From Gimesia aquarii (GTDB lineage: Bacteria > Planctomycetota > Planctomycetia > Planctomycetales > Planctomycetaceae), in NCBI RefSeq assembly GCF_007748175.1, contig NZ_CP037422.1, positions 2,315,231 through 2,379,230 on the forward strand: a stretch of 64,000 nucleotides of DNA, in the 5' to 3' direction. Position numbers and translations under genes: made by a program. The first letter of the stretch is position 1. Every line of letters begins with the position of its first letter. This document shows, one piece after another, positions 1 to 64,000 of the stretch. The notes beneath the pieces are model-generated. The model saw only the letters and a list, made by a program, of their open reading frames with translations. It made no database searches and had not been told where the DNA came from.

Positions 1-142
1 ACCAGTCTCTTTCAATACAGAGTTAGAGAGATAACGATCTTGTTCTGAATACTTTTGTTCTAAAAGCATTCCTGATGATGTTTTTTTACGAACGACAGAA
101 TCAGGCCATTTCTGCGACGACTCACAGTAAACCGTTAATAGA

Positions 143-703
143 CTAGTCGTCCATAACGTCTTTTTCTTTTGCACCTGCGATGCTGTTGACCTTGCCTTCG
201 TATTTTTTGGTCAGGTCCTGCACATCGGACTTCGTATTATCGCGTTCGTCTTCACCCATCAACTTATCTTTTTCTGCCTGGTCAGCATGCTTATTCGCAT
301 CGCGACGGATGTTTCTGATCGAAACACGGGCCTCTTCTGCTAATTCTTTCACACGCGAGACAAGCTGACGGCGACGTTCAGTAGAGAGTGGGGGAATATT
401 TAATCGAACCACACGCCCGTCACTATTTGGTGCCAATCCGATGTTGCTGGCTTGAATGGCTTTGGAAATCTCTCCCACCATTTGCGCGTCGAAAGGACGA
501 ATCAGAATCTGTTGAGGCTCTGGAACACTGACGTTCGCCATTTGCTTTAATGGAGTCGGTGAACCGTAATAATCTACACGAATCGAATCCACAAGCCCTG
601 GTGTCGCACGACCTGTTCGAATGCCTTGTAACTGACCTTGCAAAACGTGAACCGCTTTGTCCATTCTCTCTTCAGCATCGAGTAAAATTTCGTCTTGGTC
701 CAT
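143..703 (-). CDS. frr: Ribosome recycling factor
   Basis: Cytoplasmic factor that, with EF-G, splits post-termination ribosomes for reuse. The protein is about 186 residues, the usual RRF length, and has the family hallmarks: an N-terminal helix with GIRTGRA, then VRLNIPPLSTERR, and a helical C-terminus with SIRNIRRDANK. The frame could open nine codons upstream at 730, but the family N-terminus aligns with the Met at 703 (MDQDEIL). In many bacteria frr follows tsf and pyrH. Here the upstream neighbour is the CBS-domain gene, and a terminator-like hairpin lies between them, so frr probably has its own promoter. The identity is secure from the sequence; the promoter is inferred. Confidence 0.96.
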   Translation of the reverse strand: MDQDEILLDAEERMDKAVHVLQGQLQGIRTGRATPGLVDSIRVDYYGSPTPLKQMANVSVPEPQQILIRPFDAQMVGEISKAIQASNIGLAPNSDGRVVRLNIPPLSTERRRQLVSRVKELAEEARVSIRNIRRDANKHADQAEKDKLMGEDERDNTKSDVQDLTKKYEGKVNSIAGAKEKDVMDD

Positions 704-914
704 GCCACAAATCCTTCGTAGAGCCAGCATTTCTGAGTTAAATTTTCAGGTGATGTTTTATCTTAGCCTTAAAAAATAACGGTATTTCCCAATTAACTAA
801 GATATCATTAAACACCACGCTTAATTCAAAAAGGGTCCTGAGTTCTCTGTACGAGAACAGGTACCGGCCCGATTTTAGTTAAACAGGAGATAAAATCAAA
901 CCGTCAGGAACGAG

Positions 915-947
915 AAAAACCAGCCGAAACGGGTCCGACTGGTTTTT
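915..947 (-). terminator. Intrinsic terminator of the CBS-domain gene
   Basis: Twelve-base arms at 915-926 and 936-947 surround a nine-base loop. Read on the minus strand, the stem is complete apart from one G-U wobble, and its 3' arm ends in five T. On the plus strand the same position is a C-A mismatch, so the minus-strand reading is favoured. It sits 55 bases after the stop of the CBS gene. Confidence 0.8.
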
Positions 948-1001
948 AAGAGTATTTTGCTCAATTCTTACTGGAAAATCACCATCTCCATGAATGTGAC
1001 A

Positions 1002-1481
1002 TCAGGAAATGGGAGACTCGGCCCGCTCAATAATTCCACTTAGGTAAAGCAGATTAATTTCAGCAGACTCAGTTGATTCAAATCGTAAATTTTTGTTTTC
1101 AGCCTGTAACAGATCACGACGACTGATTTGGCCTACCAGATAGCGATCATCGCGTACCACAGGCAGCCGGCGCGTTGCAGTGCTGAGAAAGATTTGGGCA
1201 ATTGTTAGTAAATCAGTATCTTCTGTAATAACTCTTGCTTCGGTATCCACGAAAGGAAAAATCTGCGAAGAGGGAAGCTGTTCGTAATTCGCTTTAATCA
1301 AAACTTCCATGCAACAGCGTTCAGAGAACACTCCCAACACTCTATTTTCTGCATCAACTACGGGAGCTCCTGAAATACGATGGCTCAATAACAACCCGAT
1401 TGCTTCGAGAACATCCATGTCCGGAGTTAAAGTGATTAACTTCGTTACCATAATGTCTTTTGCAAGCATTGGTTTGTTCAT
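1002..1481 (-). CDS. Tandem CBS-domain protein
   Basis: Small cytoplasmic protein of about 159 residues made almost entirely of two CBS motifs, which form a Bateman module. Such modules usually bind adenine nucleotides or S-adenosylmethionine and act as energy or ligand sensors. The first CBS contains AKDIMVTKLITLTPDMDV and ISGAPVVD; the second contains RRLPVVRDDRYLVG and QISRRDLL. The frame could begin 11 codons earlier at 1514, but the Met at 1481 has a GGGAG ribosome-binding site seven to eight bases upstream. No catalytic domain is attached, so it may regulate a partner encoded elsewhere. The ligand and partner cannot be told from this sequence. Confidence 0.9.
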   Translation of the reverse strand: MNKPMLAKDIMVTKLITLTPDMDVLEAIGLLLSHRISGAPVVDAENRVLGVFSERCCMEVLIKANYEQLPSSQIFPFVDTEARVITEDTDLLTIAQIFLSTATRRLPVVRDDRYLVGQISRRDLLQAENKNLRFESTESAEINLLYLSGIIERAESPIS

Positions 1482-1942
1482 CGCGACACTCCCTGTAAAA
1501 ATGATTTTAATCACACATGAAAATGAGACACACTACTAAAGAAATGAATTCCAAACGACTGAGAACGTGTGATCTCACTTTTAGAAATGAAATAACGCCA
1601 AATTGCGTTATTGAAAAATCGAATGTGGGAAACCTGTGTATTCTAACAGGAATTTAATGTAATCTCAAAAAGAATTCTGAAAACCAAGTATGAAGATACT
1701 GATTATCAAACACACTATCTTCTTCTAAAACAACAACTTAATGAATTCATAAAAAAACGGCACGAACGACGTTTTTTATCAGTTTTCTGAATCATACAGC
1801 AAGAGATAGAATGTCAGATCTATGAGAAGTCTGCTCAGGTGCCTATAATCTGAGCTTATGATGATTAAGAGAAACTTCTTCAGAAATTCTCCAGCTAAAA
1901 CGGAAATGCTGCCAGCTGACCAAATAATAGAAAATAGATTCA
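1482..1942. other. Divergent spacer with a perfect inverted repeat
   Basis: This 461-base region lies between the divergent CBS and AAA+ genes and should hold both promoters. It contains an 8-6-8 inverted repeat (AATAACGC / GCGTTATT) at 1591-1612, about 110 bases upstream of the CBS start. It also has a weaker A/T-rich hairpin at 1752-1777. I see no RNA gene and no convincing small ORF. Confidence 0.5.
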
Positions 1943-2923
1943 ATGTCAAATAGAGTGGAAATAGATGGGGTTGGTTTACACCTGGGCCGTGCTGACCAGA
2001 CAAGCAGTGAATGGATCGGTCAACATGAAGCATTAAAACAGCTGCTTGCCTGCTGGCTCGTGATTGATGAGAAAGACATGCCACTCACACCGCGTCTGGT
2101 TGGAACACCGGGAATTGGCAAAACTTCGCTCGCCATCGCAGGTGCGCGAACCAGAGATCAAGAGCTCTTCATTTATCAATGTACCGCTGACACACGACCG
2201 GAAGATCTGTTAGTCACCCCTGTTCTCGCCGAGAGTGGCAAGATTGCCTACCATGCTTCCCCACTGGTAACTGCAATGATTCGTGGTGGTATATGTGTAC
2301 TTGATGAAGGCAACCGGATGAATGAAAAATCATGGGCCAGCCTCGCACCACTTCTTGACCACCGCCGTTATATTGAATCAATTGTTGCCGGTCTGACAAT
2401 TCCGGCTCATCCCGAATTTCGATGTGCCGTGACCATGAATGAAGATGAATCCACGTTTGAAATTCCCGATTATATCCTCAGCCGTCTGCAACCCAGCATT
2501 ACTCTGGAACACCCTAATCGGGAAGATGAAAAGATGATCTTGCATTATCATATCCCCTTTGCAGACGAGCACATGCTCGACTTGACGGTCGATTTTTTAC
2601 AACAGTCTCATAGTTTAAAGCTCGATTTTTCAACCCGCGATGGAATTAATGTTTTAAGACTGGCATTGAAGCGGGCCGCTCAAGATAAAGATCACCCTCT
2701 CAGCAAAGATGTGATCTGGCTGGAATCACTCAAAAGCTGTCTGGGTGAGGATGCTTTAGATTTGGAGTCATTGTCCGAAAAACGAACACAAAGCCTGGGT
2801 GGAAATATGATGCCCATGGGACTGGGAGATTTCTTTTTCTCACCCGACAACCCATTACACCCAGACCGCGATGAAGATGATGATGATGAATTGGACTTTG
2901 ATGATGAGCCGGAAAAGTATTAG
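1943..2923 (+). CDS. MoxR-like AAA+ ATPase
   Basis: P-loop ATPase of 326 residues related to the MoxR/dynein-like (AAA_5) group, probably a chaperone-like remodelling enzyme in the cytoplasm. Walker A is GTPGIGKTS at about residues 54-62 and Walker B is ICVLDEGNR near 120. A sensor-1-like TMNEDES and an arginine-containing SRLQPSI follow. The C-terminus ends in a strongly acidic stretch ([15 protein letters not shown]) that could dock a basic partner. MoxR proteins are usually encoded beside a VWA-domain gene; none is adjacent here. The gene is convergent with the large PQQ-propeller gene downstream. The substrate is unknown. Confidence 0.8.
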
Positions 2924-2997
2924 CTGATTACATACCCGAATCTAGTCATCACTTACTCCACAAGATCAAAAGATACAGCAACCGCCAACAAAACTTA

Positions 2998-5900
2998 CTA
3001 CGGTTTCTGCGCAGCAACAGGTGGCTCTTCATAGCTGAGCCTGATCTGGAATGGTTCAACTAGAATGTTTTTTCGGTCTACATCAGGCACAATCCAGATA
3101 CGCGACCGATTGCTTCGAGTCGTTTCATTCAAAATTACTTTTCCACTACGTAAATCAACTAACTGCAAATCAATCTGCGGCCCCTCTCTTGAGGGATGCC
3201 CATTACTTGTTTGTCTTCCAAAGACTATCACCGGAAGATCGAGAAACAGTGAGAGATCCACTCCTTGAGATTCCAATGGGCATGACCACATTAATTCGCC
3301 AGTCTTACGGTCTATAGAATAGACTATCCCCCCATTAAAGCCGATTGAAGTCGCACTTAATAAACGATACGAAACGCCTTTTTTCCTACGAAACGGCTGA
3401 CTGGCAAACAGCAAATACTGCCGTGAATTTTGCAGCATAAACACACTTGTATGTTGAGCGGAAACTTTTTCTTTGACATTAAACTGCTTTTCACCCGTTC
3501 TCAAATCCAGAAATGAAATGGTTCTCTCATCATCGATCAGTACAACTTCATAATTTTGTCCAAGAGTGTAAATCGAAGACTCACTTAACTCTTGACTCCA
3601 GATCGCTTTGCCAGTTGTTAAATCTCGTAATTGCAGTCGACGGGGCTCTTTTGTTTCTGTGAGCAAGAACCGGTTAAAAGCAAATTTGGGAGACTCACCT
3701 TCGTCAAGTTTGAATGAACGTAGTACCTCACCATTCTGACCACTAAATAAGACATAGCGTGAATGAGATGAAAACGATTCAGAAGCAACCACGATGACAT
3801 GATCTGCATCGCCAAAATGCCTGCTGCCGTTTACAATTCCCTGTCGCTTCCATAATATTTTTCCTGTCAGCAATTCTGCTGCAATCAATTCATTGCCGAT
3901 CTGATATGTGATAAACTCTTCGTTAACTGCACCGATTTTTCCTAATAACTCACGATCCATGTTTCGCACTAAAAAATCGCGTAACACGGGAGTTTGCCCG
4001 TTGCGTTCTATGGAAATATAATCACGTACACTTGGTGGGCCTGCAATCATCCTTTGCTTCCATAATAATTCAGGTGGATGCGTGGAACTTGCATTCAAAG
4101 TATCAAGCACAAAAAAATGAGAGCCAAAATTAACAATCAGATATTGTTGATAGACTCGCGCAGAAAAATAAGGTTGGCCTGGCACTTCAATTTCTGCTTC
4201 AATCAACGGAAAAGCCCATTGTTGTTTTCCCTGACCGTCAAACGCGAAAAGAAATTCTTTTGCGGGACCAATCTCAATTCGGTAATTATCAAAGAGTGAA
4301 TTCGAGAGGCCAATCAACTCAACCGGCAAAGATAAATTCTGCCCCTTTGGATGTTCACCCTGATAAACTTGAGCTGCATCTTCTGGCCAACTGGAATGAG
4401 CCTGCTCCCATTTCTGAAAATCTGACTCAGAACGCCATTCCCGAACTAACTGCGCCGCAGTTTTTCCATCCATACAAATCAGATCCGGCCAACGTGTCTC
4501 CAATTCCTTCAATAACTCGGCAGCCTGCGAATAACGATTCAACTGAAGATAAATTTCCGCTAGCTTTGCAGTAGCAAACGCAGTCATGAGTGGTTGCTTT
4601 GAAGTTCTCAGATGCTCAAGGTGTAGCATCAATTTTCGATGAAGCTGCTGTTGTTGTGTTTCTGAACTCTCATTGATGGCTTGCTCAAATAATCGAATCA
4701 GCGCAACCCGGACTTGCTGTGATTCTGGTAGATTACCACAACAATAAATAAAACGTTCCAAGTCAGACCGTTCTGCGTTCACAAGATAATTCGTATAATA
4801 TTCGGAAAAGAGAGACCTAATCAGAGCTCGTTGCCTTGAAGATGCACGCCCGGCGATAAATTCGATTTGAGCTCGAATCCAACGATCCATACGTACAAAT
4901 GAACCGGCATGCGTTTTTTCCGCATGGAAAACATTCTTGAGCTCTGAAAGTCGGAAATAATTTTGAAATGCGCCTTCAATATTGCCTTGCCTTTGGTAAT
5001 TGATCGCCAGAATTTTAAAAAATTGCTGCTTTTGCTTATCGTTAACCAGGAATTTCTCTATTTTCGCTTTTTGATTTTGATGCTGATTGAAGTTGTACTC
5101 CAACTTACTTAGTAACAGTTCTGCATAAAGCCGTTTTGCTCGTAAAGTAGGCTTAATTTGAATCGATTTCTCTATTTTCTGCATCGCCTGATCAACATCA
5201 CCGGCATATAATTCAAGCTCGCCGCGCAACAGCTGGGCCAATGCTAAATCATCCGGCCGATTAGATTGACTGGCAAGACGAATTTGTTGCCAGATTGATT
5301 CCACAGACTGAAAGCCAACAACTTCTGTCTCATTCTGAGAGACAATCATTCCCTTTGCGGCGACGAGATTTCCAATTGCTGTCGCTGTTTTGATTTGTGA
5401 TCGTACGAGTACAAAACCATCAGAGAGACGTATGCACAAGATCTCACCAGTTTCAACTGGTTGATAATAGGTATCTTTGACAACAACTCCTCGCCCACTT
5501 GGTGCGCCAATCAGAGCCGATTTTGGCCAGGCGAGTGAACCATCACTCACTTTAATCGCTTCAATTTGATCATTACCAACTAATAATATTTTCCCTTCAT
5601 GAATGGCAGCCACGAAAAGGTTATCCTTACGAGGACGTGACCATAATAATCTTCCATCGAAAAGATTCAGGCATTGAATACTTTGCTGTTTGCGGGAATG
5701 AATCAAAACTCGATCCCCCACAATGATCGGAGCAAATTCTGCCCAACCTTCTACATTTTTGTAGGTCATACTTGAGTAAACCGCTAGCCTAGGGTCTATT
5801 TCGCCATCTTCCTCAAGTTTTCTCCACAGCAATCTGCGATTGACGGCATCGATGCCGATTGTACAACTGCTTCCAGTCTGACAGACAATCACGCCATGTG

Positions 5901-7560
5901 CATAAGAGGGGCTCAGGCCCAGTCTGCGACGCACGTGATCTACGGATCGACGATCTGTGGTATAGTCATTCGCAATCGAGTTGTTACTACGATACAACGA
6001 TTGTGTCCAGAGTGTTTTCCCTGTTTGAGAATCCAAAACTAAAAGTCGAAATTCCCGTCCTTCCTCTGCCAGACAGTAAAGTTTTCCATCTAACGGTAAT
6101 GGGGGGCCTAAGAAATAATGGCCTGAGTAATCAATCGCATTTTGTAGACGGGGACCACCGACCTCCCACATAAACTTTCCAGAATCGACTTCAAAAGCAA
6201 TAAGGCGATTGAAAGATTTTGGGACTCGTATATTTTCCTTATCCCGCATCGTGAAGTGATAAAACCCTCCAATAAATCCTACATTTTCGACGCTAAAGAC
6301 CAGCTTCCCATCCGAACTCAAATGCCCGGCGGTATAATCCTGCCAGGCGCGTTGTGCCAGATATTTTTCTAATGGAGTCTGAGGGGCGCCAGAAAATTCC
6401 TGATCTGAATTCTCTGCATCTTTTAGCAATTCATGATAGAGTGCATCGGTTAATGTAGTTTCCCAACTCAATTCGCCCGTCGAAAGAGAGACAGCCTTCA
6501 AATTGCGATGTGTTCTGAAAATAACCTTATCATTCACAATTATAGGGCTAGCCGCAGGTAGTACTCCTTCAAAGTGTTTGCGGCGATGTTTCCTCAGTTT
6601 CTGAACTAGCTCTTCTAACAAAGGTGCTGCTTGTAGATCATTACGACTCGAATGATTGATTGTAGAAAAACGCCAAAACGGTTTCGTCGAAGGAACAGCA
6701 AACCGGGCCGATGCCAAACGTGAAGGACCACCACGATACATGGCCCAACTTTTTTGTTCCTGTGCTGCTTTCAAGTCGGGATTACCAACCAGACGGGACA
6801 ACCATTCCACGGGATTTTCATCAGCTGTAAACAATGGCACTCTTTTTCCATTCGGAAATTGATATGCTTCTCCCTGAGTCAAGCGTGCTAACCGCATCAA
6901 TGCTTGACGGGATTTTCCCAAATTACCGATATGATACCAGCAGACGGCTAGTTTGAAGGTGAGATGTGGCTCCTTCGTTCCCGCTAAATCATGCTGATTA
7001 CGCAAAGCATCCCACTGCTGGATCGCTGCCCAGAAATCTCCCCGCTCAAAATAATAAGCCCCTAGGGAGTAAGCTGCATTCGCACCTGCTATCGTAAAGA
7101 AATAACGTCGAACAACGTCTTGTAACAGATTCACATCATGTTGTTCTTTTGCCTGAATCAAGAGTTGTTCTGCTGTAGCTCCATACTGCTGCGAATAAAT
7201 TCGTTTTCCTTCAGGTGGCAATTCAGCCATCGACTGTTGTGCCAAATGTTTTAGGCTGACAAACCCAGAATCTTTTTTACTGAAAATGTAATCTTCCGGT
7301 GCTTCTAATACCTTCTGCAACTCAGGAATTGAGATCGCATACTTTTCCTCTCCAATTAACTTTAAAGCTTCTTGATAACTTTTTGAGTACGTACGGCTCG
7401 TCGGAAAGAAATTTTGCAGTTCTGACTGATCCAGATTACGTAACGGTTGGGCGCTACAAGGAACGGAAAATGTAGCCAAATGAAACAGGAGAATCACTAC
7501 GAAACAAACATGGTGATAACTCAGTCTGCTAGACCTGTCTTGCTGAACTCGAGAAACCAT
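2998..7560 (-). CDS. Large exported PQQ-type beta-propeller protein with helical repeats
   Basis: Protein of 1520 residues with an N-terminal hydrophobic signal segment (about 16-37, ending near CSAQ). A TPR-like helical region follows at about 40-260. After it come many beta-propeller blades of the PQQ/PQQ-like type, each with strings such as GELSWE, GKTLWTQ, GRLLWSR and GKILWKRQ. A second helical segment (about 780-1050) separates two propellers. No dehydrogenase active site is evident, so a binding or scaffold role in the cell envelope is more likely than catalysis. The 719-residue protein encoded at 9206-11365 has the same N-terminal layout and is a paralogue. It is last in a minus-strand run of exported proteins. 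The function is unknown. Confidence 0.8.
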   Translation of the reverse strand: MVSRVQQDRSSRLSYHHVCFVVILLFHLATFSVPCSAQPLRNLDQSELQNFFPTSRTYSKSYQEALKLIGEEKYAISIPELQKVLEAPEDYIFSKKDSGFVSLKHLAQQSMAELPPEGKRIYSQQYGATAEQLLIQAKEQHDVNLLQDVVRRYFFTIAGANAAYSLGAYYFERGDFWAAIQQWDALRNQHDLAGTKEPHLTFKLAVCWYHIGNLGKSRQALMRLARLTQGEAYQFPNGKRVPLFTADENPVEWLSRLVGNPDLKAAQEQKSWAMYRGGPSRLASARFAVPSTKPFWRFSTINHSSRNDLQAAPLLEELVQKLRKHRRKHFEGVLPAASPIIVNDKVIFRTHRNLKAVSLSTGELSWETTLTDALYHELLKDAENSDQEFSGAPQTPLEKYLAQRAWQDYTAGHLSSDGKLVFSVENVGFIGGFYHFTMRDKENIRVPKSFNRLIAFEVDSGKFMWEVGGPRLQNAIDYSGHYFLGPPLPLDGKLYCLAEEGREFRLLVLDSQTGKTLWTQSLYRSNNSIANDYTTDRRSVDHVRRRLGLSPSYAHGVIVCQTGSSCTIGIDAVNRRLLWRKLEEDGEIDPRLAVYSSMTYKNVEGWAEFAPIIVGDRVLIHSRKQQSIQCLNLFDGRLLWSRPRKDNLFVAAIHEGKILLVGNDQIEAIKVSDGSLAWPKSALIGAPSGRGVVVKDTYYQPVETGEILCIRLSDGFVLVRSQIKTATAIGNLVAAKGMIVSQNETEVVGFQSVESIWQQIRLASQSNRPDDLALAQLLRGELELYAGDVDQAMQKIEKSIQIKPTLRAKRLYAELLLSKLEYNFNQHQNQKAKIEKFLVNDKQKQQFFKILAINYQRQGNIEGAFQNYFRLSELKNVFHAEKTHAGSFVRMDRWIRAQIEFIAGRASSRQRALIRSLFSEYYTNYLVNAERSDLERFIYCCGNLPESQQVRVALIRLFEQAINESSETQQQQLHRKLMLHLEHLRTSKQPLMTAFATAKLAEIYLQLNRYSQAAELLKELETRWPDLICMDGKTAAQLVREWRSESDFQKWEQAHSSWPEDAAQVYQGEHPKGQNLSLPVELIGLSNSLFDNYRIEIGPAKEFLFAFDGQGKQQWAFPLIEAEIEVPGQPYFSARVYQQYLIVNFGSHFFVLDTLNASSTHPPELLWKQRMIAGPPSVRDYISIERNGQTPVLRDFLVRNMDRELLGKIGAVNEEFITYQIGNELIAAELLTGKILWKRQGIVNGSRHFGDADHVIVVASESFSSHSRYVLFSGQNGEVLRSFKLDEGESPKFAFNRFLLTETKEPRRLQLRDLTTGKAIWSQELSESSIYTLGQNYEVVLIDDERTISFLDLRTGEKQFNVKEKVSAQHTSVFMLQNSRQYLLFASQPFRRKKGVSYRLLSATSIGFNGGIVYSIDRKTGELMWSCPLESQGVDLSLFLDLPVIVFGRQTSNGHPSREGPQIDLQLVDLRSGKVILNETTRSNRSRIWIVPDVDRKNILVEPFQIRLSYEEPPVAAQKP

Positions 7561-7666
7561 AGGCGAATGAAGAACTTCAACTTCCTGCTAAAAGAAACAC
7601 AACAATAAACAGGGCTCGAGCGAGCATCGAAACCCTTGACATTATCTGAACTGGTAGGATTGAGAA

Positions 7667-8347
7667 TTAATTGATGATCAATTCGGTGTCGGCAATAACT
7701 TCCTCTATTCCTTGATCATTTAACTGCCCCTTTTGGAACGCGCGATTTGCTTTTACATCACCCTGCCACATCATCACGTTCACTTCAGCACCTTTTGCGA
7801 CATTATACCCCACAGGGCCATCGGTCCCCAGATATACCGTCAAGGGAACGTTTTTAATCTCATTTTCTGTGGCGATCTTTTCCAGATCGGACTTCGCTGA
7901 CTCCGGCTCATCGGTTAGTACAACAACAAAAGCCGCCATCTTTTTATCTTGATGTAACTTCACTTCCTGATCAATTTTCTTAATCAGTGTTTTCGTATTG
8001 TCATCAAAATCACGTACAAAAATACCAACGACAGGTCGGTCTCCATACAAACAGCGGTAGCAGAGATGCTTCCCTCTATGAGCTCCAGTCACATCAACCA
8101 CATGAAAGGCAGGAGGCACTTCGCCAATTTCCATACCAGATCTAAAAGCCACTTCCTGCGTTTCATTCATTTCCAGCTCTTCAATGTCTGCTTCTATCTC
8201 TGGAATTTCAGCAGCCACTCCCAGTTCAGAATCTGGCTTAACGGGTTCAGAAACTTCAGTTTGCCCACAGCCAGAGAAAAGAGTGACTACAATCAAAGGA
8301 GCTACAACCGAGGTTGCCAGAATCTTGTTAAGTCTAATTCCCTGCAT
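7667..8347 (-). CDS. Thioredoxin-fold-like lipoprotein with a CYRC motif
   Basis: Predicted lipoprotein of 226 residues. The signal peptide ends in a lipobox (LFSGC, Cys at about 27), and a GGAG ribosome-binding site precedes the ATG. After a linker rich in Glu, the mature part has LCYRC followed by a hydrophobic strand (PVVGIFVR). A second strand (AAFVVVLT) and a cis-Pro-like VPLTVYLG also look like a thioredoxin or peroxiredoxin fold. The two Cys lie before the first core strand, not after it as in classical thioredoxin, so a redox role is plausible but not shown. It is encoded between a peroxiredoxin and a PQQ-propeller gene. Confidence 0.65.
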   Translation of the reverse strand: MQGIRLNKILATSVVAPLIVVTLFSGCGQTEVSEPVKPDSELGVAAEIPEIEADIEELEMNETQEVAFRSGMEIGEVPPAFHVVDVTGAHRGKHLCYRCLYGDRPVVGIFVRDFDDNTKTLIKKIDQEVKLHQDKKMAAFVVVLTDEPESAKSDLEKIATENEIKNVPLTVYLGTDGPVGYNVAKGAEVNVMMWQGDVKANRAFQKGQLNDQGIEEVIADTELIIN

Positions 8348-8383
8348 GGTATTTCTCCGCCATCATCAAACACAAACTGAAAT

Positions 8384-8456
8384 CTCACCCGCAAAATCAA
8401 TTGTATGCCGTCAACGCATCGACTGTCGAGTACGAAAGAGGAATTTTGCGGGTGAG
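8384..8456 (-). repeat. Long inverted repeat between two redox genes
   Basis: Perfect 14-base arms (CTCACCCGCAAAAT at 8384-8397 and its complement at 8443-8456) enclose 45 bases. The enclosed segment can itself fold (TCGAC t GTCGA, and ATGC/GCAT). It lies between the peroxiredoxin stop and the lipoprotein start, all on the minus strand. No T-run follows on either strand. It may act as an mRNA processing or stability element, an attenuator or an operator; the sequence does not decide. Confidence 0.6.
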
Positions 8457-8511
8457 TTGGCAGCCTGATACTGATAAGTTTCTCATAAACAAACCAGACA
8501 TTCGGACATCA

Positions 8512-9114
8512 CTATTTCAAGTTGTTGACGAGCTTCAGAATCGCTTTACTGTCGTCTGCTGCTTTCACTTTGGTATTTTTCATGACAACTTTACCATTCT
8601 TGTCAATCACAAAAGTCCAACGGGCAGCCGTCACACCTCGGGTCAATGATTCTTCTTTGCCATCAATTGTTCGCTTAATAGTGCCACCAGGTCTTAAGGG
8701 AACACCAAACTTCTTAGCCACCTTTCCATCTTCATCAGCCAGCAGAGTGAAATTGAGGTCATGCTCCTTTTTAAAGAGCCGGTGATTTCTTGCAGAGTCG
8801 CCACTGACTCCAACCACCTCTACATCTTTACCTTGAAGCTTTTTCATATCATCTCGAAATCCGCATGCCTGCTTTGTGCAGCCACCAGTTAAGTCTGCAG
8901 GATAGAAATAAACAACCAGTACTTTTTTGCCAACATAGTCTGTCGATTTCCAGCCTTTGCCTTGATCATCTGTCGCAGTGAAAGCAGGCGCAGAATCGCC
9001 GACATCCACTTTTCCAGGAGGACCTGAAACCTGACCAAACCCATTCGCTGAAAAACCACATAAACACAAAACACCGCACAACGAAGAGAAAGTTTTACGA
9101 TACAAACCTGTCAT
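8512..9114 (-). CDS. Exported PrxQ/BCP-type peroxiredoxin
   Basis: Thiol peroxidase of 200 residues that would reduce peroxides outside the cytoplasmic membrane. An N-terminal signal peptide (hydrophobic core about 9-25) precedes an AhpC/TSA domain. The active site reads DLTGGCTKQACGFRD: the first Cys matches the peroxidatic Cys, and the Cys five residues later matches the resolving Cys of atypical 2-Cys BCP/PrxQ enzymes. The usual Pro of TPGC is Gly here. An AAGG ribosome-binding site precedes the ATG. Most BCPs are cytoplasmic, so export is a notable difference. The neighbouring thioredoxin-like lipoprotein is a possible reductant. Confidence 0.9.
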   Translation of the reverse strand: MTGLYRKTFSSLCGVLCLCGFSANGFGQVSGPPGKVDVGDSAPAFTATDDQGKGWKSTDYVGKKVLVVYFYPADLTGGCTKQACGFRDDMKKLQGKDVEVVGVSGDSARNHRLFKKEHDLNFTLLADEDGKVAKKFGVPLRPGGTIKRTIDGKEESLTRGVTAARWTFVIDKNGKVVMKNTKVKAADDSKAILKLVNNLK

Positions 9115-9205
9115 TTCATTTACCTTATTTCAAAAGTTACAGATCATTGATTGTAAACCGACAATAAATCAGTCACCTGATTGTCCAAAAAAACATCTTA
9201 TTTCA

Positions 9206-11365
9206 CTATTTTATCAATCCTGTAGGAACACTCCGTGAATCATCAGCTTGTATCCTGCCATAATTATCAAATGCAGTTAATTTGCCAGGTTGCGCAATTA
9301 ATAATCGTCCACCAACCATAACCAGATTGCCACCTGATTCACCATGAATTGACCCCAAGGCAATTTTTTGGGTTAGAAATCCTTGTTCTGCATCAACCAC
9401 AAGAATCTCTTCCCTTAAAGGCCAATATACATATTTTCCTGCCAATATTCCTCGCCCATATCCAAACCCTTCAGGGTCTTGATAACCGACTTTCCAGCTA
9501 ACAGTTCCCGTTCTTTTGTTTAAACCGAATAACTGATTGCCGCTCACATACAAGGTTGATTGATTCACGCCCAGTAAATCGCGGATTGGTTCAGGAAATT
9601 CTCGCTCCCAAAGTAACAAACCAGAATCAGCATCAAAGGCCATCAACAGAGAGGAATCTTGAGGTGCCGCGTATAAAATTCCTCGATCATACAAACAAGG
9701 AACTATTCCGGTTTTCATGTGATCGCTTAATTCAGTATGCGTAGATTCTTCTTGTGTCGGATAGGTTACAACCCAGTTGATCTTGCCATCATCTGAATCT
9801 AGTGAAGCAATCGCTCCCATATCTGTTGAAAGGTAAAGTTGACCTTCCGCGAGTGTCAGCAGCAAGTGGCTGATATAATTCACTCCCTCTTCAATGTTTC
9901 TTAACGCCATACAAACTTTTTGATTCCAGATTAACTCCCCTGTTTCAGTCGAAAAACAGGCTACGTTCGTTTGTACTTGAGGAAATCCACGATGCAACAC
10001 GACAAACAACTTGCTGCCTGAAATGACAGGTGTCCCTTCGAAAGACCAGATAAAATTCTGTTCGCGCAATTGCGAAGAGGAAATTTTCCAAAGCAATTTC
10101 CCTTGCCCCTGGTCAAGATCGAGGCAGACTAAATCTGAAAAGAGACCTAATCGTTCATCTTTCGCAACAGAAGTCACCGGAGGTCCCATCCGTGCATAGA
10201 GCCGGCCTTCGGAAATTGTCATAGTGAAACGAGGCACACCCACCACGGGACGAAATGGCTTCCTGAAAAAGCCTCCTAACACAGAGGGATAAATAACAGG
10301 ACTGGCATTTTGATCCGTAGACCAGGCGGGTAGTCCACTCTTCCAGTTCAATGCATAAATCCGTTCGGCGTCATTGAAAAAAACATGATCGCGGTGCACA
10401 ACCGGAAAGATTCCGGGAGCAACTGCCTGTTTAAATGCTGGTTTACGAGTAAACTCTTGATTTCCAGTTCTCGGAATCCGAAAAGACCACGCGACAGCAC
10501 CCACATCTACTTTTTTTTCTGCACGATAATTTCGAGTCTGGTGACCGGCAAACGTCAGCATTTCTGTCGTAGAATCCGGCAGAGAAACCAATGCTCGGTT
10601 TGAGAGAATGTCAGAGAGCAACGCAACAAAATTTCCCCCTTTCCCGGCAAGAGATCCTGCAGCCTGTGGGTAACGTTTACGAAACACATTCAACTCAAAT
10701 TCCGCGCGTTTGAAATTGCCCTCAAAAAAACTGACCAGAATTAATCGAGCCAAAATTTCAGGCACTGATAAATCAGTATCGGGATACAGAAACACGCCTG
10801 GATTTGAACCCTGTTTTTCGGCATTAGAAACCGGGATCAACTTTCTCCAATGGGCGCGTGCCTGCGAAAGATCCCCCCGTTCCCAGGAGATATTACCCAG
10901 GCGATATAAAGCATCATCACCATAACTGCTCATTAGCGCCTGTTCGACAATATTCAGGAGCGGCTTTTGGGACGATTCTGCAATTGCTTCTTCCCACCAG
11001 CGCTTCGCACGAGGATCTACTTTTTCACGATAGATGGCAATCGCCTCAGGCGGAAACTGAGAAAGGAAAATCTGACAATACTCTGAGACCCGCACATAAC
11101 GACCCGTCGATTCCGGGTAAAGCGAGTTACCATATTCATCAGATATCTGACGTAAAGTGTTGACAGCATCTTCCCACTGTTGCGAAGCTAAATAATCACG
11201 AACAGAACCCATTTTTTTGAGAACTGCATTATTCACGTCTAATGAGACAGACTCGCGAAATTTTGGTGGATTGGTTACCCGTTCCTGTTGAGCAAAACTG
11301 ATCTCAGTTGAGAGACTCAGGGTTCCCAACATGATCAGAGCGATGGAACCGCGTAGCCTATGCAT
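9206..11365 (-). CDS. Exported PQQ-type beta-propeller protein
   Basis: Protein of 719 residues with a signal peptide (core about 7-25, ending at SFAQ). An N-terminal helical region (about 45-230) includes a TPR-like ERGDLSQARAHW stretch. A single PQQ-like beta-propeller follows, with blade motifs such as GLPAWSTD, GKLLWKI, GELIWNQ, GKINWVV, GLLLWERE and GTVSWKV. Classical quinoprotein dehydrogenase catalytic residues are not apparent. It resembles the N-terminal half of the 1520-residue protein encoded at 2998-7560 and is probably a paralogue. A GAGG ribosome-binding site precedes the ATG. The role is unknown; the neighbours point to the envelope and redox chemistry. Confidence 0.82.
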   Translation of the reverse strand: MHRLRGSIALIMLGTLSLSTEISFAQQERVTNPPKFRESVSLDVNNAVLKKMGSVRDYLASQQWEDAVNTLRQISDEYGNSLYPESTGRYVRVSEYCQIFLSQFPPEAIAIYREKVDPRAKRWWEEAIAESSQKPLLNIVEQALMSSYGDDALYRLGNISWERGDLSQARAHWRKLIPVSNAEKQGSNPGVFLYPDTDLSVPEILARLILVSFFEGNFKRAEFELNVFRKRYPQAAGSLAGKGGNFVALLSDILSNRALVSLPDSTTEMLTFAGHQTRNYRAEKKVDVGAVAWSFRIPRTGNQEFTRKPAFKQAVAPGIFPVVHRDHVFFNDAERIYALNWKSGLPAWSTDQNASPVIYPSVLGGFFRKPFRPVVGVPRFTMTISEGRLYARMGPPVTSVAKDERLGLFSDLVCLDLDQGQGKLLWKISSSQLREQNFIWSFEGTPVISGSKLFVVLHRGFPQVQTNVACFSTETGELIWNQKVCMALRNIEEGVNYISHLLLTLAEGQLYLSTDMGAIASLDSDDGKINWVVTYPTQEESTHTELSDHMKTGIVPCLYDRGILYAAPQDSSLLMAFDADSGLLLWEREFPEPIRDLLGVNQSTLYVSGNQLFGLNKRTGTVSWKVGYQDPEGFGYGRGILAGKYVYWPLREEILVVDAEQGFLTQKIALGSIHGESGGNLVMVGGRLLIAQPGKLTAFDNYGRIQADDSRSVPTGLIK

Positions 11366-11403
11366 GGTTTTGGCAACCTCAACATTATCAGCAGATTGAC
11401 ACT

Positions 11404-11432
11404 AAAAAGGACACGCCTTAGTAGACGTGTCC
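11404..11432 (-). terminator. Intrinsic terminator after the cupredoxin-like gene
   Basis: Ten-base arms at 11409-11418 and 11423-11432 enclose a four-base loop. The stem is complete on the minus strand with one G-U pair and is followed by TTTTT. It lies just after the cupredoxin-like stop at 11466, so at least part of transcription from that gene should end before the propeller gene. Confidence 0.8.
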
Positions 11433-11465
11433 CTAATTTGAAATCTCGTAGACAAATAAGATCCG

Positions 11466-12239
11466 TTATTTAAACTTAGCAGGACTGATTTTAATCTGTC
11501 CTAAATCAATCGTTTCTCCCGGTTTGATATCAACCGTAAATTTTCGTTCAACATAACCGACTTTTTCATGCCAGATACGAAAATCATTTTTCCCTTCGGG
11601 AAGATTTTCAATCGTAAATTTTCCATCTTTGTCAGACACAACCGCATAAGGGTGATCAACAACAAACCAGTAAGCGGTCATCCAGGGATGAATATCACAC
11701 TTAACCTGCATCGGTAGAATTTCAGGAATGACGTTGGCAACATCTTTTCCGGTACGATCATTGGGGGCCAGAATAAAATTCACGGCTTGATTCTTAATCG
11801 GATAGGTATGCGTGTTGTGTGCTACACCGTCATCTGACTTCACGTTTACCACCTGGTCGGTCCGCACGATCAAGGCATGTGGGGCAAAGGTACATCCCTT
11901 TTGGTCAAAAACCACTTTCTTTTCTTTGGAAGACTTCAGATCGGGATGAATTTTCTTTGCCCGTCTCATATACATGAAAACATTTTGAATCCCTTTGTTC
12001 TCTGGATTCACTACCAGATCGTTATTTAAATGCTCCATACTCGCACAGACCGCTGCGTCTTTCACAGCAGGATCTCCCTTTTTCCGTTGAACTGTCGGTT
12101 TCGGCACGGGACCATCAAATACGAATTGCCCTGTTACCGATCCCCAACCAGCTGCAGAAACGTTTGCTGGTGCAAGAAAGCTTGTAATCGAAACCAAAAG
12201 AACGCCAATAATTATTTGGCTAAAATTCATTTTTTGCAT
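11466..12239 (-). CDS. Exported cupredoxin-like protein with carboxypeptidase-regulatory-like domain
   Basis: Secreted protein of 257 residues with a signal peptide (about 1-29, ending VSAA). The central part is cupredoxin-like. A possible copper-site His is in GVAHNTHTYP, and the typical C-terminal cluster appears as VKCDIHPWM (Cys, His, Met). After it comes a small beta-sandwich (SDKDGKFTIENLPEGK) of the carboxypeptidase-regulatory or rhamnogalacturonate-lyase-like kind. Such proteins are often called methylamine-utilisation or plastocyanin-like and may carry electrons or store copper. A GAGG site precedes the ATG at 12239; an alternative ATG lies three codons in. It is first in the minus-strand run of exported redox proteins. 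Confidence 0.75.
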   Translation of the reverse strand: MQKMNFSQIIIGVLLVSITSFLAPANVSAAGWGSVTGQFVFDGPVPKPTVQRKKGDPAVKDAAVCASMEHLNNDLVVNPENKGIQNVFMYMRRAKKIHPDLKSSKEKKVVFDQKGCTFAPHALIVRTDQVVNVKSDDGVAHNTHTYPIKNQAVNFILAPNDRTGKDVANVIPEILPMQVKCDIHPWMTAYWFVVDHPYAVVSDKDGKFTIENLPEGKNDFRIWHEKVGYVERKFTVDIKPGETIDLGQIKISPAKFK

Positions 12240-12553
12240 AATCTAAATACCTCGTTTATTTAAATATTGATTGGATTGACTATTGTGGAGGTAGGTGCAC
12301 GGAATCTGCATTCTTAAATAATCCGTACTGTAGGTGGGTTATAAGTTGGGTATGATCTGTATGCTCTACAAACCACCTGCACTCTGTGAGATATTCTCTA
12401 CCTTCAGGATGACAGAATAAAGACCCAAAATCAAGCATTTATGAAATAGGATTACTGCAATTTCCCGGATCTTTGAAGGAACTAAAGACTATATAAGCTG
12501 GTCTTTATGTTTGAATTAGCCCATTTTCAATGAATCATGCACGTGTTGTAATA
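12240..12553. other. Spacer between lpxK and the cupredoxin-like gene
   Basis: This 314-base region lies after lpxK and before the cupredoxin-like gene, both on the minus strand. It holds an imperfect inverted repeat (GTAGGTGG at 12330-12337 with CCACCTGC at 12373-12380, one G-U pair) but no T-run. The promoter of the cupredoxin-like gene should lie here, but I cannot place it convincingly. Confidence 0.35.
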
Positions 12554-13612
12554 TCAACAGGAGGACACTTGATTTGCAAGATTCTGCAGGATCTCTTGAA
12601 AGGCTTCGCGACCTACTGTGATTTCGACTCCTATTTCGACAGCCCAGACTGGTACTCCAGCCAACTTGTGTTCACTGATTTTTACAAGGTCTTTGCATGT
12701 CGTCAGGATCAGATCTGCTGAAGCAGCCGTAGCGTGAGTTCCGATTGTATTTAGCTCTGCTTGGGAATAGTGGTGATGATCGGGGAATACCTTCATTCGG
12801 GCAACCTGAAAACCAGCGCGTTTCAAAGTCTGCTTAAAGCCCTCAGGGTTTCCGATTGCACAGAATGAGACTACTGTTTTGCTCGCTACAGATTCCAGTA
12901 ATTGTGTTTCTCCATGCGCATTCACTAAATACTGCGGCCGAAACTCAGCATGCACAATCAAATTGCAAGGAACCTGTTTCTCAATTTCACTTGTCAAGTT
13001 CTCCAGTTCTGCTTGCGAACATTGATCAGTACGCGTGAGAATCACTAAATCCGCCCGCTTTAACGCCGACTTTGGTTCGCGCAACAAACCACGTGGTAAT
13101 AAATAACCATGTCCCCACGGACAAAGGGAATCGATCAAAACAATATTCAGATTTCTCGCAATTTTACGGTGCTGAAATCCATCGTCTAAAATCATTAGTT
13201 GCGCGCCTGCTTCAACGGCTTTCACAGCGGAAGCAAGCCGATTCGGGTTTTGATAATGTGGAACTCCGGGACAAAGACGATCTAGTAATAATTTTTCATC
13301 GTTTACCTCGCCAGGCAAAGAACGATACCCGCGGCTCAATAGAGCCACATTGATATTCTGTTTTTGAAACCATTGAGTCAGATACGCAACTAACGGCGTC
13401 TTACCTGTACCTCCCGTTGTAAGATTCCCTAAACTGATCACGGGAACGGCCACGTCCTTTACTGAACGCCAATGTCTATCGAACATCCAATTTCGAATCA
13501 AAACGGTAATGTAGTAAGGTAAACTTAAAAGCCAGAGGCAGGGTTTGAGAATTTGGGCTCTCAAGTCCGTTTTTTGGCCTGAGATGATTCTCAAATATTC
13601 CACTTCGTTCAC
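12554..13612 (-). CDS. lpxK: Tetraacyldisaccharide 4'-kinase (lipid A synthesis)
   Basis: Inner-membrane kinase that phosphorylates the 4' position of the tetraacyldisaccharide 1-phosphate precursor to give lipid IVA. The protein is 352 residues, typical for LpxK. It has an N-terminal membrane-associated helix (about 25-43) and a P-loop GNLTTGGTGKTP (62-73, Lys71). The family motifs LSRGY, LDDGFQHRKI and the C-terminal FPDHHHYS are present. The start codon is GTG. No lipid A gene is adjacent; lpxB lies at 58 kb. Together they indicate a Gram-negative-type outer membrane. Confidence 0.95.
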   Translation of the reverse strand: MNEVEYLRIISGQKTDLRAQILKPCLWLLSLPYYITVLIRNWMFDRHWRSVKDVAVPVISLGNLTTGGTGKTPLVAYLTQWFQKQNINVALLSRGYRSLPGEVNDEKLLLDRLCPGVPHYQNPNRLASAVKAVEAGAQLMILDDGFQHRKIARNLNIVLIDSLCPWGHGYLLPRGLLREPKSALKRADLVILTRTDQCSQAELENLTSEIEKQVPCNLIVHAEFRPQYLVNAHGETQLLESVASKTVVSFCAIGNPEGFKQTLKRAGFQVARMKVFPDHHHYSQAELNTIGTHATAASADLILTTCKDLVKISEHKLAGVPVWAVEIGVEITVGREAFQEILQNLANQVSSC

Positions 13613-13673
13613 GAATCGGCCTGCTTCAATTCTCGACAGGGTGAAATGATGTGGGCGGTGTTAACATAAAAAA

Positions 13674-13849
13674 CACGCCCTGTTCAGAACATGATAGCTG
13701 AGTGCAATCAATCTGGCTAATCAATAGCCAGTATTCACATCTCAAAAAACTAGCACGATCAAAACAGGGCGTGGGTGCTGTGGAACGAATCGAAACCAGT
13801 TAGAGCATTCGCAGCCTGTATTCGGGCATTACAGGGTCGAAAGGCTCTA
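13674..13849 (-). terminator. Highly structured 3' region with terminator-like end
   Basis: Two structures lie downstream of the exported-protein gene that ends at 13877. The first has outer arms TAGAGC/GCTCTA (13801-13806, 13844-13849) and an inner stem CCTGTA/TACAGG (13815-13820, 13830-13835), with eight-base internal loops on both sides. The second has perfect 11-base arms (13674-13684 and 13763-13773) enclosing 78 bases with an inner CTGGCT/AGCCAG stem. On the minus strand its 3' arm runs directly into TTTTTT. The end is terminator-like; the size is unusual, so a structured RNA is also possible. Confidence 0.55.
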
Positions 13850-13876
13850 AAATGCTACAAGCAAGTGTGATCAGCA

Positions 13877-14650
13877 CTATTTATAATTCTTCTTATATTT
13901 CTTGTAACTCAGTTCAACGATTCGTCCCATAATCAAACGGACTCGTCGAGTTTGCGGAACGTCTCCGGTCTCAGGAAAAATTGCGTAAACCTGATAAACA
14001 TGTTGCACTCCGGGAATTAAAGGTCGTTTTGTAACAAACTCCCAGATGTCATCGTTTTCAGGATCACGGTAACCAATCATCTCGTCGCGTTGAACATTCA
14101 GCGCAACAACTCGAATATCCGTCGCACCAGGTGCATAGATATCCAAACCCGCTTGACGGGGATGGCTATCTGGTCCCTCTACAGGCATCATACGGGTTGG
14201 ACGAGAATACGCGGTCCCCATCGTCCCGGGATAATGCAAAATAGTGGGATGGATCTGGATCCCTCGTCTCGCTAATGGCGGCGGTACGACACCACCGGCT
14301 GGCATCCCATAAGGACCAGCAATACCACTTCCAGCCTGGCACGACTGGCAACTACTGCGCGAATTGTATCCCATTCCACCATAGATGGCTCCTTGATAAT
14401 AGTAATCTGCTATTGCCCCGACACCATAGACGGAATCCAGGCATCCAGATTTACATTTGTGTTTATGTTTATGGCCGAGTTTCCAGGGACTACAACATTT
14501 CCCTGAACCAAAAAGTTTCATGCCTCGATGTTTACAATGGCCTGAATTACATTTATGCCCCGCTTCTAACGGGCTTGCCATTGACATCCAGGCCATTCCC
14601 AGAACCAACAGTCCGGTAAGACCTGCCTTGGCAGTTTTTATTTTTATCAT
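13877..14650 (-). CDS. Exported Cys/His-rich protein of unknown function
   Basis: Protein of 257 residues with an N-terminal signal segment (about 8-31, ending SPLEAG). Right after it is a Cys/His/Lys-rich stretch with GHKCNSGHCKHRG, GKCCSPW and GHKHKHKCKSGC, which could bind a metal or make disulfides. The middle is Gly/Pro-rich with two more Cys (SCQSCQ). The last 90 residues look like a small beta domain (DIRVVALNVQRDEMIGYRD; PLIPGVQHVYQVYAI). I do not recognise the family. The gene stands alone on the minus strand, opposite the DUF1573 gene, and is followed by the structured region at 13674-13849. Confidence 0.7.
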   Translation of the reverse strand: MIKIKTAKAGLTGLLVLGMAWMSMASPLEAGHKCNSGHCKHRGMKLFGSGKCCSPWKLGHKHKHKCKSGCLDSVYGVGAIADYYYQGAIYGGMGYNSRSSCQSCQAGSGIAGPYGMPAGGVVPPPLARRGIQIHPTILHYPGTMGTAYSRPTRMMPVEGPDSHPRQAGLDIYAPGATDIRVVALNVQRDEMIGYRDPENDDIWEFVTKRPLIPGVQHVYQVYAIFPETGDVPQTRRVRLIMGRIVELSYKKYKKNYK

Positions 14651-15609
14651 CTTAACCTAATGCTCCCTGTTTCAATGAGACCGAACTGAAGTTCTTAATG
14701 CTCACTGTAAGCACAGTGATGTTTCTCATAATCATTAACGCAAAATCAAAACTCTTTAGATATTGTATGAAACGCACCAGTTGACTCATGCAATAAAAAT
14801 CAGACTGGCTTGATATCGAGAGACATCCCATCTCCCTAATCATTCAATTGCTGTATTTGCCAGAGTGGCTTGTTACGAAGCACACTCTAATTCCAAGCGT
14901 ATCACTTCGGGAAAATGGTGCGGGAATGAAATTGAAGAAAGTCGATTCTTTTTGATTTGAGATGCATTCTTTTAGGAGTCCTTCCGAACTGGTAAAAGAT
15001 CCACTTCAATCAATTTAGATAAACCTGTCAAAATATGTCATTTCAAACTGAAAAGACACAACGATTGAATCAATCTTCACTAGTTTTGATGGTAAATCCA
15101 TATGCAATCACTATTCACCCAAAACCAGTTATGGAAACTATTTGTGACATTCCTAACATACCCCTGAAAGGACCTGAATCGAGTCGGATTAGTCCGCTTA
15201 GTCCGGTGAGCACTAGCAGTTTGGAAGAGAAACAGACAACATTGACAATTCACCGTATGGCAACTAAATTGCCATCTCCAAAGTGTCGATGCCGACTGAT
15301 GTATTTGTCACACACTCTGATATCTTCGTGATCTGAAGATCAAATTTGATATCGGACACGTAAACTTACTATAATAGAGCTTTGATAAACTCTTAAAGCT
15401 TCTGATTTTCAGAAAATGTCCAAAAGTTTGTATAAGCCTGATTATATAACGTAGTGTGAAACGTCTCTGTGAATGGATTCTGCACTATTGATGAAAGAGT
15501 GAAGTGCTGAAAGTCGGTTAATTTTCCTACCTACTAAAAGAGCTCTCAGCATCTCAAACTTATTCATACATCAAAGTTAATTCTTTTTTTGCAGAAATGA
15601 GATTCAACC
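14651..15609. other. Long divergent spacer
   Basis: This 959-base region separates two divergent exported-protein genes. It holds a hairpin at 14862-14888 (AGAGTGGCTT pairing with AAGCaCACTCT, one bulged A) and a duplicated TTAGTCCG near 15190. A good promoter for the DUF1573 gene lies at 15346-15375. An open frame at 15035-15331 shows no protein-like features. I see no RNA gene. Confidence 0.5.
15346..15375 (+). promoter_or_regulatory. Sigma-70-type promoter for the DUF1573 gene
   Basis: TTGATA at 15346-15351 and a perfect TATAAT at 15370-15375 are separated by 18 bases. Transcription from about 15382 would leave a leader of some 228 bases before the ATG at 15610. The match is close to consensus, but use in vivo is inferred. 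Confidence 0.55.
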
Positions 15610-16623
15610 ATGTTTATAAAGAGTAGTTTCCGATTTGGTATTCTGGGTTTGATTTTGTTTGTGTTGAGCGGCTCAACTTCCTATGGCCAGGAATGGGCTA
15701 AGAAGTTGTTCAACAAGGACAAAATCGACTTCGGTGTCATTGCCCGTGGCTCTGATGCGGAATACCGTCTGAAAATTAAAAATAACCTCGAAAACACTGT
15801 CCATATTTCGAATGTACGTACGACGTGCGGTTGCTCTGCCGCAGAACCTTCCAAAAGCACTCTGGCAAGTGGAGAAGAAGGTTATATCGCAGTCAAAATG
15901 AATACGACACGCTTTCAAAGGCGTAAAGATTCAAACGTCATCATCACCCTTGATGCTCCGCAGTATGCTGAAGTTCGGATTCCGATTACAGCCTATATCC
16001 GTACCGACGTCGTATTTACTCCCGGTGCTGCTAACTTTGGTTCAGTGGAAGTCGGAAAAGGAGCAGAGACAACAGTTGGGTTAGCCTATGCTGGCCGTGA
16101 TGACTGGGCTATTACCGGCATCGAATCTAAAAATCCTTCGGTCACAGCCAAAGCCGTCGAGACCGCCCGTGGCGGTGGACGCGTGAATTATAACGTGATG
16201 CTGAAGCTTGCTCCGGGGACGCCACTCGGACCAATCCGAGAGCAGCTCATTCTCAAAACGAATGATGTGAATTTCAAAACAGTCCCTTTGCTGGTTGAAG
16301 CAAAAGTGGAACCAGATATTACCATCACTCCCCAGGTCGTTTCACTGGGTATGATGGTTCCCGGTCAGGAAAAAACTGTGAATGTTGTGATCAGGGGTAA
16401 AAAGCCTTTCGAAATCAATAAAATTGAATGTGAATCAGATGATGAAGCATTCAAAATTCGCATGCCCAAAGCAGCCCAGCCGGTTCACGTTTTACCATTG
16501 ACAATTACTCCGCCGAATAAACCCGGAAATTATTCAGAAGAGTTTACTGTCACAATCGCTGGACGTAATACACCGATTACATTTAAAGCGTATGGTAAAA
16601 TTTCGGATACGAAAACGAACTGA
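15610..16623 (+). CDS. Exported DUF1573-family protein
   Basis: Protein of 337 residues with a signal peptide (about 1-26, ending TSYGQ). It contains Ig-like beta-sandwich repeats of the DUF1573 type. The first repeat has the family signature: FGVIARGSDAEYRLKIKN, then VRTTCGCSAAEPSK with its conserved Cys pair, and an xGEEGYIAVKMNT strand. At least two more sandwiches follow (VVFTPGAANFGSVEVGKG; ITITPQVVSLGMMVPGQ). Such proteins are abundant in planctomycetes and Bacteroidetes and are thought to be structural or adhesive in the envelope; no reaction is known. It is monocistronic, with its own promoter and a strong terminator. Confidence 0.85.
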   Translation: MFIKSSFRFGILGLILFVLSGSTSYGQEWAKKLFNKDKIDFGVIARGSDAEYRLKIKNNLENTVHISNVRTTCGCSAAEPSKSTLASGEEGYIAVKMNTTRFQRRKDSNVIITLDAPQYAEVRIPITAYIRTDVVFTPGAANFGSVEVGKGAETTVGLAYAGRDDWAITGIESKNPSVTAKAVETARGGGRVNYNVMLKLAPGTPLGPIREQLILKTNDVNFKTVPLLVEAKVEPDITITPQVVSLGMMVPGQEKTVNVVIRGKKPFEINKIECESDDEAFKIRMPKAAQPVHVLPLTITPPNKPGNYSEEFTVTIAGRNTPITFKAYGKISDTKTN

Positions 16624-16650
16624 TTCCTACATCAGTTCTTCATTGCGAGA

Positions 16651-16680
16651 AAAAAGGGTACTCAATAGAGTACCCTTTTT
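16651..16680. terminator. Bidirectional intrinsic terminator
   Basis: Perfect 13-base arms (AAAAAGGGTACTC and its complement, 16651-16663 and 16668-16680) enclose a four-base loop. A T-run lies on each strand. It sits between the convergent DUF1573 and CbiX-like genes and can serve both. Confidence 0.92.
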
Positions 16681-16693
16681 TATTTAATCATTC

Positions 16694-17098
16694 TCATTCA
16701 GGACGATCGCTTTCGGGCTCATTCAACCGGTCCACCACAATTTCCAGCATCAATGGATGTAAGCCCAAATGGGAACAGAGCCGAAATTTGATGCCTGGAT
16801 ATTTAGCAGTAAACTCCTCGCGATACTGCTCTAAATCGTTCTGTACATGCACTCCTGCCGACAAAAAATAAGGTAACATTAGGACCTCATCTACTCCAGC
16901 CGCCACACACTGTGCCGCACCATCTGGGATCGTTGGTGTTGTTAACTCAAGATAGGCAATCTTGATCACCGGAAATTGTTCCCGTTCGCGCAACATTTCA
17001 GCCAGTTTCACGAGATCCTGATTGGCAGCAGCACGACGACTGCCATGTGCAATCAGGAGAACCGCCTTCGTTCTTGCATCAGACATAGATTCAACCAT
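16694..17098 (-). CDS. CbiX/SirB-type sirohydrochlorin chelatase (short form)
   Basis: Cytoplasmic class II chelatase of 134 residues, the size of single-domain CbiX-small proteins. These insert cobalt or iron into sirohydrochlorin for cobalamin or siroheme. The N-terminus has LLIAHGSRR with the catalytic His, followed by VKIAYLELTTPTIPDG. The conserved MLPYFLSAGVHVQNDL carries the second family His, and LCSHLGLHPLM is near the end. No other tetrapyrrole gene is nearby, so the metal and pathway cannot be assigned. A second possible start lies four codons downstream at 17086; neither has a clear ribosome-binding site. Confidence 0.85.
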   Translation of the reverse strand: MVESMSDARTKAVLLIAHGSRRAAANQDLVKLAEMLREREQFPVIKIAYLELTTPTIPDGAAQCVAAGVDEVLMLPYFLSAGVHVQNDLEQYREEFTAKYPGIKFRLCSHLGLHPLMLEIVVDRLNEPESDRPE

Positions 17099-17249
17099 AA
17101 TAGAGATAACAATAATACAATTACTGAATGATCGATGAGATTATAGACTTCTCACTCTTCTTGGACACTGTACAACTTAAATTCTGTAAATCCATGAGCA
17201 ACGACATCATTCAACGGTCTCAAATTCATCTCTATATCGAGTAGCAATC

Positions 17250-18983
17250 TTGAACAAGCATGAAAACGAAGTGACTCCAGAAAGGCTGGGAGAATATTTG
17301 ATCGGGAAAAAAATTGGCGCCGGCGGAATGGGGTCAGTTTATCTGGCAACGAATATTCACACTGATCAACAAGTAGCCATTAAAGTACTCCCGAGTGCAC
17401 TAGCCCGCGAACCTGGTTTTGTCGAGCGATTTCATCGCGAAATTGAAGCGCTGAAAAAAATGCACAACCCGTATGTGATTGAATTTTATGACAGTGGTGT
17501 TGACAATGAGATCTACTACTATGTCATGGAATATGTCGAAGGAGAAACATTAACCAAACGACTCCATAGAGAAAAACGGATCGACTGGAAAACCGCGGTT
17601 AATATTTCCATCCAGATTTGCTCAGCACTGAAAGCCGCCCATGATGCCGGTATCATCCACCGCGACCTGAAACCTTCTAACTTAATCCTCAAAGAGGATG
17701 ACAGTGTTAAGCTTGCTGATTTTGGTGTGGCCCAGTTGTTTGCAACAGAAAAGCTCACTGTCACCGGCGGGATTATTGGCACAGCGGAATATATGTCACC
17801 CGAACAGGCCGAGGGGAAGCGCGTTACTAAACAGAGTGACTTATACTCTTTGGGTGCGGTCATGTATGTCATGCTGACCGGAAAGCCTCCGTTTAGCGGA
17901 AAAACGATGCTGGCCATTATTCAAAAACAAAAATATGGACAGTTTGATCTCCCCGGAAGATATGTCGATGACTTGCCCACCTGGCTCGAAGAGATCGTTT
18001 GCCAGCTACTGGAAAAAGATCCCCAGAAACGATTCCCGGATGCTTATGTCCTTTCTCGCCGATTGCAGGAAGTGTTGAACAAATTCGAAATGTCGACCTC
18101 TGAAGATACCTACGCCTTCTCGAAAACAAATAACTCTTCAGAGACACCCACCGTGGTTCAATCGGGTTCTGAACCGGAGGCGGGTGCTGGAACCTTGATG
18201 CAAGGATTAATGAGGGCACAACTGGAATCGGAAAGCACTGGCTCGCGCCTGAGCCAACTATTTGACAACACTTTTTTCTTACTTGGTCTACTGATATTAG
18301 TAATGGTAGGAGGCTATTTCTGGTTCCAGGAACGCGCACTCTCTCCTCAGGAAATGTTCGAACAATCCGAGTTAATCTTGCAACAGCCAGAAAATCCGGA
18401 ATGGTATACTGCTCGCGATAAATATTTGCTGCCACTTCTGGAATCACATCCCGATGAATGGGGGACACGGGTTGAAGACAGACTTGAACGGATCAAAACC
18501 TATGAGCTCAGCACAAAAGCTGGTATCACAGCCAAACGTAGATCACGCTCCGCCCCCCAGAATGAACCACAGCGATTTATGATGCTCGCACAACATTATC
18601 TGGAAATCGGTAATAATTCTGAAGCAGAACATATTCTTGCTGCTTTAGTTGATGTACTCAATGAAAATCCTGATCAAAAAGAAATGCGAGATCTTGCCTT
18701 ACAGATGCTGAACCAACTACGACAAGACTCTCGTAAAAATGCCGAACGATTTGTCATGTTAACGCAAGCCATGGCAAATGCAGATGCGCTTGCTGAAGAA
18801 AAAAAGTACAAAGAAGCAGCCGCCCTCTGGAATGCTTTGATTGTTTTATATGAAGAAGACAAAGCAAAAGCAGCACAGGAATTCATAAGACGCGCCAAAG
18901 AGAATCTCGCTAATTTACCAGAATTCGATCAGACTGAACAACCTCAATCAGAAGCTCAGAAAGCTAACACACCTGATGAATAA
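17250..18983 (+). CDS. Membrane-anchored Hanks-type Ser/Thr protein kinase
   Basis: Kinase of 577 residues. The catalytic domain (about 14-275) is complete: P-loop GAGGMG (23-28), VAIK with Lys45, HRDLKPSN (137-144), DFG (157-159) and [11 protein letters not shown] hydrophobic helix at about 345-366 should anchor it in the membrane. The C-terminal 200 residues are helical with TPR-like or coiled-coil character ([39 protein letters not shown]), a likely sensor or docking region. The assigned start is TTG; a GTG at 17271 also gives a full kinase domain. The gene overlaps apt by eight bases, which suggests translational coupling. The substrate is unknown. Confidence 0.93.
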
Positions 18984-19509
18984 TCAAATCAATTTAAAAG
19001 AATATATCCGTGAAATTCCCGACTTCCCCAAACCAGGAATTCTCTTTCGAGATATTACGCCCCTACTTGCTGAACCGACTGCATTCCAAGAAGTCATTGA
19101 TCGCTTGACAGACTACTATCGCGATAAAAAAATTACAGCAGTCCTTGCCGCCGAAGCACGGGGATTCATCTTTGCGGCACCACTCGCATTGGCTTTGGGA
19201 GCACGTTTTATTCCCATTCGAAAACCAGGCAAACTTCCCTTTGAAACCAGAGCCTTTCACTATGAACTGGAATACGGTTCGGATTCGTTGGAGATGCACA
19301 CCGATTCGATTCATACCGATGATCGTGTGCTGATTGTAGACGATCTTCTGGCAACAGGTGGTACGATCTCAGCTTGTATTGAACTTGTGAAACACACCGA
19401 CGCGGAAGTCGTAGGTTGTGCCTTTCTCATCGAACTCTTATTCTTACAGGCACGTCATAAAATGAATGGTTGCGACGTTTTTTCTCTCATTCAGTATGAT
19501 TCTGAATAA
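18976..19509 (+). CDS. apt: Adenine phosphoribosyltransferase
   Basis: Purine-salvage enzyme of the cytoplasm that converts adenine and PRPP to AMP and pyrophosphate. The protein is 177 residues, the family norm. It begins with the APT-type [26 protein letters not shown]. It carries [14 protein letters not shown] (59-71), the flexible-loop KPGKLPFE (83-90) and the PRPP-binding [13 protein letters not shown] (118-130). The ATG lies inside the last codons of the kinase gene. The pairing with a kinase is unusual, but no functional link can be read from the sequence. Confidence 0.96.
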
Positions 19510-19517
19510 GAGTCGTT

Positions 19518-20318
19518 CTACTCAGGAACCCAGATCGCAGTAGAGTTTTGATCATTCGTCTGACTCTCCAGACGTCGCGCCTTGATTCGCACATAAGGCG
19601 CGACAAATCGACCGCGATGTCGAAAATGACCAACCGGTGCACTCGGATCTGCTCGACATGGCTCACGTAAATCTTCAATCACAAAACCCTGTCTGCACAA
19701 CCCCCCTACTAACTGATCCCAGCGATGTAAGTATTCGTTTGCCCCTTCTTCACGATAGGAACGGTCATCTCCTTTCGGCAACGGACCTTGCTGGTAATAC
19801 TCCAACCCAATCACATAAGAATTCTGCTGGTCCCGATTGGTAATCTGCAAACTGGTGGGGGTTTTATGCTGGCTGATATACAGTCCCCCGGGCCGCATGA
19901 CACGTGCCACTTCTTGATAAACAGCTTCGAGATCAGGCACATAACAGGTACTCACAGGTTGATGTACAATATCAAACCAGGCATCGTGAAGCTCAGATAA
20001 ATCATCCATTGATGTTTCCAGAATACGCACGTTAAGCCCTCGCCGTCTCGCTTCCTGTTCATCCAGTTGCAACATCTTGTTACTTAAATCGACAACAGTC
20101 ACGTGCGCGCCCGCGGATGCATAAAGAATAGACTGCCAGCCACCTCCCGATGCCAGACAGAGCACCTGTTTTCCCTCTACAGATGCAGGCAACCAGCCAC
20201 GTGAGTCTAAGGCCTTTAAGGGCGCGCGACATTCTTCATCGGTAGCCACCTTGGTAAACTGGCTGCGATTTTCTGCCAACCGATTCCAGGCAGCACGGTT
20301 GGTAGGCAGGTGGGACAT
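19518..20318 (-). CDS. Class I SAM-dependent methyltransferase
   Basis: Cytoplasmic protein of 266 residues with a Rossmann-type methyltransferase core. Motif I is VLCLASGGGWQSI (about 52-64). VTVVDLSNKMLQLD marks the acidic residue that binds the SAM ribose, DIVHQPVSTCYVPDL is the motif IV region, and ARVMRPGGLYISQ is the post-motif. The N-terminus (NRAAWNRLAENRSQF) resembles the YcgJ/UbiE-like group of unassigned methyltransferases. The substrate cannot be inferred. It is convergent with apt at a gap of only eight bases, with no hairpin between them, and is followed upstream by the helical-repeat gene on the same strand. Confidence 0.85.
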   Translation of the reverse strand: MSHLPTNRAAWNRLAENRSQFTKVATDEECRAPLKALDSRGWLPASVEGKQVLCLASGGGWQSILYASAGAHVTVVDLSNKMLQLDEQEARRRGLNVRILETSMDDLSELHDAWFDIVHQPVSTCYVPDLEAVYQEVARVMRPGGLYISQHKTPTSLQITNRDQQNSYVIGLEYYQQGPLPKGDDRSYREEGANEYLHRWDQLVGGLCRQGFVIEDLREPCRADPSAPVGHFRHRGRFVAPYVRIKARRLESQTNDQNSTAIWVPE

Positions 20319-20363
20319 ACGAAAGGCCTCGATTCCATATAGATCGCGTTTAAGATTTCGAAA

Positions 20364-21530
20364 TTATTCCTTACCTTGTGCATCCAGTAAAGAACCTGCA
20401 AAGGTCACCAAATCACCTTTTCCACGTGCCACTTTCTGCAAAATATCAAGGCGCTGCGTTTCTCGACATAAGTCGGTAAAAGAAAATGTATTTGGATCTT
20501 CAAACTGGCTCAAATGTGTTTCAGCCAGTTCAATTGCCTGATCATTCTGCCCCAGGCGTGTGAGCAGATCGATCAACACATAGGCAATCATCTGCTTATC
20601 ATCAGCATCTGGTTCGAGCTCCAGCTTCTTTTCAAAATAAGCGATCCCGAGATTACGATCATTCTCATCACCGATTAACGCTTTGAAAAAATGCAGATGA
20701 GCAGGATAAAAATCCTCGAACGGAGTTTCCCCAGGATACTGAAACTGCTCATCCAAACGAGAACCATATTCGCAGAGTTCAATGACTTTGGGTAAATTGG
20801 AATCATCGTCAGACAAAAGTCTGGCGAAGCGTACAACTGAGTTTAAATGCGATACATCAATATGATAACTGCCCCCTTCGAACATCCAGTCCCGTCCAGC
20901 CATCAGTTCTCTCAGGTTATCCGTCGGCTGTGCCATCGGAACTTTTTGCTGGACCTGATACTGCAAAGACTGTACAAGGTCTCCATAAAGTTGGTCGACC
21001 AACAGGCGTGCGACTTGCTGTCGACTTTCCGGTTTGAGCTGGGTATTCATTTGATCAAAGACGGTGATTGTGTTACAGATCCCATTAACATTCAGCATGA
21101 TCTCAAACCCCTTCTCCGGGTTTGCCCCTTCATACACACAAACCTGAATCAGTTCTTCAACTTTATCTTCGGGTACCGTTCGCGGATTAATCTTATTCAA
21201 GGCCGAGGCAACCAACTCCGGCTCCTGAATCGTCTGATAATACAACCAGGCATCGGAATACTGTTTTTCTTCAAGGAATAAAGCACCAATCTCACGCGCT
21301 GCGTCAATGTAAGCCTGCTCAAATTCTTTTTTGTGCGCTTCGGGAACAGTATCAAATGAGGTTGGTTGTAAGAGTTCAATTCCCAGCGACTGCTTCTTTT
21401 TCATCAATAAGGCATCAAACAGGCGATGATAATTTTTTTGCTCAGTTAACGTTTCGATCAACTGTTCGAGCACAGCTTCGGGAGATTGCTGCTGTAATTC
21501 TTCCAGGACTGTAAATACATCTTCAGACAT
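20364..21530 (-). CDS. Helical-repeat (TPR-like) protein of unknown function
   Basis: Predicted cytoplasmic protein of 388 residues, acidic and almost wholly alpha-helical. Repeats such as QKNYHRLFDALLMKKK, EKQYSDAWLYYQTI and LLTRLGQNDQAIELAETHL suggest a TPR-like solenoid and protein binding. The frame is open to 21695, but the upstream 55 residues look non-coding. The Met at 21530 (MSEDVFTVL) starts the well-ordered part, so I use it. No signal peptide or catalytic motif is visible. It lies 45 bases upstream of the methyltransferase gene on the same strand and may be co-transcribed. I do not recognise the family. Confidence 0.7.
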   Translation of the reverse strand: MSEDVFTVLEELQQQSPEAVLEQLIETLTEQKNYHRLFDALLMKKKQSLGIELLQPTSFDTVPEAHKKEFEQAYIDAAREIGALFLEEKQYSDAWLYYQTIQEPELVASALNKINPRTVPEDKVEELIQVCVYEGANPEKGFEIMLNVNGICNTITVFDQMNTQLKPESRQQVARLLVDQLYGDLVQSLQYQVQQKVPMAQPTDNLRELMAGRDWMFEGGSYHIDVSHLNSVVRFARLLSDDDSNLPKVIELCEYGSRLDEQFQYPGETPFEDFYPAHLHFFKALIGDENDRNLGIAYFEKKLELEPDADDKQMIAYVLIDLLTRLGQNDQAIELAETHLSQFEDPNTFSFTDLCRETQRLDILQKVARGKGDLVTFAGSLLDAQGKE

Positions 21531-21821
21531 GATTTTTCTCTTATTTTTAAATCGTTTCAGTTTTACGGAATTCAGCAAACTATGTTCTGGACGCCTACTA
21601 TACTGCACAAAACCAGTGCAGCCTGCAAACGAGAGTAGGAAATCTTTCGTACACTCCATTGTAAGAATTCTCGATCGTTCTGAGTACCCTGCCAATCGAG
21701 AAAGAGAAGATTCACTGTATTTCGCGTGAGCTATAGCGCGTCCAATTTAACCATAGCATTTTAAAGTGATGATATGAGGTTCAAACAGTCCTGGAGACGC
21801 TACAATAAACCTGGATACAGG

Positions 21822-23852
21822 CTATTCGACAAATAACAGTGGGGATACATCACCATTCTTATCAAACCGGCCGATCACTGATTCGTAATTGGTGTTATGA
21901 CCTAACACGGCACGTGAATTCTCGCCTTTCTTGAGGCTGCGATAAACTAACAACTGATGTGCACCAATACGTAATCGATGTCCCGAAGCTTCATCCCGAG
22001 CCGAAATTTTGCCCCCTTCACTCACAGTCAGACTAGCCCAGTCTGCAGGTTTCCGTTTCAACCCCGGCTCCCAATCGATGATTAACGGCGCATACAGGGC
22101 ATTTCCGAGAGACGCCTGATGTAATACGAGCTGATTTTGGTCGTCCAGGGTCAGGCTGCCAGGCTGAAAGAAGTCACGTTCTTGTGGCAAACCGATCGGA
22201 AAGACACGGGCAGACAAGCCTTTGGTTTTGAGTTGTAATTCATGAGTCCCTTCCTTCAAAGAACCTTTAATGCCGAGAGAAATGGGAATCACAGAACGGT
22301 ACTCAAGATTTGCTGTTTCTGTTCCTGTGACAATATCGGAAAGAAAAACAAAATGTTGATTACGCGGTAATAAAATTTGTCGCTCCAACTTGTATCCAGA
22401 CTCCAGATCCATTTGCAGTTCCAGATAATCTGCATCCTCATCCGAATGCCAGCAGATACAACTCCACTCACCATCTCCCGAAATTGCCCGTTCATCAGCG
22501 GTGAGTGAAAAATCCCAGTCACCTTCGATTAATAACTTACCTGTTGTTGATAAACTCAATTCAGGTAAGTCGCTATTCCAGGTCGTGACCAGCAAGTTTG
22601 ACGCGTCAGACCAGTAATTGCGCATGGTGGCAATAGCAGACCAGTCAGACTGATTGGAAGGTTCTTCATCTGTCTGAAAGAAAAACTTTTGACGCTTTTT
22701 TCCGGAAGTCAGCGCCTTTAAATATCGACGCTCAACTCCTCTGGCAGGTAAATCCGTGTAATAAGTCGCGAGCGTAAGCAAGAAATAATGCTCGACAGCA
22801 TGCACAGGACAAAGTGCGATTTTTCCTGAACCGTCACAAAGCATAATCAAATTTTCAACCGACCATTGAAATCGTTCCTGAGCCTCCTGATCCCATACTG
22901 ACTTTCCCCAGACATGACCGATATACGACGCTCGTGTTAATGCGGCCAACCAGTAATCCAGACGGGCATGGAAGTCCGCATGTGGTGTCCCATCTGTATC
23001 AGTTCGATCAAAAAAGCAATCTCGCAGATTCTGCTGCCCTAACTGTCGAAAGTTTTTTGCCCCTGAAATCTCCTGGAAGAGAAACCCTAATCGCCAGGGC
23101 AACTCACCGGAAATGAGAATCACTTGATCTTCTGTCGTATCTGAAAAATCAGTCTCTTCAAGATTGAAACAAAGTGAAGCAGCCGCGAACAGACAATGGC
23201 GCCAAACCGTAACCAAAGCAGAGGGAGCTAAACAATACCCAACATTCTCCACGACTTCAGTTAAAAGTAATAACTCATATGGCAATAATGGTTCTGAAAT
23301 GCAAACCTGATCCAACCAGCCCACTAATAAACGGCTGACTTCATCCCAGCTCAATTCAGGTGTTTTTTTACGCTTTGTTTTCTTTGTCCCCTTTATGTTC
23401 TTTTCAGATACGTCTCGAATCGACTTGACAAGATTGATTAAATCCGCTGTGCGGCATGTATTCTCAGTCTCATCTTCAGACCAGAGAGCAGCCCAGAGCA
23501 TCCCTTCAGAGTGTTTACCCCGTCTCTTTTGCTTCGAAATTTCTTTGAGTTGTGAACCTAAGCCCCTGGAAAATCGGTCCAGATCTCCCACTTGCGCAGC
23601 TTTCTTCAAATCCCTGGTTGATTTTGACTTCCATTTCACCGTCAGCAGGAATTCTTCATCAGTCAGCGAAAACAGCTGTTGAGGTACCGATTGACCAAAT
23701 ACGATTGACATTGTTTCTTCCATTGATTGTTCCCCAACAATACTTTCGATTTTCGCTCGGAGCACTGATTTAAGACTGGATTGGTGAAGCCGACGCTGAC
23801 CATGTATCTCAGCAGGTACCGGGATGGAAACCCAGCACGTAGACTGCGACAA
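21822..23852 (-). CDS. Large heparinase II/III-like protein of unknown function
   Basis: Protein of 676 residues with no obvious signal peptide. The N-terminal two thirds are mainly helical, and the last 250 residues are beta-rich (GDGEWSCICWHSDEDADYLE; LERQILLPRNQHFVFLSDIV). That arrangement, an alpha toroid followed by a beta sandwich, recalls heparinase II/III-like lyases, but I see no secure catalytic signature. The start is TTG at 23852; the next in-frame Met is about 43 residues in, so the N-terminus is uncertain. It lies 35 bases after the amidohydrolase gene on the same strand and is probably co-transcribed. The function should be left open. Confidence 0.6.
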   Translation of the reverse strand: MSQSTCWVSIPVPAEIHGQRRLHQSSLKSVLRAKIESIVGEQSMEETMSIVFGQSVPQQLFSLTDEEFLLTVKWKSKSTRDLKKAAQVGDLDRFSRGLGSQLKEISKQKRRGKHSEGMLWAALWSEDETENTCRTADLINLVKSIRDVSEKNIKGTKKTKRKKTPELSWDEVSRLLVGWLDQVCISEPLLPYELLLLTEVVENVGYCLAPSALVTVWRHCLFAAASLCFNLEETDFSDTTEDQVILISGELPWRLGFLFQEISGAKNFRQLGQQNLRDCFFDRTDTDGTPHADFHARLDYWLAALTRASYIGHVWGKSVWDQEAQERFQWSVENLIMLCDGSGKIALCPVHAVEHYFLLTLATYYTDLPARGVERRYLKALTSGKKRQKFFFQTDEEPSNQSDWSAIATMRNYWSDASNLLVTTWNSDLPELSLSTTGKLLIEGDWDFSLTADERAISGDGEWSCICWHSDEDADYLELQMDLESGYKLERQILLPRNQHFVFLSDIVTGTETANLEYRSVIPISLGIKGSLKEGTHELQLKTKGLSARVFPIGLPQERDFFQPGSLTLDDQNQLVLHQASLGNALYAPLIIDWEPGLKRKPADWASLTVSEGGKISARDEASGHRLRIGAHQLLVYRSLKKGENSRAVLGHNTNYESVIGRFDKNGDVSPLLFVE

Positions 23853-23887
23853 TTAGAAGATATAGGGTAACCAGATTTCCCATGAAA

Positions 23888-25114
23888 TCAATTGACCCAG
23901 CCCCCATTCAACATAACACGCGCAACATGTGACTGTGCATTTAACAAAAGATCACTGCCAGTAGAGGATTTTGAACCGTCGGGCAATTGAACCAAAGCCA
24001 AATCAGCCCTTTTTCCAATTGTTAATGAACCGACTTCTTGAGACAGACCTAAAGCGCGTGCCCCAGCCAGGGTGCCACATTCCAAGATTAAATCGGGAGA
24101 AATCTCTGAAAAGTTCTCACGTAGAAATTGCAGCTCATTCCAAAGGCTCAAATCCGGGTTGGACGCTCGGCTATCAGTCCCAATTGCCACATTGATGCCT
24201 CGCTCGATCATTCTCAGCCAGGGATGAGGGGTGTGACCGAAGTAATGGTGTGTTCTTGGACAATAGACAACCGAAATCTGTGGTGCCTGTCTCAGAAATT
24301 CGATGTCAGTTTCACCAAAATAGTTGCCATGAACGGCTAAGGCAGACGTCAATTCTGCCAAAGGGGCCAGATAGTCAAACATCCGCACATCCTCTCTCAA
24401 GATGTTTGGATCCCATAGCCCCAGTTCTGTTAACAATTTGACAAAGGGCCCTTGTTTCCGCTCCAGGAAATCCAGTTCTGCTTGTGTCTCTGCCAGATGG
24501 ACGGCAACAGGTGCCACCTGATTTCGAGCCTCGTTGACAAGACTCAGATATAAATCGGGATGAACGCTGTAAGGCGCATGCGGGCTCAATCCTAACTGTA
24601 TCAAATGAGACTCAGCCTGATCTGGAATCTCCTCAAAAAACTGATCTGCGATACGTTCCTGTTCTGAAATACGATCGACAGAAAAACCCAGGCACTCTCG
24701 AAAGACCACTGCATGGGGTACCTGTTGATTCTGTGCGAACAGATGCAGACTCGCGACACTCGTCGCAATTTCCCCGATACACGTCGTTCCCGATTCCAAA
24801 CACTCCTGGATGCCTTTTCGAATTTTTGGCTCTATTGAAGTAGAACTTTCAAAGCGCGACTTCATGACCGACTGAATCCAGTCAGTAAAAGGAGCGACCG
24901 GGCCTAACGGATTTTCGAGATCGCTGAATTCCAAATGTGTGTGAGCATTTATCAATCCCGGAACGATGGCAGTATTTCCCAAATCAACAGCCTGGGGATG
25001 ATCACCCGCATAAACGGCGGAAATGTGAGAACCTTCCACTTCTACCACCGCATGTTCAAGCGGTGGTCTTTCCACGGGGAAGACCCAACGTGCTTTTAAG
25101 ATCTGACGTTCCAA
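23888..25114 (-). CDS. Amidohydrolase, probable aminodeoxyfutalosine deaminase
   Basis: Metal-dependent deaminase of 408 residues in the amidohydrolase superfamily (SAH/MTA/aminofutalosine deaminase branch). Metal ligands are visible: NAHTH (His58, His60), HLAETQAE after the substrate motif LSPHAPYSVHP, AVHGNYF, and the Asp of AIGTDSRASN. The C-terminus has the composite-domain string LTIGKRADLALV. With mqnA and mqnC 4-5 kb away on the same strand, the likely role is converting aminodeoxyfutalosine to futalosine for menaquinone synthesis. SAH or MTA deamination is the main alternative. The apparent start is TTG without a clear ribosome-binding site. Confidence 0.75.
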   Translation of the reverse strand: MERQILKARWVFPVERPPLEHAVVEVEGSHISAVYAGDHPQAVDLGNTAIVPGLINAHTHLEFSDLENPLGPVAPFTDWIQSVMKSRFESSTSIEPKIRKGIQECLESGTTCIGEIATSVASLHLFAQNQQVPHAVVFRECLGFSVDRISEQERIADQFFEEIPDQAESHLIQLGLSPHAPYSVHPDLYLSLVNEARNQVAPVAVHLAETQAELDFLERKQGPFVKLLTELGLWDPNILREDVRMFDYLAPLAELTSALAVHGNYFGETDIEFLRQAPQISVVYCPRTHHYFGHTPHPWLRMIERGINVAIGTDSRASNPDLSLWNELQFLRENFSEISPDLILECGTLAGARALGLSQEVGSLTIGKRADLALVQLPDGSKSSTGSDLLLNAQSHVARVMLNGGWVN

Positions 25115-25184
25115 AGTTCTACTTTTGATAAGACGGAATTTGAGTACAGATAGGGAAAAGAATCACGGCATTGTATCAGACCGG

Positions 25185-27593
25185 TCATGATTTGGAATCA
25201 GTTAAACGGCGGTCCAATGTCAAAGGCTGAGTTGTATCAAGGTTTGCAGGGGTCACTGACTGATTTTGAATCCAACGTAACAACACAATCGCAATCAGAC
25301 CACAAATCAAGAGTAAAGGCCAGGAATATCGTAAACCTTCCGGTTCCATTCGCACAAAATGCTGTAACCCATTTGTGGGAACCCAATTTTCAGGAATTCG
25401 TTCTCTGAACACGGAAAGACCGTTGTAAATAAAGTGAAAGACAACTCCTGGCAACAGACTGCGACTGTGAACGGCCATTAATCCCAAGACTAACCCCAGC
25501 AAGGTGGCGTTGAATACCTGCTGTGGAATCATATGCATGGCACCAAAAGTCACACTTGACAAAATAATCGCCAGCCAGGCCCGACCACGACGGCCAAATC
25601 CACTTAAAATGAACCCACGGAACGCCAATTCTTCACAAATAGCGGGGGCCAATGCAAACGCCATCAACACTAACCAGATCGGTTGGGTTGGATCTGACAT
25701 TCCCTTGAGAACTGCCACCGTGCCTTCAGGAAGTGCGGGGAAAAACCAATCCAAGCTCACCGCCAACTCGAGCGACAAAGGGTGTAATATGAAAGGCAAA
25801 CTAATGCCAACCGCTAAAAATCCAAGACTAGGCAAATAGAGTCGGAATGTTTTTCTGACACTAGTGGTCAACATGATCCCCATGATCAAAGCGGGAGTCG
25901 CAATGATCGCCAATTGTTGAATCATCAAAAGCTGCATCATCCGCAGGGGGCGTTCTGCTTCGGTTGCAGACTGAATTGCAGCACTCATGCTGTTCATCAC
26001 ACCGAACTGTAACAACATGATGATCACAAAACAGAATCCAGCTTCGGCAAAACTGGGTAATGAGTCCTTGGTTTTCAACAGGTGCCGTAGCCACAAACCG
26101 AGTTCAAACCGTTCCGCTTCTCGGAATAGAACATCTTCACGTTGAAATTGATCGATGGCCCACCAAAGTGCCAACAGACTGTAACCGATACTTGTGACTA
26201 AAACAGGAATCGCATACACATAAAGAATTCCGGCATTGACTGAAGAGAGGAGCATACCTTTCAAGAGCAATGCGACACCGACAACAGGCATCAAGCTGTA
26301 AAACGCATTGATTTCGACGGCCGGTGATAAGCAGAATACCGTCAGCCCCAGTGTGACCATCAATAATGGTGTTAGATAATATTGTCCTTCTTTGCTACTG
26401 CGGGCGAAGGTGGCAAACGCGAGACATAGTGCGCTAAACAATGCCGACAGGGGAATCAACAACAGTACGATCCAAAATAAAGCTGAGAAAGATGGGAACG
26501 AGAGATCTCCGATCTTGGAAAGCGCCCCTGATCCTGCGAGATTGACCATATGTTTCCCGGTAAACCCCATACTGGCCAGATTCAGCAGAGCTGTGGAGAC
26601 ACTGAAAATCAGAACGGTTAAAAACTTTCCTAACACAATTTCTGTGCGTTTGGCAGGAGAAATCAGTAACGTTTCCATCGTACCACGCTCTTTTTCTCCG
26701 GCTCCTAAATCAATCGCCGGATAAAACGCACCTGTGGCTGCCATAATGATTAATAGAGCCGGAAAAAGTTTACTCCAGAGATTCGCCGCCAATTGTTCGT
26801 CCTGAGCCAAATCGATGACATCCGGGTTGATGGGTGTTGGTAATGACTCGGGAAGATTAGCTCGATGCAATCGCGCTCTTAGTATCTCTTTCTCCCAGGC
26901 CTCTATTGCTTCATCCACACGACGATAGGCAATCATCGATTTTTCGTCTGCGTTGTTCTCTAAAATTAAAGGCCGCAGAGAATCAGCGGGATCAAAGTCA
27001 ATCGGTTCATGCCGCTCCAGTTTCTCACTAACTCGTTCGATCTCCTGAGAAAGTCCCTTGGGAATCAAAATCAAAACTTGAATCTGACTTTCAGCAAACA
27101 ATGCACTCAGTCTGGCATTGGTCTCTTCCAACTCCACGATCAGCCGCGCAGCTTTCTGTTTTTCAGTTTTACTGTCGATTTCCTCTAATTCGTCGAGTAA
27201 TTTCTGATGAGTCTTTAGCACCACTTCCAGTGCATAGGCTTGTTTCAAGATTTCCTGTTGTTGTTCATTTTCAAGAATATTTTCGGATTCCTCAGATTGC
27301 TTACTGTCTGTAAAGACGCGTAACTTATCTGCATCAGCGGGAATTCGAAACCAATTCGAAACAAAACGGTCACCGTCTAATAACTGCGGATGCTTTGGCA
27401 GATCATCGGCTCCGAGGATGACTACATTACGTGGTTGCTCGGAAAACAGAACGGTCATCTGGACCATGCCGATGCCCATCGCCGGATAGAGTAACAGTGG
27501 GAGAATAGCCACCATGAATAGCGTGCGTCGATCTCGCATCTGGTCCCGCAATTCACGCAGCAAAATAAGCTTAATATTCTTCCAGTGTATCAT
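25185..27593 (-). CDS. NatB-like ABC-2 permease fused to a CPBP protease
   Basis: Membrane protein of 802 residues. Residues 1-500 are an ABC-2 permease of the NatB type: one TM helix (about 25-46), a large extracytoplasmic helical loop, then EKERGTMETLLISPA and a further TM bundle. The C-terminal 250 residues are a CPBP (CAAX/Rce1-like) intramembrane protease domain with all three motifs: EELAFR (Glu654, Glu655, Arg659), FGAMH, and HFIYN. The start is only five bases after the stop of the ATPase gene. The fusion suggests that export and membrane proteolysis are coupled, for example in peptide release. The substrate is unknown. Confidence 0.88.
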   Translation of the reverse strand: MIHWKNIKLILLRELRDQMRDRRTLFMVAILPLLLYPAMGIGMVQMTVLFSEQPRNVVILGADDLPKHPQLLDGDRFVSNWFRIPADADKLRVFTDSKQSEESENILENEQQQEILKQAYALEVVLKTHQKLLDELEEIDSKTEKQKAARLIVELEETNARLSALFAESQIQVLILIPKGLSQEIERVSEKLERHEPIDFDPADSLRPLILENNADEKSMIAYRRVDEAIEAWEKEILRARLHRANLPESLPTPINPDVIDLAQDEQLAANLWSKLFPALLIIMAATGAFYPAIDLGAGEKERGTMETLLISPAKRTEIVLGKFLTVLIFSVSTALLNLASMGFTGKHMVNLAGSGALSKIGDLSFPSFSALFWIVLLLIPLSALFSALCLAFATFARSSKEGQYYLTPLLMVTLGLTVFCLSPAVEINAFYSLMPVVGVALLLKGMLLSSVNAGILYVYAIPVLVTSIGYSLLALWWAIDQFQREDVLFREAERFELGLWLRHLLKTKDSLPSFAEAGFCFVIIMLLQFGVMNSMSAAIQSATEAERPLRMMQLLMIQQLAIIATPALIMGIMLTTSVRKTFRLYLPSLGFLAVGISLPFILHPLSLELAVSLDWFFPALPEGTVAVLKGMSDPTQPIWLVLMAFALAPAICEELAFRGFILSGFGRRGRAWLAIILSSVTFGAMHMIPQQVFNATLLGLVLGLMAVHSRSLLPGVVFHFIYNGLSVFRERIPENWVPTNGLQHFVRMEPEGLRYSWPLLLICGLIAIVLLRWIQNQSVTPANLDTTQPLTLDRRLTDSKS

Positions 27594-27598
27594 CTGAA

Positions 27599-28360
27599 TT
27601 ATTGAGCCTTCATCGCCAGTTGGTCTTCATGCTCTTGAATTAAACTGAAGAACAGTTCTTCCATATCCGACTCATGGTACTGTTCTTCGAGTTCCGGAAT
27701 ACTACCGATTGCCAGAATCTTTCCTTTATAGATAACTGCCACCCGATCGCATAATTTTTCGACCTCCCGCATGATGTGAGTCGAAAAGATGATGCACTTA
27801 CCTTCCTCACGCAATGCTTCGATGGTCTTCAGAACCGCGCGTGCTACCAATACATCGAGTCCCGAAGTTGGTTCATCAAAAATCAGAACCGGCGGATCAT
27901 GAATGATCGTACGGGCTATAGAAACTTTTTGTTTCATCCCAGTCGACATTTTCGAACCGAGTAGATCCTTGATGTCCTGCATTTGCAGAGTTGTAAAAAT
28001 ACGATCAAGTCGCTCTTGAAGTTTATTCTCTTCAATGTCATACAGACGGCCAAAGTACTCGACCATCTCCCAGGCAGTCATTCGATCATAGATGCCAGTA
28101 TTACAGGACATAAAGCCAATATGAGTCCGCACATCCTGTGCCTGGGTCACCACATCATAGCCGGCAACAGTCGCAGAACCTGCGGATGGCTGCAAAACAG
28201 TACTCAACATACGAAGACAGGTCGTTTTACCGGCACCATTTGGTCCCAGTAAACCAAAGATTTCACCAGCTTGGACATCAAAACTCACAGAATCGAGCGC
28301 GACAATACTCCCACGACGCAAATCATCGAAACTCTTGCTCAGCTGCTCGACATGAATCAT
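27599..28360 (-). CDS. NatA-like ABC transporter ATPase
   Basis: ABC ATPase of 253 residues, the partner of the fused permease encoded immediately downstream. It has Walker A GPNGAGKT (39-46, Lys45), a signature region [16 protein letters not shown], where the LSGG motif reads MSTGM, and Walker [13 protein letters not shown]. The switch His is in IIFSTH. This variant signature is typical of the NatA/ABC-2 ATPase group. Together with the permease it should form an exporter powered by ATP at the cytoplasmic membrane. It lies 154 bases after mqnC on the same strand and may belong to the same transcript. Confidence 0.93.
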
Positions 28361-28514
28361 AGCCGTCCGTTATCCCTGATGCCTACGAAATGAGCGATTG
28401 GCTTTTCACCAATACATTGACTTAAGAGGCTTACTTATACGATATTCTTAATAGCAAGCATACCCTATGGGCGCGAATCGGCTTGTTCGAGGTCTGAGTC
28501 TGAATGAATTTCTC

Positions 28515-29645
28515 TTAGTTGAGCACTGGCAGAGGAACGCGACCTGAACCTTTGGCAGGACCATTCGAATCAGGATCATCGATATATTCATAAAAGACAT
28601 TGCGTTGTCGAGGGATGTATCCCGATTCCGTAATACAGTGTCGAATTGTATCAACTGTCAGATGATGTGTCGTTCCTGCCTGGGAGACGACGTTTTCTTC
28701 AATCATCAAACTTCCCATATCATTAGCACCGAAAAACAAAGCCATCTGCCCTGTCTTTTCACCCTGAGTCACCCAGGACGACTGAATATTGGCGAAGTTG
28801 TCGAGATAAAGTCGACTAACGGCCTGTGTTTTCAGATACTCAAAGGCTCCCGCGGGAGGCACATACTCCATATCAGTATGATCCGGCTGAAGGGTCCAGC
28901 AAATAAATGCAGAGAAACCACCAGTTTCATCCTGTAGTTCGCGTAGGCGATCCAGGTGCTCAATTCGCTCAGCCAATGTTTCGACATGGCCAAACATCAT
29001 CGTTGCACTCGAAATCCCTCCCAGTTCATGCCAGACACGATTCACCTCCAACCAGCCATCGGTCAACACTTTTCCTCGCGTGATTTTTTTACGCACACGA
29101 TCAACGAGAATTTCTCCACCACCGCCGGGAAGACTTCCCAAACCGGCAGCCTTCAATCGTTCAAGCACTTGCTGTAAAGAGAGTTTATTGACTTTGGTAA
29201 AGTGATATATCTCGGGTGGACTAAAACCATGTATATTCACTGAAGGGAATTTTTCACGTAAATCACGCAAGAGATCCTCATACCATTCCAGCTTTAAGGT
29301 CGGATGCAGACCTCCCTGTAGCAGAATCTGGTCGCCTCCTAAAGCAATCGTCTCTTCGATTTTCTGATAGAGCTGCTCGGGCTTGAGAACATAGACTTCG
29401 GGATCATTGGGAGTTCGATAAAAGGCACAAAAATCACAGACCGCCGAACAGGAATTCGAATAGTTAATATTACGATCGATGTTATAAGTACGATAAGGCT
29501 CCGGGTGCAAACGCTTCGTCACTTCATTGGCAGCACGCCCCAGCGCAATCAGATCATGAGATTCCAATAACTGGAGTCCCTCTTCACGATTCAAACGCTC
29601 GCCGGCAACTGCTTTATCCAGCAGAGATGCAATTTCGGAAGACAA
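28515..29645 (-). CDS. mqnC: Cyclic dehypoxanthinyl futalosine synthase
   Basis: Radical SAM enzyme of the futalosine route to menaquinone; it cyclises dehypoxanthinyl futalosine. The [4Fe-4S] cluster motif is CSAVCDFC (CxxxCxxC), in the family context NINYSNSC. LGGDQILLQGGLHP, GFSPPEIYH and LPGGGGEILVDRVR follow. The string ETGGFSAFICWTLQP fits MqnC better than the related MqnE. The frame opens at a TTG at 29666, but the TTG at 29645 has a GAGGGGG ribosome-binding site at good spacing, so I use it. Either way, the 5' end overlaps the 3' end of mqnA. Confidence 0.92.
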   Translation of the reverse strand: MSSEIASLLDKAVAGERLNREEGLQLLESHDLIALGRAANEVTKRLHPEPYRTYNIDRNINYSNSCSAVCDFCAFYRTPNDPEVYVLKPEQLYQKIEETIALGGDQILLQGGLHPTLKLEWYEDLLRDLREKFPSVNIHGFSPPEIYHFTKVNKLSLQQVLERLKAAGLGSLPGGGGEILVDRVRKKITRGKVLTDGWLEVNRVWHELGGISSATMMFGHVETLAERIEHLDRLRELQDETGGFSAFICWTLQPDHTDMEYVPPAGAFEYLKTQAVSRLYLDNFANIQSSWVTQGEKTGQMALFFGANDMGSLMIEENVVSQAGTTHHLTVDTIRHCITESGYIPRQRNVFYEYIDDPDSNGPAKGSGRVPLPVLN

Positions 29646-30435
29646 GAGGAACCCCCTCGGGAGCAAGTCCCGTTTTAATAGCTAATTCTTGAAATAAACG
29701 TAACCCACAACATTCTGCAGGTCCCAGATAAAAACTCAGATTATTTTTCAGATAACTCTGCGCCACAGAAACATCGATTCCTAACTTAGGTGCCTCACGA
29801 CACGCAATTTCATCTAACAGAGTCACCCCTTTATCACGTGACTGGCATAACGATGTCTCTAGTGAACCTGTCTCTTGGTCTCTGCGAACGGCCCACATGG
29901 CAAACACAAAAGGTAAGCCAGTCCAGCGTAACCATTCTTCTCCTAAATCCCAGGTCGATACAAACTTTGTTGACGGTGTATGAATGGCACGATCACCAAT
30001 CAATAAAATCGCATCCGCGGTTGTTGCTTCGATTGTCTGTTCAATGGGTAGTGGCTCGACTTCAGGAATCACGCCATATTGCTCTGCTAACATTATTCGG
30101 ACAAGAGTTGCACTCGTCCTTGAGCCCATATCCAATGCCAGTCGCCTGATCTTTCCTAGAGGCACACGACTATACATTTTCACACTCAATACCGGTCCTT
30201 GAGTCGCCACGCATGCATTCGAAATCACTTCGTAGTTCGAACTACGAAAAACCTCAATCGAAGGAACTAATCCTACATCAATCCGCCCTGCTGCCAGATC
30301 ATCAGCCAGCAGGCTGGGATAATCTAACATTAGTTCAGCATTTTCAGCGAGACCTTCCAGATCTTCAATTAAAGGTTTCGAGTTGAGATAGGAGACCGCC
30401 CCCACACGTATCGGGGGTGGAACCAAGTCAGACAT
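29614..30435 (-). CDS. mqnA: Chorismate dehydratase (futalosine pathway)
   Basis: Cytoplasmic enzyme that dehydrates chorismate to 3-enolpyruvylbenzoate, the first committed step of the futalosine menaquinone pathway. It has the MqnA periplasmic-binding-protein-like fold, with the family N-terminus IRVGAVSYLNSKPL. RIDVGLVPSIEVFR, LALDMGSRTSATLVRIML, AILLIGDRAI and DLGEEWLRWTGLPFVFAMW follow. The frame is open to an ATG at 30495, but the family N-terminus fits the Met at 30435 better. Neither start has a strong ribosome-binding site. Its 3' end overlaps mqnC. mqnB, mqnD and mqnE are not in this window. Confidence 0.92.
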   Translation of the reverse strand: MSDLVPPPIRVGAVSYLNSKPLIEDLEGLAENAELMLDYPSLLADDLAAGRIDVGLVPSIEVFRSSNYEVISNACVATQGPVLSVKMYSRVPLGKIRRLALDMGSRTSATLVRIMLAEQYGVIPEVEPLPIEQTIEATTADAILLIGDRAIHTPSTKFVSTWDLGEEWLRWTGLPFVFAMWAVRRDQETGSLETSLCQSRDKGVTLLDEIACREAPKLGIDVSVAQSYLKNNLSFYLGPAECCGLRLFQELAIKTGLAPEGVPLVFRNCISAG

Positions 30436-30722
30436 TATCGTTTGGCTTTCATTTCCAGTTGCATTGTCCAACTTATTATAGCCAGCAATCTTCATCTCGC
30501 AATCAGCTCTACTATGGTTGACCAGAGGTAGAACGTACTCTAATGCACATCCTGACCGATGGTGTTACAATTCGTTATAAAACTTGATCTCCGTTATTAT
30601 ATTCTAGCAGTTTGTGCCCTCTCAATCAGGGACTATACCCTTGAAAATTTAAGGACAAGCGAAATTCAGCGGGATGTTTCAGACTGCGTGATCTTATATT
30701 TCCATAAGAAAGCACCAAAGGT

Positions 30723-31550
30723 ATGTCAGAAAATAGATGCGTAAAGGTTGGATTCATCGGGGCGGGTCGTATGGCGACAGCTCTGGCAGGAGGGTTAATT
30801 TCATCTGGGTTCACAACAGCTGAACATGTATTGGCAAGTGATAAGTTTGAAACCGCTCTCACCGGATTTGCTCAAGAAACGGGTGCGCAAGCCGTCGAAT
30901 CAAATCTGACCGTAGTTCAACAAGCTGAAGTCATTATTCTGGCGGTGAAACCACAGCAAATGATTGACGTTGTTCAGGAAATTGAAGGCGCTCTCAATAC
31001 CCAACACCTGATTGTCTCCATCGCTGCAGGCTGTCCACTGTCGTTCTTTCTGGATGAACTTGGAAAAGGCGTACGAATGATTCGAGTTATGCCTAATACC
31101 CCCTGCATGGTTCAGCAGGGGGCCTCTGCCTTCTCACGAGGAGGTCAGGCAACTGATGAAGATGCGTGCCTGGTGGAGTCATTGCTTTCGACTGTTGGCA
31201 CTGCAGTTGAAGTTCCGGAATCCCAACTGGATGCCGTGACTGGGTTATCTGGAAGTGGTCCTGCTTACGTTTATCAAGTGATTGAAGCGCTCAGTGATGG
31301 AGGCGTAAGGATGGGACTTCCCCGACACATCGCTACACAACTGGCTGCTCAAACGGTGAAAGGTGCCGCGGAGATGGTTCTTGAAACGGGTGAACATCCT
31401 GGTACCCTAAAAGATGCGGTCACCAGTCCCGGCGGCACTACTATTGCCGGCATCCACGAATTAGAAGCCGGTGGTTTAAGACACACTTTGATGAGTGCGG
31501 TTAGCGCTGCTACAAACCGATCGATTGAACTCGGTAAAAGCTCTGAATGA
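30723..31550 (+). CDS. proC: Pyrroline-5-carboxylate reductase
   Basis: Last enzyme of proline synthesis; it reduces pyrroline-5-carboxylate with NAD(P)H in the cytoplasm. The protein is 275 residues. The N-terminal Rossmann motif is VGFIGAGRMATALAGGL (about 8-24), with ILAVKPQQM and VRVMPNTPC typical of ProC. The C-terminal dimerisation domain has LSGSGPAYVY and the family signature around VTSPGGTTIAGIHELEAGGLR. The start overlaps no neighbour. It is divergent from mqnA with 287 bases between the chosen starts (227 if mqnA starts at 30495), so both promoters should lie in that spacer. Confidence 0.96.
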   Translation: MSENRCVKVGFIGAGRMATALAGGLISSGFTTAEHVLASDKFETALTGFAQETGAQAVESNLTVVQQAEVIILAVKPQQMIDVVQEIEGALNTQHLIVSIAAGCPLSFFLDELGKGVRMIRVMPNTPCMVQQGASAFSRGGQATDEDACLVESLLSTVGTAVEVPESQLDAVTGLSGSGPAYVYQVIEALSDGGVRMGLPRHIATQLAAQTVKGAAEMVLETGEHPGTLKDAVTSPGGTTIAGIHELEAGGLRHTLMSAVSAATNRSIELGKSSE

Positions 31551-31726
31551 TCCAAAACTCAATAAACCATTGTTGGGCTTGTGGAGAAGCCTCTCTATCA
31601 CTGTCGAATTATTTGTCATACCCATTTCATTAATTTTCTTAACGAACTTGCGTTACCTGACTGGTTTTCTCAGAATAAAATGGAACTTCCATTAATTCCC
31701 ACCTGAAAACATCGGGAGACACAACA

Positions 31727-34495
31727 ATGCTTAACCTATGCGCTTTCCGTTTGTTCGTTTTTTGTTGCCTGCTGATTCCTGCCTCCCACCACCTCAATGC
31801 CGCAGAGCAAAATCTGAAAACGTGGCTCGCAAAACCAATTATTGAAAAAGAACTTCCGTGGAAGGAAGTCCAAAAATATATCGCACCTAGGGTCCCTGGA
31901 ATGCCTGAAATTGACAGTGTGGATGCATGGGAAAAATATATCTCCAAGGTACGTAGTAATGTTTTAAATAAAGTCATATTCCGAGGAGAAGCAGCAAAAT
32001 GGCGCGATTCAAAACTGAATGTTGTCTGGCTCGAAACCATTTCAGGTGGTCCCGATTACAAAATTCAGAAACTGAGATTCGAAGCAGTGCCCGGCCTTTG
32101 GATTCCCGCTCTACTTTATGTTCCGAAACAGCTTAGTGGAAAAGTTCCCGTCGTCATGAATGTCAATGGGCACGATCGGAATGGCAAAGCAGCCGACTAC
32201 AAACAGGTACGCTGTATCAATCAGGCCAAACGCGGCATGATCGCATTGAACATTGAATGGTTGGGAATGGGACAATTAAATGTGCCCGGCCTGATGCATT
32301 ATCGCATGAATCAATTGGACCTGTGTGGTACGAGTGGACTCGCGCCATTTTATCTTTCTATGAAACGCGGACTTGACGTCCTGCTTTCACACCCCAATGC
32401 AGACCCTGAGCGCGTTGCTGTCGCCGGCCTTTCAGGCGGTGGCTGGCAGACGATCTTCATCAGTTCGCTGGATAAACGCGTGACACTTTCCAATCCGGTT
32501 GCCGGCTATTCCAGCTTTTTGACGCGCAACTATCATACAAAAGATCTGGGAGATTCCGAACAGACTCCCAACGATCTGGCGGTGTATGCAGACTACACCC
32601 ATCTCACAGCCATGCGTGCCCCGCGGCCTACTTTGTTGACCAATAACTCGAAAGACAACTGCTGTTTTGAATCCGGTTATGCACAGCCCCCACTTCTGAA
32701 GGCAGCCTTCCCCGTTTACAAACTATATGACAAAGAAAACCATTTACAGTCGCATGTCAACGACGATCCCGGTGATCACAATTTTTTACAGGATAATCGC
32801 GAAGCGCTGTACCGGATGTTCTCAGCCTACTTTTCCGAACCAGGTAAGCCACTACCCACTAAGGAATTCGAATGTAGCTCAGAAATAAAATCGGCAGACG
32901 AACTCAAAATTGAACTTCCCAAAAATAATGAGACATTTCATTCACTGGCGTTAAGGCTATGCAAAGATCTCCCCCGAAAAGCGGCTTTATCTTCTACAAA
33001 GAATCCCAGGAAATTGCTCAAAAAGATTGTGAATTACAAAAAAACACTGGCGACGGGAGAAAAAAACAGTCAAGCGGCGATAGACAATACAACCATTAAA
33101 TTCTGGAAGTTAAGGATCAATGAAGACTGGACGGTTCCAGCTACAGAGTTTTCGAAAGGCCCCTCTAAATCAACGACAATCGTTGTCGCCGATGAAGGTC
33201 GCAAAAGTCTGGCATCAACGGTTGAAAAACTGCTTGCGCAAGGTGAAACGGTTCTGGCCATCGATCCCTTTTATTTTGGGGAGTCAAAAATCAGTCAACG
33301 CGATTTCCTGTATGGCCTGTTAGTCGCTTCAGTTGGAGAACGTCCGCTGGGAATCCAGGCGAGTCAGTTAACGGCAATTGCCCGCTGGTTACAAAAGAAA
33401 CAAAACCAAAATTCCGTTAAAGTTCAAGCAGAAGGACCTCGTAGTAGCCTGTATACTCTTGTCGCGGCTGCCATCGAACCAAAGACCTTTTCTAGTATCA
33501 GTTTAAAAGATTCGATGGGCTCACTGAAACAAATCATTGAAGAAAATAAGTCCGTCAACCAGGCACCTGAATTATTCTGTTTCGGATTACTCAAGGCATT
33601 CGACATCAAACAACTTGTGGAACTAGCGGGATCAGAAAAAGTCCAATTCATTGAACCAAGCGATCGCGTCAAACAGGAATTGCCTCAAATTCGCGTTAAT
33701 AAAGATGTCAGCTATCTGGGTAAAGGACGCACTGAAAAACTCGACCTGTATTTACCAGACCCCAAGTTTCAGAAAGGACCTTACCCCGCAATCGTCATTA
33801 TCCACGGAGGTGGCTGGCACGGCGGTGATAAGGCAGCTCGACGAGAACAAAACATTGGCAACTCACTCGCCAAAGCGGGTTACGTTTGTGCCAGTATCAA
33901 TTATCAGCTGGCCAAGAAACGATCGAAATTTACAGACAACCTGAAACAAGTTTGGCCTGGGCATCTACAGGATTGTAAAACAGCAGTTCGTTTTTTGCGA
34001 AAACATGCAAGCCAGTATCAGATTGACGCCAATCATATCGGAGCCATCGGTGGCTCTGCCGGCGGTCATCTGGTCGCCGTGCTGGCTGTCACCGGTAATG
34101 ATCCCAAACTAGACCCTCATGAACCCTATGCCGGATTTTCTTCCCGCATTCAAGCCGTTGTTCCCATGTATGGTGCGCATGATCTGATTGCACTGGCCCG
34201 ATCAAGGGACTTACTCTCTTCATTTTCTGAAGAAGAAAAGCAGATCAGTCAACAGGCCTCGGCAGTCACCCACATTACGAATGATGATCCTCCATTCCTG
34301 ATCCTGCATGGTACCAAAGATGCTCTGGTTCCTGTTGAGCAATCAGAAATTTTAGCGGCCGCTCTGAAAAAGGGAAATATCCCCGTAGAATTGCTCATCA
34401 TCGAGGGAGCACCTCATAGCTTTCATCTCCAGCCAAAACAAAAAGACTTACGGCCACCCGTCATCGGATTCTTTGATCGCCACCTGAAACCCTGA
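31727..34495 (+). CDS. Exported protein with two alpha/beta-hydrolase domains
   Basis: Protein of 922 residues with a signal peptide (about 1-26, ending LNAAEQ) and a GGGAG ribosome-binding site. The first hydrolase domain (about 100-370) resembles acetyl-xylan-esterase or peptidase S9-type enzymes. Its nucleophile elbow is GLSGGGW (Ser236), with a possible Asp near 310 and His351 in GDHNF. A middle segment follows. The second domain (about 665-922) is of the BD-FAE/hormone-sensitive-lipase type: oxyanion HGGGW (His693), GGSAGGH (Ser777), HGTKD (Asp865) and GAPHSF (His897). Both triads look intact. A role in polysaccharide deacylation outside the cytoplasm is plausible but inferred. Confidence 0.82.
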   Translation: MLNLCAFRLFVFCCLLIPASHHLNAAEQNLKTWLAKPIIEKELPWKEVQKYIAPRVPGMPEIDSVDAWEKYISKVRSNVLNKVIFRGEAAKWRDSKLNVVWLETISGGPDYKIQKLRFEAVPGLWIPALLYVPKQLSGKVPVVMNVNGHDRNGKAADYKQVRCINQAKRGMIALNIEWLGMGQLNVPGLMHYRMNQLDLCGTSGLAPFYLSMKRGLDVLLSHPNADPERVAVAGLSGGGWQTIFISSLDKRVTLSNPVAGYSSFLTRNYHTKDLGDSEQTPNDLAVYADYTHLTAMRAPRPTLLTNNSKDNCCFESGYAQPPLLKAAFPVYKLYDKENHLQSHVNDDPGDHNFLQDNREALYRMFSAYFSEPGKPLPTKEFECSSEIKSADELKIELPKNNETFHSLALRLCKDLPRKAALSSTKNPRKLLKKIVNYKKTLATGEKNSQAAIDNTTIKFWKLRINEDWTVPATEFSKGPSKSTTIVVADEGRKSLASTVEKLLAQGETVLAIDPFYFGESKISQRDFLYGLLVASVGERPLGIQASQLTAIARWLQKKQNQNSVKVQAEGPRSSLYTLVAAAIEPKTFSSISLKDSMGSLKQIIEENKSVNQAPELFCFGLLKAFDIKQLVELAGSEKVQFIEPSDRVKQELPQIRVNKDVSYLGKGRTEKLDLYLPDPKFQKGPYPAIVIIHGGGWHGGDKAARREQNIGNSLAKAGYVCASINYQLAKKRSKFTDNLKQVWPGHLQDCKTAVRFLRKHASQYQIDANHIGAIGGSAGGHLVAVLAVTGNDPKLDPHEPYAGFSSRIQAVVPMYGAHDLIALARSRDLLSSFSEEEKQISQQASAVTHITNDDPPFLILHGTKDALVPVEQSEILAAALKKGNIPVELLIIEGAPHSFHLQPKQKDLRPPVIGFFDRHLKP

Positions 34496-34515
34496 TTTAC
34501 CCCGTCCCGCTGGAG

Positions 34516-34572
34516 TTGACAGCAACCCAACCTCTGATAGAATAGAGAAAAATGTAGCCATGGCTACATTTT
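34516..34572 (+). promoter_or_regulatory. Promoter with perfect 24-bp palindromic operator
   Basis: A -35 box TTGACA (34516-34521) and a -10 box TAGAAT (34538-34543) are 16 bases apart. A perfect palindrome, AAAATGTAGCCA and its complement, follows at 34549-34572 and covers the predicted transcription start. Its halves resemble both the MntR pattern (AAACATAGC) and the outer part of Zur boxes (AAATGT). It directly precedes the metal-importer operon and is most simply a metal-responsive repressor site. Confidence 0.75.
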
Positions 34573-34610
34573 AGTTTTATCGATAGCAACGCTCTAACGG
34601 GAGTTTATAT

Positions 34611-35606
34611 ATGAGAAGGCTTTTTGCTTTCGCTTTTTTACTGAGTTTTCTGGTTGGATGTAATTCAGGGGAAAATCCCTCAACTAGTAATGCATCAGAC
34701 TCACAAGATTCAGGAAAAGAACTAACCTATCCGATTCAGGCGGCAGCAACCGTTGGCATGGTTGCAGACCTCATCAAGAATGTTGGTGGTGATCATGTAA
34801 ATGTGACTCAAATCATGGGTTCGGGCGTTGATCCTCATATGCATAAGGCAACCCGGGATGACGTGCAAACCATAATGAACGCCGATATCGTCTTTTACTC
34901 AGGCTTGATGCTGGAAGGCAAGATGGCGGATACATTGATTAAAGTTTCGCGAAACAAACCTGTTTACGCGGTCACAGAATTGATCGATGAAAAAACATTA
35001 CTCGAACCAGACGACTTCGATGGTCACTACGATCCGCATGTCTGGATGGACGTCGCTGCCTGGTCAGAATGTGTTGATGCGGTGCAAACTGCCTTGAGTA
35101 ATTTCAACCCGACTCATGCAAAAGACTATCAAGAAAACGCGAAAGCATACAAACAACAATTGGAAAACCTGCACCAATATGGTTTAAAAATCGTAAAGTC
35201 AATTCCTGAGGAAAGTCGCATTCTGGTTACTTCACATGACGCTTTCAATTATTTTGGTCGCGCTTACGGCTTGAATGTGCAAGGCGTTCAGGGAATTTCG
35301 ACGGAATCAGAAGCGGGGCTCAAGCGAATTAACGAACTCGTCAATATGCTGGTTAACAAAAACATCAAAGCGGTATTTGTAGAAAGCAGTGTCTCGAAAA
35401 AGAATATCACCGCACTCATCGATGGGGCGAAAGCACAAGGACATGACATCATCATCGGTGGTGAATTATTTTCGGACGCCATGGGTGAACCGGACACCTA
35501 TGAGGGTACTTATATCGGAATGCTGGATCATAATTTCACAACTGTCACGCGTGCCTTAGGTGGAACGGCTCCGGAAAGAGGTATGCAAGACAAACTCTCG
35601 CACTAA
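34611..35606 (+). CDS. Metal ABC importer, substrate-binding lipoprotein (TroA/MntA-like)
   Basis: Cluster A-I solute-binding protein of 331 residues that would capture Mn, Zn or Fe outside the membrane. The signal peptide ends in a lipobox (LVGC, Cys17). Metal ligands fit the TroA family: His in GVDPHMHKATRDD, His in GHYDPHVWMDV, Glu in VQGISTESEAGL, and the Asp region in IIGGELFSDAMG. The His-rich loop of many ZnuA proteins is absent, which favours the TroA/MntA/SitA type but does not settle the metal. A GGGAG site precedes the ATG. It is first in a four-gene operon. Confidence 0.92.
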   Translation: MRRLFAFAFLLSFLVGCNSGENPSTSNASDSQDSGKELTYPIQAAATVGMVADLIKNVGGDHVNVTQIMGSGVDPHMHKATRDDVQTIMNADIVFYSGLMLEGKMADTLIKVSRNKPVYAVTELIDEKTLLEPDDFDGHYDPHVWMDVAAWSECVDAVQTALSNFNPTHAKDYQENAKAYKQQLENLHQYGLKIVKSIPEESRILVTSHDAFNYFGRAYGLNVQGVQGISTESEAGLKRINELVNMLVNKNIKAVFVESSVSKKNITALIDGAKAQGHDIIIGGELFSDAMGEPDTYEGTYIGMLDHNFTTVTRALGGTAPERGMQDKLSH

Positions 35607-35707
35607 TGAAATCAAGCACCGCACGGCTCATCACCCATGAATTGATTTCCATAAGAGATAAAATAACATTTAGAACCTCAAATATTTTATGAATCGATTT
35701 CTACCTT

Positions 35708-36523
35708 ATGAATATTAGAGAGAGTTCCACTACGACTACAAAACCAGAACTCCCGCTCGAAGAAACTCCGCTCTCCGTCTATGACTTGACAGTGGCCTAT
35801 CATCGAAAGCCCGTAATCTGGGATGTGAGTTTTGAAATTCCGCCGGGCAAATTAGTCGGGATAGTCGGTCCCAACGGTGCCGGGAAAAGTACATTGATCA
35901 AAGCCATCATGGAACTCATCCCCAAAGCTTCCGGACGAGTGCAAATATTTGGTAAACCCTATCAAAAAAATCGACAACGCGTTGGGTATGTCCCGCAAAG
36001 AGAAAGCGTTGACTGGGATTTTCCCGTGGATGCCCTGGATGTCGTGACAATGGGGCTTTACAAAGAGATCGGCTGGTGTCTTCCCGTTCGTAAAAAGTAC
36101 CGCGTCCTGGCGATGGATGCGTTAGAACGGGTTGGTATCGCCGATTATGCTCGGCGGCAAATCAGTCAGCTTTCTGGTGGTCAACAACAGCGGACATTTT
36201 TAGCAAGAGCCCTGGTTCAGAATGCTGATTTGTATTTGATGGACGAGCCATTCGCGGCCGTTGATGCCGCTACCGAAAAAGCGATTGTCCAGATCCTGCA
36301 GGAAATGAAAGAGGCAGGAAAAACGGCACTGGTCATTCACCATGATCTGCAAACCGTACCCGAGTATTTTGACTATGTGATCTTACTCAATATGAGAGTC
36401 ATCGATCACGGTTTAACCGCCGACGTGTTCACCCCAGAGAATCTTCAAAAGACCTATGGCGGACGCTTGACGTTATTGGAAGAAGCGACAGAAACCATGC
36501 GACGCCGGGAGCAGTCTTTATGA
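35708..36523 (+). CDS. Metal ABC importer, ATPase (TroB/MntB-like)
   Basis: ABC ATPase of 271 residues powering the importer. Walker A is GPNGAGKST, the signature is QLSGGQQQRTFLARAL, and Walker B is LYLMDEPFAAVD with switch His in VIHHD. The family string VPQRESVDWDFPV is typical of Mn/Zn/Fe importers. The last four bases (ATGA) overlap the start of the first permease gene, so translation is probably coupled. A stretch of about 20 Thr/Pro/Glu-rich residues precedes the ATPase domain. Confidence 0.95.
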   Translation: MNIRESSTTTTKPELPLEETPLSVYDLTVAYHRKPVIWDVSFEIPPGKLVGIVGPNGAGKSTLIKAIMELIPKASGRVQIFGKPYQKNRQRVGYVPQRESVDWDFPVDALDVVTMGLYKEIGWCLPVRKKYRVLAMDALERVGIADYARRQISQLSGGQQQRTFLARALVQNADLYLMDEPFAAVDAATEKAIVQILQEMKEAGKTALVIHHDLQTVPEYFDYVILLNMRVIDHGLTADVFTPENLQKTYGGRLTLLEEATETMRRREQSL

Positions 36524-38031
36524 GGCCGTTCTTTCTGGTGTTTCTACTTGCCAGTTTTGTTCCGCAATCGTTAGTCATTGCGGAAAATAATGCGAGAGAA
36601 ATTCAGTCACAACAGTCCATCACGAACCGTAGCATCACAATGCCCACATGGTCGGATTGGAAACGCGTTTTATTTTTACAGGATTATAACACAAGGATCG
36701 TCATCCTGGGCACTACACTCTTGGGAATGTCAGCCGGTATGGTTGGGAGCTTTGCCTTATTACGCAAACGAGCACTGATGGGAGACGCATTAAGTCACGC
36801 CACTCTTCCCGGTATTGCGATTGCCTTTATTGTCGCTACGACATTGGGTCTGGATGGAAAATCACTGCCAGTTTTACTCGTGGGAGCCGCTTTAAGTGGC
36901 TTAATGGGAATCGCCACCATTCTCCTCATCCGAAACCTGACACGTTTAAAAGAAGATGCCGCATTAGGAATTGTGTTGAGCGTATTTTTTGGCGCTGGAA
37001 TCGCGCTCCTGGGAATCGTACAACAAATGGAAACCGGTCATGCTGCTGGCCTGGAATCATTCATTTATGGGAAGACCGCCTCGATGGTCGCCAGCGATGC
37101 CTGGCTTATCGGGAGTGCTGGTATGACTTGCATGCTGATTTCCATTCTGTTGTTTAAAGAATTGACACTCCTTTGTTTTGATGAAGGTTTTGCCGACTCG
37201 CGTGGCTTCCCCGTCGTTTTTCTGGACATGATGCTGATGGGGCTCGTGGTTGTGGTTACCATTATTGGACTGCAAGCGGTGGGATTGATTCTGATGATTT
37301 CTCTACTGGTCATTCCTCCCGCTGCAGCACGTTTCTGGACCGAAAAAATGGTCAACATGACAATCGTGGCCATCGTGCTCGGAGCCCTTAGTAGTATGAT
37401 CGGCTCAGCCATGAGTGCCATCTTTCCCAATCTTCCCTCGGGTGCAATGATTGTGCTGGTCTCGACGGCGATGTTCTTGTTCAGCATGGTCTTTGGTATT
37501 CCACGCGGCATCTTGATCCGTAAACTACGACGACACGAATTGAACACAAAAATCAATCGACAACACCTGCTACGTGGCATTTATGAATACCTTGAAGCGC
37601 GTGGACTTCTCAATGAAAAACAGAAATTGGAATCCATGCAGGTCCCCATTGACGCAGTCTTTCAAATGCGAAGCTGGTCTCGACCGAAACTCAAAAAAAT
37701 CATAAAACGCGCCCAACTAGAACAACTTGTCGAACTAGTTCATGAAAACCAGATGCAACTCACGGAAGCAGGGCTCAAAGAAGCAATTCGACTCGTACAC
37801 GAACATCGTTTGTGGGAACTGTATTTGATCACATATGCCGATGTTGCTCCGAGTAAAGTCGATCAGGATGCCGATGCGATCGAACATGTCCTGGAACCAG
37901 AAGTGATCTCAGAATTAGAATCGTTGCTGATTCAACAAACATCTGAAGGGGTACTTCAAAGTCCACACACGATAGATATTGATCGAAACAAAACCAATTC
38001 ACAAAATCCTCATGCTCGAAGGTTACGCTAA
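36520..38031 (+). CDS. Metal ABC permease fused to a DtxR/MntR-like module (first)
   Basis: Protein of 503 residues. An N-terminal hydrophobic segment is followed by a TroC/ZnuB-type ABC-3 permease (about 55-330) with GDALSHATLPGIA and IPPAAAR. The C-terminal 170 residues lie outside the membrane part and align by eye with DtxR/MntR regulators. They have a helical wHTH-like part ending LTEAGLKEAIRLV, then HRLWELYL (His and Glu equivalent to DtxR H79 and E83). KVDQDADAIEHVLEPE keeps the E105-H106 pair, with Asp at the position of DtxR C102 (Glu99 in MntR). This is probably a cytoplasmic metal-sensing domain on the transporter; DNA binding is uncertain. It overlaps the ATPase gene (ATGA) and the second permease gene (TAATG). 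Confidence 0.9.
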   Translation: MRPFFLVFLLASFVPQSLVIAENNAREIQSQQSITNRSITMPTWSDWKRVLFLQDYNTRIVILGTTLLGMSAGMVGSFALLRKRALMGDALSHATLPGIAIAFIVATTLGLDGKSLPVLLVGAALSGLMGIATILLIRNLTRLKEDAALGIVLSVFFGAGIALLGIVQQMETGHAAGLESFIYGKTASMVASDAWLIGSAGMTCMLISILLFKELTLLCFDEGFADSRGFPVVFLDMMLMGLVVVVTIIGLQAVGLILMISLLVIPPAAARFWTEKMVNMTIVAIVLGALSSMIGSAMSAIFPNLPSGAMIVLVSTAMFLFSMVFGIPRGILIRKLRRHELNTKINRQHLLRGIYEYLEARGLLNEKQKLESMQVPIDAVFQMRSWSRPKLKKIIKRAQLEQLVELVHENQMQLTEAGLKEAIRLVHEHRLWELYLITYADVAPSKVDQDADAIEHVLEPEVISELESLLIQQTSEGVLQSPHTIDIDRNKTNSQNPHARRLR

Positions 38032-39359
38032 TGAGTGGATTGGAACAGTGGAACTGGTCTCTTGATGGGTGGATCATCGCCGCTGGTATTTTGTGTGCTG
38101 TCTCGTCGGCACTGTTGGGAAATTTTCTCGTCCTGCGGAAAATGAGCATGCTCGGTGATGCTATTACGCATGCCATTTTGCCTGGTCTGGCAGCAGCGTT
38201 CTTTCTCAGCGATAGCCGCAGCAGTATTCCAATGTTTGCTGGGGCAGTTTTAGCAGGTATCTTAACGGCGTTATTTACAGAATGGATTCGGAGCTTTGGG
38301 AAAGTAGACGAAGGGGCCTCGATGGGTGTAGTCTTCACTTCTCTATTTGCTTTAGGTCTGGTGATGATCGTGCAAGCAGCAGATCATGTTGATCTGGATC
38401 CGGGGTGTGTTCTATATGGAGCGATCGAACTGACCCCCCTTGATACAATCCTCATTTCCGGTTGGGAAATACCGCGTGTTGTCGTGGTGCTGTCTGTTGT
38501 GTTACTGGTCAATCTTTTATTTGTGGTCCTGTTTCTAAAAGAATTGAAACTCAGCTCATTTGACCCGGCCCTGGCAACCACGACAGGTTTTAATGCCACA
38601 CTCATTCATTACACTTTGATGACACTCGTTGCCGTTACCGCAGTCGCCAGTTTTGAAACGGTTGGAAATATCCTAGTGGTGGCAATGTTTGTCGTACCGC
38701 CGGCTGCCGCTTATATGTTAACAGATCGCCTGGTACGCATGATTGTTCTCAGTGTCATTCTGGCAATCATCGCAGCAGTCCTCGGCCATATCAGCGCGAT
38801 GACAGTTCCTCGCTGGTTTGGATTTCAGAGCACATCCACAGCGGGAATGATGGCAGTCGCCGCAGGATTGCTGTTTATCATCGCAGCGTTATTTGCACCA
38901 CGGCATGGAATCATTGTCGTCTTTGTGCGAAGGCAGATCCTTGCCTGGAAAATTCTTGCTGAAGACATTATCGCTTTGATGTACCGGATCGAAGAACGTG
39001 ATCCTCAACTAAAACCTGATGCGGCTTACCTGAGAGAAATTCTTTTTTCGAGTCCGCTGCCTACCGATTGGAGTCTCCACTTCCTGGCCAGACATGGTCA
39101 AGTTATCGATTCAAATGGAACCTACGAGTTAACAGAAACTGGCCGTGATCGCGCACGACAATTAGTTCGCTCTCATCGACTATGGGAACATTACTTAGTT
39201 GAACACGCAGGTATGTCTGCTGAAAACATTCACAAACAGGCCGAACAACTGGAACACTTCACTGATCGCCAGTTGCGCGAAAAATTGAATAAAGACACAT
39301 TAGACACTGATCAAGATCCACACGGGCGCCCCATTCCACCTGAGGATGAGAGGGGTTAA
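38031..39359 (+). CDS. Metal ABC permease fused to a DtxR/MntR-like module (second)
   Basis: Protein of 442 residues: an ABC-3 permease (about 10-290; GDAITHAILPGLA, VPPAAAYML) followed by a cytoplasmic DtxR/MntR-like tail. The tail has LTETGRDRARQLVRSHRLWEHYL and IHKQAEQLEHFTDRQL. In DtxR numbering it keeps H79, E83, H98, E105 and H106, with Glu in place of C102 as in MntR. It ends in DPHGRPIP, a hallmark of this regulator family. The glutamate favours Mn2+ over Fe2+ by comparison with MntR, but that is inference. Its start shares one base with the stop of the first permease gene, so the two probably form a heterodimer. Confidence 0.92.
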   Translation: MSGLEQWNWSLDGWIIAAGILCAVSSALLGNFLVLRKMSMLGDAITHAILPGLAAAFFLSDSRSSIPMFAGAVLAGILTALFTEWIRSFGKVDEGASMGVVFTSLFALGLVMIVQAADHVDLDPGCVLYGAIELTPLDTILISGWEIPRVVVVLSVVLLVNLLFVVLFLKELKLSSFDPALATTTGFNATLIHYTLMTLVAVTAVASFETVGNILVVAMFVVPPAAAYMLTDRLVRMIVLSVILAIIAAVLGHISAMTVPRWFGFQSTSTAGMMAVAAGLLFIIAALFAPRHGIIVVFVRRQILAWKILAEDIIALMYRIEERDPQLKPDAAYLREILFSSPLPTDWSLHFLARHGQVIDSNGTYELTETGRDRARQLVRSHRLWEHYLVEHAGMSAENIHKQAEQLEHFTDRQLREKLNKDTLDTDQDPHGRPIPPEDERG

Positions 39360-39539
39360 ACAAGTTCTGAACGCTATCTATCAATAGTTTCAAAATACTA
39401 GTCGCAAAAGTTTGGGGTCTGCCTTTCCTTTTGCAGCGATTTCATCTGGCAATTTTTTAACCTACAACATATAATCAACCACTGATATGTAATCAGTCTT
39501 GAAAGCGTACCCTACGAATACGGAATGGAAAGAAACCGT

Positions 39540-40904
39540 ATGGCAGGTAAGGTTTGTAACGGACCAGTAAATCGACGCGAGTTTATGCGAATTGGTTCTC
39601 TCAGTTTGGGAGGACTCACGCTTTCGCAGTTGATGTCTCTACGTAGCGAAGCCGGACAACCCAAGCAGGATACTTCTGTGATTTTGCTGTTTCTGCATGG
39701 GGGCCCTTCACAGCTGGAAACATACGACCTCAAACCTGATGCTCCTTCCTCCTATCGTTCTGTATTCCAGCCCATTTCCACTAATGTTCCGGGAATGGAT
39801 ATTTGCGAGTTATTTCCGAAGCAGGCCAAAATTGCCGACAAATTCTCTTTAGTTCGCTCACTGCATCACGATGTAGGAATACATAGTGACGGGGGTATCA
39901 TTGTTCTTACCGGAAAACGACCTTCCAAGCTGGATCCCTCGTCCCGATCGAAAAGCGAACATCCTGATTTCGGATCGATCACGAGTAAAGTTCGTGGCTT
40001 GTCGAAAGCTGGCACACCTCCTTATGTCTCAATTCCTTCGAAGTTCTACATGGTTCAGCCGACTTACCTCGGCATGCAGCATGGCCCCTTTGAATCGAGT
40101 GAACCTTCCTCGAAAAATTATCGTCCTCCTTCACTGAAACTGAATGCGGGCATGGACGGGAAACACTTATTGGAACGCCGACAACTGCTTGAGCAGTTTG
40201 ATCGTCTACGAAATGATCTCGATCTTTCCGGTGATCTGGAAGGCAACGAAAAGTTCCGCAACATCGCATTCCAAATGTTAACCAGCCCCGAAGCAGCGAA
40301 GTCGTTTGATATCGCCCTTGAAGATGATCAACTCCGTGAGCGGTACGGCCGCAATATGTGGGGACAAGGCTGTCTCCTGGCCCGTCGTTTGGCGCAAGCT
40401 GGTTGTGGTGTTGTTTCGCTCTACTTTAATACACCCAAAACCGGTCAGGAATTTACGAACTGGGACGACCATATTTCCAACGCCGGTCGACCCGGACATT
40501 TTGCAAAATATATGAGCATTCGGCTGTCTTACATGGACCAGGCACTGACAACACTCATCGAAGACATTCATGAACGTAATCTTGATAAGAAAATTATGGT
40601 CGTCGCCGTGGGTGAATTCGGACGGACTCCTCGTCTCTCATCAAATAACACGGGAACGGGCCGTAATCACTGGCCAGAGGCATACACGGCGTTATTTTCT
40701 GGTGGTAACCTGAAAATGGGTCAAGTCGTGGGAGCCACAAATTCGAAAGCAGAGTATCCAACACATAGCCCCTACACTCCTCAAGATATGCTGGCCACGA
40801 TCTACCAACATCTGGGCATCGATTACGACAAGTCGATCGTTGATTTCCAGGGTCGCCCCATTCCAATTCTGCCGCACGGTAGACCGATTAAAGAATTAAT
40901 CTAA
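39540..40904 (+). CDS. DUF1501 protein with Tat-like signal
   Basis: Exported protein of about 454 residues in the DUF1501 family, which is related to sulfatases and alkaline phosphatases and greatly expanded in planctomycetes. The N-terminus has a twin-arginine-like motif, NRREFM, before a hydrophobic stretch. The family strings VILLFLHGGPSQLETYDLKP, SLVRSLHHDVGIHSDG, VVAVGEFGRTPRLS and RNHWPEAYTALFSGG carry likely metal ligands (Asp, His, Glu). The frame could start five codons earlier at 39525, but the ATG at 39540 has a GGAAAG site seven bases upstream. The substrate is unknown. Confidence 0.88.
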   Translation: MAGKVCNGPVNRREFMRIGSLSLGGLTLSQLMSLRSEAGQPKQDTSVILLFLHGGPSQLETYDLKPDAPSSYRSVFQPISTNVPGMDICELFPKQAKIADKFSLVRSLHHDVGIHSDGGIIVLTGKRPSKLDPSSRSKSEHPDFGSITSKVRGLSKAGTPPYVSIPSKFYMVQPTYLGMQHGPFESSEPSSKNYRPPSLKLNAGMDGKHLLERRQLLEQFDRLRNDLDLSGDLEGNEKFRNIAFQMLTSPEAAKSFDIALEDDQLRERYGRNMWGQGCLLARRLAQAGCGVVSLYFNTPKTGQEFTNWDDHISNAGRPGHFAKYMSIRLSYMDQALTTLIEDIHERNLDKKIMVVAVGEFGRTPRLSSNNTGTGRNHWPEAYTALFSGGNLKMGQVVGATNSKAEYPTHSPYTPQDMLATIYQHLGIDYDKSIVDFQGRPIPILPHGRPIKELI

Positions 40905-40927
40905 TCTGTCTTAGAATGAATCTCATA

Positions 40928-42238
40928 TCATTTTGCAGGCTGAGATTCGAAGAGAGTCTGAATGCCCTTCATCAGTAAGCCATCCACTTGGGGATCGCTA
41001 AAGGCAACGCTGACTTCATAGCCTCCTTGAAAATAGGCTTCAGCTGTCGGAATGTACCAGGGACCTCCATCTCCGTAACCGGCAGTCGCTACAAAACGTG
41101 TTGGTTGTAAGGTCTGTGAACGTAACTGATATTCCACAAAGGGCTCAGCCGGAAGATGAACTAGTGAAACTTGATTCATGTGTAAAGCACTGAGTGTAAT
41201 GGGAATTTTCTGTCTGCAACGTCGGATCCAGGCTAAAGTAAAAGCTGGACGATTACGATGAACGACATTTTGAGAACGGTCATTGATTTGTTTCTCAATC
41301 AATTCAGCAGAAAAAGATTTATGGACCGGAGGCAGAAAATCAGTGGTCGCCCAATTCATATTTTGGATCGGTTCGGGGTGCAATTTTTGAGAAGCCTGTT
41401 GCATGGCATCAAATAATCGCTGTGTCAGCACTTGACGATTTTCTTTATGGGAGCTGTTGTTATATTTACCTGTATTCAGGTTCCCTGCACAACCAGTAAA
41501 ATAAATATGTGTGCAATCTGGTGTATCATGTTGTTCCTTTAACCTTCGAGCCTGGCCAACAAATTCACTAGTCACATGCCCTTCCTGACAACAGTAACTT
41601 ATCGGATGCACGGCGTAGTAATAACAGGCTGCGACCTTCTCTCGTCCATCATAAAAGGCAACCGTTTTCAACCACGGATCAATCACCCCCGCTGGTAAAT
41701 TGCGTACGTCATCACTACTGGCGGCAACGCTACGATTCTTCAATATCTTGCCGGCATCATCCAGGATGCGTCGATTAGATGCGACCTGCTTTACTTTAGA
41801 CTGCGCTGCAGCGACATGCGTTAATCGTCGAGGCACCTTTAAGCTCTCTCGAATAGCAGAATCAGCTCGCTTTAAACAGGTATGAAAAAATTCCGAATCT
41901 ATATTCGGCGGTAAATCACCTTGAGCTCGCACAATGCGGTCTGTCTCCAGACAGACAAACGGTGCGTCATGTTGATGCACACATTGGACGGCCACTCGTT
42001 CTACTGTCGTTCCCGCTGCTTTTGCCAGCACTTTTCTCCACTGCTGATGGGCGGCGTTGCACAGTCCAGTCCAATCGACTGCGCAAACAATAATCGGACG
42101 CTGATCACTTAAGATTACAAAGCCTATGGCTTCTAGCGAATCAACGACTCGTGAAGCGGGTGGTATCCAACCTCCACACAAGGAATGGCCGAGAGGAGGC
42201 GTCACATCAAAACGAAAAGTGGCGATTTTTAATTTCAT
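40928..42238 (-). CDS. Neutral/alkaline ceramidase-like protein
   Basis: Protein of 436 residues related to the N-terminal catalytic part of neutral/alkaline non-lysosomal ceramidases. The family start (ATFRFDVTPPLGHSLCGGW), VCAVDWTGL, VAVQCVHQHDAP with its His pair, and YYAVHPISYC and TGCAGNLNTGKYNN are visible. It is shorter than true ceramidases and has no clear signal peptide from the chosen ATG. A GTG 11 codons upstream would add a short hydrophobic stretch and could make it exported. The lipid substrate is unproven. It is last in a minus-strand pair with the NADH dehydrogenase gene. Confidence 0.75.
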   Translation of the reverse strand: MKLKIATFRFDVTPPLGHSLCGGWIPPASRVVDSLEAIGFVILSDQRPIIVCAVDWTGLCNAAHQQWRKVLAKAAGTTVERVAVQCVHQHDAPFVCLETDRIVRAQGDLPPNIDSEFFHTCLKRADSAIRESLKVPRRLTHVAAAQSKVKQVASNRRILDDAGKILKNRSVAASSDDVRNLPAGVIDPWLKTVAFYDGREKVAACYYYAVHPISYCCQEGHVTSEFVGQARRLKEQHDTPDCTHIYFTGCAGNLNTGKYNNSSHKENRQVLTQRLFDAMQQASQKLHPEPIQNMNWATTDFLPPVHKSFSAELIEKQINDRSQNVVHRNRPAFTLAWIRRCRQKIPITLSALHMNQVSLVHLPAEPFVEYQLRSQTLQPTRFVATAGYGDGGPWYIPTAEAYFQGGYEVSVAFSDPQVDGLLMKGIQTLFESQPAK

Positions 42239-42328
42239 CGTTATTCCAAGAAAACCTAGGAGCACTAGCACTTTTCAGCATACGAGAAACATTAAAAAAT
42301 ATCGATCCTCTCGACAAATTTTCGTTCT

Positions 42329-43672
42329 TCATGGCTCCGAAGAAACAGGAACCTCTTCTTCAGGCTTAGCCTCCGGTGCCTTTGGTGGTTCCGAACTCGA
42401 GTCTCGATCAACGATTAAACGTGCCCCCCGCCTGAAGCTGAGATAAGACCAAGCCCATTGCATAACGACCAGCACCCGATTCTTAAATCCGGTCAGATAG
42501 AAAATATGAACGACCAACCAGGCCAACCAGGCAATAAATCCAGAAATTTTAAATCGTCCCAGCTCCACAATCGCTCGACTGCGACCTATTGTCGCCATCT
42601 GCCCTTTGTCATGAAAGCGGAATTTACTTCGTGGCTTTCCCGTAAGTTCCTCGCGAATTGTTTTCCCGATAAACGTTCCCTGTTGAAGTGCCACTGGTGC
42701 TGTTCCCGGTAAAGTGTTTCCTGTCTGATGTGTGAAGCTGGATTGATCACCGGCAACAAAGACATTGGGATGATCCTGAATACTCAAATCGGGTTCCACA
42801 ATCACACGTCCGCGGTTATCAACTGGCATGCCCCCCGACTTACCCAATTCCGAGGCTTCCACGCCAGCTGCCCAGAGAACAGTAGCGGCATTGATTCGTT
42901 CTTCACCCAGTTCAACACCTTCTTCATTGATGTTTGTCACAACGGACGAAGTCCAGATTTGGACTCCCAGATTCTCCAGATCGCGAGCCGCCCGGTTTGA
43001 CTGCTGCTCGGAAAACATCGGCAAAATGCGAGGACCGGCTTCGACCAAAATGACTCGTGTATGGCTGGGATTAATCCGACGAAAATCTCTGGAAAGTGTA
43101 AAGCGGCTCATCTCTCCAATTGCACCAGCCAATTCCACACCAGTAGGACCTCCGCCAACAATGACATAGGTAAGATACTTCTTTTGCTCATCAGGATCTG
43201 TAATCCGTTCTGCATGCTCAAATGCAGAAAGTACACGCTTACGAATTTCTGTTGCATGCGCTACGGTTTTCAATCCAGGTGCATACTTTTCCCACTCATT
43301 ATGGCCAAAGTAACTGTGCGTCGCACCGCAAGCCAGAACCAGATAATCAAAGTTCAGCTCTCCAAAATCAAACTGGACTTTTTGCCCGGCAAGATCCACG
43401 GATTGTGCCTCTCCCAGTAAGACACTTATATTTTGATAAGCCGAAAGCAAACTTCGAATTGGCGCTGCGATATCAGCAGGACTCAAGCCTGCCATCGCCA
43501 CCTGATACAAAAGTGGCTGAAATAAATGGTAGTTGTGACGATCAACGAGCGTGACTTCCACTCCCTTGACATTTCCCAATTGCAATGCCGCGTTTAAGCC
43601 GGCAAAACCACCACCAACAATCAATGCCTGTCTAGACCTGGTTTCCTTACCAGGACTCTGTAATTCATTCAT
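42329..43672 (-). CDS. ndh: Type II NADH dehydrogenase
   Basis: Membrane-peripheral flavoenzyme of 447 residues that passes electrons from NADH to quinone without pumping protons. It has two dinucleotide-binding folds: ALIVGGGFAGLNAAL (about 17-31, FAD) and YVIVGGGPTGVELAGAI (about 171-187, NADH). The quinone-side motifs HNYHLFQPLLYQVAMAGLSPADIA and FVAGDQSSF, and APVALQQGTFIG near the end, fit NDH-2. A C-terminal hydrophobic helix (about 375-405) could bind the membrane. With mqnA and mqnC in the same window, menaquinone is the likely acceptor. Confidence 0.93.
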   Translation of the reverse strand: MNELQSPGKETRSRQALIVGGGFAGLNAALQLGNVKGVEVTLVDRHNYHLFQPLLYQVAMAGLSPADIAAPIRSLLSAYQNISVLLGEAQSVDLAGQKVQFDFGELNFDYLVLACGATHSYFGHNEWEKYAPGLKTVAHATEIRKRVLSAFEHAERITDPDEQKKYLTYVIVGGGPTGVELAGAIGEMSRFTLSRDFRRINPSHTRVILVEAGPRILPMFSEQQSNRAARDLENLGVQIWTSSVVTNINEEGVELGEERINAATVLWAAGVEASELGKSGGMPVDNRGRVIVEPDLSIQDHPNVFVAGDQSSFTHQTGNTLPGTAPVALQQGTFIGKTIREELTGKPRSKFRFHDKGQMATIGRSRAIVELGRFKISGFIAWLAWLVVHIFYLTGFKNRVLVVMQWAWSYLSFRRGARLIVDRDSSSEPPKAPEAKPEEEVPVSSEP

Positions 43673-44380
43673 TTGACTAACGATTGTAAGATAATGTTAA
43701 ATCCAACCAGACTGAAGAAATGATATCTCCAATAAGCTGATCGTGAACGCCCTCTGTCGCTATTTTAGACTATTGGTCTTAATGCGGAAATTGAGTTCTG
43801 CGAAAAATCCAAACGTTATTTTGACATTTAATTTTGAAGGATCAAAATATTAGTCGAGAATACAACAAATGATCTTTCCATTGATCTTGATTTCAGCCAT
43901 TTTCATCTGAATCTATCAGCTTTCCGGGCAACTTATTGAAAATAGCAAAATCAGTATATTCGTCACCATAGCTTCCATAGTGATAATTGCTGATCATATG
44001 AAGAACATTTCAAATGATTTAATAGTTATTTTCGTCAGCAACTCCAGTAGTCCCCTGCATTGCATCAGTTTGACATCCTGCGTCCGCGACCTACCTTTAA
44101 GCATAGTCCCTCTGCATTGATGCATGCATTGTGTTGGAATCTCAACACGAGAACGCATTAACGTATAAAAAATACTCCTAATAACATTGTCTTCTGTTTT
44201 GACCCTAAGATTATTAATACACGAGTTCGATTACTCCTCTCGATGTACTTAAAAGGGTTTCAGACAAAGACATTGCGATAAATAAGATGATTTTAGGGAT
44301 ACGAAATAGATATCTGGTCAGTTTGAAATCCATCTCAACAGGACTCAGATCGTTTTTTATTCCCACATTAAGGTCGCAAG
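43673..44380. other. Long divergent spacer upstream of the GGDEF gene
   Basis: This 708-base region separates ndh from the GGDEF-protein gene. It contains a TGCAT cluster (44113-44131: three copies with a palindromic ATGCATGCAT) followed directly by a GTGTTG/CAACAC hairpin (44131-44148). A small ATTTTGA/TCAAAAT palindrome lies at 43831-43848. An AAGG-type ribosome-binding site precedes 44381. No tRNA or credible ORF is visible. The repeats may be regulatory. Confidence 0.4.
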
Positions 44381-46522
44381 ATGAATAGTCCTCTCATAGC
44401 AAATAGTAACACTGTGCAGCAGCAGAATTCTGTGCATGGTAGCTATAATATGGACTCTTCTCAGATTCTGAAGCAACTCCTTGCACTTTCAGAGGAATAT
44501 GAAGAATTTTCACTGGAAGGTAACGAATCAGATGATGTCGATCAGGTCATTTCTCGAAAACACCTGAGAAAATTATTGACGGCTCTGCAGGCGCGCGATG
44601 CTGCCACATTATGTCACTCCCGCCGTGTTGCTTTTCTGGCAAAAGGAATTGCAACGAATTTAGGCTGGGAAGGAATTCATTTGAAACGGCTGGAAATCGC
44701 AGCGCTGGTACACGACATCGGAAAAATTGGTGTTCCCGATCACATTCTCTTTAAGCCTGGTAAACTGACATCAGATGAAATTGAACTGATGTCACATTAC
44801 CACAACATCGGCCTGGACGTCCTACAAGCCTGCCGTACTGACCATGAAGTTTTGACGATCTTATCGCAAACTCGCTATCACTTCAGTGGCGCAACAAATG
44901 GCTATCAATATATTGGTAGCGATGTCCATCAGGGAGCCCGTATTCTGGCGATTGCTGATGCCTACGATTCTCTGGCAACAGATCAGGTTTATCGATCTGG
45001 CAAAAAACATGATGAAATTATGTCGATTTTAATGGAATCGGCGGGAACACAATTTGACGGCAACATTGTTTGTGCGCTGTCGCGCTGGGAACAGAACGAG
45101 AAAGAAGTTTTCCACGATGCATTGCTGGAAGTCAATCGACTCTATCAACCCAAACCATTCAGCGAGCAGGAAGCTCAGGAAGCAAACCTGATTAGTAATA
45201 TCTTCTCATATTTGTTTCAGATTGAGAGCCTGTATGATGGGGTTTATATCGTCAATTCTGATCTTCAGTTTGTGATATTCAGCCCGGGACTGGAAAAACT
45301 GGCTGACATCCTTGCAACAGATGTTTTAGGCGAGACGTGGACCAGTAACAGCCTGCCATTAACAAATAAAGAAGGTACGAGCCTAACAACTGCTGAATGT
45401 TCAATGAATCGAGTCATCGCTAATGGAAAACCGATGACCACAGAATATATGCTGGAACGTCCCGGTGGCCGGCTGATTAATATTGAAGTTCAATCGGTCC
45501 CCATGTTCAATGACGAGGGGCATCTGGTTGGTGTTGCGGAAATCTATCGAGATCTATCTCGCGGCCTAAAGCGACCACAAGAATTCAGCGATTTAAAATT
45601 AGCAGCCAGCATGGACGCGTTGACTTCGGTTGCCAATCGAGGTGAATTGGAAACTCAACTGGCAATTATGCTGGCTAGAATTAACAAAGAGCAAAATTCG
45701 CCCCCTTTAAGTATCATGTTCATTGATGCTGATCACTTCAAAAATATCAATGACACTTACGGGCATTCTATTGGCGATGATGTTCTGATCGAACTGGCAC
45801 GTTTATTTCAGCATGAAACTTATTCGGGGGAACTAGTAGGACGCTACGGTGGGGAAGAATTTGTCATTCTTTGTCCTGAAACCGATCTGGAGCATGCGGT
45901 CAAAAAAGCAGAACGATTAAGGCTGGCTATCAGCAATTTAAAAATCGAAAACATCATTAAAACTCGTTTGTCAGCTTCATTTGGTGTCGCGCAAGCTGAG
46001 TCAGGAGATACGGTTGAAAGTCTCTTCCGTAGAGCAGACAAAGCCTTGTATAACGCAAAAGAAACGGGCAGAAATCGAGTTTGCTCCTTAACGAACCATC
46101 AACTACTTACAGGAGAAGAACCTGCTCAGGTTACATGTGAATCAACATCTGACGAAATGCTCTTTGAAAATACGTTCAACGCGTTCATCTCATCAGATAT
46201 CGTTGTTTATAAGTTGGGCGGCTTTGTTAATGATAACGACGCTAAACTGACAGAAGTCAATACAAGTCACGCGATATTGCGCCTTGGCCAAACAGGTTTG
46301 CTCCCTTTTTGGGGGAAAACTGACGACCGTAGACCAGTTGAAGTCGAAGTCGAATTCGGCAACTTTGTAAAAAAAACAGACGGTAATAAACGGTCTTCCA
46401 CTTCACAAGTTGAAATTAAGGTCAGGATTTCTCCGTTGGGATGGGTGAAACAAACCACTCAGTTTCAACAACGTGCCAATCGTGTTTTCCGACTTCTAAA
46501 GAACTATTTCGCTGCAGATTAG
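44381..46522 (+). CDS. HD-GYP-like / PAS / GGDEF signalling protein
   Basis: Soluble protein of 713 residues. Residues 60-235 form an HD domain of the HD-GYP type with HDIGK (111-115) and the typical KPGKLT, but the second signature is degenerate: RYHFSGATNGYQ (165-176) replaces HHExxDGxGYP. A PAS domain follows (about 262-395). A GGDEF domain comes next (about 410-570) with the active form GGEEF (490-494), so c-di-GMP synthesis is likely and hydrolysis doubtful. The last 115 residues are a beta-rich region I do not recognise. It lies just upstream of the Wza-like export gene, so control of exopolysaccharide is plausible. Confidence 0.9.
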   Translation: MNSPLIANSNTVQQQNSVHGSYNMDSSQILKQLLALSEEYEEFSLEGNESDDVDQVISRKHLRKLLTALQARDAATLCHSRRVAFLAKGIATNLGWEGIHLKRLEIAALVHDIGKIGVPDHILFKPGKLTSDEIELMSHYHNIGLDVLQACRTDHEVLTILSQTRYHFSGATNGYQYIGSDVHQGARILAIADAYDSLATDQVYRSGKKHDEIMSILMESAGTQFDGNIVCALSRWEQNEKEVFHDALLEVNRLYQPKPFSEQEAQEANLISNIFSYLFQIESLYDGVYIVNSDLQFVIFSPGLEKLADILATDVLGETWTSNSLPLTNKEGTSLTTAECSMNRVIANGKPMTTEYMLERPGGRLINIEVQSVPMFNDEGHLVGVAEIYRDLSRGLKRPQEFSDLKLAASMDALTSVANRGELETQLAIMLARINKEQNSPPLSIMFIDADHFKNINDTYGHSIGDDVLIELARLFQHETYSGELVGRYGGEEFVILCPETDLEHAVKKAERLRLAISNLKIENIIKTRLSASFGVAQAESGDTVESLFRRADKALYNAKETGRNRVCSLTNHQLLTGEEPAQVTCESTSDEMLFENTFNAFISSDIVVYKLGGFVNDNDAKLTEVNTSHAILRLGQTGLLPFWGKTDDRRPVEVEVEFGNFVKKTDGNKRSSTSQVEIKVRISPLGWVKQTTQFQQRANRVFRLLKNYFAAD

Positions 46523-46774
46523 TTCGTTTATGCCAACCTCCGGCAAATTCTGCCACCCAAGGCCTCTAGCTGCACCCACCGAGTCAAAACAGGCAAAACA
46601 ACTGAACCTTACGCATTGTAGTAATCATACCGAATCTGGTATTTCAAACGATTCTATCTTTCTTACGCCCCCCTATAATCAGTAAGACGCGAAAAACCAT
46701 GCACAACGGAATAATACGAGTCCGATAAATCATCCGTATCGATTAACAATCAATTTGCGCATGGTGGTTTTATA

Positions 46775-47863
46775 GTGTACTTCAAAATACGAAACAACGT
46801 GAAGTATTTCATTTCGTTGATACCTGAATCTCTATTGCTGTCCGGTGCGTTCCTTTTATCAGTTCTAGTTGGTTTTCCAGGTTGTGCTAATACCGACAAC
46901 TGTTCTGATGGAACTTGCTCAACAACCGTCGGCCGTGTCAAAAAATGTTTCCTGTTTCATCACGATAAATGTTCTCCTCATCCTTACTATTCATTGGACG
47001 GTTATCAAACCGATCTTGATAAGTTTGTTGTAAAACATGCTGCTAAAAAATGCGCACATCAATCACTGAAAAACATGGCATGCCATTGCAAAGACAAACC
47101 ATCAAAAGCGTTCCGAAAAGGTTATCGACAGGCTTATATTGATATTGCGTTAGGAGATTCCGGTGAAGTCCCTCCCGTTCCTCCAGAAGAATACTGGGCA
47201 GCCCATTATCGCACACCAGCAGGTTATGTGGAAATTCAGAAATGGTTCACAGGTTATAAACTCGGCGCCGAGCATGCTTTGGCCGATGGACGATACGAAT
47301 ATAACAAAGTCGCGACTCCCTATTCCTTAACAGGTTGGGATCAACCAGAGTTTGAACAGTGGGACGAAAATATAAACTATCCTCAACATGCAGTAGAGCC
47401 TAGGCCGAGTTCAAATTACGCACCACCTGCTCCGATGAGCGTCCCTCAACAACCAGCGCCTGCACCTCAACCGGAAATTCCCGTGCAGCCAATTCCACAG
47501 CGGCACCACACGCTTCCACCTCCGCCTATAACACCAGGGAATACACAACCTCAAATTCGACAACCCGTATTGCCCAAACCAAAAGTCCGCAACCAGCCGC
47601 CAATCGTAGCACCTAAGCCTCCGTTGAGGTCTCAAGCTCCCCCTTCGAAAAAAAGTCATCACCCTGCAATCGGTAAACCTGCAAGACCTGCATATATCAA
47701 TGATGATCCGCCGCCAAATCCATATTCACTACAGTCGTACCCTTATACTCCATTACCCCAGAACGTGTTGCCCTCAAATCAGTATCGGCAGTTAGATTAT
47801 CGAAGAACTCCACATGCTCTGCCCTACTCTGGCTCTGGTCAATCATTCAGGAACAGGTATTAA
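46775..47863 (+). CDS. Proline-rich predicted lipoprotein
   Basis: Protein of 362 residues starting at GTG. The hydrophobic N-terminus ends in a lipobox-like LVGFPGC (Cys about 37), so a lipoprotein is likely. The next 130 residues are Cys/His-rich (HHDKCSPHPYY; KKCAHQS; ACHCKDK) with a helical YRQAYIDIALGDSG and YVEIQKWFTGYKLGAEHAL part. The C-terminal half is low-complexity and Pro/Gln-rich, as in wall-spanning linkers. It is followed 71 bases later by a Wza-like gene and may be a partner in surface-polymer export. The family is not recognised. Confidence 0.68.
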   Translation: MYFKIRNNVKYFISLIPESLLLSGAFLLSVLVGFPGCANTDNCSDGTCSTTVGRVKKCFLFHHDKCSPHPYYSLDGYQTDLDKFVVKHAAKKCAHQSLKNMACHCKDKPSKAFRKGYRQAYIDIALGDSGEVPPVPPEEYWAAHYRTPAGYVEIQKWFTGYKLGAEHALADGRYEYNKVATPYSLTGWDQPEFEQWDENINYPQHAVEPRPSSNYAPPAPMSVPQQPAPAPQPEIPVQPIPQRHHTLPPPPITPGNTQPQIRQPVLPKPKVRNQPPIVAPKPPLRSQAPPSKKSHHPAIGKPARPAYINDDPPPNPYSLQSYPYTPLPQNVLPSNQYRQLDYRRTPHALPYSGSGQSFRNRY

Positions 47864-47985
47864 TTTGGGATGACATCAAGCAGGTTCAGAACGTATTTAA
47901 CGACGAAACAAAGCCAAAGGGAATTTACGACAGGATGTCGCAACAATTCAACAACGCCATCTTCGAATTAAAAGGTTCGGTCAGG

Positions 47986-49452
47986 ATGCTGAAACTTAAT
48001 GAATCAATGCTTTCAATCAAATGGCAAATATTTTGCGCACCGATGTTAATTATGATTCTGAATGGATGCGCTGCGATCCACCCGATCAAAGGGGTTCCCG
48101 CTCAATACCTGCCAACCGAATACAAAGCAGAGAAAAAATCGGGAAAGGAAACCATTGACCTCTCTCTACTCCGACAACCGACGCCAAAACATTACCTGCT
48201 AGATTCAGGAGACGTTTTAGGCGTTTACATTGAAGGCGTGCTTGGTCAATTTAAAGATGTGCCACCGGTTCATTTCCCCCAAACTCAGGAGGTTGCCCCC
48301 TCACTTGGTTATCCCATTCCCATCCGTGAAGATGGTACGATCTCACTTCCATTGATCGGAACTGTCTTTGCCAGAGGGTTGACACTCACGCAACTCGAAG
48401 AAACGATTCGTCGCAAATACACAAGTGAAAAAAATATCCTGAGAGAAGGACGTGACCGAATTCTCATCAGTCTCCAGAAACCACGATCGTACCGCGTTCT
48501 GGTCATTCGACAGGAAAACTCCAATGACGTTGTAGGTAGCGATGGAAACACATTGAATATTGGTAGATCGAAACGGGGTACAGGCCGCGTGGTCAACTTA
48601 CCGGCATACAACAACGACGTTCTACATGCGTTGGCCGAAACAGGCGGACTTCCCGGATTGGACGCAGAAAATACGATATATATCATTAGAGGTGGTGCAC
48701 ACAAATTAAATAATTCGATCTGTCCACAGCCCATTCATACGGGTTCCAGCAAGCCCCATCACCTGACATCCAACCAGAACATTCAACAGGTTTCTGATAC
48801 TTATACGCCGATTCCACAATCACCGACACCGATGGAATCCGGGTTCCAAGTAGGACAGCCGCTTTACAGTCTAGACGGTGGAATAGACTACGATGGTTAC
48901 ATGACACCATCGATCATTAACGAATCAACAATGCAACGCTCTGGAATTATCAAAGTTCCCATTCGCTTGAGTCCTGGCGAGCAGATTCATTTGACGCGCG
49001 ATGATATCATTCTCCATGATGGCGATGTTGTCTTCATCGAATCAAGAGACACAGAAATATTTTATACAGGAGGTTTACTGGGTGGAGGCCAATACACGCT
49101 TCCACGTGATTATGACCTGGATATTCTCGGCGCTATCTCAATTGCACAAGCATCACAAAATGGAGGTAATACCAGATCCAATGGCGGGCCTTCTGGATTA
49201 AATCAGGATGTCACAATCAGTGCCAGTAATGCCATTATATTGCGGCAGCTTCCTAATGGGACACAACTGCCAATTAAAGTCGATTTATATCAGGCAGTGC
49301 GACACCCCAGTCAACGCGTTCTGATTCAGCCCGGGGATTTTGTGATCCTGCAATATACCAAGTCTGAAGCAATTGCGGCATTTATTGAACGCCATCTCCT
49401 GGAAGGTGCGTTATTCGGGCTCGCCGCTTCTAATTTGCAGAATAATCGCTAA
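47986..49452 (+). CDS. Wza-like polysaccharide export lipoprotein
   Basis: Outer-membrane export protein of about 488 residues from the chosen ATG. A signal peptide with lipobox ILNGC leads into the poly_export (PES) domain: HYLLDSGDVLGVYIEGVLG and VREDGTISLPLIGTVFARGLTLTQLEETI-type strings. SLBB-like segments follow (VLHALAETGGLPGLDAENTIYIIRGG and DGDVVFIES, FVILQYTKSE). It forms part of the outer-membrane channel for exopolysaccharide in known systems. The frame also opens at an ATG at 47935; the start at 47986 gives a cleaner signal peptide. Polymerase and Wzc-like genes are not in the window. Confidence 0.85.
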   Translation: MLKLNESMLSIKWQIFCAPMLIMILNGCAAIHPIKGVPAQYLPTEYKAEKKSGKETIDLSLLRQPTPKHYLLDSGDVLGVYIEGVLGQFKDVPPVHFPQTQEVAPSLGYPIPIREDGTISLPLIGTVFARGLTLTQLEETIRRKYTSEKNILREGRDRILISLQKPRSYRVLVIRQENSNDVVGSDGNTLNIGRSKRGTGRVVNLPAYNNDVLHALAETGGLPGLDAENTIYIIRGGAHKLNNSICPQPIHTGSSKPHHLTSNQNIQQVSDTYTPIPQSPTPMESGFQVGQPLYSLDGGIDYDGYMTPSIINESTMQRSGIIKVPIRLSPGEQIHLTRDDIILHDGDVVFIESRDTEIFYTGGLLGGGQYTLPRDYDLDILGAISIAQASQNGGNTRSNGGPSGLNQDVTISASNAIILRQLPNGTQLPIKVDLYQAVRHPSQRVLIQPGDFVILQYTKSEAIAAFIERHLLEGALFGLAASNLQNNR

Positions 49453-49494
49453 CCGTTTAGATTCTGTTACTTGACGACCAAATACGGAATACAA

Positions 49495-50307
49495 CTACTT
49501 TCGAATCACAAAACCCTGTTTCTTATTGGGATCGGCCAGAAGGACTTCACCCGTATGCATCTTTTTAGCGTCCTTCGCTCCTCGACCGATTAAAAGCAGC
49601 TTGTCAGTGACGCGCTCTATTCCGAGGCTACAATCGATGTTGTATTTTTCAGTGAAATTAAAGGCGGCATCTGCTTTCAAAAGTTTTGTCCCGTAGCAAC
49701 CAAACCACCACTGATTATCTGCAAAAGTAGCAGTTTGAATTCCCAATAGCGTATAGCCGCTTTTGAGAACATGTTTTTTGACGAATTTAAAGTTCTCGTT
49801 ATATTCATAGAGATAGTTCTCATTCACTCCCTTTGGAAGGCCACCAACGACAATGAACTTTCCATTATGGGATGCAATTCCCCCCGCTCCGTAAATTACC
49901 TCTGGTGTCTGATGCTTGGCAATCAGTAACAGCTTTTCTGCATCATACACATAAACCCAGGAATCTGCTTTTCCTTGAGGATTATTGAAATCACCAAAAT
50001 TGACAGCAACAAAAATTTTGCCACCACGAAAACAGAGATCACCATGATGATTCCCGACGGGAATTTTAGTCAAAATTTTGCCGGAAGCATTGGTTTTAAC
50101 GAGTTCTGTTGTAAAGCTCCAGAAGATATTCCCGAGGCCATCAATGCAAATTCCCTGCAAGTGGTGCGGATATTTTCCCTCGCACTGAGTATTAACATAT
50201 TCGATTTTCTTCTGATTTGATTCCTTTTTCGTATCAGCGATTACATCTGAATGAAGGCTAAAAGCGATACCGAATGTCAAAAAGAAGTATAATAGCTGTA
50301 ATTTCAT
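49495..50307 (-). CDS. Secreted propeller-like protein of unknown function
   Basis: Protein of 270 residues with a signal peptide (about 1-24, ending VIADT). The mature part has repeated short blades such as LQGICIDGLGNIFWSF, HHGDLCFRGGKIFVAV, AGGIASHNGKFIVVGG and IERVTDKLLLIGRG, which suggest a six- or seven-bladed beta-propeller of the NHL/SMP type. No catalytic motif is apparent. It is convergent with the Wza-like gene with only 42 bases between the stops and no hairpin. I do not assign a function. Confidence 0.65.
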   Translation of the reverse strand: MKLQLLYFFLTFGIAFSLHSDVIADTKKESNQKKIEYVNTQCEGKYPHHLQGICIDGLGNIFWSFTTELVKTNASGKILTKIPVGNHHGDLCFRGGKIFVAVNFGDFNNPQGKADSWVYVYDAEKLLLIAKHQTPEVIYGAGGIASHNGKFIVVGGLPKGVNENYLYEYNENFKFVKKHVLKSGYTLLGIQTATFADNQWWFGCYGTKLLKADAAFNFTEKYNIDCSLGIERVTDKLLLIGRGAKDAKKMHTGEVLLADPNKKQGFVIRK

Positions 50308-50415
50308 ACCTCAGAAATCTCCCTCAGCAGACAGAACTCTTAGATAACAGTAGACCAAAATTCTAAATCAATGATGATATTTCAAGCTATAAAATAGTTC
50401 TGAATTACCTACAAT

Positions 50416-50712
50416 CTAATCAGAGGAAATGAGATCTGGACCATCCCCGGCCCTTTTTTCGTAAGTCCCTTTTGACGATTTTACATATTTCGTGAAGCCC
50501 AAGTCTCCCAAACGTTTGTCATCATTTAATGTTCGCTTCGCCTCAGAGTCAGACCATTTTCCTGAAATAAAAGCAGCTGAAATCACTCTGCGAACGGACT
50601 CACCAGTTTTGGGATGTTCGGTTAATACAGGATCGCTCATTCTCTGAATGACTTCAAATCGTTCGCCCGGAGTTCCATCCGGGTTAATTACCTCATAAAC
50701 ATAAGTAGGCAT
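50416..50712 (-). CDS. FmdB-like protein without zinc-ribbon cysteines
   Basis: Small protein of 98 residues. Its N-terminus follows the FmdB zinc-ribbon pattern closely (MPTYVYE, then FEVIQRMSDPVLTEHPKTGESVRRVIS), but the four Cys that bind zinc in the family are gone: the CxxCG positions read INPDG and HPKTG. The rest is charged and probably helical. The frame opens at TTG 50733, but the family Met is at 50712. A role as a regulator or folding element without zinc is possible; the function of FmdB itself is poorly known. Confidence 0.75.
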   Translation of the reverse strand: MPTYVYEVINPDGTPGERFEVIQRMSDPVLTEHPKTGESVRRVISAAFISGKWSDSEAKRTLNDDKRLGDLGFTKYVKSSKGTYEKRAGDGPDLISSD

Positions 50713-51283
50713 TGCTACTTTTTTACCTCTCAACTCAATTTTAATATGTTCCGGCCAATAACCAGATTCCAGGTTCTGAACCGGTTCCTTATCTAAAGTG
50801 TCTTTAGCTTACACATAATGTGACGGAGGTAAAACAAGTTAATCCAAGTATTCGTAGGAATACTGACTCTTTTCTAAGTGAGAAATACCTACTGAAAATA
50901 AAGATACCGGAAGTCCTTGAACAACAGGATCTTTTTCTCATGGTTTCTATCAGAAAGTCTGTATAATCTTTCAGACAGGGTAATTTCGGCAATCGAAACT
51001 AAAGTAGTACAAAATTGTTTACTCTATAGATTTACGTGAAATAAAACACGAAACTTCTTGTAAATGGGTATCCAAAGTCTGATTCTGCCTGATTTCAATC
51101 ATATCCAAACCATTTAGGCAAGATAAGGTTCTGATGTTTGAACCGCAAGGTTAACAATTAGTGGCTGGTATTGCTGGACCTGTCCAGCTAGAATCTGTTA
51201 GCATCAGCGTCTATTGCTAGACCTAAACAAACTCACATAAGTACACACCCAATAGATGGTATTATTAAATAGGAGAACAGTCA
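50713..51283. other. Long leader/spacer upstream of hpf
   Basis: This 571-base region lies between the divergent FmdB-like and hpf genes. It contains an AGTATTC/GAATACT hairpin (50847-50864) and a perfect GCTGGAC/GTCCAGC hairpin (51173-51188). Two near-identical 13-base copies, TATTGCTGGACCT and TATTGCTAGACCT, occur at 51169 and 51212. An AGGAG ribosome-binding site lies at 51271. A short ORF at 50804-50992 has no support. Confidence 0.45.
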
Positions 51284-51634
51284 GTGCAAGTTGCGATTAC
51301 TTGTCGTCATGGTAGTGTTTCAGATGGTCTCCGTGATTATATTACTGAAAAGTCTGAGAAGTTACTGACGTACTTTGAGAGGGTAACTGCAATCCAAGTC
51401 ACGATCGACCAGGGCCAAAACCAGAATCGAGTCGAAATTCTCGTAGACGCAGAACATAAACACAACTTTGTTGCTCATGCAGAAGGTGATGAAATCAAAC
51501 CAAATTTCCATTCCGCGTTGAGTAAAATGGAGCAACAAATCAAAAGATATAAGGAAAAAATTCAGGATCACCGTCGCGACCGTCCCATGAATGAAGTCGT
51601 AGAAAATGAGATTTCGGAAGCAGAATCTGAATAA
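51284..51634 (+). CDS. hpf: Ribosome hibernation promoting factor (short form)
   Basis: Protein of 116 residues in the HPF/YfiA family, which binds the 30S decoding region and causes dimerisation or silencing of idle ribosomes. The family fold is visible: VAITCRHGSVSDGLRDYITEKSEKL, then the Asn/Glu-rich strand QNRVEILVDAEHKHNFVAHAEGDE and a C-terminal helix with MEQQIKRYKEKIQDH. It lacks the long-form C-terminal domain. The start is GTG with AGGAG eight bases upstream. It is first in the hpf-ptsN-HPr-ptsI group, a common arrangement near nitrogen-PTS genes. Confidence 0.93.
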   Translation: MQVAITCRHGSVSDGLRDYITEKSEKLLTYFERVTAIQVTIDQGQNQNRVEILVDAEHKHNFVAHAEGDEIKPNFHSALSKMEQQIKRYKEKIQDHRRDRPMNEVVENEISEAESE

Positions 51635-51641
51635 TTCCTGG

Positions 51642-51671
51642 TCGTCAGCGGAGACATTTCTCAACTGACGA
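51642..51671 (+). other. Nested hairpin between hpf and ptsN
   Basis: Outer arms TCGTCAG/CTGACGA (51642-51648, 51665-51671) enclose an inner GAGA/TCTC stem (51651-51654, 51659-51662). It lies eight bases after the hpf stop. No T-run follows, so it may protect or process the mRNA and need not terminate it. Confidence 0.5.
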
Positions 51672-51823
51672 ATAAAAGTATGAGATCATCATTGTGTTAT
51701 CAGCTTGGGAACACTTGCTGCTTTTTGTGTTCTTGAAAGCTGTAACAGTTTACAACAACGTCTCGCATCTTTAGATCGCAGACACTGAGTTTTTTTACAG
51801 ATGTAGTTAGAAGGAAAAAATAC

Positions 51824-52297
51824 ATGAAGTTAACAGACTTCGTGGTTTCGGATGCCATCATTCCGGAATTGAATGTAACCACTAAAGAAGAAGCAATCCG
51901 CACGATGGTTGCCGGGCTTAAAAATGCAGGCAGTATTTCAGTCGAGGACGAGGAAGGCATTGTCTCCGCAATTCTAAAACGGGAAGAGCTGGGCTCTACC
52001 GGAATAGGAAATGGTGTTGCTGTACCTCACACCAAACATTCTTCCGTTGAAAATCTGACCGCTGCTGTTGCCCTGTCTTCGGAAGGTGTCGACTTTGCCA
52101 GCCTGGATGGTGAAGATGTTTATATTTTGTTTTTATTGATTTCACCTCTGGATCGTCCGGGGGATCACTTACGCGGATTAGAAAATATTTCCCGCCACCT
52201 GAGAAATCAAAACTTCTGTAAGTTCCTGAGACAGTCCAAGAACATTAAGGATATTGTTGAATTACTCAACGAAGCGGACAGTAACCAGCTGGATTAA
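51824..52297 (+). CDS. ptsN: PTS EIIA of the fructose/nitrogen type
   Basis: Cytoplasmic phosphocarrier of 157 residues, EIIA-Ntr type. The phosphorylated His is His69 in [11 protein letters not shown], the family site (usually IPHxK). The core strings [24 protein letters not shown] and [14 protein letters not shown] fit EIIA-Fru/Ntr. An AGAAGG ribosome-binding site precedes the ATG. No sugar-specific EIIB or EIIC gene is here, so the role is probably regulatory, with phosphate coming from the HPr and Enzyme I encoded next. Confidence 0.93.
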
Positions 52298-52518
52298 GTA
52301 ACGAGGTATCTCTGTCAGGGAGAACTCTGGCGAATACAGTTTTATCTGACATTAAAGTCAAACGTGCATCCTCAAATGCAGAAAGTGTGTTCTACTTTGG
52401 CTCATTGCTGGTCGAACTAAGAGGAAAGGGGTAATTACCAAATCTTACTGAAATGATCATGATTTCTGATTGAAACATGTTTGCTTTTCAGGTTGCTTGA
52501 GTAGTTATCAATTGTGCC

Positions 52519-52821
52519 ATGCAAGAATCTGTTTGCCGTCAGAATGTCACTGTCAAAATGAAGCAAGGATTACATCTACGTCCTATTTCAGAGATTGTCC
52601 GAATTTCCCGAAACTACGCTTGTGATTTTAAGATTTCTAATGGAAGCCGGTCAGGGAATGCCAAAGAGATCTATGACCTCTTGGAGTTAAAGGCAATGCC
52701 TGAAACTGAGCTCGTTTTAGAGGCAAATGGAGATGATGCCAACAAACTCATAGAGGAGATTGTTTCGTTTTTTGAATCAGGATATAAAAAGTTTGAAGAA
52801 ACGATTGACCCATCTGATTAA
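52519..52821 (+). CDS. ptsH: HPr phosphocarrier with Glu at the regulatory-serine position
   Basis: HPr of 100 residues. The active-site His is His19 in GLHLRP; the next residue is Leu where Ala is usual. Around the Ser46 position, the family NAKSI reads NAKEI, with Glu50 in place of the regulatory serine. The protein therefore cannot be phosphorylated there by HPr kinase, and the Glu may mimic phosphorylation. The remaining fold (VTVKMKQ; ELVLEANGDDANKLIEEIVSFFES) is typical. It passes phosphate from Enzyme I to EIIA-Ntr. There is no hprK in the window. Confidence 0.93.
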   Translation: MQESVCRQNVTVKMKQGLHLRPISEIVRISRNYACDFKISNGSRSGNAKEIYDLLELKAMPETELVLEANGDDANKLIEEIVSFFESGYKKFEETIDPSD

Positions 52822-52897
52822 CCCCCATGCACACCAATCGGGTGGTTTTCCACTCGTTCCCTGTCTGTTAGAAAGTGCCGTATTAGGCTCTGATTAA

Positions 52898-54661
52898 ATG
52901 CTTGTTAAACGTGGAATTGCAGTTTCTCAGGGAGTGAACTTTGGCCCCGCGCTTATTCTGGGGTCAGAGGACTTTCGTATTCCGCGACAATTTGTGAGTG
53001 TGAATGTGATTGATACGGAAATCGCACGCCTCACATCAGCCTTGGATGCCGTCTGCGAAGAAATTGCCGAAAACGAACGGCTCGCATCAGATAAACTTGG
53101 AAAACAGTACGGAGCCATTTTTGCTGCACACCTGCAAATGGTTAGTTCGCCTCGATTACGGGAAGAGATCGAAACGTTAATACGTGAGAAATGCTACTCC
53201 CCAGAACATGCCTCCAGTCGCGTCTTCCGCAGATATACGAAGCTAGTCCAACATCTCGGTGATAACTATCTGGCAGAACGAGCCAGCGATATTATCGATC
53301 TGGAAAAACGACTCCTCAAACAGTTACTGGGTGAAAAACGAGAAGAGCTCTCTAATCTGACTGAACCGATTATTGTGCTCGCGAATAATTTGACCCCCAG
53401 TGAAACCGCAAGCCTTACTAAAGAATACGTATTAGGGTTCGCGACAGAGGTTGGTGGTCGAACCAGTCATACTGCGATTCTGGCAGGCGCACTTGAAATT
53501 CCTGCTGTGGTTGGCTTAGGTGAGTTCCTCTCAGACATCTCGGGCGGTGACATGGTCATCGTTGATGGGAATAACGGCGAAATCATTATTGACCCGGATG
53601 AAGAGACTCTTGCAAAATATAAAGATACGGGTGAACGTCAACGCTCAATGGCAGCGCGGCTGGCGTCGCGTCGAAAAATTCGTTCGGAAACAAAAGATGG
53701 AACTCGCGTTCATGTCATGGGTAATATTGAGTTCCCCAACGAAGTTGAACATTGTACTGAGCGTGGTGCTGATGGAATTGGCCTCTATCGGACAGAGTTT
53801 CTTTATCTGCAATCCAATTCAGAGCCTACTGAACAAGTCCACTATGACGCCTATTGTCGAGTGATTCAAGCGGCTAAAAATCGTCCCATTGTCATCCGGA
53901 CACTTGATCTGGGGGCTGACAAGATACCGCGAGGCTATCGACATTTGTCTAAAGAGGGAATGAATCCAGCGCTGGGACTGAGAAGTTTAAGACTCAGTTT
54001 ACGCGACTTACCTCTATTTAAAACTCAGCTTCGTGCTATCTTTCGTGCGGCTGTACATGGTGATGTACGCATTATGTTCCCACTCATTTCAACACTGTTG
54101 GAATGGCGACAGGCAAAAATGATTGTGGGTGACGTCTTTGAAGACCTTGAAGAACGGGGAATGGAATTCAACTCAAATATCCCCATTGGGATGATGGTAG
54201 AGGTTCCTGCTGCTGCACTTCTGGCTGAGGAGTTTGCTGAGGAAGTTGACTTTTTCTCCATTGGGACAAACGACTTAATTCAGTATACTCTAGCTGTAGA
54301 CCGTTCTGACCCAGCAGTCTCATCTCTTTACAACTCATCGGATCCTTCGATTTTAAGGCTCATTAAAATGGTTGTAGATGCGGCAAAGAAAAAAAATATT
54401 CCGGTCACTGTTTGTGGTCAAATGAGTTCCGATCTGAAATCGATTCCTTTATTAACAGGTATGGGAATTCGGCAGATCAGTGCAACACCACTCGCGATCC
54501 CGGAAGTAAAAGAAGTAATACGACATCTGACAATCGAGCGGGCAGAGGAAATTGCAGCACATGCGATGACCATCGATGTTGCCCGTGACGTAGAAAGTTA
54601 TTTAAGAGGAGAACTATATAAAATATGTCCTGATCTGTTTGATGAAGAACTACCTCTGTAA
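52898..54661 (+). CDS. ptsI: PTS Enzyme I
   Basis: Phosphoenolpyruvate-protein phosphotransferase of 587 residues that phosphorylates HPr. The phosphohistidine domain has [21 protein letters not shown] with His191. The PEP-binding barrel has [49 protein letters not shown] and the catalytic Cys506 in TVCGQMSSD (usually CGExAGD). Length and domain order are normal, and there is no GAF domain as in PtsP. It follows HPr by 76 bases on the same strand. Confidence 0.96.
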
Positions 54662-55533
54662 TCAACATTGATAAACAGCACGTACTTTCTAACGACAGGC
54701 AGACAGCACATATGACACACTTGGCTAATGCTGACCATTCAGGTCAATATGAGTCATCACGATTTAACGTTTATATTTTGCGGTTGGTGAAATCCATTTT
54801 GAAATAAAATAAATCAACCGCTATCCACATCACCTCGGCGGTGAGTGGATCAAGTAAGAACTAATTCAACTAAGACGAAATGTATTGTAAATCATTTCCT
54901 GACCCTGAAATTGACAGCGTGTGAATAGAATAAAGAAAGTAATTGGAATTCTGCAAACGAATCTGACAGTTCGTCTCCAACCAGTTTGACATTTCTGCTT
55001 CCTAACTCTTCACATCAGTAACAGCATGCATAAACGAACCAATACTTTACAACAAGTAGTTCAAAAGGCGGCAAAAGCCGACCTCGTGTCGTGCGCTACG
55101 GCTAGTATTTCTCATTTTCAGAGTCAACGAGGGACCCCTGAGCCTCTTAGGACAACCTGTTCTGCATACCAGTTTTCCAGTGCTAGCGTGCGACACTTCA
55201 AGTCACAATCCATTACTGGTAACTCTGATCATAAAGTAAGCAGAAAAGAAACTGCCCTGGCTAGATCAATACTCCCTCGAAACATCATACAGGAAGTGGT
55301 TCGGCTCATTTGTCGCATCAAGAAAACTCTCATTGATTTGATTTATCCAGTTTCCATTCGAACAAGGACAATTCATCTCAAGATACCTGCCCATTTCTGG
55401 ACTTTCCACGAATACAACAGGTTACAGACAGACAACGCTGGCATAACGCTACAGTTGGCACGCAAATTGTCCGTCTCTTCAGCGACTGATGGAGCATACA
55501 TGATTCGTCGTTTCAAACGACAGAAGGTACTCC
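54662..55533. other. Long structured leader between ptsI and RNase G
   Basis: This 872-base region begins with two consecutive hairpins: GCGGTTG/CAACCGC (54780-54786, 54815-54821) and a tight one at 54823-54850 (ATCCAC-a-TCACC, loop TCGGC, GGTGA-GTGGAT). A small CGGC/GCCG hairpin lies at 55069-55080. An open frame at 55026-55556 overlaps the RNase G start but shows no protein-like features. The region may end ptsI transcripts and provide a structured 5' leader for RNase G. Confidence 0.45.
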
Positions 55534-57096
55534 ATGAAAAAGGAAATGCTGATTAATGTCCTCCAGCCGGAGGAAAGTCGAATCGCCATCGTTGAAGATG
55601 GAATTCTCGAAGAACTATATGTAGAACGTAACAGCGTCGAAAATCTGGTCGGTAACATCTACAAGGGAAAAGTAGTCAATATCGAACCAAGTATTCAGGC
55701 AGCATTCGTTGACTTCGGTGTAGGCCGCAACGGTTTTTTGCATGTCAGTGATGTCGAGCATCAATACTACAAGCATCTCACCGAAGCAGCCGAGGAAAAT
55801 GGCAAACCATCGCGGGGAAGAAACCCAAAAGGTCGTCGGGTCAACGAAAGAAGTGTTGCCAATAAACCTCCGATCCAGGAAATTCTCAAGCGAGGTAGCG
55901 AAGTACTGGTACAGGTCATTAAGGAAGGGATCGGAAATAAAGGGCCAACCCTGTCAACCTATATCAGTATCCCAGGACGCTACCTGGTTATTATGCCGGG
56001 ACTACAACGGGTAGGTATCAGCCGTAAAATTACTGATGAAGATATCAGACGACAGCTAAGGACGATTCTTACAAAACTTGCCCCCCCGCCCGGTCTCGGA
56101 TTTATTGTTCGGACCGCCGGTATTGATCGAACAGCCGAAGATCTCAGACGCGATTTAAACTACCTGCTTCGCCTCTGGGGGACGATTGTAGGACGCATCA
56201 AAAAGCTGCCTGCTCCGGTGGAGATTTACTCCGAAAGCGACATGATGATTCGCACGATTCGCGACATCTACAATAAAGAAATTGACGCACTTTATATTGA
56301 TGAACCTACAGCCTATCAACGAGCCAGAGATTTTATGAAAGTCGTGCTCCCCAAGCACGTTGATCGGGTAAAACAATACAGCGGCAATGACCCCATTTTC
56401 TATGACAGCGATCTTGATGATGAAATTTGCAGCATTCAAAATCGACACGTTCCCATGAAAGGCGGAGGATCGATTGTCATTGATCAGACAGAAGCTCTGG
56501 TCGCGATCGATGTCAACAGCGGTAATTACCGCGCAGATGACAACGCTGAAAAAACTGCGTTCAAAGTGAATATGAAAGCTGCAGAAGAAATCAGTCGTCA
56601 AATCAGACTCCGCGATTTGGGCGGCGTGATTGTGATTGACTTTATTGACATGCGAGAGGAGAAACATCGTCGTCAGGTAGAACGCAGATTAAACGAACTC
56701 GTCAAACGAGATCGAGCCCGCACCAAAGTCTTGCGAATCAGCCCCTTCGGCCTCATCGAAATGACGCGTCAGCGAATACGCCCCTCATTACGGAGAAGCA
56801 TGTATGAAGACTGTCCTTCATGTCGAGGGACTGGTCAAGTGAAAACCGCCGAAAGCATGGCGATCGAAGTGATGCGAACTCTGATGAAAACGATCAACAA
56901 GAAAAAGATTTCACGGATTGTTTTAAATGTACATGAGACAGTGGCTAATTATTTGAACAATAAACGCCGTAAAGACATCACGAACCTGGAAGAATCAGCT
57001 TCAACCTCAATCATAATTAACGCACGTACAGACGTTGAACCAGAGCATTTGATCGCACGTTGTTATGACGATATTGGAAATGAAGTGAATTTCTAG
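55534..57096 (+). CDS. rng: Ribonuclease G (RNase E/G family)
   Basis: Endoribonuclease of 520 residues for rRNA and mRNA processing, at the cytoplasmic face. An S1 domain (about 36-130: VGNIYKGKVVNIEPSIQAAFVDFGVGRNGFLH) precedes the catalytic core. The core has Asp326 in AIDVNSG and Asp369 in GGVIVIDFIDM, and the zinc-link Cys427 and Cys430 in CPSCRGTG. The length and the lack of a long disordered C-terminus favour RNase G over RNase E. The start has a weak GAAGG site. The long leader upstream could allow autoregulation, as known for E. coli rne. Confidence 0.94.
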   Translation: MKKEMLINVLQPEESRIAIVEDGILEELYVERNSVENLVGNIYKGKVVNIEPSIQAAFVDFGVGRNGFLHVSDVEHQYYKHLTEAAEENGKPSRGRNPKGRRVNERSVANKPPIQEILKRGSEVLVQVIKEGIGNKGPTLSTYISIPGRYLVIMPGLQRVGISRKITDEDIRRQLRTILTKLAPPPGLGFIVRTAGIDRTAEDLRRDLNYLLRLWGTIVGRIKKLPAPVEIYSESDMMIRTIRDIYNKEIDALYIDEPTAYQRARDFMKVVLPKHVDRVKQYSGNDPIFYDSDLDDEICSIQNRHVPMKGGGSIVIDQTEALVAIDVNSGNYRADDNAEKTAFKVNMKAAEEISRQIRLRDLGGVIVIDFIDMREEKHRRQVERRLNELVKRDRARTKVLRISPFGLIEMTRQRIRPSLRRSMYEDCPSCRGTGQVKTAESMAIEVMRTLMKTINKKKISRIVLNVHETVANYLNNKRRKDITNLEESASTSIIINARTDVEPEHLIARCYDDIGNEVNF

Positions 57097-57342
57097 TGGT
57101 TTCTGACTCGAAATTTCAAAAGTGAAGCTTTACAATGCCCTGCTCGCTACGGGAACGATTGGCGCAGTTTTTGCGCATTGAATCATTACCCCCTTAACAG
57201 AGCATCAAGAAGACGGTTTTAAGTATCTACTATCAATGGCATTGCGCAATTGATTCTGAATATAACTCGGACTGACTTTGAGTCACGAATCCGACTTTAG
57301 TAAATTCTAGATTCAAGAGTAAGAAGAAAAGAAGGTTTGAGG

Positions 57343-57711
57343 ATGTTTGCAGTAATCGAAGATGGCAGTCATCAATATACGATTCAGGAAGGGGACACCC
57401 TGACAATCGACTACCGTGCTACAGCGAATGAAGGTGATGCGATTACATTCGAGAGTGTTCTGCTTGCCAATGGTGGTGGAGCCAGTTCAATTGGAGCCCC
57501 CACAATTGAAGGGGCCTCTGTGGAAGCAGAAGTCGTTCAACCCGAAGTCAAAGGGGAAAAGCTCGAAATTCAAAAATTGCGACGTCGAAAAAATTCACGC
57601 AGGCATACTGGTCACCGCCAGAAATACACAACCGTTCGCATCAAATCAATTACTGTCCCTGGCTTAGAAGTCGTTGAGACTGCCGCTGTTGAGGCAGCCG
57701 CCGAAGAATAA
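57343..57711 (+). CDS. rplU: 50S ribosomal protein L21
   Basis: Ribosomal protein of 122 residues that binds 23S rRNA. The family core is clear: MFAVIEDGSHQYTIQEGDTL, VLLANG, LEIQKLRRRKNSRRHTGHRQKYTTVRI. The C-terminus adds a short Ala/Glu-rich tail (TAAVEAAAEE). The ATG at 57343 has GAAGG seven bases upstream; an in-frame TTG at 57337 is less likely. L27 (rpmA), the usual partner, does not follow. The spacer before it contains a GCGCA/TGCGC hairpin and two TTGCGCA motifs that might control translation. Confidence 0.95.
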   Translation: MFAVIEDGSHQYTIQEGDTLTIDYRATANEGDAITFESVLLANGGGASSIGAPTIEGASVEAEVVQPEVKGEKLEIQKLRRRKNSRRHTGHRQKYTTVRIKSITVPGLEVVETAAVEAAAEE

Positions 57712-58036
57712 TCAATCTAATGATTATCGTCTGAGTGAATTGAATAGACCAATAATACGAGCCACACATAATATCTCTTGATAAGAAGCTCCCCGAAAAT
57801 GTTTTCAGGGAGTTTTTTTATGGGTCATACTTGTTTTCAGGCTTGTACGTCTGATTCTTGCTCTCTAAAACGGGGTTGACCAAAAACCGTTATTCCGCAT
57901 AGATTTATGCTGCTTTTATAAATAATTCAGCAGCGAGATACCCTTTGCTCTTTTGCACATCGTGTAAAAAGCAATTCCATAAAATGTCGAGATTCATTCT
58001 TTACTTGAGAGTCGATTCATTGAATAGGACATTCTG
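57712..58036. other. Spacer between rplU and lpxB
   Basis: This 325-base region carries the rplU terminator at 57789-57819 and then about 200 A/T-rich bases with no recognisable element. The promoter of lpxB is expected here but I cannot place it. Confidence 0.35.
57789..57819 (+). terminator. Intrinsic terminator after rplU
   Basis: Eleven-base arms (57789-57799 and 57802-57812, one mismatch) end in seven T (57813-57819). The hairpin follows the rplU stop by about 77 bases on the plus strand. Confidence 0.88.
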
Positions 58037-59206
58037 ATGCACCTGTTTTTTTCTGTGGGCGAGCCCAGCGGTGACCAACACACGGCACACCTCATTCAGG
58101 AAATTCGTAATCGAGTTCCACAAGCACACTTCTCTGCTTTTGGTGGACCAGAAATGCAGGCCGCTGGATGCCGTCTGGAAGTACGTCTCACCGATTATGC
58201 AGTAATGGGTATCTTTAATGTCCTGCCATTAATTTTTAAATTCATTGGTTTGATCAGACAAGTCGGTGCATATCTTGAATCAGAACGTCCGGACGCCGTG
58301 ATTCTTGTTGATTTTCCTGGCTTTAACTGGTGGGTCGCTAAAAAAGCAAAATCAATAGGTATCCCTGTATTCTACTATTTGCCTCCACAACTCTGGGCTT
58401 GGGCTCCCTGGAGAATTCGTCGCGTTCGCAAAAACGTCGACTACATTCTCTCTGGTTTGAAATTCGAAAAACAATGGTATGAGGCACGTGGAGTAAACGT
58501 CGACTACATCGGTCATCCCTTTTTTGATGAAGTTATATCCAAGCCTTTAGATCAGGAATTATTAGAGGAACTCTCTGACTCGGAGAAGAAAATCGTTGGC
58601 ATTCTACCAGGCTCGCGCACAAGCGAAGTTACGAAGAACTTTCCGGTCATGCTCCGCATTGTGCGGCAACTTTCACAAAAATTTCCGAATGCAGTATTTC
58701 CTGTCGCCTGCTATAAAGCAGCTCATCTAGAACTCTGCAAAAAAATTATAGAACAACAAGAAGCGACTGGACTTCCTATAAAACTCTATTTGAAAAAGAC
58801 CTCAGAAATTATCGAGTCAGCACAATGCTGTCTGATGGTTTCCGGTTCCGTGAGCCTGGAGTTACTAGCGAGAAAAACACCTGCTGTCGTCATTTACCGA
58901 AGCCACTGGGGAATGTACTTTCTGGCTCACTTATTAATTACCTGCAAATATATGTCTTTACCAAATCTGATTGCTGACCGGGAATTAATGCCCGAGTTTC
59001 CTTCGGTCGGTTCTCCGAAAAAAGATATCGCAAAAATTAATACCATTATGAGCGACTGGCTCTGCACTCCACTTTCTCTTGAACGAGCCCGTAATAAGCT
59101 CAGCTCACTCTACGATGAAACTGTGATTTCTGGTGCCTCCGCGCAAGCTGCGGAAACCATTCTGAATCACATCCAGTCTGAACCTCAACAAAAAGCGGTC
59201 GCCTAG
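58037..59206 (+). CDS. lpxB: Lipid-A-disaccharide synthase
   Basis: Peripheral membrane glycosyltransferase of 389 residues. It joins UDP-diacylglucosamine and lipid X to make the lipid A disaccharide, the step before LpxK. The family start FFSVGEPSGDQHTAHLI, FGGPEMQAAGCR, DYAVMGIFNVLP, YYLPPQLWAWAPWRIRRVRK, IGHPFFDE and GILPGSRTSEV are all present. The C-terminal SGSVSLELLARKTPAVVIYRS is typical of this GT19 family. lpxK lies 45 kb upstream, so the lipid A genes are dispersed. Confidence 0.96.
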   Translation: MHLFFSVGEPSGDQHTAHLIQEIRNRVPQAHFSAFGGPEMQAAGCRLEVRLTDYAVMGIFNVLPLIFKFIGLIRQVGAYLESERPDAVILVDFPGFNWWVAKKAKSIGIPVFYYLPPQLWAWAPWRIRRVRKNVDYILSGLKFEKQWYEARGVNVDYIGHPFFDEVISKPLDQELLEELSDSEKKIVGILPGSRTSEVTKNFPVMLRIVRQLSQKFPNAVFPVACYKAAHLELCKKIIEQQEATGLPIKLYLKKTSEIIESAQCCLMVSGSVSLELLARKTPAVVIYRSHWGMYFLAHLLITCKYMSLPNLIADRELMPEFPSVGSPKKDIAKINTIMSDWLCTPLSLERARNKLSSLYDETVISGASAQAAETILNHIQSEPQQKAVA

Positions 59207-59449
59207 TAAACATGTGAACCTCACCACCTGCCGTTTATTCTGTAAAATAAGACACAAAACAGCACATTTCCAATGAGAATTGAGGGAACATCTAATTGTT
59301 TGTTTTGTGTGAATGGTCCTCCAGAAATCTGCTCGTTAGAATCTTGGATTACGACAAAACTGGCAAGTCATCAAGAATAATCTACTTTTGACAGGCCATG
59401 ATTTTTTTAATCTGAATAGCATCTTGGACGATCGGGACTACGGACTCTA

Positions 59450-60496
59450 ATGGGAAAAAAAACGATTCAGATCGGAATTGTTGGCGCGGGAGCAAACACA
59501 AAAAGTCGCCACATTCCGGGATTTCAAGCAATCGAAGATGTCGAAATTATAGGTGTTGTCAACTCTACACCCGCTTCAACAGAGAAAGTGGCACGAAAAT
59601 ATGCAATTCCACAGACCTATACTTGTTGGCAGGAGTTAATTGAAGATCCTGAAATCGATGCCGTCTTGATCGGGACATGGCCTAATCTACACTGCGATAT
59701 CACATGCATGGCGCTCGAGGCAGGCAAACATGTCCTGACCGAAGCAAGAATGGCTCGCAATCTGGCTGAAGCACAAAAGATGCTCAAAGTCTCTCAAGCC
59801 CGTCCAGATTTGATCGCCCAGATCGTTCCCAGCCCTTTTGGTCTCAAATACAATCAGGAAGTGATTAAACTGATTTCGCAACAGTATCTTGGAAAGCTAC
59901 GCGAAGTCGTTGTATTAGGAGCCGATAACTCCTTCTGGGACTACAGCAAAAAACTACATTGGAGACAGGATAAAGAAATCAGCGGGAATAATGTTCTCAC
60001 GATGGGCATTTTACACGAGACACTCAGCCGCTGGGTCCCTCCCACAGAAAGAGTCTTTGCTCAAAGCTCGATCTTTGAACCACAGCGTCCCGCGGATCAT
60101 AGCCAGGGTTTAGTCGATGTCACGCTCCCTGAGAGCCTGCAAGTGGTAACCAGAATAGCGGGAGGTGCTAATGCGATTTACCACTTAAGTGGTTCTATTC
60201 TGTTTGGCCCTGGGTTACAGATCCACTTATACGGAAGTTACGGGACAATTAAGGTTCATTTCACGCCAGAAGAAAAACTGTATGTTGGGCATATGGGCGA
60301 AGAAGAAATGAAAGAAATTCAAATCCCCAAAGAAGAACAAGGACACTGGCGAGTAGAAGAAGAGTTCATTGGGGCAATTCGAGGAGAAGAAATCGTGCAC
60401 CACACCGATTTCGCCACCGGAGTACAATACATGGAGTTTACAGAAGCGGTCACACGAAGTTATGAAAACAACGAACCTGTGACACTTCCCTTATAA
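59450..60496 (+). CDS. Gfo/Idh/MocA-family oxidoreductase
   Basis: NAD(P)-dependent oxidoreductase of 348 residues. The N-terminal Rossmann fold has IGIVGAGANTKSRHIPGF (about 7-24). The EAGKHVLTEARMARNLAEA string corresponds to the family EKP motif, but the usual EKP is EAR here. The C-terminal beta domain has WDYSKKLHWRQ and a GILHETLSRW His region. Most members act on sugars or cyclitols. No Tat signal is visible, unlike many planctomycete members. Substrate and direction cannot be inferred. Confidence 0.88.
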   Translation: MGKKTIQIGIVGAGANTKSRHIPGFQAIEDVEIIGVVNSTPASTEKVARKYAIPQTYTCWQELIEDPEIDAVLIGTWPNLHCDITCMALEAGKHVLTEARMARNLAEAQKMLKVSQARPDLIAQIVPSPFGLKYNQEVIKLISQQYLGKLREVVVLGADNSFWDYSKKLHWRQDKEISGNNVLTMGILHETLSRWVPPTERVFAQSSIFEPQRPADHSQGLVDVTLPESLQVVTRIAGGANAIYHLSGSILFGPGLQIHLYGSYGTIKVHFTPEEKLYVGHMGEEEMKEIQIPKEEQGHWRVEEEFIGAIRGEEIVHHTDFATGVQYMEFTEAVTRSYENNEPVTLPL

Positions 60497-60634
60497 CCCA
60501 TCTTTCTAACATTGCTTCAGATGGTCTGGTTTTGAATGAATCATGACTTGGTATGATGGCGGAAAGAGAATGTTTCGAATCCCTCAGATTTCCTTAAAAC
60601 TGACCTAACATCGCTCTTAGATCGACACAGAATT

Positions 60635-61630
60635 ATGACAATACCATTGCAACGGGAATTAGAGGTTGCTCTTTCAGCCGTAAAGCAGGCTTCGCTGATT
60701 TGTCGCTCAGTACAAGCCACGATTTCAGATGATGTACTGGAAAAAAAAGACAAGAGCCCTGTAACCATTGCGGACTACAGTAGTCAGGCAGTTATTTGCA
60801 GGGCTCTCAACGCCGCATTTTCAGAAGATCCTATCATTGGGGAGGAGGACGCCGGAGAATTAATACAGGCAGAAAACCGTGACTTTCTGGAAAAGATTGT
60901 TACAGAACTTCTTTCAGCCGGTATTTCAGAGGCATCAACCGAGAAGGCGTGCCACTGGATCGATCAGGGGGGAGCGAAAGAATATAGTCATCGATTCTGG
61001 ACTCTTGACCCGATTGATGGAACGAAAGGATTTTTGCGGAAAGAACAATATGCTATCTCACTTTCGCTCATAGTGGACGGAAAAATTGTGGTCGGTGTTC
61101 TGGGCTGTCCCAACTTGCCCTTCCCGACCGATGAATCGATGAAAGGAACGCTTTATTATGCAGTAGCGGGTCAGGGTGCTTTTGCTATTCCACTCGATCA
61201 AGAGCAGCCAGCAATTCCGATTCACGTCACAAAAACGAGCGACTATTCACAATCGCGATTTTGTGAATCCGTAGAATCAGGTCATAGTTCACATAGCCAT
61301 TCAAAACAAACAGCCGACAAACTGGGAATTCAAAAAGAACCTCGACGGCTGGATAGTCAGGCAAAGTATGCTGTTGTTGCACAAGGGGAAGCAGATATTT
61401 ACATGAGGCTGCCAACACGCGCTGGCTATCGGGAAAAAATCTGGGACCATGCTGCGGGAGTTCTGTTAGTAGAAGAAGCAGGCGGTAAAGTAACGGATAT
61501 CCATGGAAAACCTCTCGAATTTAACCAGGGTTACGAACTCATCAATAATCAAGGTGTCATAGTCACTAACGGTCCATTGCACCCTGCCCTGATTGAAATT
61601 CTAGACGAACTCACAATCAACCCCGAATAG
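60635..61630 (+). CDS. cysQ: CysQ/HAL2-like 3'(2'),5'-bisphosphate nucleotidase
   Basis: Magnesium-dependent phosphatase of 331 residues in the inositol-monophosphatase superfamily, probably hydrolysing PAP or PAPS. Metal ligands are visible: GEEDAGEL (Glu pair), WTLDPIDGTKGFLR (Asp residues) and EKIWDHAAGVLLVEEAGGKVTD (WDxAxG). The length and the inserted segment before WTLDPIDGTKG match the eukaryote-like HAL2 branch more than short E. coli CysQ. It is followed at 57-66 bases by an SLC13-type transporter gene on the same strand, which could import sulfate or a dicarboxylate, so a sulfur-metabolism pair is possible. Confidence 0.88.
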   Translation: MTIPLQRELEVALSAVKQASLICRSVQATISDDVLEKKDKSPVTIADYSSQAVICRALNAAFSEDPIIGEEDAGELIQAENRDFLEKIVTELLSAGISEASTEKACHWIDQGGAKEYSHRFWTLDPIDGTKGFLRKEQYAISLSLIVDGKIVVGVLGCPNLPFPTDESMKGTLYYAVAGQGAFAIPLDQEQPAIPIHVTKTSDYSQSRFCESVESGHSSHSHSKQTADKLGIQKEPRRLDSQAKYAVVAQGEADIYMRLPTRAGYREKIWDHAAGVLLVEEAGGKVTDIHGKPLEFNQGYELINNQGVIVTNGPLHPALIEILDELTINPE

Positions 61631-61695
61631 GACGCTCAAACAAATAACTTTTTCTTCGTACTGATTTTTATTTAGCTTATGAATTTTTGACCGAC

Positions 61696-63471
61696 ATGGA
61701 CTGGCAAATTGTAGTAACATTCCTGGTATTGGGAGGAGTTATTGGCTCCCTCATGTTTCTGCGTGCCGGCGCTGATACAGTTTTAATGGCAGGTCTCACG
61801 ATACTGGTCATTACTGGTGTAGTTGACGCAAAGGAGGCAATCGCCGGGTTTGCCAATGAAGGTCTGATTACCGTTGCGTTTCTCTTTGTTGTGAGTGAGG
61901 GCATCCGACAAACGGGTGGTGTGGCCTTTACCGGGCAACAGCTACTGGGTCGCCCCAAATCACTCACTGACGCCCAGTCACGGGTAATGCTCCCCTCTGC
62001 CGTTCTTAGTGCGTTTCTGAATAATACACCGGTTGTCGCGATGATGATGCCCGTCATCTCGGACTGGGCAAAAAAAATGCGATTCTCTGTTTCACATCTG
62101 ATGCTCCCCTTAAGCTATTCCGCCATCCTGGGTGGTTTGTGTACTTTGGTTGGCACTAGTACCACGCTAGTCGTCGATGGGCTATTGCAAAGCAAAACGA
62201 CTCACCCCGGCTTATCCATGTTTGAAATCGCGTGGGTGGGAATTCCCGTTATGATTGCCGGTTTGATCTACTTACTTGTGTTTTCGCGATGGCTACTACC
62301 AGAAAGAAAACCTGCAATTACACCCATGGATGATCCACGCGAGTATACTGTGGAAATGATTGTAGAACCCGGTTGCCCGCTCATAGGCAAGACAATTGAG
62401 CAAGCTGGTCTGCGTCATCTACCTGGCATGTATCTAATGGAAATCGACCGTGATGGTGATGTAATTGCCGCGGTTTCTTCTAATGAAAGATTAGCCGCCA
62501 ATGATCAACTCGTGTTTGTGGGTATTGTGGAATCTGTTATTGATCTGCAAAAAATTCCTGGACTCAAACCTGCCACCGATCAACTCTTTAAACTCTCTGG
62601 CCCCCGATCAGAACGCTGTCTGATAGAAGCCGTCGTTTCTGATAGTTTTCGTTTTCTTAATATGTCAATTCGCACGGCAAAGTTCCGCTCTAACTATAAT
62701 GCCGCCGTCATTGCTGTGGCCCGCAATGGTCAGCGAATCAATAAAAAAATTGGGGATATCGAACTACAACGTGGTGACACTCTACTCATTGAAGCGCACC
62801 CTTCATTTATTGATCAGCAAAGAAATTCACGAGAATTCTTTTTGGTCAGTCAAGTAGAAGATTCGTCACCCCCACGCCATGAACGAGCCTGGATCGCACG
62901 CTTAATCTTATTAGCAATGATTTTGATGGTGGCTGTTGGTGATGTCAAAATGATGGTAGCCGCAATGGTGGCCGCAGCACTTATGACTGCCACACGTTGC
63001 TGCAGTGCCATTGAAGCGAAACGTTCTATCGACTGGGGTGTGCTCATTACAATCGCAGCCGGTCTGGGTATTGGTAATGCGATCGATGTCTCTGGCACTG
63101 ATGACGCCATTGCCTCCACGTTTAGCGGCGTGGCCGGGAATAGTCCTCTGATTATGCTGGCAATTCTTTCGTTGACAACTCTGGTCTTTACAAACTTGAT
63201 TACCGCAAAGGCAACGGCGACTTTGATTTTCCCAATCGCCATCGCTGCCGCCTATTCCTTAAAAGTCGACATCATGCCGTTTGTGATTACAGTCATGATT
63301 TCCTCAGCAGCTTGCTTTGCCACACCTATCGGATACCAGACCAATCTTATGGTCTTTGGCCCTGGTGGATACAAGTATGTTGACTATATTCGCATTGGAG
63401 GACCACTGACTTTAATCGTCTGGTTGCTGACCGTGATCATTGTACCTCTTGCCTGGCCTTTCCATCCCTGA
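61696..63471 (+). CDS. SLC13/CitT-type transporter with RCK_C (TrkA-C) domains
   Basis: Membrane transporter of about 591 residues with some 10-12 TM helices. The first half has LNNTPVVAMMMPVISDWAKK and LGGLCTLVGTSTTLVVDGLL, the divalent-anion:Na+ symporter hallmark. Between the halves lie two cytoplasmic TrkA-C-like domains (about 215-295 and 305-390; VEPGCPLIGKTIEQAGLRHL; IELQRGDTLLIEAHP). The second half has a matching TTLVFTNLITAKATATLIFPIA. Substrates in this family include sulfate and dicarboxylates. The ATG at 61696 and a TTG at 61687 are both possible starts. The CysQ-like neighbour hints at sulfate. Confidence 0.88.
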   Translation: MDWQIVVTFLVLGGVIGSLMFLRAGADTVLMAGLTILVITGVVDAKEAIAGFANEGLITVAFLFVVSEGIRQTGGVAFTGQQLLGRPKSLTDAQSRVMLPSAVLSAFLNNTPVVAMMMPVISDWAKKMRFSVSHLMLPLSYSAILGGLCTLVGTSTTLVVDGLLQSKTTHPGLSMFEIAWVGIPVMIAGLIYLLVFSRWLLPERKPAITPMDDPREYTVEMIVEPGCPLIGKTIEQAGLRHLPGMYLMEIDRDGDVIAAVSSNERLAANDQLVFVGIVESVIDLQKIPGLKPATDQLFKLSGPRSERCLIEAVVSDSFRFLNMSIRTAKFRSNYNAAVIAVARNGQRINKKIGDIELQRGDTLLIEAHPSFIDQQRNSREFFLVSQVEDSSPPRHERAWIARLILLAMILMVAVGDVKMMVAAMVAAALMTATRCCSAIEAKRSIDWGVLITIAAGLGIGNAIDVSGTDDAIASTFSGVAGNSPLIMLAILSLTTLVFTNLITAKATATLIFPIAIAAAYSLKVDIMPFVITVMISSAACFATPIGYQTNLMVFGPGGYKYVDYIRIGGPLTLIVWLLTVIIVPLAWPFHP

Positions 63472-63480
63472 TAATGTTAG

Positions 63481-63503
63481 TAAAGCGGTGAAATACCGCT
63501 TTA
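63481..63503 (+). terminator. Intrinsic terminator after the SLC13-type gene
   Basis: Perfect nine-base arms TAAAGCGGT/ACCGCTTTA enclose a five-base loop. The following T-run is short (TT after TTTA), so efficiency may be moderate. It starts ten bases after the stop. Confidence 0.65.
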
Positions 63504-63541
63504 TTCGGATAGAAAGTCACTCATCTTATCAAGGTTCTGCT

Positions 63542-64000
63542 ATGATTCGTCTCGTTTATCTGTCCATTCTCTTCGTGCCCGTTTTTTCAGTATCGATTTT
63601 TTCCAATCTTTCAAAGTTGGAAGCACAAAAGCCCTCTCCTCAAGACCGCACGAAACTAGAGAACCAACTCAACAAACTTCAGCAACAGATCAAACAGCTA
63701 AAACAGAATAAAGAGCTCAAGCAGTCACTTTTGGCTGATGTTGAAGTCTATGCCAAAGCAGCAGAATGGATCTTGCGACATAACGAGTTTTACAAACCTC
63801 AATATGTGAAAGATACTTCTAATGTTCTCGAAACAGGATTAACGCGAGCCCGGCAACTCAAGTCAGGCAAACCCGACTGGATGCAGCAAACAGGAACAGT
63901 CATCTTCGGTTATTACTCAAAAATTGATGGCTCGGTTCAACCTTATGCATTAACATTTCCGAAAGATTTCAAATCGAAATCTCGTCACCGTTGGCCATTA
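63542..64000 (+). CDS. Exported protein, truncated by the window edge
   Basis: The first 153 codons of a gene that runs off the right edge. An N-terminal hydrophobic segment (about 3-21, MIRLVYLSILFVPVFS) looks like a signal peptide. A Lys/Gln-rich coiled-coil stretch follows (LNKLQQQIKQLKQNKELKQ). The part before the edge has AEWILRHNEFYKPQY and TGTVIFGYYSKIDGSVQPYALTFP, which recalls the N-terminus of planctomycete prolyl-oligopeptidase-like hydrolases, but the catalytic part is outside the window. It starts 38 bases after the terminator of the transporter gene. Confidence 0.7.
   Translation, partial: MIRLVYLSILFVPVFSVSIFSNLSKLEAQKPSPQDRTKLENQLNKLQQQIKQLKQNKELKQSLLADVEVYAKAAEWILRHNEFYKPQYVKDTSNVLETGLTRARQLKSGKPDWMQQTGTVIFGYYSKIDGSVQPYALTFPKDFKSKSRHRWPL

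Follow-up and report, generated by a model that had tools for sequence, protein, structure and literature searches.

Both permeases of a metal ABC importer in Gimesia aquarii end in DtxR/MntR-like modules that may sense metal

In the window, that is, the whole stretch of 64,000 nucleotides of Gimesia aquarii DNA that was analyzed, both permeases of a metal ABC importer carry a C-terminal module that, judged by sequence and predicted structure, has the DtxR/MntR fold and retains most metal-ligand positions. Comparison with relatives indicates that the metal-binding part of these tails has been retained, whereas the DNA-reading part has drifted. The tails most likely regulate transport through metal sensing rather than act as repressors. 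The complete explanation, to which we give an even chance, is that of an importer with two DtxR/MntR-fold tails, metal-sensing transinhibition, and a free MntR acting on a palindrome at the operon's promoter. The feedback best documented for metal ABC importers acts on transcription, and a feedback domain within the transporter itself would, if true, add a fast second layer beside it.

Operon layout and the fused tails

The genes for a ZnuA-family substrate-binding protein (SBP), an ABC ATPase and two ABC-3 permeases form one operon (Table 1), which is the layout of Mn/Zn/Fe importers of the ABC-3/ZnuA family. The SBP reaches no NCBIfam cut-off and hence does not name the metal. Based on the MntR-type box of the operon, the importer is probably of the manganese type, possibly Mn/Fe.

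Table 1. Positions of the importer operon and its features in the window
Feature	Position	Strand	Basis
Sigma-70-like promoter of the operon, predicted, TTGACA-16-TAGAAT	34516..34543	+	Consensus scan, 11/12 matches, best of 7 sites (a number not above shuffles, mean 7.2)
Perfect 24-bp palindrome AAAATGTAGCCATGGCTACATTTT, candidate MntR-type operator	34549..34572	.	Begins 5 nt past the -10
ZnuA-family metal-binding lipoprotein-like SBP, 331 aa	34611..35606	+	PF01297 6.5e-76
ABC ATPase, 271 aa	35708..36523	+	PF00005 1.5e-31
Permease C, 503 aa: ABC-3 (about 36688-37494) and DtxR-type tail	36520..38031	+	PF00950 1.8e-59, PF02742 5.2e-13
Winged-helix part of C tail (tail residues 21-88), without PF01325 match	37555..37758	+	AlphaFold2, Foldseek
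Metal-binding/dimerization domain of C tail (H79, E83, D98, D102, E105, H106, DtxR numbering)	37762..37929	+	PF02742, ligand table
Permease D, 442 aa: ABC-3 (about 38076-38894) and DtxR-type tail	38031..39359	+	PF00950 8.2e-45, PF02742 7.4e-21
Winged-helix part of D tail (tail residues 22-78), without PF01325 match	38958..39128	+	AlphaFold2, Foldseek
Metal-binding/dimerization domain of D tail (H79, E83, H98, E102, E105, H106, DPHG)	39132..39338	+	PF02742, ligand table

The initial annotation had proposed that both permeases end in a DtxR/MntR-like module, and profile searches, predicted folds and relatives bear this out. Fe_dep_repr_C (PF02742) was found behind the ABC-3 part at residues 415–470 of permease C and 368–436 of permease D (E-values in Table 1); Fe_dep_repress (PF01325), the DtxR helix-turn-helix (HTH) model, which the annotation had also expected to be searched, matched neither tail at E-values up to 1. 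The coordinates and residues it named were right: H79, E83, E105 and H106 (DtxR numbering) are present in both tails, position 102 is Asp in the C tail and Glu in the D tail, and the D tail also carries H98 and DPHGRPIP. The C tail has Asp at position 98 and SPH replacing DPH. At the position of DtxR M10 and MntR D8, the D tail has Asp and the C tail His.

A phmmer search aligned the D tail colinearly with residues 4–133 of the metal-dependent regulator 5zr4 (E 1.7e-12), which places a winged-helix region ahead of the metal domain in the tails; the alignment of the C tail was weaker (best E 3.3e-5). AlphaFold2 models compared by Foldseek predict the two-domain DtxR/MntR fold, a winged helix plus a dimerization domain, for each tail. 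The confident D-tail model (pLDDT 87.6) resembles DR2539, DtxR and IdeR (best E 8.5e-8, TM 0.75 by query length, 129 columns), and the less confident C-tail model (pLDDT 72.3) resembles DtxR more weakly (best E 2.8e-5, TM 0.54). Since Pfam, the PDB sequence search and the fold agree, and the arrangement is conserved in relatives, a chance resemblance is ruled out. In the isolated-tail models of both C and D, a single predicted helix (tail residues 6–35) links the membrane end to the HTH, with no loop in the models at this junction. In-frame ATG, GTG and TTG codons near the tail starts, which are possible internal starts for free tails, were listed with their 20 preceding bases.

Conservation of the metal-binding and DNA-reading parts

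At a threshold of 0.01, PF01325 matched none of 34 D tails and none of 28 C tails (0/62 together; sets after redundancy removal), versus all 30 free DtxR relatives, which were collected by full-length similarity to L001, the free DtxR of this genome, a choice that favors conserved HTHs. The tails in these sets and in the ligand table were picked by length and motif filters (LWE, EH, HR), and the counts for E83, E105, H106 and PF02742 are therefore partly given by construction. The filters left out tailless permeases, HTH-only tails and C tails with lost ligands, and eleven congeners were omitted from the tree and the ligand table as near-copies.

Sequence identities point in the same direction. 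Among 25 genomes in which all three proteins occur, the mean identities of the recognition helix and the dimer domain were 0.39 and 0.66 for C tails, 0.34 and 0.62 for D tails, and 0.84 and 0.80 for free DtxR, the comparison taking in 34 of 50 C-type and 43 of 52 D-type ORFs. A similar contrast was seen in 33 other double-tailed loci, with two outlying free rows (G074 and G103) excluded from the free group. Unlike in the free regulators, the HTH of the tails has drifted at about twice the rate of the metal domain. Within the genus, the identity of the dimer domain is about 0.89, C and D tails alike. The ligand positions are the most conserved positions of the tails and are retained in most rows examined, across distant families. 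Position 102, which the initial annotation had likened to the Glu of Mn-selective MntR, is Glu in 24, His in 11 and another residue in 6 of the 41 D-tail rows examined, so that Mn selectivity does not follow from this residue alone.

The recognition helix nevertheless keeps some notable features. In the C-tail family it opens with an R-S/T-W signature, in which R59 is invariant and W61 is kept in 90% or more, and its charge is basic (+3.0 in C tails, +2.2 in D tails and +1.2 in free regulators). Given these features, some nucleic-acid binding by the tails is possible, and fast drift of the HTH can equally arise in a repressor with a single target. Recruitment of DNA to the membrane, also suggested in the initial annotation, appears less likely in view of the HTH-model counts, despite the signature kept in the C tails.

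Free regulators, known systems and a possible sensing mechanism

The genome carries two free DtxR/MntR regulators, L001 and the MntR-type L004, and a free regulator of this kind is present in 30 of 31 double-tailed genomes. The palindrome just downstream of the predicted operon promoter is kept in the window and in 16/16 congeners (17/17 genus members). Comparable boxes lie upstream of free mntR genes in several further genera (genomes G027, G028, G018 and G033), and upstream of 7/15 MntR-type ORFs, which suggests that the candidate operator is probably read by free MntR. No box was found upstream of the genome's own mntR gene (L004); outside the genus, the palindrome finder gave one related palindrome in 25 loci and did not detect the box upstream of most operons. 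A terminator scan also reports the palindrome as a stem with T's, but its promoter-side place and the boxes before mntR genes favor an operator.

The fusion of a permease to a repressor is already known, in a one-sided form, and is not new here. According to the available excerpts of PMC5599777, PMC7755916 and PMC6504234 (citing Akers 2011 and Thompson 2012), Chlamydia trachomatis YtgCR (CT069) is a permease–repressor fusion of the ytgABCD operon; cleavage releases YtgR, a DNA-binding repressor of this same operon, which the excerpts describe as the sole iron-dependent regulator identified in Chlamydia. This precedent was absent from the initial annotation. Compared by published description, not from Chlamydia protein sequences, the two systems share the gene order (SBP, ATPase and two permeases) and a DtxR-like domain behind the first permease, the ligand residues of which are said to be conserved in YtgCR. 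They differ in that these excerpts describe only YtgC as fused, whereas here permease D is fused as well (PF02742, 7.4e-21). In addition, YtgR binds DNA, whereas the tails miss the HTH model (62/62), the box here being more likely read by a free MntR; and two free regulators and a conserved candidate operator stand here against the single identified iron-dependent regulator of Chlamydia.

One or both tails might act like YtgR and, either freed by proteolysis or still anchored, repress their own operon or other genes in a metal-dependent way. We consider this unlikely, although besides the shared gene order and first-permease domain the models of both tails still contain a winged helix, R59 and W61 are kept at the C-tail recognition helix, and a search for a free regulator in G041, where the C tail has its full ligand set, found none. 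The absence of HTH-model matches, the fast drift of the HTH and the missing loop between membrane and module all speak against it, as does the regular presence of a free regulator, which contrasts with the position reported for YtgR.

Other known systems resemble the tails in part. DtxR, MntR, SloR, ScaR and TroR share the two-domain fold and the metal-ligand positions, with Fe_dep_repr_C in both tails, but are soluble repressors whose HTH is conserved, whereas the tails are membrane-attached and leave PF01325 unmatched. In MetNI and ModABC, ligand-bound C-terminal domains lock the ABC importer (transinhibition), as stated in the excerpt of PMC10710835 available to us. The likeness would concern the proposed mode only, a pair of cytoplasmic C-terminal domains that locks the importer once it has bound the substrate being imported; there, the domain sits on the ATPase and has other folds, whereas here it sits on the permeases and has the DtxR fold. 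A table entry in the same excerpt lists OpuA, an osmoregulated ABC importer, as using an HTH as sensor. This could be a parallel by description, not by comparison of the HTHs, and what OpuA senses is osmolarity.

In the sensing importer that we favor, the two tails would lie beneath the membrane beside the ATPases and pair with each other. At high cytoplasmic metal, they would bind metal, tighten, and slow or lock the transporter, in a transinhibition as in MetNI and ModABC, while free MntR would read the operon palindrome. On this view the role of the winged helix would be structural, or that of a coupling element, and the paired short tails that lack a metal domain in some phyla would be accounted for. 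More tentatively, at somewhat less than an even chance, we suggest that a repressor fold on both halves of the importer serves as a membrane-anchored heterodimeric metal gauge that leaves DNA unread and closes the importer by direct action, with the promoter left to free MntR and paired winged-helix tails elsewhere being the same coupling element without the gauge.

Direct sensing is the better supported of the ideas in the initial annotation, since conservation lies in the metal domain and has relaxed in the HTH, and the operator is probably read by a free MntR. Further support comes from the single helix between membrane and HTH, the conserved palindrome, the boxes upstream of mntR, the free regulators, and the precedents of MetNI, ModABC and OpuA as far as excerpted. 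The sensing reading is weakened by R59 and W61 in the C tails, the basic recognition helices and the possible fast drift of a single-target repressor; by the closest studied relative, YtgCR, being in the excerpts a released repressor; by the rarity of the box outside the genus and its absence upstream of L004; and by ligand loss in some C tails and loss of the metal domain in some D tails. Double-tailed systems would offer a clean contrast of two uses of one fold, the released repressor (YtgR) and the in-place gauge, in bacteria that are harmless.

Distribution and variation among relatives

The double permease fusion occurs in Planctomycetota and in some loci of other phyla. The survey of other phyla covered the best 80 of 586 confirmed candidates, ranked by likeness to permease D, so that its counts are not frequencies; phylum labels were taken from record titles, most records being metagenome bins. 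In 8 of these best 80 of 586 loci, from some other phyla, the permeases carry paired short tails without the metal domain. A 2012 survey reportedly describes permease–repressor fusions in 11 phyla and may list double cases; our literature text searches found no description of double fusions or paired short tails. New here are the fusion of both permeases, tails in which the metal domain is kept and the HTH drifted, free regulators in the genome together with a conserved MntR-type palindrome past the predicted operon promoter, and the paired shorter tails in some other phyla.

The tails also vary among relatives. D tails have lost the metal domain and are HTH-only in five f3 genomes, C tails without ligands occur in G018, G039, G044, G048 and G052, and tailless permeases occur in f3 and in G054, where both permeases are tailless. 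Because C tails of some families have lost ligands or D tails the metal domain, sensing by both tails would not be universal. The tails might instead be mainly structural, stabilizing the permease–ATPase assembly, with metal sites that are structural and sense nothing. The short and HTH-only tails, in which the winged-helix part stands alone, and the existence of an importer with both tails absent would fit such a role, which we nevertheless regard as quite improbable, since conservation is concentrated in the metal domain, not the winged helix, and is highest at the ligand positions. Very improbable, in our view, is that an earlier repressor fusion is decaying here and that the tails left from it have lost all function: ligand-less C tails and tailless permeases could be seen as signs of decay, but both dimer domains are highly similar within the genus, distant families share most of the ligand positions, and tails occur in several phyla among the best 80 of 586 loci.

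Two further readings were set aside. H98/E102 is found in six C tails of planctomycetes that are not accompanied by a full D tail, versus D98/D102 in most double systems. The difference might have marked a paired site, but this reading was rejected because eight verrucomicrobial C-only tails among the best 80 of 586 all have D98/D102. In some high-GC loci, the D permease lies in a long frame (777, 892 and 1125 aa) that resembled a further fusion; these candidates were dropped, as by eye their N-terminal parts look like out-of-frame translation of GC-rich DNA.

Gene layout, fold, and metal-ligand positions of the permease tails

The Gimesia aquarii genome is a single 7.2 Mb contig, of which the window covers 2,315,231–2,379,230, and its only ABC-3 matches are permeases C and D of the importer operon. 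As the initial annotation had proposed, both carry a DtxR-type module at the C-terminal end, matching the metal-binding/dimerisation model Fe_dep_repr_C (PF02742) at 5.2e-13 (C) and 7.4e-21 (D).

Positions of the importer genes, upstream elements, and related features of the same genome (window coordinates, except where L099, another region, is named)
Feature	Position	Strand	Remark
Sigma-70-like promoter	34516–34543		11/12 consensus matches
Perfect 24-bp palindrome, candidate operator	34549–34572		begins 5 nt past the –10
ZnuA-family binding protein (SBP)	34611–35606	+
ABC ATPase	35708–36523	+
Permease C, ABC-3	36520–38031	+	start overlaps ATPase stop
Permease D, ABC-3	38031–39359	+	start overlaps permease C stop
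Free regulator L001			HTH, metal, and FeoA domains
Free regulator L004 (own mntR gene)			HTH and metal domains
Second MntR-type box place	L099:12417–12459 (G000:C1:1960417–1960459)		two boxes 27 bp apart
DUF1559 protein	L099:12504–13589		pilin-type methylation motif

Compared with PDB sequences using phmmer, the D tail aligned with SloR, ScaR, DtxR, and IdeR across the HTH and metal domain (best 1.7e-12), and the C tail aligned more weakly (3.3e-5). AlphaFold2 models, obtained from redundancy-reduced sets of 34 D tails and 28 C tails chosen with length and motif filters, reached pLDDT 87.6 and pTM 0.78 for the D tail and 72.3 and 0.60 for the C tail, the C-terminal third of which is of low confidence. 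All of the 50 Foldseek matches listed per tail were DtxR/IdeR/MntR-type regulators (best E 8.5e-8, TM 0.75 for D; E 2.8e-5, TM 0.54 for C). In both models of the isolated tails, tail residues 6–35 form a single helix that leads from the membrane end directly into helix 1 of the HTH, so that a loop between membrane and module is not predicted.

Ligand positions (DtxR numbering), which we take to be those binding metal in DtxR, MntR, SloR, and ScaR, were tabulated for 41 D and 36 C tails. D tails have Asp at the MntR D8 position in 39, H79 in 39, E83 in 38, H98 in 39, and the His of DPHG in 37; position 102 is E in 24, H in 11, and other in 6. C tails keep H79 (33), E83 (35), and the His of an SPH/DPH motif (31), with H/D/N/other at position 10 in 18/8/8/2, D/H/Q at position 98 in 28/7/1, and D/E/Q at position 102 in 27/8/1. 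Counts at positions 83, 105, and 106 are partly so by construction, because the rows were prefiltered for EH/LWE-type motifs.

Distribution and history of the tails

Permease C was matched in 55 of the 59 nearest genomes, the match in G046 being only a free-regulator-sized frame. By the filters used, 31 of the 59 have both tails, 3 the C tail only, and 12 the D tail only; some single-tail genomes represent broken contigs or C tails with ligands lost. Five genomes (G038, G043, G047, G051, and G056) combine a tailless C permease with a D permease keeping the winged-helix part only, and in G054 both are tailless. A free DtxR/MntR gene is present in 56 of the 59 and was not found in G015 (74% complete), G041, and G045.

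A phylum-wide PF02742 search was positive in 49 of 88 genomes. Twenty regions hand-picked from these matches comprise nine permease pairs matched on both tails (weakly in G131 and G089), two that combine a full C tail with an HTH remnant on D, three with a C tail only, four with one fused permease, and two without permease. The single fused permeases (L170–L173, in G097, G098, G112, and G128) carry a DtxR-type tail plus a further C-terminal extension, and three of these four loci have a separate small DtxR/MntR-type frame.

The titled loci that resemble permease D most, the best 80 of 586 confirmed candidates, are mostly from Planctomycetota. Two full tails occur in 33 of the 80 (26 Planctomycetota, 2 Verrucomicrobiota, 2 Latescibacterota, 1 Omnitrophota, 2 unassigned), 15 of which have a free regulator within the flanks examined. 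Thirteen have a C tail only, the arrangement of YtgCR, and 11 of these are from Verrucomicrobiota. The weak C-tail match among the 13, L233, comes from a record titled Alphaproteobacteria bacterium with a similar importer; its divergent MntR-type gene is preceded by an exact TGTAGC-N4-GCTACA box.

In the same best 80, eight loci encode metal ABC importers in which both permeases bear short tails of ~95 aa, resembling winged helices without the metal domain (L239, L242, L244, L245, L251, L252, L254, and L255; 2 Bacteroidota, 3 Chloroflexota, 3 Tissierella-type Firmicutes). In three of the loci a free regulator lies alongside. Since the paired short tails score 25–52 bits against the tail profile and the seven short tails scanned gave weak or no Pfam winged-helix matches, their kinship is probable rather than proven.

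In a tree of 116 rows, whose bootstrap had not settled, C tails form one side of a branch (support 96/90), 35 of 41 D tails group together weakly (16/87), and 33 of 34 free regulators group with MntR (99/79). D tails of G017, G024, and G141 are intermediate, and those of G040, G049, and G057 group with the single fused permeases. A single old lineage of C tails thus has good support, and a single old lineage of D tails is likely.

A candidate MntR-type operator

Promoter-like sites in the region are no more numerous than in shuffles. The box AAATGTAGCC-NN-GGCTACATTT, which resembles the MntR box of E. coli, stands close to the start of the SBP gene both in the window and in 16/16 congeners; one end base deviates in L050, and in the congeners L042 and L052 the called ORF starts upstream of it. 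In 25 other loci, the single related palindrome returned by a palindrome finder is that of L059; L093 carries the box with one mismatch. Allowing up to 3 mismatches, the 18-mer occurs at two places in the own genome (reversed control, one). Counts per genome do not exceed the reversed-pattern control in most genomes; the case for the box rests on position. It lies (≤1 mismatch) ~90–170 bp 5′ of an MntR-type gene in G027, G028, G018, and G033. Of 15 MntR-type ORFs, 7 have TGTAGC-N4-GCTACA (≤1 mismatch) in the 300 bp before their start, and five of these 7 are transcribed divergently from the importer SBP gene (L179, L180, L059, L093, and L233); the estimated chance of a hit per upstream region is ~0.0007. 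Two further ORFs have a 2-mismatch box, and six, including the own mntR gene, have none within 300 bp upstream.

Paired boxes like those of L099, which lie directly 5′ of the DUF1559 protein (PF07596, 1.9e-57; PF07963, 6e-7), also occur in several congeners; this protein is possibly a Mn-controlled cell-surface protein.

DNA reading and the role of the tails

The DNA-binding HTH model Fe_dep_repress (PF01325) matched 0/34 D tails and 0/28 C tails at E up to 0.01, and 30/30 free DtxR relatives; other winged-helix models matched a few D tails weakly. Across 25 genomes having C tail, D tail, and free DtxR, mean identities in the recognition helix and dimer domain were 0.84 and 0.80 for free DtxR, 0.39 and 0.66 for C tails, and 0.34 and 0.62 for D tails. 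The recognition helix is likewise relaxed in the 33 double-tailed loci and the 11 verrucomicrobial loci with a C tail only, and the tails inspected contain nothing corresponding to SPGTVTSMLKTL, a motif of the free proteins. Two features argue against full loss of DNA reading: in the C tails of the reduced set R59 is invariant and W61 is kept in at least 90%, and both kinds of tail have a basic recognition helix (charge +3.0 in C, +2.2 in D, +1.2 in free regulators).

Permease–repressor fusion as a kind is already known from Chlamydia YtgCR (PMC5599777, PMC7755916, and PMC6504234), and a 2012 survey is reported, in a review, to place fusions in 11 phyla. Literature text searches, which reached that survey only via the review, found no description of a double fusion. 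The present data add the fusion on both permeases, a metal domain kept whereas the HTH has drifted, a candidate MntR-type operator for this operon in a genome that also encodes free MntR, and the short tails that occur in pairs. In our analysis, the best supported reading is that the two tails would form a metal-loaded pair beneath the membrane that slows the importer, with free MntR controlling operon transcription; the slowing would resemble that of MetNI and ModABC (PMC10710835, section 5). That the tails instead act as repressors, like YtgR, is less likely, though more plausible for the C tail than for the D tail. Among these relatives such a role would be most plausible in G041, where the C tail (L081) has the complete set of ligands and the genome yielded no free regulator of the DtxR/MntR type.
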